The notes below the pieces were generated by a model. The model did no database searches, was not told the DNA's origin, and worked only from the letters and a program-made list of their open reading frames with translations. A program made the translations under genes and the position numbers. Positions 1 through 39,730 of a stretch of DNA of 39,730 bases are shown here, in pieces. The stretch is from an uncultured Eubacteriales bacterium (GTDB lineage Bacteria > Bacillota > Clostridia > Christensenellales > Aristaeellaceae). The DNA lies in the NCBI GenBank assembly GCA_902773895.1, contig CACYGB010000014.1, positions 1-39,730 on the forward strand, in the 5' to 3' direction. Each line of letters opens with the position of its first letter. The first letter of the stretch is position 1.

Positions 1-139
1 CTCCGGTTCCCCGAAACTACCGCATCACAAGTTAAAACTCATTTCAGAATTAACTGTCGTTTTTTCCTCTTCTACTGTATCGTTTTCAAGATTCCCGCGT
101 CCTCCGCTCCGGGCCCTTTCGGCCCCTTCGCTTGAGCGC
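1..139 (-). other. Non-coding leader running off the left edge, rRNA-operon-like
   Basis: This is the transcribed region downstream of the strong leftward promoter at 146-174. Read on the minus strand it has stop codons in all three frames shortly before the window edge, so no protein of useful length starts here. It contains CTTGAAAAC, which resembles the CTTTGAAAAC-type stretch common in leaders and spacers of Firmicute rRNA operons. A stable RNA gene, most likely an rRNA operon, would therefore lie just left of the window. The 16S sequence itself is not present, so this is inference; another structured RNA or a long-leader mRNA is possible. Confidence 0.4.
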
Positions 140-145
140 TCGACT

Positions 146-215
146 ATAATATCACGCCATCCGCCCTTTGTCAACACCTTTTTTTGATTTTTTTCCTGTT
201 TTTTTCGATCTTTTT
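146..215 (-). promoter_or_regulatory. Strong sigma-70/A promoter with phased A-tract UP element
   Basis: On the minus strand a perfect -35 TTGACA (169-174) is followed by a 17-base spacer and a -10 TATTAT (146-151). Directly upstream of the -35 box lie runs of A at 179-185, 188-194, 199-205 and 211-215. Their centres are about 9, 11 and 11 bases apart, close to one helical turn. Such phased A-tracts are expected of a curved UP element, as found at rRNA and tRNA promoters. It points away from all genes in this window. Confidence 0.75.
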
Positions 216-223
216 CATGGACC

Positions 224-258
224 CGAACGATCGAAAAAAGATGCAAAAATATCGTTCG
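224..258. repeat. Perfect 8-base inverted repeat upstream of the leftward promoter
   Basis: CGAACGAT (224-231) and ATCGTTCG (251-258) are exact inverted copies separated by 19 AT-rich bases. The repeat lies immediately upstream of the A-tract promoter, at roughly -85 to -120. It could be a protein-binding site or a hairpin. No known operator is recognised. Confidence 0.45.
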
Positions 259-310
259 TGAATCCCCTACGTCGATCCCGGCCGGCGATCAAAAACGTTC
301 GCAAATGAAA

Positions 311-345
311 TCGGCCGCCCTCTGGTTTCTGCAAAGAGCGGCCGA
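311..345 (-). terminator. Probable terminator after the SIMPL gene
   Basis: TCGGCCGC (311-318) pairs with GCGGCCGA (338-345), extended by a further AGAG/CTCT match with a bulge. It lies 15 bases past the stop codon of the SIMPL-domain gene. The U-tract on the minus strand (ATTTCATTT) is imperfect. The rest of 259-359 shows nothing else I can name. Confidence 0.55.
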
Positions 346-359
346 AAAAACAGTTCCTT

Positions 360-1052
360 CTATTTGAAAAGATACTCTAACACCACACTGGCCGTGACGG
401 AAACATCGCCGGAAACGATGGCCGTATCCCCGGCGGCCTCCTTGGCGTTGTACGTGTTCCGCAGGCCGTAGCTGTAATTATCCTGGCTGGCGTCCATACG
501 GATCAGCTCGCCCAATTCCCTGCCGGCGGCGTCGCTGAGAACCTGGGCCTTCATGACCGCGTCTTCCACCGCCCGGGTCAGCGCTTTCTGGTAAGCTTCG
601 TTTTCCTTGGTGGAGGCAAACGTGATGCCGTAGGTGGTGTTGGCGCCGGCTTCCATGGCCGCGTCCAGCACCTTGCCGATCTGGCCCAGGTCCCGCACGG
701 TCACCGACAGCATGTTTTCCACCTGGTAATAGTATTTCCGCGTCTCCCGGCCCGCGGCATCATAGGTGACGTCATACCCGCTGAACAGGTTGAACTGGCT
801 GGTGATCACGTCCTTTTCCCCCACGCCTGCTTCCCGGATCGCGGTAAGGACGGCCTGGATTGCCTCCGCGCTTTCCTGCTGGGCTTCGGTAACGGAATCC
901 TCCCGGATATTAACGCCGATTTGCAGTGTGGCGAAATCTGCCGCCAGGGACACCGTGGCGCTGCCGGAAACGCGGATCACGTGTTCCTCCTCCGCGCAGG
1001 CTCCCACCGCCATCAGGCCCATCACAAGAATCAGGCAAAGCAACCGTTTCAT
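360..1052 (-). CDS. SIMPL-domain (DUF541) exported protein
   Basis: A 230-residue protein of the SIMPL/DUF541 family, periplasmic or surface proteins of poorly defined function. Residues 1-20 form a signal peptide (hydrophobic core ending VGACA), followed by the SIMPL start pattern IRVSGSATVSLAAD. The middle contains the family-typical VTEAQQESAEA and YYYQVENMLSVTVRD stretches. VGAC could be read as a lipobox, but ordinary cleavage after ACA fits as well. The start ATG has AAAGGAG ten bases upstream, and that site overlaps the stop codon of the anti-sigma gene, so translation is probably coupled. As last gene of a sigma/anti-sigma operon it may act in the same envelope response; that is inference. 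Family assignment is firm, role unknown. Confidence 0.85.
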   Translation of the reverse strand: MKRLLCLILVMGLMAVGACAEEEHVIRVSGSATVSLAADFATLQIGVNIREDSVTEAQQESAEAIQAVLTAIREAGVGEKDVITSQFNLFSGYDVTYDAAGRETRKYYYQVENMLSVTVRDLGQIGKVLDAAMEAGANTTYGITFASTKENEAYQKALTRAVEDAVMKAQVLSDAAGRELGELIRMDASQDNYSYGLRNTYNAKEAAGDTAIVSGDVSVTASVVLEYLFK

Positions 1053-1059
1053 ATTCTGC

Positions 1060-2241
1060 TTACTCCTTTTTTCCGTTCTTTTCTTTTTTCTTCCGGATGA
1101 TCCGGATGACGATCACGATCGCCAGCGCGGCCGCCGCCATCCACGGCAGCACAGACACCAGGAAGATCACCAGATCCTGCAAAAACGCCCAGCCGCCTTC
1201 CAGCGATTCCTGCAGCCGCAGTACCAGACGGTGGCCCCAGGAGGTATCTTCCGCTTCCTCCTCGCGGATTTCCTTCAGGCTGACGCGCACGGTGCTGTAT
1301 TCCACCTTGCTGTCATAGCCCTTCAATTGGGAAGTATAGCGGTCGATATAGTACTGGGCGTCGGCAATGGCGCTTTCGATTTCGATCAGATCGGACACCT
1401 TCGTCGCCGAGGCCAGCAGCGCCTGCAGCCGCTGAAGCTTCTTTTGCTGGGTCTCCAGCCGGGTCTGCGTATCGTAATAGCTGTCGCTGACATCCTCCAT
1501 TTCCCGGGTCAGGGCGGTCACATTGCCGATCCCCTGGGCTCCGGCCAGGAAATCGTCCAGCCGCTCCGCCGGAATGCGCAGCGTCAGGCTGGCGGAGCGC
1601 AGCTGGCCCGCGGAAGCGTCGCCGCTGGACGTCATGTATTCCACCCGTCCGCCGGCCTGGGCCGTCAGGTCCTGAAGCGTTTGCAAATCCTCGTCGTAGC
1701 GCAGGGTGCGAAGCGTAAAGCTGGCGCTGCGGATGATCTTTTCCTGTCTGGCGGCGCCGTTATCCGCCGTTTTGGCGGCAGGGGCCGCATCGCTTACGGC
1801 ATAGGCCGCCTCTTCCATGGCATAGGCCCCGTCTTCGTAATCGGTGTAGGACGGAGCGCGGTACGAGGCGCTCACCGCCGTTCCGGACGTGCTGTTTCCG
1901 TAAACGGCGCTGCGCTTTCCGGCTGCGGGGCGGTTGCCGTCCCGGGTGATCAGGGTGCCGCCCACCACAAAGACCAGGGTGGCGGCTGCGGCCAGCCAGC
2001 CCTTCCAGTTGTGCTTTTTTTCCATATTCTCTTCCTCCCGTATCCGTTGCCGCCAGGACGCGGAGAAGGAAGCGGGTACCTCGGTTTCCTCATCCGCCCG
2101 GCGGGCATCCAGGCAGGCCTGCGCCAGCAGCCCGCAGTCCGGGCACGCCTGCGCGTGGGCCTTCATGGCGGCAGCTTCCCCGTCGGGCAGCGTGCCGGCT
2201 AGGTATGCGTCGAGAAGATCTGAAAATTCCTTGCAGTTCAT
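1060..2241 (-). CDS. Anti-sigma factor with zinc-finger domain and DUF4349 sensor domain
   Basis: About 393 residues. The cytoplasmic N-terminus carries the H-x3-C-x2-C zinc anti-sigma motif (H29, C33, C36), the part that would hold the ECF sigma factor. A membrane segment follows at about 82-99, then a Ser/Ala/Tyr-rich linker, then a DUF4349 region (about 160-355) with a likely coiled coil. A second membrane segment (about 360-378) ends in a Lys-rich cytoplasmic tail. I chose the ATG at 2241 because AGGAG sits nine bases upstream; the in-frame ATG at 2250 directly abuts that site. It follows the sigma gene by 23 bases. The outside DUF4349 domain is the probable stress sensor (inference); the signal is not known. 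Confidence 0.85.
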   Translation of the reverse strand: MNCKEFSDLLDAYLAGTLPDGEAAAMKAHAQACPDCGLLAQACLDARRADEETEVPASFSASWRQRIREEENMEKKHNWKGWLAAAATLVFVVGGTLITRDGNRPAAGKRSAVYGNSTSGTAVSASYRAPSYTDYEDGAYAMEEAAYAVSDAAPAAKTADNGAARQEKIIRSASFTLRTLRYDEDLQTLQDLTAQAGGRVEYMTSSGDASAGQLRSASLTLRIPAERLDDFLAGAQGIGNVTALTREMEDVSDSYYDTQTRLETQQKKLQRLQALLASATKVSDLIEIESAIADAQYYIDRYTSQLKGYDSKVEYSTVRVSLKEIREEEAEDTSWGHRLVLRLQESLEGGWAFLQDLVIFLVSVLPWMAAAALAIVIVIRIIRKKKEKNGKKE

Positions 2242-2264
2242 TTTTTTCATCTCCTCTCAATTGG

Positions 2265-2807
2265 TTAGACGGAAACAGAAGAAAAAAGTTCCGAAGTTTT
2301 TTTCAATCGTTCGCATAATTTTTCCCGGGCCCGGCTGATACGGCTTTTCACCGTTCCCAGGGGAAGGCCGGTGGCCGAAGCGATGTCCTCATAGGACAGG
2401 CCGCGGAAATCCCGCAGCACGATCAGCTGCCGCGCCTCCTCCGGCAGTTCCGCCAGGGCCCGGCGCAGCAGGCGCAGCCGCTCCTTTTCTTCCAATTGAA
2501 GGTAGGCGCTTTTCTGATCCGCGGGAGGATCGAACCCTGTTTCCTCCCGCAGCGCGTCCAGGGAAAGGATCTCCCGGCGCTTGCGCAGTTCATCGCTGCA
2601 CACGTTCAGGGCAATCCGCACGATCCACGTGGAAAACGAAGCCTCCCGCCGGAAAGAGGAAAACGCGCGGTACGCCCGCAGCATGGTTTCCTGGGCGCAG
2701 TCAGCGGCGTCCTCGGGATTGCCCATCATGTGAAAGCAGGTTTTGTACACCTGGCTTTCCGCTTCCGCCGCCATCGCTTCAAAGCTTTTACCGTGAAACA
2801 GACCCAT
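2265..2807 (-). CDS. ECF-type RNA polymerase sigma factor
   Basis: A 180-residue group IV sigma factor. Region 2 covers about 14-75, with the pattern NPEDAADCAQETMLRAYRAF and FSTWIVRIALN. Region 4 covers about 118-170, with LPEEARQLIVLRDFRGLSYE and the helix-turn-helix GLPLGTVKSRISRAREKL. It would direct RNA polymerase to envelope-stress-type promoters until held by the anti-sigma factor encoded next. AAAGGAGG nine bases before the ATG supports this start. The NUDIX gene ends 68 bases upstream on the same strand, and I could not recognise a convincing autoregulated ECF promoter in that gap. The regulon is unknown. Confidence 0.93.
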   Translation of the reverse strand: MGLFHGKSFEAMAAEAESQVYKTCFHMMGNPEDAADCAQETMLRAYRAFSSFRREASFSTWIVRIALNVCSDELRKRREILSLDALREETGFDPPADQKSAYLQLEEKERLRLLRRALAELPEEARQLIVLRDFRGLSYEDIASATGLPLGTVKSRISRAREKLCERLKKTSELFSSVSV

Positions 2808-2875
2808 GGCCGGCCGCCTCCTTTCCCCGCTTCATTCACATAACGAAGAACAGCAGGATTTCCCTGCCGGAAACA

Positions 2876-3607
2876 TTACGGTTTTTCTTGTTCAAAGCGG
2901 CGCACCCGTTTTCCGTCCGGCAGCGTCACTTCCTCCAGCCACATCCGCGCAGGCCGCACCCATGCTTCCCCGCTGCCGTACAGCGCCCGGTACATCACCA
3001 TGGGTTCCAGCGTTTCCGAGTGCAGCGCCAGGCCCTCCACCCGGTAAAGGTTTCCTTTATAATGGCGGTATAATCCGCGGGGAACGCGGATGCGCAGGCT
3101 TTCCAGCAGCAAAAAGGGAAACGCCCGCTTCCAGAAACGCAATTGGCCCAGCTGGGCTGAAAGCGTTTCATCCGCCGCGATCTTTTCCGGCAGGATCCAT
3201 TGGCCGTCCTGCACTTCCTCCGGCTGGAAGCGCATCTCCTCCAACGGGACGGACTGGAAAAACAGCCATACATCCCGGAAATAGCCGCCCGTTTCCCCCG
3301 TCATCCGGTCGCTGAGCAGCACCTTTCCGTTTTCCAAATCGGGCGTAAAGCCCATTTCCTCCTGCGTTTCCCGGCGGATCGCCGCGGCGCTGTCCTCCCC
3401 CCGCAGGGCGGACCCGCCGGTGACGGACCAGATGTCCGGCATCACCGGCTTATCGTGCGCCCTGCGCTGCAGCAGCGTTTCGCCCCGGCTGTTCAAAAAC
3501 AGCGCGTCCACCACCAGGTGATACCGTCCTTCCGGCACCCGGTTTCCCCGGATCATGGTTTCCCCGGTCAGGCGCCAGTTTTCGTCATACAGATCCCAGA
3601 TTTCCAT
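2876..3607 (-). CDS. NUDIX hydrolase fused to a C-terminal DUF1653 domain
   Basis: About 243 residues. The N-terminal NUDIX domain has a complete G-x5-E-x7-REUxEExGU box (G65 to F87, with R79, E80, E83, E84), which hydrolyses a nucleoside-diphosphate-linked or isopentenyl-type substrate. The opening WDLYDENWRLTG resembles IDI/YfcD-like NUDIX proteins. Residues about 177-238 (GLYRHYKGNLYRV, HSETLEP, YRALYG, WVRP) match DUF1653, normally a small stand-alone protein. The ATG at 3607 has GGGAGG eight bases upstream. The in-frame ATG at 3628 would lie almost at the predicted transcription start, so it is less likely. A weak GCAGG/CCTGC hairpin follows the stop. Substrate unknown. Confidence 0.82.
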   Translation of the reverse strand: MEIWDLYDENWRLTGETMIRGNRVPEGRYHLVVDALFLNSRGETLLQRRAHDKPVMPDIWSVTGGSALRGEDSAAAIRRETQEEMGFTPDLENGKVLLSDRMTGETGGYFRDVWLFFQSVPLEEMRFQPEEVQDGQWILPEKIAADETLSAQLGQLRFWKRAFPFLLLESLRIRVPRGLYRHYKGNLYRVEGLALHSETLEPMVMYRALYGSGEAWVRPARMWLEEVTLPDGKRVRRFEQEKP

Positions 3608-3637
3608 GCTGCCGTCCTCCCGTATCATGCTGCCGCT

Positions 3638-3666
3638 ATCATAACAGGAAAAAGAACATTTCGCAA
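3638..3666 (-). promoter_or_regulatory. Promoter of the NUDIX/sigma-factor genes
   Basis: On the minus strand TTGCGA (3661-3666), a 17-base spacer and TATGAT (3638-3643) form a good vegetative promoter. Its predicted start near 3631 favours the NUDIX ATG at 3607. Confidence 0.6.
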
Positions 3667-3678
3667 GCAGGCTCCGCC

Positions 3679-3708
3679 TTGCGTCCGGACGGCGATCAAT
3701 GGTATAAT
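3679..3708 (+). promoter_or_regulatory. Promoter of the ylmH-like gene
   Basis: TTGCGT (3679-3684), an 18-base spacer and a perfect TATAAT (3703-3708) preceded by TGG (extended -10). It is divergent from the NUDIX promoter at 3638-3666. Confidence 0.65.
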
Positions 3709-3732
3709 GCGTTTTTGGAAGGAGGGAGCGCC

Positions 3733-4485
3733 ATGGCGGAGGAGCTGGAGAAAAAGCGGCTGACAGAGCTGGCGGCCCGGTCCTGGAACCAGGGCATTTT
3801 CTGCTTTACGCATTTTCTGGATCTGGCGGGGCTGTCGCTGTTTCACAGCCTGGTTCCCTCGCTGCCGCCGGTGGGCTGGACGCTGTTTGGCGGCGCGGAA
3901 GGCTGCGAAAGGCAAATGCTCCGTTTCGGGGACGCGCAGTCCTGCGGCTACGAAGCGCCCTTCCCCATCGTCTGCCTGAAAATAACCCCGGCTGCGCCCA
4001 AATATGCCGAAAAACTGACTCACCGGGATTACCTGGGCGCCCTGATGGCCCTGGGCATTGAACGGGAAACGCTGGGCGACATCGCGGTAAAAAAAGACGT
4101 GGCCTATCTTTTCTGCGAATCGCACATCGCGCCGTATGTGGCGGAGCACTTCACCCAGGCACGGCACACGGCCCTGACGGTGCAGGAAGCGGAGCATCTG
4201 CCGGGCGGCGCCCTGTTTGAAACGGAGCGGCGGATGGTGCAGCTTTCTTCCCAGCGTATCGACGCGCTGATCGCCCACGTGTACAAAATGAGCCGCAGCG
4301 AAGCCCAGGCCCTGTTTCCCGCGGGCAGGGTCTATGTGTCCGGCCGGCTGTGCGAAAGCCCCGGCTATTCCCCCAAGGCGGGCGACATCCTGTCCGTCCG
4401 CGGGTACGGCCGCATCCGGTACATCGGCCTGGAAAGCCTGAGCAAAAAAGGCAAAGAAAACACCGCGGTAGAGATTTATATTTAA
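3733..4485 (+). CDS. ylmH: YlmH-like S4-domain RNA-binding protein
   Basis: About 250 residues, the usual YlmH length. Residues about 1-170 match the YlmH N-terminal region (for example LTHRDYLGALMALGIERETLGDI and a following IAVKKDVAYLF stretch). The C-terminal S4 RNA-binding fold spans about 175-240 (SSQRIDALIAHVYKMSRSEA, then GRVYVSGRL and SPKAGDILSVRGYGRIRYIG). YlmH-type proteins bind ribosomal RNA and, in Bacillus subtilis, act in ribosome-associated quality control. Usually ylmH is in the division cluster before divIVA; here it stands alone in front of an amidohydrolase. The ATG at 3733 has GGAGG upstream; the longer reading frame begins inside the promoter and is rejected. Confidence 0.85.
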   Translation: MAEELEKKRLTELAARSWNQGIFCFTHFLDLAGLSLFHSLVPSLPPVGWTLFGGAEGCERQMLRFGDAQSCGYEAPFPIVCLKITPAAPKYAEKLTHRDYLGALMALGIERETLGDIAVKKDVAYLFCESHIAPYVAEHFTQARHTALTVQEAEHLPGGALFETERRMVQLSSQRIDALIAHVYKMSRSEAQALFPAGRVYVSGRLCESPGYSPKAGDILSVRGYGRIRYIGLESLSKKGKENTAVEIYI

Positions 4486-4498
4486 CGCTGGAGGCGCT

Positions 4499-5290
4499 AT
4501 GGATTCTTATTCCATCATGGATTGCCACACCCATATTTATCCCGAAAAGATCGCCGCGAAAGCGGTGAAAAGCATCGGGGATTTTTACGGTATCGAAATG
4601 GACCGGGACGGCACCGTGGACACCCTGATCCGCAGCAGCAGGGAAGCGGGCATCAGCCGGTGCCTGGCCCTGGCCGTATCGGTGGACGCCGCCCACGTGC
4701 AGCACATCAACGATTTCCTGATTGCGTCCGTTCACGCCCATGCCGATTTCCTGGACGGCTTTGCCACCCTGCATCCGGACATGGAAGATCCGGGAGGAGA
4801 GGTGGAACGCGTATTGAAAGCCGGCATGAAGGGCATCAAGCTGCATCCGGACATGCAGCATTTCAGCCTGGGGGAAAAGCGCGCGGAAAAGCTGTTCGCC
4901 GCCTGCCAGGGCGTATGCCCCATGCTGTTTCACACCGGCGACTGGCGCTACCGCAATTCCAATCCGTCCCTGATCCCGCCAATCCTGAAAAAATTTCCCC
5001 GGCTGCAGCTGGTCTGCGCCCATTTCGGCGGCTACAGCGAATGGGACGAGGCGGCCCGGTGCCTGGCGGACACCAACGTGTACGTGGACACCTCCTCCTC
5101 CTTCTTTTCTCTGTCCCCGGACAGGGCCCGGGAGCTGATCGCGCTTTACGGCGAGGACCGCATCCTGTTCGGCACCGATTTCCCCATGTGGACGCCCAGG
5201 CCGGAAATCGACTTCCTGCTGTCCCTGGGGCTTGGCGATGGGACGCTGCGCAAAATTTTCAGCGGCAATTATCAAAAGCTGCTGGGATGA
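4499..5290 (+). CDS. Metal-dependent amidohydrolase (amidohydrolase 2 / TIM-barrel family)
   Basis: A 263-residue TIM-barrel hydrolase. It shows the N-terminal D-x-H-x-H metal motif (D8, H10, H12), GIKLHP near residues 112-117, FHTG with H145, AHFGG with H175 and the final GTDFP aspartate at D227, in the order expected for the amidohydrolase-2 superfamily. Members hydrolyse or decarboxylate small cyclic or carboxylated compounds; the substrate cannot be told from sequence. There is no signal peptide, so it is cytoplasmic. GGAGG lies four bases before the ATG, and the gene follows the ylmH-like gene after 13 bases, so the two are probably co-transcribed. Confidence 0.85.
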   Translation: MDSYSIMDCHTHIYPEKIAAKAVKSIGDFYGIEMDRDGTVDTLIRSSREAGISRCLALAVSVDAAHVQHINDFLIASVHAHADFLDGFATLHPDMEDPGGEVERVLKAGMKGIKLHPDMQHFSLGEKRAEKLFAACQGVCPMLFHTGDWRYRNSNPSLIPPILKKFPRLQLVCAHFGGYSEWDEAARCLADTNVYVDTSSSFFSLSPDRARELIALYGEDRILFGTDFPMWTPRPEIDFLLSLGLGDGTLRKIFSGNYQKLLG

Positions 5291-5308
5291 ATTGTTACAT
5301 TCCAAGGC

Positions 5309-5337
5309 TTGCTATCCCGGGCAGAATCTGGTAAGAT
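5309..5337 (+). promoter_or_regulatory. Promoter of the zinc-ribbon protein gene
   Basis: TTGCTA (5309-5314), a 17-base spacer and TAAGAT (5332-5337), about 50 bases upstream of the start at 5385 and just past the amidohydrolase stop. Confidence 0.55.
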
Positions 5338-5384
5338 GGGCATAGCCCGATACGGAACAGGAGACGTCAAAGGAGGAACGCCAG

Positions 5385-6212
5385 ATGGGGCTGTTTGACA
5401 AGAAATACTGCGATATTTGCGGAGAGCGCATCCGGTTCCTGGGCAACAGGAAACTGGAGGACGGAAACCTGTGCAAGGACTGCGAAGCCAAACTGTCCCC
5501 CTGGTTTTCCGACCGGCGGCGCTCCACGGTACAGGACATCCGGGATCAGCTGGCATACCGGGAAGAAAACAGGGAAAAGGCGGCCGCCTTCCGCGCCAGC
5601 CGCACCCTGGGCGAAGGCAACCTGCTGGCGATCGACGAAGAAAACCAGCAGTTTGTGATCCGGCGCGGCGGCCAAAGCATGAGCGAAAACCCCGACGTCA
5701 TCGCGCTCAAGGACGTGTCCGGCTGCGAAATCGACGTGGAGCACAGCAAAACGGAAGAAAAAACCCGGGACAAGGACAATAAGCCGGTGAGCTACGATCC
5801 GCCCCGGTACACCCACAGCTACCGCTTCTACCTGACGGTCCGGGTGAACCATCCCTGGTTTGACGACATGCGTTTCCGCGTGAACAAAAACAACGTGGAA
5901 ATCAAAACCGGCATTCCCGACGAAAACACGCCGGCCCAGGTGCTGGGCAGCCTGATCGGGCTGAACATCCCCAAGCCCGTGAAAACAGAGCCGGACACCG
6001 AGCACGACGAAGCATACCGGAAGTATGCCGCCCTGGCGGAGGAAATGCGCCGGGCGATCCTGCAGTTGCCCGATGAAAACGAGGCGGCGGAAACGCCGGC
6101 GGAGGAACCTGCCGCGGCAGCCCCGGAAAAGATCGCCTGTCCCTTCTGCAGCGCCGTCGCGGTTCCGGACGCCAACGGCTGCTGCCCCTATTGCGGAGAA
6201 AAAGTCATATAA
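5385..6212 (+). CDS. DUF4428-type protein with zinc ribbons at both ends
   Basis: A 275-residue cytoplasmic protein. The N-terminus has C9-x2-C12 and C30-x2-C33, a DUF4428-like zinc finger. The C-terminus has C252-x2-C255 and C267-x2-C270, a rubredoxin-like ribbon. Between them lies a beta-rich middle (about 70-205) with DVSGCEIDVEHSKTEE and YRFYLTVRVNHPWFD, resembling a PH-like module, then an acidic Glu/Ala linker (about 230-247). GGAGG is placed well before the ATG. The next gene starts 14 bases downstream. Function unknown; two ribbons suggest a scaffold or nucleic-acid or protein contact, which is inference. Confidence 0.8.
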   Translation: MGLFDKKYCDICGERIRFLGNRKLEDGNLCKDCEAKLSPWFSDRRRSTVQDIRDQLAYREENREKAAAFRASRTLGEGNLLAIDEENQQFVIRRGGQSMSENPDVIALKDVSGCEIDVEHSKTEEKTRDKDNKPVSYDPPRYTHSYRFYLTVRVNHPWFDDMRFRVNKNNVEIKTGIPDENTPAQVLGSLIGLNIPKPVKTEPDTEHDEAYRKYAALAEEMRRAILQLPDENEAAETPAEEPAAAAPEKIACPFCSAVAVPDANGCCPYCGEKVI

Positions 6213-6226
6213 GGAGGCTGATTCTG

Positions 6227-6769
6227 ATGAAAAAAATTCTGGTCCTGACGCTGGCGATGCTGCTGGCGCTGCCCGCGCTGGCGGAAGACCGCTACACCAC
6301 CATCGAAGTGGAAGGCATGCCCGAGATCCTGGCCGAAACCAAGTATGAAAACACCGACGTGGGCTTTACCTTCTGGTACACGCCCGATACCTTCACCGTG
6401 CTGTGGGACACCCTCAACGACGCCCAGGGCCAACTGATGATCCACTGCGCCGAGGAATCCGGCGTGCCGGTGTTCATCACGGTGGAGCTGCCCGAAAAAA
6501 CGGGGATGAGCGGCCTGGCGTACCTGCAGAACAAGCCGGTGGCGGACAACGTGCCCGCTTCCTCCCTGAACGAAATCCAAACGGCCATGACCGAAGGCGG
6601 CGACACCCTGTACTTCCGTGCCGGCCATGACGACACCACCTATTACGAATACTACCTGGTGCAGAAGAACGGCAAGGAGCTGCAGCTGTTCACCAGCTAT
6701 GCACTGGAAATGGCGGACGGCTACGGCACCCGCATCGACCACCTGGTGTCCACCTTCTCCCTGAACTGA
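6227..6769 (+). CDS. Small secreted protein of unknown function
   Basis: 180 residues. Residues 1-19 are a clear signal peptide (MKK, hydrophobic core, ALPALA), with cleavage expected before EDRYTT. The mature part is a compact acidic domain without cysteines (FTFWYTPDTFTVLWD, VFITVELPE, GDTLYFRAGHDDTTYYEYY). I do not recognise a family. The ATG at 6227 has AAGGAGG upstream; the upstream in-frame start at 6191 lies inside the previous gene and would hide the signal peptide, so it is rejected. It is the last gene of its transcription unit. Confidence 0.75.
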   Translation: MKKILVLTLAMLLALPALAEDRYTTIEVEGMPEILAETKYENTDVGFTFWYTPDTFTVLWDTLNDAQGQLMIHCAEESGVPVFITVELPEKTGMSGLAYLQNKPVADNVPASSLNEIQTAMTEGGDTLYFRAGHDDTTYYEYYLVQKNGKELQLFTSYALEMADGYGTRIDHLVSTFSLN

Positions 6770-6790
6770 AAAAAGGGCGCATCCGCGCCC
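6769..6790 (-). terminator. Second terminator of the leftward glucuronate operon
   Basis: GGGCGC (6775-6780), loop ATCC, GCGCCC (6785-6790). On the minus strand the stem is followed by a run of T (6769-6774). It backs up the terminator at 6797-6840. Confidence 0.6.
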
Positions 6791-6796
6791 CGCAAA

Positions 6797-6840
6797 AAAA
6801 CGCCTGACGGCAGGAAAGCCTTCCGTCAGGCGTTTTCTTT
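6797..6840. terminator. Bidirectional terminator between convergent operons
   Basis: AAAACGCCTGACGG (6797-6810) pairs fully with CCGTCAGGCGTTTT (6823-6836), with A-rich and T-rich flanks on both sides. It serves the plus-strand genes ending at 6769 and the minus-strand operon ending at 6839. Confidence 0.85.
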
Positions 6841-7615
6841 ACGCTTCCGCATCCGCGCCGAACACTTCCCATTCCGTCAGCGCCGGGAACGCGGAGGGAT
6901 CATCGCTTTTCTGCAGCCGTTCCAGCCGCAGCCAGCGCACCCGGTGGCGTCCCAGGGGAATCCATTGCCTGTCCCCCGTTTTCTCCAGGCGGAAGAAATG
7001 ATCCGTCCCGTCGGAAAGCACCACGTGGCCGGCGGTCCAGTAGGCGTCGTGGGGAAAATCCGCCCGCAGCGTCAGCGCCATGGCATCCACGTCGGCTTCC
7101 CTGCCCAGGTCCAGCAGGCACCAGGCGTCCTCCCGGGCGCCGATGCCCCAGCTTTGGAAGGGCCATTCCCCGTGGAACGTGTTGAACCGCAGCCCGTCGA
7201 TGACGTTCCGGGCGCAGAAGCAAGCTTCGTTCCGCGTTTCCACGTTGGCGGTACAGTGGGGATAAAAATCCGTGCCGCCCCGCAGGTCGGCAGGGTTGCA
7301 GGCAAGATTCCGCCGGGCAGACGGGTCCGCCATTTCCCAGGCCTGCACAATGTGCCGCGGCGCTTCAAACGTACCCGGCGCATAGGCCAGCCGGTGTTCC
7401 CCGGCGGGAACGGGCCAGGTCATTTTCCCCTGCGGCGCGTAAATCTCCCCGGCGGGCAGCGCCTGGTCCATCTGCACGGTCATATGCCGGGGGCCGGTGA
7501 TCACCACGGTGTCCCCCGCTTCATAGACCCGGTCCACGCACAGCAGCGCTTCCTTTTCATGCTCCGCCGCCGCAAGGACCCGTCCGTCGCGGTCCCTCAG
7601 TTCCACTCTGATCAT
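6839..7615 (-). CDS. Discoidin-like (F5/8 type C-like) protein of a glucuronate locus
   Basis: About 258 residues, no signal peptide and no membrane segment. Residues about 1-85 form a beta-rich first part (VELRDRDGRVLAAAE, PAGEHRLAYAPGTFE). About 105-250 resemble a discoidin-type sugar-binding beta-sandwich: RNVIDGLRFNTFHGEWPFQSWG, then WCLLDLGREADVDAMALTLRADF, then WIPLGRHRVRWLRLERL. Such domains bind carbohydrate, but this one would sit in the cytoplasm, which is odd. I chose ATG 7615 because AAGGAGC lies just upstream, overlapping the stop of the GH88 gene; the frame is open to 7636. It is the last gene of the operon. It may be an oligosaccharide-binding or catalytic accessory; no activity is shown. 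Confidence 0.65.
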   Translation of the reverse strand: MIRVELRDRDGRVLAAAEHEKEALLCVDRVYEAGDTVVITGPRHMTVQMDQALPAGEIYAPQGKMTWPVPAGEHRLAYAPGTFEAPRHIVQAWEMADPSARRNLACNPADLRGGTDFYPHCTANVETRNEACFCARNVIDGLRFNTFHGEWPFQSWGIGAREDAWCLLDLGREADVDAMALTLRADFPHDAYWTAGHVVLSDGTDHFFRLEKTGDRQWIPLGRHRVRWLRLERLQKSDDPSAFPALTEWEVFGADAEA

Positions 7616-7626
7616 GATTCTGCTCC

Positions 7627-8736
7627 TTACAGCCACAGCATGGGGTCGGTGCCGTTCAGCTTTGCCAGCGCTTCCACCAGGAAATAATCGCCGTAGGTGA
7701 TGTTGGTGTGCCTTCCCGCGCCGTCGTCATGGTAGCTGGCGGTGCACTTGGTCAGGATGCCGCAGCGCGCGTCCGTCCAGTCGCAGCAGTGATCCAGCAG
7801 GCCGTTCACCAGTTTTTCCGCCGCCTCCCGGCAGGCGGGATCCCCGGTGATTTTTTCCAGCTCCAGCAAGCCGCAGGCGGCGATGCCGCCGGCGATGTTG
7901 TCGATGCGTTCTTCCGTATCCGGCTGGCAAAAGTCGCAGTCCGTCAGGCCGTCCGGCCGGATGTGGCGCCGGAAATTGTCCGCGATTTTTACCGCCGCGT
8001 CCAGATACCGTTTCTCCCGGGTGTTCAGGTAGGCCAACGTGAAGCCGTACAGCCCCCAGGCCTGGCCCCGGCTCCACTGGCTGCCCAGGCAGTAGCCCTG
8101 GCCGGCGTGCTCCCGGACCCGCGCGCCCGTTTCCGGGTCCAGTTCAATGATATGGCTTACCGATCCGTCCGGCCGCACAAATTCCCGCAGGGACGTGTCG
8201 GCGTGAATGCGCGCCGTGTTCGCGAACCGGGGGTCCCCCGTCTGCCGGCTGGCCCAGAAAAGCAGGCTCAGGTTCATCATGCAGTCGATGATGGCGTAGC
8301 CCGCCTGCGCCGGATGATTCCAGGCGCGGATGTAGCCCGCCGGGTTGAACCGCCCCATCAGCAGGCTGGCGGCATGCAGGGTATCCTGCCGCGCCTGCTC
8401 GTTTCCGGTCAGTTTGGCGTCCGCGCCGCAGGAGAGCAGGTACATGAACCCCACGTCGTGGTTCAGGTAGCGGAACACCCGGAATTCATCCGTCAGCAGT
8501 TTTTCCGCCCGCCGGGCCTCCGCCAGGAAAAACTCATCCTTCTCCCTTTCATACAGCTGCCACATCAGCGCCGGCCAGAAGCCGCCGGTCCACCAGCTGT
8601 TGCCGTCATAGGGCGAACCGATCCAGCGGCCCTCCTCGCTTTTATAGGGAATGAGCCCTTCCCGGGCCGCTGCTTCGGCCGTGCGGCGGAATTTTTGCGT
8701 GGCTTGCCGGGCCGCTTCCTCATAACGATTCTGCAA
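7627..8736 (-). CDS. ugl: Unsaturated glucuronyl hydrolase, GH88 family
   Basis: About 369 residues, the normal GH88 size, predicted (alpha/alpha)6 barrel, cytoplasmic. GH88 enzymes hydrate the 4,5-double bond of the terminal uronate left by polysaccharide lyases, releasing it from the oligosaccharide. The two key aspartates of Bacillus sp. GL1 UGL (D88, D149) correspond to D94 in NHDVGFM and D151 in IIDCMMNL. SQWSRGQAWGLYGF and the final YGDYFLVEAL also match. The start is TTG at 8736, nine bases after AAAGGAGG, overlapping the upstream DUF2264 gene by 17 bases. The longer frame to 8910 is a shadow of that gene. Product of the upstream lyase is the likely substrate. Confidence 0.9.
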   Translation of the reverse strand: MQNRYEEAARQATQKFRRTAEAAAREGLIPYKSEEGRWIGSPYDGNSWWTGGFWPALMWQLYEREKDEFFLAEARRAEKLLTDEFRVFRYLNHDVGFMYLLSCGADAKLTGNEQARQDTLHAASLLMGRFNPAGYIRAWNHPAQAGYAIIDCMMNLSLLFWASRQTGDPRFANTARIHADTSLREFVRPDGSVSHIIELDPETGARVREHAGQGYCLGSQWSRGQAWGLYGFTLAYLNTREKRYLDAAVKIADNFRRHIRPDGLTDCDFCQPDTEERIDNIAGGIAACGLLELEKITGDPACREAAEKLVNGLLDHCCDWTDARCGILTKCTASYHDDGAGRHTNITYGDYFLVEALAKLNGTDPMLWL

Positions 8737-10525
8737 GATCCAGAACCTCCTTTGGTACGGAATGGGGGCAGTCCTCCTGCGCGCCGCCGTACACCGCGCA
8801 CAGCAGCACCCCTTCCCCCGTGCCGATTTCCGCCCGCAGCATGGGCAGCACGCACCGGGGATAGAGCAGGTTGGTATTGGGTTCCGTGGAAACGACTTCG
8901 CCCTTTGCATAGCCCGTCAAGGCAAAAATGGCGCTGGCGCCGAACGCGCCGGACGCGGTGGCAAAGCCGCTCCCTTCCTCCAGCCGGGAGGCGATCCGGT
9001 CGCAGGGACGGCTTCCGGCCCAATCCTTGCGCACGGAGAAAGCCCCTTCCGCCGCCTCCAGCGGTTCTTCCGTGCGGATCACATGCTTCCGCACGTGCCA
9101 CATGCCCAGCGGCGCGATGACCGTGTCGATGCGGACGCCCTCGGCAGGCGACCAGGAAAAGCAAACCTTCTCCGGGGTCAGGGAAAAGCTGTCCACGCCG
9201 CTGCGGACGTGCCACAGATCTCTCCCCCGGCGCTTGACCGCCAGCATGGAATCAAAGGCGCCCTTGCTCAGCGTGGTGGGTTCCTTGGCCACCGAAAAAG
9301 CGAAGTGGGTGGAATAGGCGAATTTTTCGTATTTTTCATCCTCGTGCATATGCTCCCAGCCGTGATTGCCGGCGGTGTAAGCGATCACCTGCCGGTTTTC
9401 CGCGTCCCGGGTCAGCAGCAGGCGCACCTGCTCATCCAGGAAAACGGCGGGCGGCGCGTATGTTTCCTCCTCCGCCTGCCAGAAAGGATGCGTTTCCGGC
9501 AGCGCCAGGGCCAGGAAGGTTTTCATGCCCCAATAGGGGGAGCCGGGGGCGTTGTACCCCTCCGCCATGCACAGGTTGGGATAGCCGTACCCCACCGTCA
9601 GCACGCCGTCCCGGTCGAAAATGGGCATCTTCACCCAGGAGCGCAGGTTGGAAAGCAGGAAGCCCTTCATGCAGCCGTAGGAAAGGCCCTCCGTTTCCGC
9701 GCCGGCAAAGGCCATAGCCGCCCAAAAGGCCCCCTGGGCAAAGCGGTACGTCAGGCTGCGGCCATAGGCCAGCGCCCGGCCTTCCCGGTCAAACCAGCAG
9801 GCAAACCGGGGCGCGATCAGCCTGGCCCGTTCGATGAAGCGGGCGCACCTCTCCGGGTCCTGATCCCGCATGGCGGCAGCGTACACCAGGCTGTAGTAGT
9901 GGAAGCCCCAAATGGTGTAATAATCCCGCTTGGTCTGGTAATCAAAGTACCAGCCGTCCCCCACGTAGTGGCCTTCCATCATATCCAGGTCTTCCGTCAG
10001 CCTTTGGGCGTCCACCGGCCGGCCCACCTTCATAAACCCGATGTTCACCAGGATGCGGAAATAGCGCCAGTTGTTTTTGGGCATGTCGTAGCGGTTGATC
10101 TGGTCCAGCCAGCGGTACAGGTTGTCCTGCTCCGCGGCGGTCAGCTCCCCGTAAAACCGGTCCGGCACAAAGCAAAGGCCCATGCCGATCACCGCCATTT
10201 CCACCATGCGCTGATCATAATTTCCGATGCCGCCCCAGTATTCCGGGTGGCCGGGATCGGTGCCGTGGATGATGCCTTCCTTCCACAGCTTCCAATACGG
10301 CTCGGCCTCCGGACAGCGGCCCATCAGCATGGGCACCAGCGCCCACAGCACCCGGGAAAAGCCCTCCATGCCGGCCACGTCCTCGCTGTAATGGGCCGAG
10401 CCTTCCCCCACGATCATGCGGGCCTTGCCCGGCGTCAGGCAGGACACCAGGGGATCGATCAATTGAACCGCTGCCCGCACCAGATCCTGCCGGGTGCGCA
10501 GCGGATTTTTCTGAATATCAAGCAT
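8720..10525 (-). CDS. DUF2264 family protein
   Basis: 601 residues. The N-terminal two thirds (about 10-390) are helix-rich and match DUF2264, a probable (alpha/alpha)6-toroid domain (TPGKARMIVGEGSAHYSED, WRYFRILVNIGFMKVG, GWYFDYQTKRDYYTIWGFHYY, YGRSLTYRFAQGAFWAAMAF). The C-terminal third (about 400-600) is beta-rich with GWEHMHEDEKYEKFAYSTH, typical of the sandwich part of such enzymes. There is no signal peptide. DUF2264 proteins recur in polysaccharide loci, but I know of no well-defined activity. It overlaps the lyase gene before it by 8 bases and the GH88 gene after it by 17, so the three are probably made in fixed ratio. A cytoplasmic hydrolase or lyase on the same oligosaccharide is likely (inference). 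Confidence 0.85.
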   Translation of the reverse strand: MLDIQKNPLRTRQDLVRAAVQLIDPLVSCLTPGKARMIVGEGSAHYSEDVAGMEGFSRVLWALVPMLMGRCPEAEPYWKLWKEGIIHGTDPGHPEYWGGIGNYDQRMVEMAVIGMGLCFVPDRFYGELTAAEQDNLYRWLDQINRYDMPKNNWRYFRILVNIGFMKVGRPVDAQRLTEDLDMMEGHYVGDGWYFDYQTKRDYYTIWGFHYYSLVYAAAMRDQDPERCARFIERARLIAPRFACWFDREGRALAYGRSLTYRFAQGAFWAAMAFAGAETEGLSYGCMKGFLLSNLRSWVKMPIFDRDGVLTVGYGYPNLCMAEGYNAPGSPYWGMKTFLALALPETHPFWQAEEETYAPPAVFLDEQVRLLLTRDAENRQVIAYTAGNHGWEHMHEDEKYEKFAYSTHFAFSVAKEPTTLSKGAFDSMLAVKRRGRDLWHVRSGVDSFSLTPEKVCFSWSPAEGVRIDTVIAPLGMWHVRKHVIRTEEPLEAAEGAFSVRKDWAGSRPCDRIASRLEEGSGFATASGAFGASAIFALTGYAKGEVVSTEPNTNLLYPRCVLPMLRAEIGTGEGVLLCAVYGGAQEDCPHSVPKEVLDLAESL

Positions 10526-12314
10526 GTTCCTTCCTCCTGACGGTGAATACCGCCTTTTGCGCTTCTCCCCGCACCAGCACGCGCCACAAGCTGCCCGGGA
10601 AATTCCGGGCCATCCGCGGGTCCGTCACGGGGATCTCCTCTGCTTCCGCCCGCATTCCCGCGGGGAACGTGAGGCGGACCGAGCCATCCTCCACGGCGCC
10701 ATCCCGGCATTCGGGCCGGTACCTAAAGAGGAACACCCAGGCGACCGGCCGCGGGTTTGACAGCTCCACGCAATCTTCCACAGTCAGCCCTTCCGCCGTC
10801 AGGGTCAACCGGCGCCGCAGCGTTTTGGCCACGTCCCCGTATGCCGCTGCCATATCCAGGGACAATCCGTCCTGTTCGCAGCGCACCTGCCGGGCGGCGA
10901 AGGCCGCGCCGGGCAGCTGTTCCCTGTCCCCGATCAGGGGCACGTTGTGGTAAGCGGAGCGCACGTTCCACAGGGTGTAGCGCTGGTCGGAAAAGGTTTT
11001 GGCGGTATAGGTCATGTTGCCCGCGTCGACGATTTCCGGCCGGCCTTCCAGGTACAGCATAAAAGAGCCCACGTCGTTATGGTTATGGCTTTCGCCGTTG
11101 TGGCCGCCCTTGCAGCACAGGGTCCAGGGTCCCCTGTGCACCACCCGCACCTGCAGATCCGGCAGCCACACGTCCGGCTTTTCCTTTTCTTCCACGGCTT
11201 TTCCCGCCGGATGGAACAGCAGCCTCAGCGCCCGGGTCAGATGCGGCACATCGCTCAATTGATCCTCCAGCGTACCCCGCAGCCGGCAGCCCATGGCCGT
11301 CAGTGACGGGTCCCCCAGCTTTTCCCCCGCAAACTGCAGCCGTTCCCCGGACAGGAAGGGCCGGGCGTCGCAATCGGCAAAATTGACAAACCAGCCGCCG
11401 TCCAGCTCCGCCTTCCGGGGGAACGACAGGATATTGCGGATCTTTTCATTGTCCCACAGGGTCAGCGCGCCGCCTGTCAGCTGTTCCAGCGTTTCCAGGC
11501 AATCCAGCAGCGCGCCGCCGGCCATGTTCCAGTACCCCGCGCCTTCGTCGCATCCGCCGTCCCGGGGCACCACGTCCAGCCAGCGGTCCAGCATCCGGCA
11601 TGCCCGGTCCAGCAGGGCGGCCAGCGGCTGCTTTTCCAGGGCGGAAAGACAGGCGCACACCAGCACGTTGCTCACGATCCAGGGCGTCCAGTTGCACAGA
11701 TCCTTCCGGCGGAAGCCCATCCACCAGAAATCATCGTTTTCCATGAAAGGCGTCAGGATGCGCCGGGCAATTTCATCCCCGATCCGGCGATTGAGCACCG
11801 GCGACACCGCGTCCAGCTGCTTTCCCAGCATTTGCCTGACCAGCGCCAGGATCATGCCGGTTTGGGCGGTGAACAGGTCGATGTAGGGTTTTTGCGGGTC
11901 CGGCAGCGGGTATTCGGCGGGTTTGGGCGCGCCGGGAATGGGGTTCACGTTATGCGCGGAAATGACCCAGGCCGTTTCCTCGCAGATGCACACGATACCG
12001 TCCACCACCGCGTCCAGGTCCGCATCGTTGCCCATACAGCAGCTCAGCGCAGAAACGCACAGCTTCCGCCGCCGCAGGAAATACGATTCCTCGTCGGCGC
12101 TGCGGCTGCCCGTCCGCACAAAATCCAGGAACCGGGAAGCCAGCCGCATGGGATACGGCGTGGTCCGGTACGCGTCCGCCAGGCGGCTGATTTCCTGCCG
12201 GTACGCCGGCGCAACGCAGTTCCAGGCGGGATCCCTCGCCGGCGGCACAGCCCAGGCTGCCGCGCCGGAAAGCAGCGTTTCCATGGGGCGGCTGTTCAAT
12301 ATTTCTGCAAACAT
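10518..12314 (-). CDS. Heparinase II/III-family polysaccharide or oligosaccharide lyase
   Basis: 598 residues. An (alpha/alpha)6 N-terminal part (about 30-370) contains DFWWMGFRRKDLCNW and DEGAGYW with Y261, the position expected for the catalytic tyrosine. The C-terminal beta-sandwich starts near 385 and carries GGHNGESHNHNDVGSF (H405, H410, H412, D414) and SAYHNVPL (H456), the signature of heparinase II/III-like lyases. These cut uronate-containing chains by beta-elimination, giving the unsaturated end that GH88 removes. No signal peptide is present, so it acts on imported oligosaccharides. GGAAGGAG precedes the ATG. The exact polysaccharide (heparosan, hyaluronan, chondroitin or another) cannot be fixed. 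Confidence 0.88.
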   Translation of the reverse strand: MFAEILNSRPMETLLSGAAAWAVPPARDPAWNCVAPAYRQEISRLADAYRTTPYPMRLASRFLDFVRTGSRSADEESYFLRRRKLCVSALSCCMGNDADLDAVVDGIVCICEETAWVISAHNVNPIPGAPKPAEYPLPDPQKPYIDLFTAQTGMILALVRQMLGKQLDAVSPVLNRRIGDEIARRILTPFMENDDFWWMGFRRKDLCNWTPWIVSNVLVCACLSALEKQPLAALLDRACRMLDRWLDVVPRDGGCDEGAGYWNMAGGALLDCLETLEQLTGGALTLWDNEKIRNILSFPRKAELDGGWFVNFADCDARPFLSGERLQFAGEKLGDPSLTAMGCRLRGTLEDQLSDVPHLTRALRLLFHPAGKAVEEKEKPDVWLPDLQVRVVHRGPWTLCCKGGHNGESHNHNDVGSFMLYLEGRPEIVDAGNMTYTAKTFSDQRYTLWNVRSAYHNVPLIGDREQLPGAAFAARQVRCEQDGLSLDMAAAYGDVAKTLRRRLTLTAEGLTVEDCVELSNPRPVAWVFLFRYRPECRDGAVEDGSVRLTFPAGMRAEAEEIPVTDPRMARNFPGSLWRVLVRGEAQKAVFTVRRKEHA

Positions 12315-12331
12315 GGAGGCTCCTTCCAGAT

Positions 12332-12358
12332 CCGGGCTTCCCCGGAGGGAGAGCCCGG
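12332..12358 (-). other. Hairpin between permease and lyase genes
   Basis: CCGGGCT (12332-12338) pairs with AGCCCGG (12352-12358) in the 50-base gap between the transporter and enzyme genes. There is no U-tract, so it is more likely an RNA stability or processing element than a terminator. It could set different levels for transport and enzyme parts (inference). Confidence 0.45.
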
Positions 12359-12364
12359 CGGCGT

Positions 12365-13231
12365 TTATCCTTTCAGGCCGCTGGTGGCGATGCCTTCGAT
12401 GAAGTACCGCTGCAGGCAGAAGAATACGATGGAAACCGGAACCAGGGAGCAGAGGGAGGCGGCCATGATCAGGTGGTAGTCGGCGGAGTACTGCTGGATG
12501 AAGCGGCGCAGGCCGACCTGGATGGTCTTGTTTTCATCCCGGGTCAGGTAGATCATGGGTCCCATGAAGTCGTTCCAGGTATTGACGAAGGTGAAGATGA
12601 CCAGGGTGGCGATGGCGGCCTTGGACAGGGGCAGCATGATCCGCAGCCAGATGCCGTACTCGCTCAGCCCGTCCAGCCGGGCGGCTTCGCACAGGTCGGT
12701 GGGGATTCCGCGGTAGAACTGACGCATCAGGAAGACGCCGAAGGCGGAGAAGGCTTGCAGGACCACCATGGCCCACAGGGTGTCATACAGCCCGACGGAA
12801 CGCATCATGATGAACTGGGGCAGCATGTAGGCCTGCCACGGGATCGCGATGGTGCCGATATAGGCCAGAAAAAGGGCATCCCGCCCGCGGAACTCCAGCT
12901 TCGCGAAGGCGTAGGCGGCAAAGGAGGAGGTCAGGGTCTGCAGGAAGGTGACAACGAGGGCGATGAAGGCGGTGTTTTTGAAATACGTCAGCAGGGAAAC
13001 CTTCTGCCAGATCAGGGAATAGTTTTCCCAGTGCCAGGTTTCCGGCAGCCAGGTCATGGGATAGGAGAAGACTTCCCGCTCCAGCTTGAAGGAGGAGAAG
13101 AGCATCCAGGCAAAGGGAATCAGCGTGAAGAACGCCATGGCCAGCAGCAGGAAATAGACAACGGCCTTCAGGATCCGGTGGGCCACCGGGTTGTCCCGGC
13201 GGATCGATTTTGTGTGGAGAGCCTGATCCAT
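12365..13231 (-). CDS. Sugar ABC transporter permease, MalG/AraQ type
   Basis: 288 residues with six predicted membrane helices, the usual size for MalG-type (CUT1) permeases. The EAA loop that docks the ATPase is clear: EAARLDGLSEYG, then RIMLPLSKAA. With the 13250-14206 permease it forms the membrane channel for an oligosaccharide bound by the 14356-15606 protein. GGAGG precedes the ATG, and the partner gene ends 18 bases upstream. No ATPase gene is near, so a shared MsmX-like ATPase encoded elsewhere is expected. Confidence 0.93.
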   Translation of the reverse strand: MDQALHTKSIRRDNPVAHRILKAVVYFLLLAMAFFTLIPFAWMLFSSFKLEREVFSYPMTWLPETWHWENYSLIWQKVSLLTYFKNTAFIALVVTFLQTLTSSFAAYAFAKLEFRGRDALFLAYIGTIAIPWQAYMLPQFIMMRSVGLYDTLWAMVVLQAFSAFGVFLMRQFYRGIPTDLCEAARLDGLSEYGIWLRIMLPLSKAAIATLVIFTFVNTWNDFMGPMIYLTRDENKTIQVGLRRFIQQYSADYHLIMAASLCSLVPVSIVFFCLQRYFIEGIATSGLKG

Positions 13232-13249
13232 AAACGCTTTCCTCCTTTC

Positions 13250-14206
13250 TCAGTCGGCAGAGAATTTTTTCTCGGACCGGAACTGGATAATAGTGACGGC
13301 AAGAACGATGATCAGCAGGATCATGGCGATGGCGCTTGCCTGCCCGTAACGGATCTTCGCGAAGGCTTCGTCATAGATATACGTAACCAGCATCTTGGTG
13401 GCGCGGCCGGGGCCTCCGTCGGTCATAATGGCCACCACGTCGTAAATTTTGAAGCAGGAGATGACCATCATGACGGAAACGAAGAAGGTGGTGGGCCGCA
13501 GCTGGGGAAGGGTCACGTGGATGAACTGCTTCCACCTTCCGGCGCCGTCCACCGTGGCAGCTTCCAGCAGCTCACGCGGCACGCCCTGGAGGGCCGCCAG
13601 GTAGATGACCATGTAGTAGCCCATGTTCCGCCAGACGCTGACGAGAATGATGGACCAGATCGCCATGGTGCTGTCGGCGGTCCAGGATTTGTTGTAATTG
13701 ACGCCCAGGGCCATGAGCATCTGGTTGATCGGGCCGTTTTTCATCAGCATGAAGGACCAGCAGACGCATATGGCCACCATGGAGGCGACGTAAGGGAAGA
13801 AAAAGACGGCCCGGAGAACCACGGCGCCGCGGACTTTGTTCAGCAGGATCGCCAGGGCCAGGGCGCAGGCGATAGTCAGCGGAACGGTTACCGCGGTGTA
13901 AAACACCGTGTTCTTCAGGGCGATGCCCAGGTCCACCCGGTTGAAGAAATATCCGATTCCCTTTTCCGCCACCTTGGAGACGTTGAAAATATTGGCGTAG
14001 TTATCGAATCCGACGAACCGGATCCGGGAGATATCCCCGCCGTTCCATTCAAAGAAGGAGAGGGCGACGGCAAGAAGGACGGGCACCAGAGTAAAGATGG
14101 CGAATCCCAGGAAGTTGGGCGCCAGGAAGGAATAGGCGACCAGCGTCTTTCTGCGCCGGCTCCTGCGCGTGACGGCACTTTCCCCTGTCCGTGCTGCGGT
14201 GGTCAT
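13250..14206 (-). CDS. Sugar ABC transporter permease, MalF/UgpA type
   Basis: 318 residues, six predicted membrane helices after a basic N-terminus (RRSRRRKT). The EAA loop reads LEAATVDGAGRWKQFIHVTLP. The segment AYSFLAPNFLGFAIFTLVP is typical of the first helix of CUT1 permeases. It partners the next gene. GAAAGGG lies before the ATG. Two hairpins separate it from the binding-protein gene, which should lower its expression relative to that gene. Confidence 0.93.
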   Translation of the reverse strand: MTTAARTGESAVTRRSRRRKTLVAYSFLAPNFLGFAIFTLVPVLLAVALSFFEWNGGDISRIRFVGFDNYANIFNVSKVAEKGIGYFFNRVDLGIALKNTVFYTAVTVPLTIACALALAILLNKVRGAVVLRAVFFFPYVASMVAICVCWSFMLMKNGPINQMLMALGVNYNKSWTADSTMAIWSIILVSVWRNMGYYMVIYLAALQGVPRELLEAATVDGAGRWKQFIHVTLPQLRPTTFFVSVMMVISCFKIYDVVAIMTDGGPGRATKMLVTYIYDEAFAKIRYGQASAIAMILLIIVLAVTIIQFRSEKKFSAD

Positions 14207-14263
14207 GGTTCGGTTCAGCCCTTTCTCTGTGTTGCTTCAAAGAGGGGACGCGCTCTGTCCCTT

Positions 14264-14294
14264 TTCAGGTCCGCGCCGGCGGCGCGGACCTGAA
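14264..14294 (-). repeat. Perfect 14-base inverted repeat upstream of the permease genes
   Basis: TTCAGGTCCGCGCC (14264-14277), loop GGC, GGCGCGGACCTGAA (14281-14294), with no mismatch. It follows the terminator at 14293-14337 in the direction of transcription and has no U-tract of its own. It probably protects or processes the permease transcript end. Confidence 0.6.
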
Positions 14295-14337
14295 AAAAGA
14301 CAAAGCGGGCAGAAACGGCAGAGCCTTTCCTGCCCGC
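14293..14337 (-). terminator. Leaky terminator after the sugar-binding-protein gene
   Basis: On the minus strand GCGGGCAG (from 14337-14330) pairs with CTGCCCGC (14312-14305) and is followed by TTTGTCTTTTTTC (14304-14292). It lies 18 bases after the stop of the binding-protein gene, inside the operon. Partial read-through would give more binding protein than permease, a common arrangement in sugar ABC operons. Confidence 0.75.
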
Positions 14338-14355
14338 GGAAGAGATTACCGCTTC

Positions 14356-15606
14356 TTATTTGAAGAGGTCTCCCACACGTTCGTTCATTTCTTCCACGCC
14401 ATCTTCGGGCGTCAGTTCACGGGTCATGATCTGGGTGTGCACTTCATTCACGATGCTCTTGATGTCGTTGACCTTGTCCACGACCGGCCATTCCATGCCG
14501 ACGAAGACGGGTTTCAGGGCAGCCTTGCTGTTGTCGTCAGCCGGGAAGCCTTCCACGGAGGCGAGCACGGAAACGACGCTGTCGGTCGCCAGGGCGGGAC
14601 GGGTGCCGGTGGAAGCGGTGGCGGCGGAGCCTTCCTCACCGCCCAGCCAGGAAATGTATTCCCAGGCCAGGTCCTTGTTTTCGGACTTCGCGTTGATCAT
14701 GGCGCCGGTCAGGTTGCCGAAGGAGGAACCGGCAGGCACGCCGTCCAGGTGCGGGACGGATACGATGCCCCAGTTGAAGGGGGTGCATTCGCCGGAAGCC
14801 ATATCGTTGATCAGGGAGGATACGAACCAGTAGCCCATGGGCAGCATGGCGATATTTCCCTTATAGAAAGAGCTCTTGTAGTGGAGGTTGGCGGCTTTCT
14901 GCTCAGCGAAAGCGGGGCAGGCGCCTGCGTCTTCCAGATCCTGGTAGAGCTTGTAGAAGTAGAGCAGGTCGCTGTATTCGCCGTCAGCCAGGGTGTTCTT
15001 GGCGTCGGCTACGGTCCAGTTGGCGACCGCGGACAGCCAGGTGTGATAGTAGGTGCCGAAGATATCCTTTTCGGGATCGGCCAGCTTCTTCGCCAGTTCG
15101 GCGTAGGCGTCCCAGGTGATGTCGTTGGTGGGGTATTCCACCTGCGCGGCGTCGAACAGATCCTTGTTGTAGAACAGGACCCAGAAGTCGCTGCGGAAGG
15201 GGATGGCGTAGAGCTCGCCGTCCACGGCGTAGTTCTGCTCGGTGCCGGCGAAACCGGCCAGATCATAATTGCTGGCAGCAACATATTCGTTCAGGGGAGC
15301 GGCGAAACCCTGGGCAACCCAGTTGATCAGGTCCGGAACTTCCTTGACCATGAAGATGTCGCTCTTGTCTCCGCCTTCCAGCATGGTGGTGGTCTTCACA
15401 AAGAAGTCCTGGGAGGCAACGTCGATATACTCGATGGTGACGCCGGGGTGGGTCGCCTCGAACGCGGCTTTCTGAGCGTCGAGGTACGGGGTGGTGGTGG
15501 CGTCCCAGGTGACGATCTTAAGCACCTGATCTTCCGCCAGGGCGGGGACGGCCAGCAGCGAAAGCATCATCATCGCCGCAAGCACAAGAGCCAAAGTCTT
15601 TTTCAT
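14356..15606 (-). CDS. Extracellular sugar-binding protein of a CUT1 ABC transporter
   Basis: 416 residues. Residues 1-24 are a signal peptide ending in VPALA, with cleavage before EDQVLK. There is no lipobox cysteine, unusual for a monoderm binding protein. The mature part is a family-1 solute-binding protein (LKIVTWDATTTPYLD, YAIPFRSDFWVLFYNKDLFD, WDAYAELAKKLADPE, AWEYISWLGGEEGS). The FRSDFWVLFYNK stretch is characteristic. It would capture uronate-containing oligosaccharides for the two permeases. AAAGGAGG precedes the ATG. It is the first gene of the seven-gene operon and has its own promoter at 15724-15751. Confidence 0.92.
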   Translation of the reverse strand: MKKTLALVLAAMMMLSLLAVPALAEDQVLKIVTWDATTTPYLDAQKAAFEATHPGVTIEYIDVASQDFFVKTTTMLEGGDKSDIFMVKEVPDLINWVAQGFAAPLNEYVAASNYDLAGFAGTEQNYAVDGELYAIPFRSDFWVLFYNKDLFDAAQVEYPTNDITWDAYAELAKKLADPEKDIFGTYYHTWLSAVANWTVADAKNTLADGEYSDLLYFYKLYQDLEDAGACPAFAEQKAANLHYKSSFYKGNIAMLPMGYWFVSSLINDMASGECTPFNWGIVSVPHLDGVPAGSSFGNLTGAMINAKSENKDLAWEYISWLGGEEGSAATASTGTRPALATDSVVSVLASVEGFPADDNSKAALKPVFVGMEWPVVDKVNDIKSIVNEVHTQIMTRELTPEDGVEEMNERVGDLFK

Positions 15607-15666
15607 GATGGGATCCTCCTTTTTTTGTTATCGAAACGGACGCGCCGTTTTGATTCCCGGGTGGGT

Positions 15667-15681
15667 TGGAAACATTTACAA
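15667..15681 (-). promoter_or_regulatory. cre-like or LacI-family operator in the leader of the transporter operon
   Basis: Read on the minus strand, TTGTAAATGTTTCCA matches the catabolite-responsive-element consensus WTGNAANCGNWNNCW with one mismatch (T for the central C). It lies roughly 35-50 bases downstream of the predicted transcription start, a roadblock position. It could bind CcpA or the LacI-type regulator encoded divergently. Confidence 0.5.
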
Positions 15682-15723
15682 GCTGTCGCAGCAATCAAAT
15701 GCAAAAATTGTCTTTCACGATCA

Positions 15724-15751
15724 ATTATATCCCAATTTTCCCATGTGTCAA
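15724..15751 (-). promoter_or_regulatory. Promoter of the glucuronate transporter/enzyme operon
   Basis: TTGACA (15746-15751), a 16-base spacer and TATAAT (15724-15729) on the minus strand, both perfect. It drives the binding-protein gene at 15606 and, past the leaky terminator, the remaining six genes. Confidence 0.8.
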
Positions 15752-15783
15752 GCCCTGAAATGTAAATTTATCAAATATATTAT

Positions 15784-15817
15784 TGAAAATAAGTGTAAAT
15801 AGTTGAAATTATTTTCA
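15784..15817. promoter_or_regulatory. Inverted repeat between the divergent promoters, possible operator
   Basis: TGAAAATAA (15784-15792) and TTATTTTCA (15809-15817) are perfect inverted copies separated by 16 bases. They lie between the two divergent promoters, just upstream of the lacI -35 box. The position suits an operator for the local regulator or an activator, though AT-rich inverted repeats can arise by chance. Confidence 0.4.
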
Positions 15818-15825
15818 TTTTTCTA

Positions 15826-15854
15826 TTGAAATCAACCGACGGGCGTGCTATAAT
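15826..15854 (+). promoter_or_regulatory. Promoter of the lacI-type/beta-glucuronidase operon
   Basis: TTGAAA (15826-15831), a 17-base spacer and a perfect TATAAT (15849-15854). It is divergent from the transporter promoter, about 75 bases apart at the -35 boxes. Confidence 0.75.
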
Positions 15855-15921
15855 AATACAGGAAGAAACGGAGAAACCCGGGAATGCGGCGCACCCGTCC
15901 GGGCAATCGGGAGGAAAAGCA

Positions 15922-16980
15922 ATGAGTGAAAAACAGCCCACCATTGTGGACGTGGCCAGAGAGGCGAGCGTATCCACCGCCACAGTCAGCCGTGCGATGA
16001 CCGGCGGCAGCATATCCGCCGCGACCCGGGAAAAAGTGGAGGCCGCGATGAAGCGCCTGCGCTATCGCCCCGGCGCGGCCCGCTCCGGCCAGAAAAAGGG
16101 CGGGGACCGGTGCATTGCGGCGGTGCTTTCTTCGCAGACCAGCCCGTATTACGCCTCCATGTGCGAAGGGGCCACCGCCGAAGCCGCCCGCAGCGGCTAC
16201 CGGCTGCTGGTGCTCAGCTATCCGGAGGGCACGGGCTGTGAAACCGTGGCCAACGATCTGCTGGAATTGAAGCCGGCCGGCGCCCTGCTGGCAGGCTTCG
16301 CGGTGGAAAGCAGCTTCAATCAGGACCTGACCCGTTCCTGCCTGCAGCGCATTCAGCAGGCCATGCCGCTGGTGGCCATCGGGCCGCCCATCGAGGGCAT
16401 CGAATGCGCGCGCCTCACGTCCGACCCGTCCCAGTGTGTGCGCAAGGCCATGGCGCACCTGCACATGCTGGGCCACCGGCGCATCGCCTTTGTGGGCGGC
16501 GACCGCAGCGCCCGTTTCAGCATCATCCGGGAAAACGCCTATTATGAGGAAGCGGCGCGCCTGGGCTGCGCGCAGGATCCCACCTACGTGATGCTCACCG
16601 GCTGCAACACCCAGGCGGGGGAGCTGGGCGCCGGCATCCTGCTGGGCAACCACCAGCCCAAGGATTATCCCACCGCCATTTTCGCCATCAACGACCTGGT
16701 GGCCCTGGGCGTGATGCGGCAGCTGCACCGCTCCGGCCTGGATGTGCCCCGGGATATGGCGCTGGTAGGCTGCGACAACGCTTTCTTCGCGCCGTACCTG
16801 ACGCCTTCGCTGACCACGGTGGATTTGCATCCCTACGAGCACGGCCGTTCCGCCATGGCGGAATTGATCATGTCCATCACCGCCGGTCATCCCATTTCCT
16901 TCAACCAATCCTTTGAAAGCAGCCTGATCGTCCGGGAAAGCTGCGGCGCCGCCCTGGGCGTGCGCGAATTCACAAAATAA
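15922..16980 (+). CDS. LacI-family transcriptional regulator of the glucuronate locus
   Basis: About 352 residues. The N-terminal LacI helix-turn-helix is plain (TIVDVAREA, then VSTATVSRAM), followed by the hinge LRYRPGAAR. The rest is a periplasmic-binding-protein-like effector domain (HRRIAFVGGDRSA, PTAIFAINDLVALGVM, RDMALVGCDN, TPSLTTVDLHPYEHGRSA). The effector is probably a uronate-containing sugar taken up or released by neighbouring genes. ATG 15922 has GGGAGG upstream; the frame extends to 15826, inside the -35 box, so the longer start is impossible. Co-transcribed with the beta-glucuronidase gene 29 bases downstream and divergent from the operon it probably controls. Confidence 0.92.
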   Translation: MSEKQPTIVDVAREASVSTATVSRAMTGGSISAATREKVEAAMKRLRYRPGAARSGQKKGGDRCIAAVLSSQTSPYYASMCEGATAEAARSGYRLLVLSYPEGTGCETVANDLLELKPAGALLAGFAVESSFNQDLTRSCLQRIQQAMPLVAIGPPIEGIECARLTSDPSQCVRKAMAHLHMLGHRRIAFVGGDRSARFSIIRENAYYEEAARLGCAQDPTYVMLTGCNTQAGELGAGILLGNHQPKDYPTAIFAINDLVALGVMRQLHRSGLDVPRDMALVGCDNAFFAPYLTPSLTTVDLHPYEHGRSAMAELIMSITAGHPISFNQSFESSLIVRESCGAALGVREFTK

Positions 16981-17009
16981 CCGCACCACGGAAAAGGAGG
17001 CCATCCATT

Positions 17010-18746
17010 ATGCTTTATCCCCAATCCAACGCCGCCCGCACAGTGATGGATCTGTCCGGCGTCTGGTCCTTCCGCCTGTCGGAGGACGCGCCCTGGAAAA
17101 GCATCGCCGTTCCCGCGTCCTTCAACGATCAATGCCCCGATCCGGCTTTCCGCAACCACGTGGGCCTGAGCTGGTACAAAACCCGGGTGACCTGCCCCGC
17201 CGTGCTGGCCGGGCAGCGGCTGGTGCTGCGGTTCGACGCCGTGGCCCACAGCGCCCGCATCCTGATCAACGGCCGGGAGGCGGGCCGCCACCGGGGCGGT
17301 TTTCTGCCCTTTGAAATCGACGTCACTTCCCTCCTCTCCCCCGGCGAAACGGCGGAGCTGACCGTGGAATGCGACAACCGCATCAATCACGCCACGCTGC
17401 CCATCGGGTCGGAAAGCGATTCATCCTTCCTCAGTTCGGATAATCCCGGCATCACCGCCGTGGAAGCCGGCAAGCGCCGCCAGCAGGAAAAAGGCGTGAA
17501 CCGCCCCGCTTTCGACTTTTTCAACTACACCGGCATCCAGCGTCCCGTGCGCCTGTGCGCGACGCCGGCGCATTACATCCGGGATCTTACCCTGGTGCCG
17601 TTCCTGAACGGCGACGTGCGTTACAGCGTCGATGGCGAAGGCGGCGAAACCGCCGCGGTGGAAATCCTTGACGCCCACGGGCAAACGGTGGCCCGGGCGG
17701 AAGGAAACGAAGGCGTCCTGCACGTGCCGTCGCCCCATTTGTGGGAGCCCTGGCCCGGCACGCCGTACCTGTACACCGCCCGCGTGACCTACGGCCCGGA
17801 CCGGTACGACCAGTCCTTCGGCATCCGGGAAGTGAAGGTCGAGGGCACCCGCTTCCTGATCAACGGAAAGCCCTTTTATTTCCACGGGCCCTGCAAGCAC
17901 GAGGACAGCCCCTTCCGCGGACGGGGTATGGACAACTGTGTCAACGTGACGGACATCCATTTATTCCATTGGCTGCACGCCAACTGCTTCCGCACCAGCC
18001 ACTACCCCTACGCCGAGGAAATGTACGCCCTGTGCGACCGGGAAGGCATCGTGATCGTGGATGAAACCCCGGCGGTCGGCATGTGGGCCGACGAGCATTA
18101 CGGCTGGGATCTGGCGGATTACCACGCCCAGGTGCTGCGGGACATGATCGGCCGGGACAAGAACCATCCCTGCGTGGTGGTGTGGAGCCTGGGCAACGAG
18201 CCCAACACCGACGTGTATCCCGACAAGGCCTACGATTACTGGCATCCGCTCTATCAGCTGGCGCACCGGCTGGACCCGCAGAACCGGCCTGTTACCCTGG
18301 TGGGCTGCCAGAATGAATATGAAAAGGACCGGACCATTCCTTCCATGGACATTGTGTTCATCAACCGTTATTACGGCTGGTACAACCTGTCCGGCGATCT
18401 GGAAACGGCCCAGTACGCCCTGCGCATGGAACTGGATTGGTGGGAAAAGCTGAACAAGCCCGTGGTGCTGTCCGAATACGGCGCCGACACCATCGCCGGC
18501 CTGCACGGCGCGGTGGGCGAAATGTTTACCGAAGAATTCCAGGTGGCCTTCTACCGGGCCTTCAACGCCTGCCTGGATGAACGGCCCTTCATCGTGGGCG
18601 AAATGCCCTGGAACTTTGCCGATTTTTCCACCTGCCAGGGCCCCATGCGCGTGGGCGGCAACCGCAAAGGCCTGTTCACCCGGGACCGGCAGCCCAAAAT
18701 GGCGGCCCATTATTTCCGGGAACGCTGGGACAACTGGAAGAAATAA
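17010..18746 (+). CDS. uidA: Beta-glucuronidase, glycoside hydrolase family 2
   Basis: 578 residues, similar in length to Escherichia coli GUS. GH2 order: sugar-binding domain (about 10-180), immunoglobulin-like domain (about 185-275), TIM barrel (about 276-578). NCFRTSHYPYAEEM, WSLGNEPNT (acid/base E397) and LSEYGAD (nucleophile E489) match the GUS catalytic motifs. VGGNRKGLFTRD carries the N-x-K carboxylate-recognition pair (N551, K553) that separates glucuronidases from galactosidases. Following the catalytic-site entry WADEHYGWDLADYH, the loop-1 insertion of E. coli GUS is absent, so it is a no-loop type. No signal peptide. AAGGAGG lies nine bases before the ATG. It would cleave glucuronate from imported oligosaccharides or conjugates. 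Confidence 0.93.
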   Translation: MLYPQSNAARTVMDLSGVWSFRLSEDAPWKSIAVPASFNDQCPDPAFRNHVGLSWYKTRVTCPAVLAGQRLVLRFDAVAHSARILINGREAGRHRGGFLPFEIDVTSLLSPGETAELTVECDNRINHATLPIGSESDSSFLSSDNPGITAVEAGKRRQQEKGVNRPAFDFFNYTGIQRPVRLCATPAHYIRDLTLVPFLNGDVRYSVDGEGGETAAVEILDAHGQTVARAEGNEGVLHVPSPHLWEPWPGTPYLYTARVTYGPDRYDQSFGIREVKVEGTRFLINGKPFYFHGPCKHEDSPFRGRGMDNCVNVTDIHLFHWLHANCFRTSHYPYAEEMYALCDREGIVIVDETPAVGMWADEHYGWDLADYHAQVLRDMIGRDKNHPCVVVWSLGNEPNTDVYPDKAYDYWHPLYQLAHRLDPQNRPVTLVGCQNEYEKDRTIPSMDIVFINRYYGWYNLSGDLETAQYALRMELDWWEKLNKPVVLSEYGADTIAGLHGAVGEMFTEEFQVAFYRAFNACLDERPFIVGEMPWNFADFSTCQGPMRVGGNRKGLFTRDRQPKMAAHYFRERWDNWKK

Positions 18747-18762
18747 ACCGGCGTCTCCAAAC

Positions 18763-18810
18763 AAAAAAACAGGGATTTTCCGGAAGCTTCCCGGACAAAT
18801 CCCTGTTTTT
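18763..18810. terminator. Bidirectional terminator between beta-glucuronidase and NUDIX genes
   Basis: AAAAACAGGGATTT on the left pairs with AAATCCCTGTTTTT on the right around the sequence TCCGGAAGCTTCCCGGAC. A-runs on one side and T-runs on the other let it work in both directions. Bases 18811-18887 show nothing further. Confidence 0.8.
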
Positions 18811-18887
18811 CTTGTTTTCTTGTTTTTTTCAACAGCCACCCAAACTTTCCGTGAAAAACCCAAAATGGGCCAAAAGACCCGCACCGG

Positions 18888-19360
18888 TCAGAATCGGTCT
18901 TCTCCCGCTTCCGCAGCGCGCCGCATTTCCCGGTAGCGCTGCACCACCCCGCGGATGGGCGGCGATATTTCCGGCAGTCCGTCCAGCGGGAAAAAGCGCA
19001 GTTCTTCGATTTCCTCCGCCTGCGGCCGGATCTCGCCATGGTATTTCCGGCACAGGTAGACCACCTCCACGTTGTCCACCTCGTCGCCGTTGGGATAAAC
19101 GTAATGCGCTTCCGGGCCGGAATTGACGCAGAAGAAAACCAGCTCATCGGCAATCAGGCCCGTTTCCTCCTGCAATTCCCTTTGGGCGCAGTTTTCGATG
19201 GTTTCGCCCAGCTCCTTGGCGCCGCCGGCGTAGCCCCACAGATGGTTGTCGGTGCGCCTGCCCAGCAGGATTTCTCCCCGCTCATTTTCAATGATCACGC
19301 TGCCGGCGCACTGCATCAGGATGCGGTGGCCCATGGTTTTGCGCAGATCCATGATGTAGC

Positions 19361-19364
<4 letters not shown>
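18888..19364 (-). CDS. NUDIX hydrolase
   Basis: 158 residues with a perfect NUDIX box: G48-x5-E54-x7-R62-E63-x2-E66-E67-x-G69. Surroundings ([33 protein letters not shown]) resemble ADP-ribose pyrophosphatase or MutT-like enzymes that clear modified nucleotides; the substrate is not certain. The ATG overlaps the uvrA stop by 4 bases (ATGA), so the two are translated together, suggesting a link between nucleotide clean-up and DNA repair. AAGGGA lies about 12 bases upstream. Confidence 0.88.
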
Positions 19365-22171
<2,807 letters not shown>

Positions 22172-22202
22172 GTTGGCCTCCAATGAATCAGTGTGCCCGG
22201 AA

Positions 22203-22231
22203 AGTATAGCACATTTGTTCGCATTTGTGAA
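22203..22231 (-). promoter_or_regulatory. uvrA promoter with LexA (SOS) box in the spacer
   Basis: On the minus strand TTCACA (22226-22231), 17 bases and TATACT (22203-22208) make the promoter. The spacer holds CGAACAAATGTGCT (22208-22221), which fits the Gram-positive LexA consensus CGAACRNRYGTTYC at 12 of 14 positions. LexA bound here would block RNA polymerase until DNA damage. Confidence 0.65.
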
Positions 22232-22263
22232 GAGGGCGCCGCGAAGGTTTTTGGAATGTTTTC

Positions 22264-22292
22264 TTGCATTTGCCGCGCCGGTATGCCATAAT
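22264..22292 (+). promoter_or_regulatory. Promoter of the small-protein/CotH/GNAT genes
   Basis: TTGCAT (22264-22269), a 17-base spacer and CATAAT (22287-22292), divergent from uvrA. Start of the first gene is 34 bases downstream. Confidence 0.55.
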
Positions 22293-22326
22293 AAGCTGCA
22301 GCCCCGTACAGGAAGGAGTGGATCGC

Positions 22327-22611
22327 ATGGCCACAGGCATCTGGGTGCGCCTGATGCACAAAAACCGCATTGAAAAGGACACCACGGCGGAATGTACGCT
22401 TTCCGACTGGCAGGAGGCGCTGGATGCCGCCTGCCATCAAATGGACGTGCCCCGTCCCATCGTTCTGCCCAGGCACGAAAGGGACTGGGAGCAGTTTTCC
22501 CAGGTTCGTTTCCTGAAGGAGCATTTTATCGAGGACGTTCCCTTTGACCGGATGGAGGTGGAATACATCGACCCGGACAAGAAAAAGCGGAACAACCCCG
22601 CGTATTTTTGA
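22327..22611 (+). CDS. Small cytoplasmic protein of unknown function
   Basis: 94 residues, no signal peptide, charged. It opens with [18 protein letters not shown] and closes with [21 protein letters not shown]. The middle ([20 protein letters not shown]) is helix-prone. I do not recognise a named family. AAGGAG lies nine bases before the ATG at 22327; the longer frame begins in the -35 box. Its stop codon is part of the ribosome site of the CotH-like gene, so the two are probably coupled. Confidence 0.75.
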
Positions 22612-22621
22612 GGAACCGTTC

Positions 22622-24586
22622 ATGCGCAGATTAATCCTGATAGCCCTGTTTTTCTTCCTTTTGGTTCTGCCTGCCGGCGCCGAGATCGTCATCAGCGAGG
22701 TGATGACCTCCAACGGCACTTACACCAACGGCGAAGCCTACGATTGGATCGAATTGCACAACACCGGCAAAAAGGCGGTGAACCTGGGCGGCTGGTATTT
22801 GTCCGACAGCCAGAAGAACCTGAAAAAGTGGGCGTTCCCCAAGAATGCGTCCATCAAGGCGGACGGCTACCTGCTGGTTTACTGCACCGGAAAAGAGCTG
22901 AAAAGCACCGCCAAAGGGCCCTTTTACGCCAACTTCAAGCTGTCCTCCTCCGGGGATCAGGTGTACCTGACGCAGAAGGACGGCACATCGCCCGCGGCAT
23001 CCCTGGTGATTCCCCCGCAGTACGGCAACGTCTCCTGGGGGCTTCCCCTGGGCGACAGCGAATACCGGTTCTTTGCCGAAGCCACGCCCGGGAAAAAGAA
23101 CGCCAAAGCCGGCTTTGACCGGCAGGAAAACGCCCCCGTGATCCTGACGGCCGGCGGCTTCTACGACGGAAAGATCACCGTCAAAGCCCGGGCGGAGGAG
23201 GGCGCCGCGCTGCGCTACACCACCGACGGCTCCACGCCCACGGAAAAAAGCAAGGCTTTCCCGGAAAAGGGCCTGGCTTTTTCCGCCACCGGCGTCCTGC
23301 GCGTGCGCGCCTTCCGGGACGGATGCGTGCCTTCCCCCACGGTGTCCGCCACCTACTGGATCGGGGAAACGCATCCGGTGCCCGTCGTTTCCCTGATCAC
23401 GGACAGCAAGTACATGTTCGACACCAAGATGGGCGCCTTGGTCAAGGGCAGCAACGCCGATTACCCCAACTACGAGCACGACTGGGAATACCCCGTCAAC
23501 ATCGAATACTTCAACCAGGCGGGCGCATGCGAAATCAACCAGATGGGCACCTTCACCGCCGCCGGCCATTCCGCCCGGCAGAACGCCCAGAAATCCATCG
23601 CCCTTCACGCCCGGAAGGCCTTCGGGCCGGCGGAATTCGCCTTCAACCCCTTCCCCCACCGGGATTACGCGTCCTACAAGGCGCTGCTGCTGCGCTCCGC
23701 CAATTCGGACGCCTTCTACACCCGGCTGCGGGACCCGGTGTACTCCTCCCTGGCCGAGCCGCTGAACATCCTCTACCAGGACGCCCTGGCCATCGAGGTG
23801 TATATCAACGGCCAGTACTGGGGGCATTACAACCTGCGGGAGAAGATCAACAAATATTTCATTGCCGCCTATGAAGGCGTGACAAAAGAAAAGGACATCG
23901 ACGCCATCGACATCCTGGCCCGCACCGGCACGGACCGCTTTCTGCAGAACGGCGACAACGCCGACTGGCTGGCCCTGTGCGATTTCTGCAAAAAGAAGAA
24001 CCTGAACAAGGACGACAACCTGCAGTACGTGCTGGACCGGCTGGACGTGGACAGCCTGTTCACCCACACCGCCTTTGAAGTGATCCTGGGCAATACCGAC
24101 TTTACCAACGTGCGCGTGTACCGGGTGCCGGGCGGCAAATGGAAGTACCTGCTGTTCGACGTGGAAGCTGGGTTCAAGGGCCTGGACAAGGTGCCCATGA
24201 ATTACTTCATCAAAAAGGTGAACGACAAGGTGCAGGGCTTCCGGCACGAGCCCCTGGCCGCGCTGCTGAACGTGCCGGAAATGAAAGCAAAATTCCTGGA
24301 GCGGTTTGCCCAGGTGCTAGAGCAGTCCTTCCAGTGGTCCTACGTGGAAGCGCACTTCGCCCCCTGGGAAACGCTGTTTGAAACCACGCTGATGCCCCGG
24401 CACATCGCCCGGTGGCCGCATTTCACCATGAAGGACTGGCGCAAAAACGTGGACGCCGCCAAGTATTACGCCAAAATGCGGCCGCTGAAAATCGTATCCC
24501 TGCTGCAAAAACACATGAAGCTCACCGACGCGGAAGTGGAAACCTATTTCAGCCGCGTGCAAAAGCTGCTGGAGGAAGGAACATGA
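22622..24586 (+). CDS. Secreted LTD / chitobiase-like / CotH kinase-family protein
   Basis: 654 residues. Signal peptide 1-20 (LLVLPAGA, cut before EIVISEV). Residues about 21-150 form a lamin-tail domain (EIVISEVMTSNG, DWIELHNTGKKAVNLGGWYLSD). About 175-247 resemble a chitobiase C-terminal-type beta module (ALRYTTDGSTPT, GVLRVRAFRDG). About 285-610 are a CotH kinase-like domain (ALLLRSANSD, IEVYINGQYWGHYNLREKIN, GNTDFTN with N491 and D493, LLFDVEAGF with D513), the putative metal- and ATP-binding residues of CotH. CotH phosphorylates spore coat proteins in Bacillus; secreted versions in other bacteria are not understood. ATG 22622 is preceded by GAGG at the previous stop codon. The following GNAT gene overlaps by 4 bases. 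Confidence 0.88.
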   Translation: MRRLILIALFFFLLVLPAGAEIVISEVMTSNGTYTNGEAYDWIELHNTGKKAVNLGGWYLSDSQKNLKKWAFPKNASIKADGYLLVYCTGKELKSTAKGPFYANFKLSSSGDQVYLTQKDGTSPAASLVIPPQYGNVSWGLPLGDSEYRFFAEATPGKKNAKAGFDRQENAPVILTAGGFYDGKITVKARAEEGAALRYTTDGSTPTEKSKAFPEKGLAFSATGVLRVRAFRDGCVPSPTVSATYWIGETHPVPVVSLITDSKYMFDTKMGALVKGSNADYPNYEHDWEYPVNIEYFNQAGACEINQMGTFTAAGHSARQNAQKSIALHARKAFGPAEFAFNPFPHRDYASYKALLLRSANSDAFYTRLRDPVYSSLAEPLNILYQDALAIEVYINGQYWGHYNLREKINKYFIAAYEGVTKEKDIDAIDILARTGTDRFLQNGDNADWLALCDFCKKKNLNKDDNLQYVLDRLDVDSLFTHTAFEVILGNTDFTNVRVYRVPGGKWKYLLFDVEAGFKGLDKVPMNYFIKKVNDKVQGFRHEPLAALLNVPEMKAKFLERFAQVLEQSFQWSYVEAHFAPWETLFETTLMPRHIARWPHFTMKDWRKNVDAAKYYAKMRPLKIVSLLQKHMKLTDAEVETYFSRVQKLLEEGT

Positions 24587-25140
24587 TCCGCATCGAACCG
24601 GGCAGAATCGAAACCGACTATCTGGTCATCCGCAAGGCGGTCCTGGACGACTGGCCCTCCATGTACGAAAACGTGTGGCGGCACGAGGAAACGGCCCGCT
24701 ACCTGTTCTGGCAGCCCACCGCCACCGCCCGGGAAGCGGAGGAGCGCATGAAGCGCACCCTCGTTTTCCAGCAGGAACACTCCTGGGCCTGGACGGTGTT
24801 TGACAAAGCCACCGGCGAAGCCATCGGCCACACCGGCATCGGCAGCACCGCCGAGGACGGCGTTTTTCAGGAGCAGGGCGTGGTGCTGGGCGTGAAATTC
24901 ACCGGCAAGGGGTACGGCCGGGAAATCGTGCAGGCGCTTCTGGAATACACATACCGGGTGCTGCACGGCCGTCGGTTCCTGTATTCCTGCCGGGTGGACA
25001 ACCTGCCCTCCAACAAGCTGGCCGCGGCCTGCGGCTTTTCGTGGCTGGAGCAAAAGGACGTGTTCTTTGAAAAGTACGGCCGCTCTTTCCCGGAAAACTT
25101 TTACGGCATCGACCTGCCGGCGCCCGGGATGCAGGCCTGA
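24583..25140 (+). CDS. GNAT-family N-acetyltransferase (RimJ/RimL-like)
   Basis: About 185 residues, acetyltransferase_3 type. It begins with the typical IETDYLVIRKAVLDDWP, has a GEAIGHTGIG beta strand, and the acetyl-CoA loop VLGVKFTGKGYGREIVQALLEY, followed by VDNLPSNKLAAACGF. It acetylates an amine on a small molecule or protein; the target is unknown. The start overlaps the CotH-like stop as ATGA, so it is translationally coupled. The much longer frame to 24412 is a shadow of the CotH gene. Confidence 0.88.
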   Translation: MIRIEPGRIETDYLVIRKAVLDDWPSMYENVWRHEETARYLFWQPTATAREAEERMKRTLVFQQEHSWAWTVFDKATGEAIGHTGIGSTAEDGVFQEQGVVLGVKFTGKGYGREIVQALLEYTYRVLHGRRFLYSCRVDNLPSNKLAAACGFSWLEQKDVFFEKYGRSFPENFYGIDLPAPGMQA

Positions 25141-25153
25141 CAGAAAAGCTGTT

Positions 25154-25197
25154 CGAAGGGAGGCGCTTCGTTAGGAAGCTGCCTCCCTTCGGCTTTT
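25154..25197 (+). terminator. Terminator after the GNAT gene
   Basis: CGAAGGGAGGC (25154-25164) pairs exactly with GCCTCCCTTCG (25181-25191), followed by GCTTTT. It ends the unit that starts at 22327. Confidence 0.8.
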
Positions 25198-25257
25198 GCA
25201 ATCAGCCCGGAGGGTACAATTGCCGGATTCTTTTCGCCCGCAAAAGCCCAAAACTCT

Positions 25258-25268
25258 TACTGACAGTA
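25258..25268. promoter_or_regulatory. Palindrome upstream of the XRE regulator, possible operator
   Basis: TACTGACAGTA is a perfect odd palindrome, extended to CTC...GAG with one bulged base. It lies about 35 bases upstream of the -35 box of the XRE gene. No other feature explains the remainder of the 25198-25302 gap. It may be an autoregulatory site; this is inference. Confidence 0.35.
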
Positions 25269-25302
25269 GAGAAAATAAAATCCAAATGATAGGACCGGTC
25301 TG

Positions 25303-25331
25303 TTCACTTTTCCTCTCTCCTGCAGTATAAT
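25303..25331 (+). promoter_or_regulatory. Promoter of the XRE regulator/ABC exporter operon
   Basis: TTCACT (25303-25308), a 17-base spacer and a perfect TATAAT (25326-25331), 24 bases before the start codon. Confidence 0.65.
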
Positions 25332-25355
25332 CAGAAACACGAAGGAGGCGGACGC

Positions 25356-26438
25356 ATGAAGACGATGCTGGCGGAAAACATCCGCGCCTTCCGCAAGGAC
25401 CGGTCGCTGACCCAGGAGCAGCTTTCCGAAGCGCTGGGGGTAACGGCAGGCGCGGTCTATAAGTGGGAGGCAAAGCTGTCGGTTCCGGAGCTGGAGATGA
25501 TCATCCAGATGGCGGATTTTTTCGATACCTCCGTGGACGTGCTGCTGGGCTATGAAGTAAAGGATAACCGCCTGGAAGCGACGGTGAAGCGTTTGCAGGA
25601 ATACCGCCGCCGCAAGGACTGGGACGGGCTTGCTGCGGCGGAAAAGGCGCTCAGGAAGTATCCCCACTCCTTCCGGATCGTCAACGAGAGCGCAGTGCTG
25701 TACAGCACGTTTGGTTATGACAGCGGGGACAAGGTTCTGTCTCAACGCGCGCTGGAGCTTCTGGAGCGGTCCCGTCTGCTGCTGCCGCAAAATGAAGATC
25801 CGCAGATCAGCGAGCAGACGATCTATGGGCGGATCGCGGAAACCTATCTTGGACTGGATGAAACGGACAAAGCCGTTGAACTCTGGAAAGCCCATAATGC
25901 CGGCGGGCAGTTCAGCCACGAGATCGGGAATACGCTGGCTCAGACCGGGCATGCGGAAGAGGCGCAGCGGTTTTTATCGGAATCCCTTTTGAAGCACATC
26001 TCCGATCTTTGCACAACGATCAACGGCTATGTGAACGTATACTACCGCCGTGGTGATCTTGCTTCCCTGCAGGCGATCCTGCGCTGGGGGACTCAGCTTC
26101 TTTCCGGGCTGCGGGAAGCAGATAAGCCGAACTACCTTGACAGAATCTGCGCCGCGCTGCTCGCTGCCCTTGCCGGGTCGCAGTTCCTGTCAGGGCAGCA
26201 AGGCGAGGCGCGCGGCACCCTGATCAGGGCCAAAGAACTTGCCGCGTTCTTTGACGCTTCTCCCAGCTATGACGAAAGCGACATCCGCTTTGTCACCCGC
26301 ATTGAAGGCGCCAGCGTCCATGATGACCTGGGGACAACGGCCATGGACGGTGTCTGCAAAGCCATCAGCCAATTTGAAAACGAAGAGCTGACCGCTCTTT
26401 TGAAATCCCTCGTTGAACAGGAGGATCGTCATGAATAA
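25356..26438 (+). CDS. XRE-family regulator with helical-repeat sensor domain
   Basis: 360 residues. Residues about 5-62 are an XRE helix-turn-helix (LAENIRAFRKDRSLTQEQLSE, then GAVYKWEAKLSVPELEMI and FFDTSVDVLLGY). The remaining 300 residues are all-helical with TPR-like pairs (ETYLGLDETDKAVELWKAHN, TLAQTGHAEEAQRFLSESL). This layout recalls RRNPP-type peptide-sensing regulators, but simple XRE-TPR repressors next to ABC transporters are common in clostridia, so peptide sensing is only a possibility. AAGGAGG lies eight bases before the ATG. Its end overlaps the exporter gene by 8 bases, so it probably controls that gene. Confidence 0.88.
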   Translation: MKTMLAENIRAFRKDRSLTQEQLSEALGVTAGAVYKWEAKLSVPELEMIIQMADFFDTSVDVLLGYEVKDNRLEATVKRLQEYRRRKDWDGLAAAEKALRKYPHSFRIVNESAVLYSTFGYDSGDKVLSQRALELLERSRLLLPQNEDPQISEQTIYGRIAETYLGLDETDKAVELWKAHNAGGQFSHEIGNTLAQTGHAEEAQRFLSESLLKHISDLCTTINGYVNVYYRRGDLASLQAILRWGTQLLSGLREADKPNYLDRICAALLAALAGSQFLSGQQGEARGTLIRAKELAAFFDASPSYDESDIRFVTRIEGASVHDDLGTTAMDGVCKAISQFENEELTALLKSLVEQEDRHE

Positions 26439-28158
26439 GAAGGAAATCCAGGCGCTGCGCCGCCCGTTCCTCAAAGAATTTTTCCGGGAAAACAAATTCA
26501 ATTTGGCGATGACCGTGCTCGCGGCCCTGCTCGGCGCCGCAGGGGCGCTGGTGATCTCGTGGCTGCTGAAGGAGGTCTCCGATCTGATCTCCGGAGTCTG
26601 TCCGTACAGGATGGGAACGCTTCTGCTCATTGCGGGAGGCGGGATCGCGCTGTATGTCATCGCATGGATTCTCGATTGCGCCTTTCTCACCGAGTTCCGC
26701 ACAAAGGCTGTGAAGCAGTACAGGGAATACGTCTTCAGCCGGCTGATGGAAAAAGGAATCCTGGCCTTCTCGGGAGAGAACAGCTCGCTCTATATTTCAG
26801 CCCTCTCCAACGATGTCAATACCATCGAAAAGGATTTCATCGGCCAGCTGCAGGGCGTAATCCAGGTCGGCCTCACCTTCATCGGTGCGCTGGGCCTGAT
26901 GCTGTGGTACAGCCCGCTGCTGACGCTGGTCGCATTCGGCTTTTCTCTGCTGCCGATCCTTGTCTCCGTCGTCCTTGGAGACAGAGCGGCAAAAGCGGAA
27001 AAAGCGGTCTCGGATAAAAAGGAAGCCTACACCGGGATGCTGAAGGATGCGCTGACAGGCTTTTCCGTGATCAAGAGCTTTAAAGCAGAGAAGAACATTG
27101 CCCGCCTGCATGAGGACAGCAACCTGGCCGCTGCCGGCGCATCCAAAAAACGCGAAAAAGTGAATGTCCACGTCGGTTACGCTTCCGGCATCGCGGGAGG
27201 GGTCCTGCAGTTCGGCGTGTTCTTCGTGGCCGCCGCGCTGGCCCTCTCCGGCAGGGGTGGCATCACCGCCGGCACCGCCATCGTATTCGTACAGCTGCTG
27301 AACTACGTGCTGGGGCCCATCCAGGCGTTTCCGACGTTTTTCGCCGGCATGAAGTCCGCCTATGGCCTGATCGACAAGCTGGCGCAGGCGCTGAACAAAA
27401 ATGTTTCCGACGAGGGCGAACAGATCCCGCCGAATCTCACCGAGGAAATCTCGGTCAGGGATCTTGCCTTTGCCTACGAAGAAGGAAAGCCCGTGCTGTG
27501 CGGCGTGGACATGAAACTGCGTTCCGGCGGCTGCTACGCGCTGGTAGGCGGCTCCGGCAGCGGAAAGTCGACGATCCTGAACCTCTTGATGGCCTCCTCG
27601 AAAAACTATCAGGGCGAAATCCTCTATGACGGGAAGGAACTCAAAACCATTTCCGCCGGCTCCCTCTATGATTTGGTATCCATCATTCAGCAGAATGTGT
27701 TTGTATTCAACAGCACCATTCGCGACAACATTACCATGTTCTCCGAATTCCCGGAGGAGGAGATCGACCGCGCCGTGCGGCTGTCTGGGCTGAAAAAGCT
27801 CATGGACGAAAAAGGCGCGGACTATCTGTGCGGCGAAAACGGCTCCGGCCTCTCCGGTGGCGAACGGCAGCGGATTTCCATTGCCCGGGCGCTGCTGCGC
27901 AAGACGCCTGTCCTCCTCGTAGATGAAGCCACGGCCTCCCTGGACGCCGAAACCTCCTTTGAGGTGCTGGACGCGATCCTGAAGCTGGACGGCTATACCC
28001 GCGTCATCGTCACCCACGACCTGGACGAAAATATCCTTCGCCGCTGCACCGGCCTGTTCGCGCTGAAAAACGGCGCGGTTACGGAACAGGGGACCTTTGA
28101 CGAACTGATGGCGCAGAAGGGTTACTTCTATTCGCTGTTCACCGTTTCTCAAGGTTAA
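26431..28158 (+). CDS. Half-size ABC exporter (transmembrane and ATPase domains fused)
   Basis: 575 residues. An N-terminal six-helix exporter domain (about 20-315) is followed by an ATPase domain with Walker A GGSGSGKST (373-381), signature LSGGE (474-478), Walker B VLLVDEA with D498-E499 and the switch histidine H529. It must dimerise, either with itself or with a partner not seen here. Cargo could be a drug, lipid or peptide; no peptidase C39 domain is present. ATG 26431 has GGAGG upstream. Its overlap with the XRE gene suggests dose-linked or self-regulated export. Codon use looks slightly more relaxed than neighbours, hinting at acquisition as a pair; this is a visual impression only. 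Confidence 0.9.
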   Translation: MNKKEIQALRRPFLKEFFRENKFNLAMTVLAALLGAAGALVISWLLKEVSDLISGVCPYRMGTLLLIAGGGIALYVIAWILDCAFLTEFRTKAVKQYREYVFSRLMEKGILAFSGENSSLYISALSNDVNTIEKDFIGQLQGVIQVGLTFIGALGLMLWYSPLLTLVAFGFSLLPILVSVVLGDRAAKAEKAVSDKKEAYTGMLKDALTGFSVIKSFKAEKNIARLHEDSNLAAAGASKKREKVNVHVGYASGIAGGVLQFGVFFVAAALALSGRGGITAGTAIVFVQLLNYVLGPIQAFPTFFAGMKSAYGLIDKLAQALNKNVSDEGEQIPPNLTEEISVRDLAFAYEEGKPVLCGVDMKLRSGGCYALVGGSGSGKSTILNLLMASSKNYQGEILYDGKELKTISAGSLYDLVSIIQQNVFVFNSTIRDNITMFSEFPEEEIDRAVRLSGLKKLMDEKGADYLCGENGSGLSGGERQRISIARALLRKTPVLLVDEATASLDAETSFEVLDAILKLDGYTRVIVTHDLDENILRRCTGLFALKNGAVTEQGTFDELMAQKGYFYSLFTVSQG

Positions 28159-28212
28159 AAGCTGAAACGCCGGCGCATCCATCGTGAGATCGGATTCTGC
28201 CCTGCAAAATCC

Positions 28213-28260
28213 AAAAAACAAAACCGGCGTGCCCGTCATGGCCGCGCCGGTTTTCTGTTC
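28213..28260. terminator. Bidirectional terminator between exporter and trkH
   Basis: AAAACCGGCG (28220-28229) pairs with CGCCGGTTTT (28245-28254). A-rich sequence precedes it and TCTGTTCTTT follows, so it can stop both strands. Confidence 0.75.
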
Positions 28261-28285
28261 TTTGGAGGCGGTCCCCGCCGCCTCA

Positions 28286-28328
28286 AAGCAGCTTCCTTTC
28301 GGAGGATACGCCAAAGGGCCGCTTTTTT
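28286..28328 (+). terminator. Second plus-strand terminator before trkH
   Basis: The left arm AAGCAGCTTCCTTT (28286-28299) pairs with AAAGGGCCGCTT (28313-28324) with a TT bulge and one mismatch, followed by six T. A separate GAGGCGG/CCGCCTC hairpin lies at 28265-28284. Together with 28213-28260 they fill the 183-base gap between the convergent genes. Confidence 0.55.
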
Positions 28329-28341
28329 GTTTATTTCCGCG

Positions 28342-29787
28342 TCAGTTCTTTTTCCACACGTTGGGAGAAAACAGCAGCAGGATCGGATAGATTTCCAGGC
28401 GGCCTGCCAGCATCAGGAAGGACAGCAGCAGCTTGGCCGGCGCGGAAAAGAAGCTGAAGTTTTCCGCGGGGCCCACGCCGTTCAGGCCGGGGCCCACGTT
28501 GGACAGGCACGTCAGCGCCGCGGTTCCCGCCGTCACCAGGTCATCCGTTTCAAAGGACAGCAGGATGGTGCCGGCCACTGCCAGCACCAGCCACAGGAAC
28601 AGATACACGCCCACCTGGCTCAGGGTGGATTCGTTCACCGGCTTGCCTTCCATGCGCACCACGGCCACCTTCCGGGGCTGCAGGGTGTGGCGCAGATCCC
28701 GGAAAGAGGATTTGACCAGCAGGATCACCCGGCTCAGCTTGAAGCCGCCGGCGGTGGAGCCGGCGCAGGCGCCCAGGCACAAAAGGATCATCAGGATCGA
28801 CTTGGCAAACAGCGGCCACACGTTGAAATCCGCCGTGGAAAAACCGGTGGTGGAGGTGATGGCGTTCACCTGGAAGAACGCCGCCCGCAGCGCCGGGAAA
28901 AAGCCGCCGGCCTGGGGCAGGATGGACACCGTGATCAGCAGCGTGGCCCCCGCCACAATGGCCAGGTACACCCACAGCTCCTCATTGTGCAGAATGGAAT
29001 CCTTGTCCTTGTGCAGCAGGTGATGGTACATGGCGAAGTTCACGCCGAACAGCATCATAAACACCGCGATGATCCACTCGATCAGCGGGCTGTGGAAAGC
29101 GGCGATGCTGGTATTGTAGTTGGAAAAGCCGCCGGTGCCCGCAGTGCCGAAGGCGTGGATCAGCGCGTCGTACAGGTTCATGCCGGCCAGCAGCAGGCAC
29201 AGCGCCTCAATGGCCGTCAGGGCAATGTACAGGGCGTAAAGCACCTTGGCAGTGTCGCCCATCTTGGGCATCAGCTTGGTAAAGGTCGGCCCGGGGCTTT
29301 CCGCGCGGGCCAGGTGGGACGTGCGGCCCGACAGCCGGGGCAGCACCGCCAGCGTGAAAATCAGCACGCCCATGCCGCCGATCCAGTGGGTGAAGGAGCG
29401 CCAGAACAGCACGCCCCTGGGCAGCGATTCGATTTCCGGCAGGATGGTGGAGCCGGTGGTGGAAAAACCGCTGCCCGCCTCGAAATACGCGTCCGCCATA
29501 TGCGGGATGGCCCCGGAAAACACGAAAGGCAGCGCCCCGAAAAAGGACAGGATCACCCAGCTCAGCCCCGCCACCGCCATGCCGTCCTTGGCCGTCAGGT
29601 CCTCCCGGTCCGGATGGAGCAGGAGGCTGGGCGCCGCGCCGCAGGCGGCCGTCAGCAAAATGGTGTACACGAAGGCCATCACGTCGCCTTCGCGGAAAAT
29701 CAGCGCCACCGCCAGGGAGGGCACCATCAGCGCCGCTTCCATCAGCAGCAGCCGGCCCAGCAGGCGGAAAACCAGTTTATAATTCAA
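28342..29787 (-). CDS. trkH: Potassium uptake protein TrkH
   Basis: 481 residues, membrane pore subunit of the Trk/Ktr K+ uptake system. The four P-loop filter segments are visible: GSGFSTTGST, GTAGTGGFSN, TSTTGFSTAD and LSNVGPG. Its length and the opening NYKLVFRLLGRLLLMEAAL match TrkH rather than the shorter KtrB. The start is TTG at 29787, seven to eight bases after AAGGGGA; there is no ATG close by before residue 16. It follows trkA after 36 bases, and the two form one system. Confidence 0.93.
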   Translation of the reverse strand: MNYKLVFRLLGRLLLMEAALMVPSLAVALIFREGDVMAFVYTILLTAACGAAPSLLLHPDREDLTAKDGMAVAGLSWVILSFFGALPFVFSGAIPHMADAYFEAGSGFSTTGSTILPEIESLPRGVLFWRSFTHWIGGMGVLIFTLAVLPRLSGRTSHLARAESPGPTFTKLMPKMGDTAKVLYALYIALTAIEALCLLLAGMNLYDALIHAFGTAGTGGFSNYNTSIAAFHSPLIEWIIAVFMMLFGVNFAMYHHLLHKDKDSILHNEELWVYLAIVAGATLLITVSILPQAGGFFPALRAAFFQVNAITSTTGFSTADFNVWPLFAKSILMILLCLGACAGSTAGGFKLSRVILLVKSSFRDLRHTLQPRKVAVVRMEGKPVNESTLSQVGVYLFLWLVLAVAGTILLSFETDDLVTAGTAALTCLSNVGPGLNGVGPAENFSFFSAPAKLLLSFLMLAGRLEIYPILLLFSPNVWKKN

Positions 29788-29823
29788 TGTGCTATCCCCT
29801 TTTGCTTGATCCGACGGCGCGCG

Positions 29824-31185
29824 TCAGCGGAAAACTTCCCGCAGGTTGCTCAGCCCGGCGCGGCGGCTGATGACCACCACGTAGTCCCCCGCCTCGATGG
29901 TATCGTTGCCAAACGGCACCATCACCTGGCCGTCCCGCACGATGACCGCGATCAGGGCGTCCCGGATCACCTGCAGATCCCGCAGCGGCACGTGGATATA
30001 ATCGTCGCCCACCTGGGCGATAAATTCCAGCGCCTCCGCCTGGCCGTTCATAAGCCGGTACATCCTCTCCACCGCGGCGAAGGAGCGGCTGGCGCGGGAA
30101 CGCACCGTGCGCAGGATGGTATTGCACGCCACCACCCGGGTGGAAATGATGCTGTCCAGCCCCATCTGATGCATGATGGCGGAGTAATTATCCCGGCTGG
30201 ATTTGACGATCACCTTTTTCACGCCCCGCTGAACGGCGTAGAAGCCGCTCATCAGGTTTTCCTCGTCCCGGTCGGACAGGGGAATGAAGGCGTGGGCGTC
30301 CGCCAGGCCCTCTGATTCCAGCAGGTCCTGGTCGGTGCCGTCGCCTTCGATAATATCTGCCCCCGGCAGCATTTCCGACAGCCTGCGGGCTTTTTCCGGG
30401 TTGATTTCAATGATGGAAACCTTCACCTTCATGCTCAGCAGCATGGAGGCCAGGTAATAGGCGATACGGCTGCCGCCCATGATGATGACGGAACGGATGG
30501 TGGCCATGCCCTTGCCCAGCGCCTCAAAGAAGCGGGTGATGGTAGCCACGTCGGACACCACGTGCACCCGGTCACCGGGCTGGATCACGAAATCGCCCTT
30601 GGGGATGATGATTTCCCCGGCGCGCTCCACGGCGCAGAACAGCACCTGGGGCAGCTGCCGGTTCTTTTTGTACATTTCCTTCAGCGGAACGCCCACCACC
30701 GGGTCGCCCTCCGCCGCGCGGAAATCCACCATTTCCACCCGGCCCCGGGCAAAGGTTTCAATGCTGCCCGCGAAGGGGAAGCGCAGCATCCGGCTGATTT
30801 CCCGGGCCGTGGCCCGCTCCGGATTCACCACGTAATCAATGGCCAGCTCCTTTTGCAGGAACGGCAGGCTGCTCAGGTATTCCGGGTCGCGGATGCGGGC
30901 GATGGTGTACTGGGCGCCCAGCCGCTTGGCGGTCAGGCAGGCCAGCATATTGATTTCGTCGCCCGCGGTGGCGGCAATCAGCACGTCGGCCTGCTGCACG
31001 CCGGCCTCGGTCAGCGTTTCGGTGCTGACGCCGCTGCCTTTGATGAACATGGCGTCAATGGAATCCATGCTTTTTTGCAGCACCGCTTCGCTGCGGTCAA
31101 TGATGGTCACGTCGTGCCCTTCGTCCACCAGGCTCTGGGCCAGAGAGGTGCCCATTTTCCCGCCGCCGATGATCATAATACGCAT
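29824..31185 (-). CDS. trkA: Trk potassium uptake regulator TrkA
   Basis: About 453 residues with the full two-unit layout, RCK-N plus TrkA-C twice. The first dinucleotide site is IIGGGKMGTSLAQSL; the second (IMGGSRIAYYLASML) has lost the classic glycine pattern but keeps the acidic end EINPEKAR. TrkA binds NAD(H) or ATP on the inner face of TrkH and gates it. ATG 31185 has GGAGGG eight bases upstream; the frame continues to 31293 without support. Confidence 0.93.
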   Translation of the reverse strand: MRIMIIGGGKMGTSLAQSLVDEGHDVTIIDRSEAVLQKSMDSIDAMFIKGSGVSTETLTEAGVQQADVLIAATAGDEINMLACLTAKRLGAQYTIARIRDPEYLSSLPFLQKELAIDYVVNPERATAREISRMLRFPFAGSIETFARGRVEMVDFRAAEGDPVVGVPLKEMYKKNRQLPQVLFCAVERAGEIIIPKGDFVIQPGDRVHVVSDVATITRFFEALGKGMATIRSVIIMGGSRIAYYLASMLLSMKVKVSIIEINPEKARRLSEMLPGADIIEGDGTDQDLLESEGLADAHAFIPLSDRDEENLMSGFYAVQRGVKKVIVKSSRDNYSAIMHQMGLDSIISTRVVACNTILRTVRSRASRSFAAVERMYRLMNGQAEALEFIAQVGDDYIHVPLRDLQVIRDALIAVIVRDGQVMVPFGNDTIEAGDYVVVISRRAGLSNLREVFR

Positions 31186-31215
31186 GCAAAAATCCCTCCA
31201 AACAAATACCCATTC

Positions 31216-31244
31216 ATTATACCAGCATCGGGTCTGTTTGAAAA
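31216..31244 (-). promoter_or_regulatory. Promoter of trkA-trkH
   Basis: On the minus strand a perfect TATAAT (31216-31221) preceded by TGG, i.e. an extended -10. The -35 position reads TTTTCA (31239-31244), which is weak. Confidence 0.6.
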
Positions 31245-31291
31245 GGGGCCAATCCGGGAAAATCCAAGCCAGAAAAGGCTTTTGCTGAAAC

Positions 31292-31314
31292 AAAAAAGGA
31301 GCGGAGCGCTCCTT
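31292..31314 (-). terminator. asnA terminator
   Basis: AAGGAGCG and CGCTCCTT form an 8-base stem with a three-base loop; on the minus strand a run of T follows (31297-31292). It lies just past the asnA stop. Confidence 0.75.
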
Positions 31315-31329
31315 ATTGAACCAAATTAA

Positions 31330-32337
31330 TCACAGCAGCGTGATCCCCGCCTGCTCGCAGACGGCGCGGGTCTGGGGATCCCAGTAGGAGGACTGCACTT
31401 CGCCGATATGGGCCTTGCCCAGCAGCAGCATGCTCATGCGGCTTTGCCCGATGCCGCCGCCGATGGTGTAGGGCAGATCGCCGTGCAGCAGGGCCTGGTG
31501 GAAGGGCCGCTGGCGGCGTTCCTCCTTGCCGGCCAGCTTCAATTGCTTTTCCAGGGACTCCGGCGACACGCGGATGCCCATGGAGGAAATTTCAAAAGCG
31601 CAGCCCAGCAAATCATTCCAGAACATAATATCGCCGTTCAGATCCCAATCGTCATAGTCCGGGGCCCGGCCGTCGTGGGGCGCGCCGGATTTCAGCCTGC
31701 CGCCGATCTGCAAAATGCCGGCGGTGCGGTGCTCCTTCAAAAACAGGTTTTCCCGTTCCTTGGGCGTTTTATCGGGGTACAGATCCTCCAGCTCCTGGGT
31801 AGTGACAAAAACCACGTCCCGCCGCAGGGTGGTTTTCACCTGCGGATATTCCCACTTGAGCCTTTCCAGCGTCACGCAGATGGCGGTAACGATGCGCTGC
31901 ATGGTTTCCTTCAGCGTATCCAGGGTGCGGTCTTCCTCCCGGATCACCTTTTCCCAGTCCCACTGATCCACATAAACGGAATGCAGGTTGTCCAGTTCTT
32001 CATCCCGGCGGATGGCGTTCATGTCGGTGTACAGCCCTTCGCCCACGGGAAAATGGTACCGGGCCAGGGCGTAGCGCTTCCATTTGGCCAGGGAATGCAC
32101 CACCTGGGCCTCCTCCCCCGTTTCCAGCATGTCAAAGGAAACGGGGCGCTCGAACCCGTTCAGGTCGTCGTTCAGGCCGCTGGAGCCGTCCACAAACAGC
32201 GGCGCGGACACGCGCTTGAGGTTCAGCGCGTGGGACAGATCGTTTTGAAACGTTTGCTTGATCAGGTCAATCGCCGCCTGGGTTTCATACAGCGACAGCG
32301 CGGAACGGTAGCCTTCGGGAACGATCACATGGCTCAT
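31330..32337 (-). CDS. asnA: Aspartate-ammonia ligase (asparagine synthetase A)
   Basis: 335 residues, full length AsnA, making asparagine from aspartate, ammonia and ATP in the cytoplasm. It has the class-II tRNA-synthetase-like fold. Recognisable stretches are VSAPLFVDGSSGLNDDLNG, ERPVSFD, AKWKRYAL, YTDMNAIRRDEELDNLHSVY and YTIGGGIGQSRMSMLLL near the end. AAGGAGG precedes the ATG. It has its own promoter about 40 bases upstream; the short leader leaves no room for a T-box riboswitch. Confidence 0.96.
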   Translation of the reverse strand: MSHVIVPEGYRSALSLYETQAAIDLIKQTFQNDLSHALNLKRVSAPLFVDGSSGLNDDLNGFERPVSFDMLETGEEAQVVHSLAKWKRYALARYHFPVGEGLYTDMNAIRRDEELDNLHSVYVDQWDWEKVIREEDRTLDTLKETMQRIVTAICVTLERLKWEYPQVKTTLRRDVVFVTTQELEDLYPDKTPKERENLFLKEHRTAGILQIGGRLKSGAPHDGRAPDYDDWDLNGDIMFWNDLLGCAFEISSMGIRVSPESLEKQLKLAGKEERRQRPFHQALLHGDLPYTIGGGIGQSRMSMLLLGKAHIGEVQSSYWDPQTRAVCEQAGITLL

Positions 32338-32372
32338 AAAACGGCCTCCTTTTCCCTTGCATCATGTCCTAA

Positions 32373-32401
32373 AGCATAGCAAGGCAGGGCAAAAATGTCA
32401 A
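32373..32401 (-). promoter_or_regulatory. asnA promoter
   Basis: TTGACA (32396-32401), a 17-base spacer and TATGCT (32373-32378) with a TGC extension. Confidence 0.75.
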
Positions 32402-32427
32402 TCGGTTTTCTGTTCTTTTGCTGCTCC

Positions 32428-32458
32428 AAAAAACGCCCCTCTTAGAAGAAGGACGTTT
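32428..32458 (-). terminator. Terminator of the O-acyltransferase/MurNAc operon
   Basis: On the minus strand AAACGTCC pairs with GGGCGTTT (one G-U pair) around a 12-base loop, followed by TTTTTT. It lies about 30 bases after the kinase stop and ends the six-gene operon. Confidence 0.7.
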
Positions 32459-32490
32459 CATTCCATGGATCATGCTGTGCCTTGCGGGCT

Positions 32491-33390
32491 TCAATCCGCC
32501 TGCCGCATCGCCAGCCTGGCGGCCCCCAGGGACGCGCTGCCCAGCGGATCGTGAACCGCGATGCCGGGAAAACGGGCCTGCACGCTCCGGATCACACCCT
32601 GCCGGATCAGGTCATAATGCTGTAAAATGCTGCCCATCAGAGCCAGCTCTCCGCCGTTCATGCCTGTTTTTTGCCAGGCGGTGATCACCAGCTCGGCCAG
32701 ATCCTCCGCCGCCTTTCGGGCGATGGACAGGGCGACGCCGTCCTGCTTTTCCAGGCCCTGCAGCAGCAGAGGCGCCAGGGAAGCGATTTCCTTCTTCCCG
32801 GTTTTCGGCGCGTACAGCCAGGTCACGATGTCCCGGGCATCCCGGGCCTGCAATTGCGCCAGTACCAGCGGCGTCAGGCAGCTTTCGGGCAGCCGTCCGT
32901 CCAGGCAGCGCACCGCCGCGGCCAGCAGATCCCGTCCGATGGCATAGCCGCTGCCGCCGTCGTCGATCAGGTAACCGTAGCCGCCCACGCGGAAGGAATT
33001 CCCCTGCGCGTCACGGCCAAAGCAAACGGCCCCGGTGCCGGCGATCAGCACGGCCCCCGGCCCATTCACCGCGCCGGCCAGCGCGATTTCCTGGTCGCCC
33101 AGCAATCGGAGCTTGCCGGTATAACCGCCGCGCCGCACGGCATCCTCCACCAGCCCGGCGGCGTCCGCGTTGCTGACGCCGGCAATGCCGATCACCAGCC
33201 CGGCGCAGTGAGAAAGGCCGTACTCCGCCATCAGGGCCAGGCAGTCCTGCACCGTGGCTTCCACCGTTTCCCGGGCGGTCCCGTTGGGGTTCAGGGGGCC
33301 GAAGGAGCGCGTTTCCAGCACCTGTCCATTTGCATCCAGCAGGCACACTTCCGTTTTGGTGCCGCCGCCGTCCCAGCCGCAATAATACAT
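32491..33390 (-). CDS. BadF/BadG-type N-acetylglucosamine / N-acetylmuramate kinase
   Basis: 299 residues of the ASKHA kinase fold, BadF/BadG/BcrA/BcrD group, the family of GlcNAc kinases and clostridial MurK. The phosphate-1 loop is DGGGTKTEVCLLD at residues 6-18, the second glycine-rich loop is VLIAGTGAVCFGRD, and YLIDDGGSGYAIG is the family signature. Standing three bases after murQ, it probably phosphorylates MurNAc and GlcNAc to their 6-phosphates, supplying MurQ (as MurK in Clostridium acetobutylicum). GGGAGG precedes the ATG. A PTS-borne supply of MurNAc-6-phosphate is not seen here. Confidence 0.88.
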   Translation of the reverse strand: MYYCGWDGGGTKTEVCLLDANGQVLETRSFGPLNPNGTARETVEATVQDCLALMAEYGLSHCAGLVIGIAGVSNADAAGLVEDAVRRGGYTGKLRLLGDQEIALAGAVNGPGAVLIAGTGAVCFGRDAQGNSFRVGGYGYLIDDGGSGYAIGRDLLAAAVRCLDGRLPESCLTPLVLAQLQARDARDIVTWLYAPKTGKKEIASLAPLLLQGLEKQDGVALSIARKAAEDLAELVITAWQKTGMNGGELALMGSILQHYDLIRQGVIRSVQARFPGIAVHDPLGSASLGAARLAMRQAD

Positions 33391-33393
33391 GGT

Positions 33394-34308
33394 TTACGCC
33401 TCCCGATGGGCAATAGCCTGGGCAATGCGCCCGTCCGCGGCGGCCAGCGCCTGCCTGGCCTGTTCGGCGTCCAGCCCCAGCAGCAGCATCACGATGGCCG
33501 TTTTGCAGGAAAAACCGCACTGCTCCAGCGTGGCCTTCGCCGTGGCCTCGTCCACCTCCGCCGCCGTGCACACGATGGAAATGGCCCGGTGCACCAGTTT
33601 TTCATTGGTGGCCATCACGTCCACCATCAGATTGCCGTACACCTTGCCCATTTTGATCATCACGCAGGTGGACAGCATGTTCAGCACCAGCTTCTGGCAG
33701 GTGCCGCTTTTCATGCGGGAGGAGCCGGTCACCACCTCGGGCCCCGGCACCGGCGCCATGGTGATGTCGGCATGGCGGCTCATTTCGCTGTTGTGGCAGC
33801 AGGTGATGGCCATCACCGGCGCGCCCAGGGAACGGGCGTAATCCATGGCCCCCAGCACGTAGGGCGTGCGGCCGCTGGCGGCGATGCCCACCAAGGCGTC
33901 GGCCGCGGAAAACTGATGCTCCGTCAGGTCTTTTTTGCCCAAATCGTAATTATCCTCCGCCCCTTCGACGGCCTTCAAAAACGCGGAAGGGCCGCCGGCG
34001 ATCAGCGCCACCACCAGCCCGGGATCCACGCCGTAGGTGGGGGGACATTCCGCCGCATCCAGCACGCCCAGCCGGCCGCTGGTGCCGGCGCCCACGTAAA
34101 ACAGCCGGCCGCCGGCATGCACCTTTTCATAAATGGCGTCCACGCTGCGGGCAATTTCGGGCAGCACGTCCTTCACCGCCTCGGCGCAGCGATGATCCTC
34201 TTCATTGATCAGCGACACCATGTCCAAAGTGGACAGGGTATCAATGTGCATGGTTTTGGGATTGCGTTTTTCGGTATCAATCTTTTTCAGCTCCACCATC
34301 GTGTTCAT
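33394..34308 (-). CDS. murQ: N-acetylmuramic acid 6-phosphate etherase
   Basis: 304 residues with a SIS domain. MurQ cleaves the lactyl ether of MurNAc-6-phosphate, giving GlcNAc-6-phosphate and lactate in cell-wall recycling. GAGTSGR (73-79) is the sugar-phosphate loop. E87 in DAAECPPTY and E118 in VEGAEDN correspond to the catalytic glutamates of E. coli MurQ (E83, E114). SRMKSGTCQKL and the C-terminal GLDAEQARQAL complete the family pattern. Two starts are possible: ATG 34308, crowded by GGAGGGGG, and ATG 34299, at better spacing. It sits between a DUF4358 lipoprotein gene and the kinase gene. Confidence 0.95.
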   Translation of the reverse strand: MNTMVELKKIDTEKRNPKTMHIDTLSTLDMVSLINEEDHRCAEAVKDVLPEIARSVDAIYEKVHAGGRLFYVGAGTSGRLGVLDAAECPPTYGVDPGLVVALIAGGPSAFLKAVEGAEDNYDLGKKDLTEHQFSAADALVGIAASGRTPYVLGAMDYARSLGAPVMAITCCHNSEMSRHADITMAPVPGPEVVTGSSRMKSGTCQKLVLNMLSTCVMIKMGKVYGNLMVDVMATNEKLVHRAISIVCTAAEVDEATAKATLEQCGFSCKTAIVMLLLGLDAEQARQALAAADGRIAQAIAHREA

Positions 34309-34318
34309 CCCCCTCCGT

Positions 34319-34795
34319 TCAATTTCCCCAGGCTTTCTGCACAGCCTGCCGGGCGGCCGGCTGATCCGGCGCCACCACCAACACCACCTGGGTGGCCCTG
34401 CGCTGCACCGCCGCCGCTTCCAGCTTGGGCATTTCCTCGGGCCGGTAATCCTCGTACTGCTCCTTCAGGGAGGCCAGGTAGTCCTTCATCCTTTGCTCCG
34501 CCTGATCCGCCTTTGCGCTGTCCGGCGCCGTCAGCACCGCGATCACCTCGGACGTGGTGCGGGAGGCGTCCATGATCATCACCAGTTCCTTATAATCCTC
34601 TTCCTCCACGTCCAGCAGGGTGCTGGCGCGCGTTTCGCTGACCTGGAACATTTCTTCGGAATAGGTCTGGCTTTTCAGCACCTGGTCCGCCAGTTCCTGG
34701 GCAGCGGGCAGTTTCGCCGCCGGTTTCGCGCCGCAGCCGCACAGCAGCGCCGCCAGCAAGCAGCCCAGCAGCCCCAGCATGATCTTTTTCTTCAT
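34319..34795 (-). CDS. DUF4358 lipoprotein
   Basis: 158 residues. A lipoprotein signal peptide ends in LLCGC, with lipidation expected on the last cysteine (C21). The mature part matches DUF4358: AQELADQVLKSQTYSEEMFQ, then DYKELVMIMDASRTTSEVIAVL, then AEQRMKDYLASLKEQYEDYRPEE. It should sit on the outer face of the membrane. DUF4358 lipoproteins often follow MBOAT and SGNH genes in Firmicutes, so it is probably an accessory of the acyl-transfer complex (inference). One base separates it from the SGNH gene. Confidence 0.85.
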   Translation of the reverse strand: MKKKIMLGLLGCLLAALLCGCGAKPAAKLPAAQELADQVLKSQTYSEEMFQVSETRASTLLDVEEEDYKELVMIMDASRTTSEVIAVLTAPDSAKADQAEQRMKDYLASLKEQYEDYRPEEMPKLEAAAVQRRATQVVLVVAPDQPAARQAVQKAWGN

Positions 34796-34796
34796 T

Positions 34797-35525
34797 TTAC
34801 TTCTTCTCCTCTCCCACCTGCATGCGGATCGCGTCCGCCACCGCCTGGGCGCCCTTCTGGGTCAGGTGGATGCCGTCGCCGGTGTTGAAGCCGATCTGGA
34901 TCCGTTTTCCGTCCTCGGACAGAAGCGGCGTGAATATATCCACGTAATGCAGGCCGTGGGTCTTGGCGATTTCCATCATTTCTTCATTAAAAGACTGGAT
35001 GTTGGCCATGGACAGCTTGGGATAGCGTTTGGTGGCCACCGGCGCCACCGGCGTCACCGCCAGCAGATAAATTTCGCAGCCCGGCAGGTTTTCGATCAGG
35101 TAATCCACCAGTTCGTGGTATTCCTGCTTCACGCTGCTCAGCTTTTCGTGGTCGATCCCGTTGGAGCCCAGCATCAGCAGCAGCTTCTGCGGCTTTCGCA
35201 GCACCATGCGCTCCGCCATGGTCAGGTATTTCCCATCCACCACGTAGTGATGGTTCCGCAGCGCGCCCCGGGGGGACTGACCGGTTTTGTGAAACACCTT
35301 CAGGTTGGGGATCACCTCGTAATTGGCCAGGGATTCGGACACCGAATCCCCCATGATCCATGTTTTTTTGAACCAGCTGTCCGGCGCGGGCTTTTTGCGC
35401 TGGATCTGCACGGTGAACGTTTCGTCCGTTTCCTTTTGCAGCTTGCATTTTTCCAGGGCCAGCCCGTCGCCGCACAGCAGCGCCAGCAGCAAAGCCAGGC
35501 AAACGATCCGCTTGATTGTGTTCAT
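34797..35525 (-). CDS. Exported SGNH/GDSL-type hydrolase or acyltransferase
   Basis: 242 residues. The N-terminus is a signal or anchor helix (about 5-24). All SGNH blocks are visible: block I GDS with S61 (IMGDSVSES), block III GSNGID with N122, block V D217-x2-H220 (GDGIHLTQKG). The glycine of block II may be in GQSPRG. It could transfer an acyl group to a polymer, like PatB or AlgX, or remove it as an esterase. It is encoded between the DHHW-type protein (13 bases) and the DUF4358 lipoprotein (1 base). GGAGG lies five bases before the ATG. Confidence 0.85.
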   Translation of the reverse strand: MNTIKRIVCLALLLALLCGDGLALEKCKLQKETDETFTVQIQRKKPAPDSWFKKTWIMGDSVSESLANYEVIPNLKVFHKTGQSPRGALRNHHYVVDGKYLTMAERMVLRKPQKLLLMLGSNGIDHEKLSSVKQEYHELVDYLIENLPGCEIYLLAVTPVAPVATKRYPKLSMANIQSFNEEMMEIAKTHGLHYVDIFTPLLSEDGKRIQIGFNTGDGIHLTQKGAQAVADAIRMQVGEEKK

Positions 35526-35538
35526 CCTATCCTCCTGT

Positions 35539-36606
35539 TCAGGGCATCAGCATGGCCAGCGCCCGGGTTTGGGAAAACGTGTTCAGCCCGTAATACACCA
35601 GCACCCGCTGTGTGCCCGCGTCCCGGAGCAGCGTGGGAAGCTCCTGCGCAAAATACCGGGGATCCACCAGGTCGATGCGGCCGAAATGCCGGGCCAGCAT
35701 GGGTGCCAGGCAGTTGGCATAACTGTCGCCGATAATCAGCAGCGACCCTTCCGCCGCGGTGTTTTCCAGCACCGCGTGGCCGTACACGCTGTCGATCAGG
35801 GCGGCGTATTTGTTCCTGCCCTGCAGTCTGTCCCGGTTCAGCAATCCGTCCCGCTTTTCCCCGTCCACCGTCAGCGTTACGCCGGAAGGCAGATCCGCCG
35901 TCAGAACGTCGGGCTGCGTCTGCAGCAGCGGCGCTTTGCTCCAGTAGGAGCCCAGGAAGCCTTCGGCCGAATACGGCTCCGCCGCCCGGGGCATCAGGCC
36001 CCACGCCCGGCACAGGCTTTCATAGCACACCCGGGTGCCTGCCGCCGTCAAATGATGGTCGGTCCGGTAATAATACGAATCAACGGGGTCTTTTAATCCC
36101 GTTTCGATCCACTCCGCGCGCAGTTCGGCGCGCAGTTCCGCCAGGGCTTTGCCGGTGTCCCCCGCCTGATACAGCGCCGGCAGATGATCCGTTCCGTGGG
36201 ACGAAGGCGGCACCAGCATCACCGAAAACGGCAGATCGGGATACGCGTCCTGCAGCGCGTTCAGCACCCGCACGCCGGACCGGGCCGCGCTGCCCGCTTC
36301 CCGCACGGGCTCCTCCATCAGCCAGCCGCCGCTGCCGATCAGCACGCCGTTTTGCAGCCGCCGGCCCAGCGCTGCCGCCAGGGAGGATTGGCCCTGCACC
36401 AGCGCGTCGTGAAAGGGAAAATGATCCGCCAGGTAGTTTTCCAGCTGCCGGTCCAGTTGTCCCGCGCGCAGGTCCACCGTAGCCAGCACACGGTTTTCCA
36501 TTTCGGAAAAATCCGCCTTGGGCAAAATCAGCGCCAGCAGCAGGCCCGCCAGCATCAGCAGCAGCACCGTCCGCGTCAGCGGCGCTTTCAGCAATAAGTC
36601 TTTCAT
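35539..36606 (-). CDS. AlgJ/AlgX-like (DHHW-type) SGNH protein
   Basis: 355 residues. One N-terminal membrane helix (about 11-29) is followed by SEMENRVLA, typical of AlgJ/AlgX-like and DHHW proteins. D183 and H185 (YYYRTDHHLTAAG) precede the nucleophile S295 in IIGDSYANCL. This inverted order, D-x-H before the serine, is that of AlgJ (D190, H192, S288) and AlgX. Such proteins accept acetyl from an MBOAT partner and pass it to an exported polysaccharide. It follows the MBOAT gene by 13 bases, so the pairing is strong. The acceptor here is not known. Confidence 0.88.
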   Translation of the reverse strand: MKDLLLKAPLTRTVLLLMLAGLLLALILPKADFSEMENRVLATVDLRAGQLDRQLENYLADHFPFHDALVQGQSSLAAALGRRLQNGVLIGSGGWLMEEPVREAGSAARSGVRVLNALQDAYPDLPFSVMLVPPSSHGTDHLPALYQAGDTGKALAELRAELRAEWIETGLKDPVDSYYYRTDHHLTAAGTRVCYESLCRAWGLMPRAAEPYSAEGFLGSYWSKAPLLQTQPDVLTADLPSGVTLTVDGEKRDGLLNRDRLQGRNKYAALIDSVYGHAVLENTAAEGSLLIIGDSYANCLAPMLARHFGRIDLVDPRYFAQELPTLLRDAGTQRVLVYYGLNTFSQTRALAMLMP

Positions 36607-36619
36607 CGCGCTCTCTCCA

Positions 36620-37960
36620 TTAAAAACGGAAATACAGGAACGGATTGTACTGCGCCCGGATCAGCGACAGCACGCTCAGGGCAAACAGCAGCACATACGC
36701 GGCGTTGCCGAGACGGGGGTATTTTTCCGTCGCTTCCTTTAACTTTTTCCCCACCGCCGGCACCGCCAGCAGCACCGCCAGCGCCAGGGGAAAAGCGTCG
36801 TTCAGCGTCAGGAACGCGGTGTTCAGCCCCACCGCCGGGGATACCAGCTGCCCGGCAAACGCAAAGATTTCCGCCGGTGTTTCATAGAGGAACAATCCCC
36901 AGGACAGGATGAACAGGATCAGCGTATACACGTGGGCGACGCCCCGGTGCTTTTCCAGCCAGCGGCCGTAAAAAAGCGTTTCCAGAATAATGAAGACGGC
37001 AAAGAACAGCCCCCAGGCCAGGAAGTTCCATCCGGCGCCGTGCCACAGGCCGGACACCGTCCAGGTGATCAGCAGGCTGAGCACCATCCGCGCCTTGCCG
37101 TGCCGGGAGCCGCCCAGCGGAATATAAATATAGGAACGAAGCCAGGTGCCCAGCGTCATGTGCCATCTGCGCCACAGATCCTGAATGGAGGTGGCGGCAA
37201 AAGGCTGGTTGAAATTCTGCGGGAAAGAAAAGCCCAGCATACGGCCCATGCCGATGGCCATCAGGGAATAGCCGAAAAAATCATAGTAGTATTGGAAAGC
37301 ACAGCTGACCAGCACCAGCCAGGAGGCAGCGCCGCCCCGATTGGGAATGGCCTGCAGAGCGGCGCACAGCGCGCCCAGGCGGTTGGCCAGAAGCACCTTG
37401 GCCGCCAGGCCGGCTAGGAAGGTTTTCATGCCCTTTTCCAAACCGGCAGGGGTGATCTGCCGGCTGTGCAGCGCTTCGCTGACGTCGCTGTAGCGCACGA
37501 TGGGCCCGGCGATCAGCTGGGGAAACAAAAGGATGTAGGCCGCGTAGTCCCGCAGGTTCCTTTCCGCCTGCACCGTGCCGCGGTACACGTCCACCAGGCA
37601 GGAAATGGACTGGAAGATGAAAAAGCTGATGCCCAGCGGCAGCGCCGGATAGGCAGGAAGGCCGGGAACGAGGAGCTTCAGGTATTTGAACACGACCAGC
37701 ACCAGCACGTTGACACCCACGCTGACGCCCATCACCGCGCGGCGCTTCTTTCCCGTCAGCGCGTCCATCCACCGGCACGCGCCGTAATCAAAGGCCGTCA
37801 GCGCCAGCAGCAGCGGCAGGTTTTTCCAATCGCCGATGGCATAAAAAACCAGGCTGGCCAGCAGCAAAAACCCGTTGCGCAGCCGCGGCGGCAGCGCCGT
37901 GTGCGCGATCAGCACCAGCGGCAGAAAAAAGAACAGGAAAAGCAGGCTCGAAAAAACCAT
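36620..37960 (-). CDS. Membrane-bound O-acyltransferase (AlgI/PatA-like MBOAT)
   Basis: 446 residues with about ten membrane helices. The MBOAT core is clear: SIQDLWRRWHMTLGTWLRSYIY (H267), IPLGGSR, and SGLWHGAGWNFLAWG with the catalytic H307. AlgI/PatA-type proteins move acetyl groups from cytoplasmic acetyl-CoA across the membrane to a surface acyltransferase. It is the first gene of a six-gene minus-strand operon whose later genes encode two SGNH proteins, a lipoprotein, MurQ and a sugar kinase. GAGG lies seven bases before the ATG. A TACAAT -10 with weak -35 lies near 38010-38035; the promoter is uncertain. Confidence 0.93.
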   Translation of the reverse strand: MVFSSLLFLFFFLPLVLIAHTALPPRLRNGFLLLASLVFYAIGDWKNLPLLLALTAFDYGACRWMDALTGKKRRAVMGVSVGVNVLVLVVFKYLKLLVPGLPAYPALPLGISFFIFQSISCLVDVYRGTVQAERNLRDYAAYILLFPQLIAGPIVRYSDVSEALHSRQITPAGLEKGMKTFLAGLAAKVLLANRLGALCAALQAIPNRGGAASWLVLVSCAFQYYYDFFGYSLMAIGMGRMLGFSFPQNFNQPFAATSIQDLWRRWHMTLGTWLRSYIYIPLGGSRHGKARMVLSLLITWTVSGLWHGAGWNFLAWGLFFAVFIILETLFYGRWLEKHRGVAHVYTLILFILSWGLFLYETPAEIFAFAGQLVSPAVGLNTAFLTLNDAFPLALAVLLAVPAVGKKLKEATEKYPRLGNAAYVLLFALSVLSLIRAQYNPFLYFRF

Positions 37961-38060
37961 CGTTCATCCTCACAGGCCCAAAGATGGGGCAAAATGACCA
38001 CTTGCCCAAATTGTATTTGTTCGACAGAAAAGAAAAAAATCCTGCCTTCCCCGGTTTGTC

Positions 38061-38089
38061 TTGCCATCAGGAGGGATTTGTTGTATAAT
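38061..38089 (+). promoter_or_regulatory. Promoter of the AmiE-like hydrolase gene
   Basis: TTGCCA (38061-38066), a 17-base spacer and a perfect TATAAT (38084-38089) in the 157-base gap divergent from the MBOAT operon. Nothing else was identified in 37961-38060 apart from a weak minus-strand -10 (TACAAT). Confidence 0.7.
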
Positions 38090-38117
38090 GGTCCCAGACA
38101 AAGGAGGCAGAAATGCC

Positions 38118-39167
38118 ATGCAATCATATCAGGACGTGTTGCAAACCCGCCTGGACCAGGGGCGGAAGGACGGCTGTTATCCCTGTGCCGCTGCGGCGGT
38201 TGGCGTAAAAAAGACTGTGCTGGCCCGGGCTTTCACCGGGGAAGCGCCGCTTCCGGGCGGAGAGCCGGTGGATGCGCATACCCGGTTCGACATGGCTTCC
38301 CTGTCCAAGGTGCTGGGCACAAGCATGGTGGCGCTGAAAGCCATCGAACGGGGCGACATCCATTTGACCGACACCGTGGGCGATTATTTCCCCCAAGCGC
38401 CCGAAGATAAAAAGGGCATCACCCTCTTCATGCTCATGACCCACACCGGCGGGTTCAACCCCTCTTTCCGGCTGGATCGCCTGCTTACCGATCCCCGGGA
38501 GGCCGTGGACTGCATTTTGCGTTACCCCCTGGACGAAAAGCCCGGCGTCCGGCCCATTTATTCCTGCATGGGCTATATCCTGCTGGGCAAGATCCTGGAG
38601 AAAAAATTCGGCAGCCCGCTGAAGGAGCTGGCACGGGAGCAGGTATTCCTGCCCCTGGGCATGACGGAAACGGGCTACTGCCCCGCCCCCGGCGCCCCCT
38701 GTGCCGCCACGGAGGTGGACCCTGTCACCGGCAAGCCGTGGATCGGCGTGGTGCACGATGAAAACGCCCGCTTCCTGCAGGGCAATTCCGGCAACGCCGG
38801 GGTGTTCATGCCCCTGTGCGACGGCATCCGCTTCGCCGCCATGCTTGCCTGCGGGGGCGACGGCTTCCTGAAGGAAGAAACACTGGCCGCCGCCCGGCGG
38901 AACTATACCCCCGGCCAGGACGCCCACCGGGGCCTGGGATTTCAGATTGCCGGCACACCGGACTGCTTTTTCAGCGACCAGGTGCCCGAAAACTGCTTCG
39001 GGCATACCGGCTTTACCGGCACCAGCCTGCTGGTGGAGCCCGAAAGCGGCTTCTGGGTGCTGCTGCTGACCAACCGGGTCTACCCCACCCGGGACAGCGC
39101 CGGCCTGTTCCCCTTCCGCCGTCAGCTGCACGGAGATATGTGGCATCTGTTCCGGAACAGTTTTTGA
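38118..39167 (+). CDS. Beta-lactamase-fold serine hydrolase, AmiE/EstB-like
   Basis: About 349 residues, serine-hydrolase (beta-lactamase, COG1680-like) fold. The nucleophile motif is S61-x-x-K64 (MASLSKVLG), the second motif is Y148-S-C150 (YSCMGYILLGKIL, where most members have YSN or YSD), and the third is H296-T-G298 (FGHTGFTGTS). GVVHDENARFLQGNSGNAGVF is close to the pattern seen in AmiE/EstB-type members. Bacillus subtilis AmiE (YbbE) is an N-acetylmuramoyl-L-alanine amidase in the MurNAc cluster, so the murQ operon next door supports that reading. Here there is no signal peptide. ATG 38118 lies ten bases after AAGGAGG; an esterase remains possible. Confidence 0.82.
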   Translation: MQSYQDVLQTRLDQGRKDGCYPCAAAAVGVKKTVLARAFTGEAPLPGGEPVDAHTRFDMASLSKVLGTSMVALKAIERGDIHLTDTVGDYFPQAPEDKKGITLFMLMTHTGGFNPSFRLDRLLTDPREAVDCILRYPLDEKPGVRPIYSCMGYILLGKILEKKFGSPLKELAREQVFLPLGMTETGYCPAPGAPCAATEVDPVTGKPWIGVVHDENARFLQGNSGNAGVFMPLCDGIRFAAMLACGGDGFLKEETLAAARRNYTPGQDAHRGLGFQIAGTPDCFFSDQVPENCFGHTGFTGTSLLVEPESGFWVLLLTNRVYPTRDSAGLFPFRRQLHGDMWHLFRNSF

Positions 39168-39201
39168 ACAATTCCTTTTCTCCGCTTCCCGAAGAATGAG
39201 G

Positions 39202-39230
39202 TTGACAAGGCAGCCTTTTTGGTATAAAAT
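39202..39230 (+). promoter_or_regulatory. Promoter of the LplB-type permease operon
   Basis: TTGACA (39202-39207), a 17-base spacer and TAAAAT (39225-39230). It begins a new transcription unit after the AmiE-like gene. No clear terminator was seen in 39168-39201. Confidence 0.65.
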
Positions 39231-39291
39231 AATCAAAAAAGAACCTTTTATTACATGGATTTGTCAGAAATAAGCAAGGAGGGCCCATCGA

Positions 39292-39730
39292 TTGAGCATT
39301 CGGAACAACGCGATGAATCCCGCCCGGAAAGGCAAAAAGAAAAGGCTTACGCTGGATGATATTCAGCTGTTCTTTTTGTCGTTCCCGACTGTCGTCTGGT
39401 ATCTTTTGTTCTGCTATCTGCCGATGTTCGGCATCCTGATCGCGTTCAAAAAGTACAAGGTTTCCCCCGGCAAGGGCTTTTTGTGGAGCCTGATCCACAA
39501 CAGCCCCTGGTGCGGCCTGGCGAACTTCAATTTTTTGTTTTCTTCAAACTCCAAAACCACCATCGCCATGTTCCGCAACACGGTATGCTATAACATCGTT
39601 TTTATCATCCTGGGCATCGTGATTCCGGTGGCGCTGGCCATCCTTATTTCCCACCTGTATTCCAAAAAGCTGGCGAAGATCTGCCAGACGGCGATTTTCC
39701 TGCCCCATTTCCTCAGCTGGGTGGTGGTCG
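39292..39730 (+). CDS. LplB-type sugar ABC transporter permease (cut by the window end)
   Basis: The first 146 codons of a CUT1 permease of the LplB/YtcP group for complex sugars. After a basic start (KGKKKRLTLDD) comes a helix (VVWYLLFCYLPMFGILIAFK), then the family-typical YKVSPGKGFLWS, the FNFLF region and two further helices (RNTVCYNIVFIILGIVIPVAL; TAIFLPHFLSWVVV). The start is TTG at 39292, eight bases after AAGGAGGG; the in-frame ATG at 39313 has no ribosome site. A second permease and a lipoprotein binding protein are expected to the right of the window. Confidence 0.88.
   Translation, partial: MSIRNNAMNPARKGKKKRLTLDDIQLFFLSFPTVVWYLLFCYLPMFGILIAFKKYKVSPGKGFLWSLIHNSPWCGLANFNFLFSSNSKTTIAMFRNTVCYNIVFIILGIVIPVALAILISHLYSKKLAKICQTAIFLPHFLSWVVV

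Follow-up and report, generated by a model that had tools for sequence, protein, structure and literature searches.

Gene content and transcription of the locus

The window, that is, the whole stretch of 39,730 nucleotides that was analysed, comes from a single contig of one assembly of metagenome type, 84% complete, and carries an array of six minus-strand genes (Table 1), for which a check of the open reading frames returned the gaps of 13, 13, 1, 10 and 3 bases given in the earlier note. Its family assignments also held, as the MBOAT, DHHW, Lipase_GDSL_2, DUF4358 and BadF-type matches all exceed the Pfam cut-offs and MurQ exceeds the cut-off of its NCBIfam equivalog model. The murQ gene likely starts at 34299 and not at the opening of its reading frame, judging by homology to relatives and the ribosome-binding site, and the gap between the DUF4358 gene and murQ is then 19 bases instead of 10.

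Table 1 Features at the locus, in positions of the window
Feature	Position	Strand	Evidence
MBOAT acyltransferase, cassette gene 1	36620..37960	-	PF03062 108.3 bits (cut-off 27); WHG His307; FxYxxF F441-L-Y443-F-R-F446
DHHW-family (PatB1-like) SGNH-type acyltransferase, cassette gene 2	35539..36606	-	PF14286 42.6 bits (cut-off 25); Ser295, Asp183-His184-His185
Second SGNH protein (GDSL_2), cassette gene 3	34797..35525	-	PF13472 (Lipase_GDSL_2) 50.7 bits; Ser61, Gly120-x-Asn122, His220
DUF4358 lipoprotein, cassette gene 4	34319..34795	-	PF14270 61.6 bits; lipobox Cys21
MurQ, MurNAc-6-phosphate etherase	33394..34299 (ORF opens 34308)	-	TIGR00274 408.5 bits (cut-off 302)
Predicted MurK-like BadF-type MurNAc/GlcNAc kinase	32491..33390	-	PF01869; 8zo3 match
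Hairpin with U-rich 3' side, likely operon terminator	32430..32459	-	13-pair stem
Intergenic region, cassette to hydrolase	37961..38117		no TTGnnn-17-TAnnnT site on the murQ strand
Beta-lactamase-fold hydrolase; in close relatives next to murQ and divergent from it	38118..39167	+	PF00144 178.5 bits
ABC importer permease start, salvage island; runs on to G000:C3	39292..39730	+	matches L166 permease

The tight gaps, the likely terminator hairpin downstream of the kinase gene and the promoter-like site that asnA, located beyond this hairpin, has of its own make a single six-gene transcription unit plausible, in agreement with the operon proposed earlier. The hairpin (z -2.33; 3 of 200 shuffled sequences fold as well) was missed by the consensus terminator scan because its Us are paired within the stem. 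A promoter before murQ, which the earlier note had named as an argument against its reading, did not appear: two scans from the hydrolase start to the murQ start gave zero minus-strand promoter-like sites.

Acyltransferase and SGNH-type proteins

The WHG motif with the catalytic-type histidine and the C-terminal FxYxxF acyl-shuttle motif (defined in the available part of PMC12148441) are present in all 32 MBOAT sequences compared. The closest solved structure is DltB; at the same time, identity as a D-alanylation protein was rejected, the TIGR04091 score of 164.3 bits being far under the cut-off of 375.

The "AlgJ-like SGNH" of the earlier note is indeed an SGNH-type partner, and its family is DHHW, not the DUF459 (PF04311) of peptidoglycan PatB, to which it had no listed match at E 0.01 and for which the second SGNH protein gave 18.4 bits versus 27.2. 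The DHHW protein matches the Bacillus cereus PatB1 structure 5v8d (E 8.6e-9), a characterised DHHW member that acts on secondary cell-wall polysaccharide according to the accessible text of PMC9487903. Both belong to PF14286 and have the Ser and Asp-His-His residues, which are invariant in 11/11 sequences; unlike PatB1, the window protein has Leu as the fourth motif residue (DHHL), as do L165 and L167 among the 11 sequences, the other eight having Trp. In the second SGNH protein the residues listed in Table 1 are invariant in 13/13 sequences, the triad Asp being absent from the invariant list, and the fold of its predicted model (pLDDT 92.3) resembles O-acetylesterases, OatA and PatB. Membership in OatA was rejected: no AT3 membrane domain is listed, and the SGNH-AT3 model on the DHHW protein gave 22.5, under the cut-off of 27.

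MurNAc-salvage island

The two remaining genes of the array belong to a MurNAc-salvage island consisting of murQ, the kinase, the beta-lactamase-fold hydrolase, an ABC importer, a NamZ exo-muramidase, GNAT, PIG-L and GH3. The closest solved relative of the kinase is the N-acetylmuramic acid/N-acetylglucosamine kinase 8zo3 (E 2.6e-41), and its score with the NagK_SO3507 model is 100.5, below the cut-off of 370; a MurK-like MurNAc/GlcNAc kinase is predicted. The window carries one end of the island and contig C3 the remainder, with an exact 23-base overlap with the window end; residues 26-174 of the L166 permease are matched by the permease in the window and residues 168-357 by C3, and the island is complete when contigs C14 and C3 are combined.

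The best NCBIfam match of the hydrolase is the E. coli PBP4B model, under its cut-off. Hydrolase and murQ are directly adjacent and divergent in six close relatives (L035, L036, L037, L039, L044 and L047), five of which were tallied by a script as having the hydrolase directly upstream of murQ, the sixth, L039, coming from a separate locus comparison. The upstream side of murQ varies among 18 close murQ loci, with the hydrolase directly upstream in these six and the permease or other genes elsewhere.

Occurrence of the cassette and of its junction with murQ

Two separately conserved units appear to meet only here, as far as the genomes were searched. Cassette genes within 6 kb of murQ were found in none of 46 other murQ loci, some with short flanks; these were kept of 53 (L035-L067, L146-L164 and L166) once same-sequence repeats, loci whose upstream part was shorter than 500 bases and MurQ matches scoring no more than 300 bits had been removed. 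The family sample of 300 genomes contains 33 with both murQ and MBOAT under cut-offs of E <=1e-40 for MurQ and E <=1e-90 for MBOAT, weaker MBOATs falling outside this comparison, and pairing on one contig occurs only in the window's genome (1/33); a genus search at E 0.001 in 29 genomes gave no other genome with a listed MBOAT on the murQ contig. When DUF4358 served as the marker, a choice that leaves out MBOAT loci lacking it, the genes lay side by side in one of four genomes having both in the order sample and one of 14 in the class sample, in each case the window's own; in two other genomes of the class sample DUF4358 and murQ share a contig at distances of about 55 kb and 113 kb. Many of the sampled genomes are fragmented, and the MurQ and marker searches at each level (family, order and class) were assumed to cover the same genomes, their sizes and handles being in agreement. 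No work joining MBOAT and murQ was found in a literature search, the wider part of which was judged by titles and abstract starts. The gene order that the earlier note proposed to look for in other Clostridia is therefore, as far as searchable, that of this genome only.

Elsewhere the MBOAT-DHHW-SGNH-DUF4358 cassette itself has diverse neighbours, for the most part unrelated, so its position says little about its substrate. Pfam annotation covered 39 proteins at 17 cassette loci, a subset of the nearby genes, seven of them without a Pfam match, and none was seen to be a glycosyltransferase or polymer synthase. Wall-linked genes occur in two of these 17 neighbourhoods. Those beside L171, in a cluster common to L172, encode an L,D-transpeptidase-domain and an Asp23-family protein; those beside L131 encode a protein with a peptidoglycan-binding domain and a sugar-transfer ATP-grasp protein. 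The SGNH and DUF4358 genes are both missing from 8 of the 35 fetched family MBOAT loci.

Evidence on a probable insertion of the cassette

The closest cassette, G149:C49, lies in another genus and at another site and is 69.9% identical in DNA over 3,696 columns, from window position 37960 to 34324. When the DNA from murQ (33394) to the hydrolase (38400) was used as the query, the match to this contig covered almost exactly the four cassette genes and nothing else.

Thirteen pairs of other genus-g1 genomes sharing one MurQ kind are 78-96% identical in MurQ and 70-97% in MBOAT, whereas the window compared with five of those genomes shows 78-80% for MurQ but 44-45% for MBOAT; the respective values against G149 are 84% and 72%. 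Pairs across the two MurQ kinds of the genus have MurQ identities of 49-53% but MBOAT identities of 59-64%, so the history of murQ is mixed as well. In the MBOAT tree the window's genome (G000) groups with G149 and then with G238 at 100/100, whereas ten other genus-g1 MBOATs of the same type, nine of which sit in full cassettes, branch separately.

A TTGnnn-17-TAnnnT site is located upstream of murQ in 11 of 13 relatives, against a background of 24 in 1,100 random stretches, and in the window none was found before murQ, before MBOAT or inside the cassette. The usual murQ promoter would thus have been displaced by the insertion, and murQ and the kinase gene probably ride on the cassette transcript.

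Foreign composition was rejected as a mark of the cassette, the G+C content being 0.55-0.68 across the region with no step, and no mobile-element gene was present among the gene calls in the gaps of the cassette block. Mobile-element borders were rejected too: the repeat search in 34100-38400 gave short matches (20 of 25 direct families listed), and the sole framing repeat among those listed is an inverted pair of 18 bases with 83% complementarity, which lies inside murQ and the hydrolase gene and is probably due to chance among 17 such pairs.

Proposed explanation and its alternatives

It is likely that a self-contained four-gene envelope-acylation cassette moved between the divergent hydrolase gene and the murQ-murK genes of the salvage island, displacing the murQ promoter; differential loss instead of transfer is possible. 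The role of the cassette is probably acylation of the cell surface. MBOAT would take an acyl group (probably acetyl) from acyl-CoA and load it onto its C-terminal tyrosine on the outer side of the membrane; the DHHW protein, the SGNH protein or both would hand it to an envelope polymer, and the DUF4358 lipoprotein would be an assisting subunit. The murQ and murK genes would now be transcribed with the cassette and still perform ordinary salvage, i.e., conversion of MurNAc to MurNAc-6-phosphate and further to GlcNAc-6-phosphate and lactate.

Chances are about even that the acceptor is a secondary cell-wall polysaccharide, a teichoic-type polymer or an exopolysaccharide, and that adjacency to murQ has no meaning. 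The activity of PatB1, the proposed acetylation of clostridial cellulose by MBOAT/DHHW pairs (in the available part of PMC7710045) and the varied neighbours of the cassette point in this direction; the lack of a glycosyltransferase or polymer synthase among the annotated neighbours does not. A non-peptidoglycan acceptor refines, rather than contradicts, the insertion explanation.

The earlier note had suggested that the acylated polymer is peptidoglycan or another aminosugar polymer of the wall and that acylation is matched to wall turnover. The first suggestion loses ground through the position of the cassette, which tells little, and the DHHW type of the partner, and is kept to the extent that peptidoglycan is a possible acceptor, given the two neighbourhoods with wall-linked genes. 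The second is unsupported, the pairing being confined, as far as searched, to the window's genome and the cassette neighbours being varied. Selected coupling, in which the cell's own peptidoglycan, or another aminosugar polymer, would be the target of the cassette and co-transcription with the salvage genes would make wall protection follow wall turnover or the digestion of others' walls, is on the whole unlikely. The tight gaps and the missing internal murQ promoter do suggest co-transcription, the island includes the peptidoglycan-digesting enzymes NamZ and GH3, MurNAc O-acetylation is reported as protective against lysozyme-type enzymes in the accessible portion of PMC12148441, and two of 17 neighbourhoods are wall-linked; against this stand the single occurrence of the arrangement (0/46 and 1/33), the mostly non-wall neighbours of the cassette and the difference between DHHW and the peptidoglycan PatB family.

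Still less probable is the capture, by a peptidoglycan-scavenging island, of a four-protein acylation machine with DUF4358 as its dedicated subunit, in which one transcript would both armour the cell's own wall and salvage MurNAc from digested walls; if this were true, the armour would be directed against muramidases, namely its own NamZ and, if the bacterium is gut-living like its relatives, host lysozyme. Assembly of two unrelated pieces is very improbable, even though the gene order comes from a single draft genome and was not found elsewhere, since each of the two joins falls at a reasonable boundary between genes, a ribosome-binding site and gaps typical of operons are present, composition shows no step and the far side of the cassette still faces the hydrolase and permease of the island.

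Comparison with known systems and significance

The PatA/PatB, AlgI/AlgJ/AlgX, PatA1/PatB1 and DltB/DltX/DltD systems likewise combine an MBOAT with the invariant His and FxYxxF, followed by genes of SGNH-type partners (PMC12148441, in the part available). Unlike them, the cassette has two different SGNH-type proteins and a DUF4358 lipoprotein, with no polymer synthase beside it. The clostridial cellulose locus ccsZABHI also contains an MBOAT and DHHW pair (CcsH/CcsI; PMC7710045, available text), but the window operon lacks cellulose synthase and endoglucanase and has the extra SGNH and DUF4358 genes. In the B. subtilis murQ-murR-murP-amiE-nagZ-ybbC and E. coli murQ-murP-yfeW clusters, murQ similarly lies beside genes for peptidoglycan-fragment hydrolases (PMC5061867, accessible part); in contrast to these, the place of the MurP phosphotransferase system is taken in the window island by an ABC importer and a MurK-type kinase, and an acyltransferase cassette has probably been inserted.

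The operon alone does not show that acylation and sugar recycling work together, and the locus clearly illustrates, in a natural case, that the genes of a tight operon do not have to belong to one pathway. As the junction was seen a single time and the cassette-free state is present in relatives, caution is called for in deriving function from the operon neighbourhood in a single genome.

DUF4358 lipoprotein as a companion of acyltransferases

The lipobox Cys21 is kept in at least 90% of 44 DUF4358 sequences. The confident structural model (pLDDT 92.6) gave nothing below E 0.1 against solved structures and the sequence nothing below E 0.4; in the literature search DUF4358 was found in a single paper, as a table entry. 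Lipoprotein acetylation, a possible alternative role, was set aside, since PMC12345273, in its available part, names pcrB, yvoF and ypjA in Bacillus. Outside the family, DUF4358 genes adjoin MBOAT in 16 of 20 loci, chosen mainly by score and hence non-randomly from 51 matches, and three of the other four still have an SGNH gene nearby. DUF4358 thus travels with MBOAT/SGNH acyltransferases in the sampled Clostridia, which opens its part in envelope acylation to experiment, and this association is a new and more lasting lead than the juxtaposition with murQ.

The six-gene unit and its predicted chemistry

The six minus-strand genes, separated by gaps of 13, 13, 1, 10 and 3 bases, lie where the earlier note placed them, and profile matches agree with the families it named. 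Homology favours 34299 over 34308 as the start of murQ, and the nearest solved relative of the kinase is the N-acetylmuramic acid/N-acetylglucosamine kinase 8zo3. The unit probably ends between the kinase and asnA genes, because a hairpin whose 3' side is U-rich, absent from the list of the consensus terminator scan, lies beyond the kinase gene, and asnA has a promoter-like site of its own in the promoter scan. The window is the entire contig C14 of a 2.43-Mb, 84% complete assembly, the closest named relatives being Clostridia of the gut and rumen.

Coordinates of the features discussed
Feature	Position	Strand
ABC permease-like gene pair	12365-14206	
MurK-like kinase	32491-33390	minus
murQ	33394-34299	minus
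Cassette (MBOAT, DHHW, SGNH, DUF4358)	34319-37960	minus
Block matching G149:C49	37960 to 34324	
Beta-lactamase-fold hydrolase	38118-39167	plus
ABC permease, part in window	39292-39730	
Remaining island genes (L182)	G000:C3:1-7600	

The MBOAT C-terminus, FLYFRF, matches the FxYxxF acyl-shuttle motif, and this motif and the WHG histidine were present in all 32 MBOATs compared. The motif tyrosine of PatA is auto-acetylated from acetyl-CoA and feeds PatB (PMC12148441). In the DHHW protein, which matches PatB1, Ser295 and Asp183-His184-His185 are conserved; in the second SGNH protein, whose predicted model resembles O-acetylesterases, OatA and PatB, the conserved residues are Ser61, Gly120-x-Asn122 and His220. 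The cassette would transfer acyl groups onto an envelope polymer, and the second SGNH protein may either add or remove such groups.

The cassette and DUF4358 in other genomes

Among 35 MBOAT loci of the genus and family, chosen for their resemblance to the MBOAT of the window, 21 had the window's order MBOAT-DHHW-SGNH-DUF4358, six had SGNH-DUF4358-MBOAT-DHHW, and eight were missing SGNH and DUF4358. The two orders are circular shifts (L126-L129 and L131-L135 against L136, L137, L145, L173, L178 and L180). An L7Ae-type gene directly follows MBOAT and DHHW in L130 (G024), with SGNH and DUF4358 missing, and follows SGNH and DUF4358 in L131 of the near twin G008 (MBOAT 97% identical). The window's genome has two extra MBOAT loci with DHHW and without SGNH or DUF4358 (G000:C16, L139; G000:C52, L140), their MBOATs being 44% identical to the window's.

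Of 20 DUF4358 loci in other families of the order (L183-L202; 19 genomes; picked mainly by score from 51 matches), 16 had MBOAT and 13 an SGNH gene within 300 bases. In an alignment of 44 members, the lipobox cysteine is kept in 90% or more. The predicted model is confident, yet no relative was found among solved structures; in the literature searched, DUF4358 was named by one paper, in a proteomics table, and its association with MBOAT was not found. We infer that DUF4358 is a lipoprotein subunit of MBOAT-SGNH systems.

Most cassette neighbours (39 proteins scanned around 17 of the MBOAT loci) were unrelated to one another and to the wall, including HisRS, TruB, a ProRS-like synthetase, RadC, Sir2, a Mg-chelatase-like protein, alcohol dehydrogenase, a ParA-like protein, cobalamin adenosyltransferase, a thiamine transporter and MatE transporters. 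Wall-linked genes occurred in two neighbourhoods: around L171, an L,D-transpeptidase domain is encoded upstream and an Asp23-family protein downstream; around L131, there are a peptidoglycan-binding domain and a sugar-transfer ATP-grasp protein. No murQ lay in any of the neighbourhoods.

Rarity of the pairing with murQ

None of the 46 other distinct murQ loci had a cassette gene within 6 kb. At the cut-offs used, 300 family genomes contained MurQ in 109, MBOAT in 75 and both in 33, the two sharing a contig only in the window's genome. DUF4358 and MurQ occurred together in 4 of 347 order and 14 of 291 class genomes, and were adjacent in the window's genome only. Within the samples searched, the six-gene order was found in this genome only, an outcome that the earlier note had named as refuting its reading. 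The proposed coupling of peptidoglycan O-acylation to MurNAc recycling had gene position as its sole basis, and that position is a single case; the operon observation holds, and the link between DUF4358 and MBOAT most deserves following up.

A cassette within a salvage island, probably placed independently

The kinase lies within 2.5 kb of murQ in 16 of 18 distinct close murQ loci. In L035, L036, L037, L039, L044 and L047, murQ has as its divergent neighbour the beta-lactamase-fold hydrolase that in the window sits beyond the cassette, on the side away from murQ. An ABC permease adjoins murQ in L148, L149 and L152-L154. In L166 the remaining island genes encode a pair of importer permeases and a DUF3502 protein, probably the one that binds the importer's substrate, together with NamZ, a double GNAT, PIG-L and a GH3 enzyme. 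The same genes open contig C3 of the window's genome; the last 23 bases of the window are exactly the first 23 of C3, inside an ABC permease gene whose reading frame continues across. Therefore, the island is complete across C14 and C3 and encloses the cassette.

A second kind of murQ in the genus (L156-L161, L164), about 50% identical to the window's, has other neighbours, with no kinase found within 2.5 kb. The window's further permease-like pair is about 24-25% identical to the island permeases.

The closest cassette copy, G149:C49 (69.9% DNA identity), stops matching five bases before the DUF4358 end, and the window's murQ-to-hydrolase stretch had no G149:C49 match outside that block; the murQ of G149 lies on a separate contig (L166) without the cassette. 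In other genus genomes whose MurQ is of one kind, MurQ and MBOAT identities run parallel, the window being the exception, and the MBOAT tree places the window with G149 and G238, apart from ten same-type MBOATs of its own genus. Given the block-sized match, the out-of-step identities and the tree, the simplest account from sequence would be that the window's lineage received or relocated the block independently.

A TTGnnn-17-TAnnnT promoter lies just 5' of murQ in 11 of 13 relatives, against 24 of 1,100 length-matched random stretches. On the murQ strand of the window, none was found before murQ, before MBOAT or inside the cassette; murQ, lacking such a site, most likely relies on transcription through the cassette, for which no promoter of its own was evident in the window scan. 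One promoter-like site, predicted within murQ by a scan with different settings, could drive the kinase.
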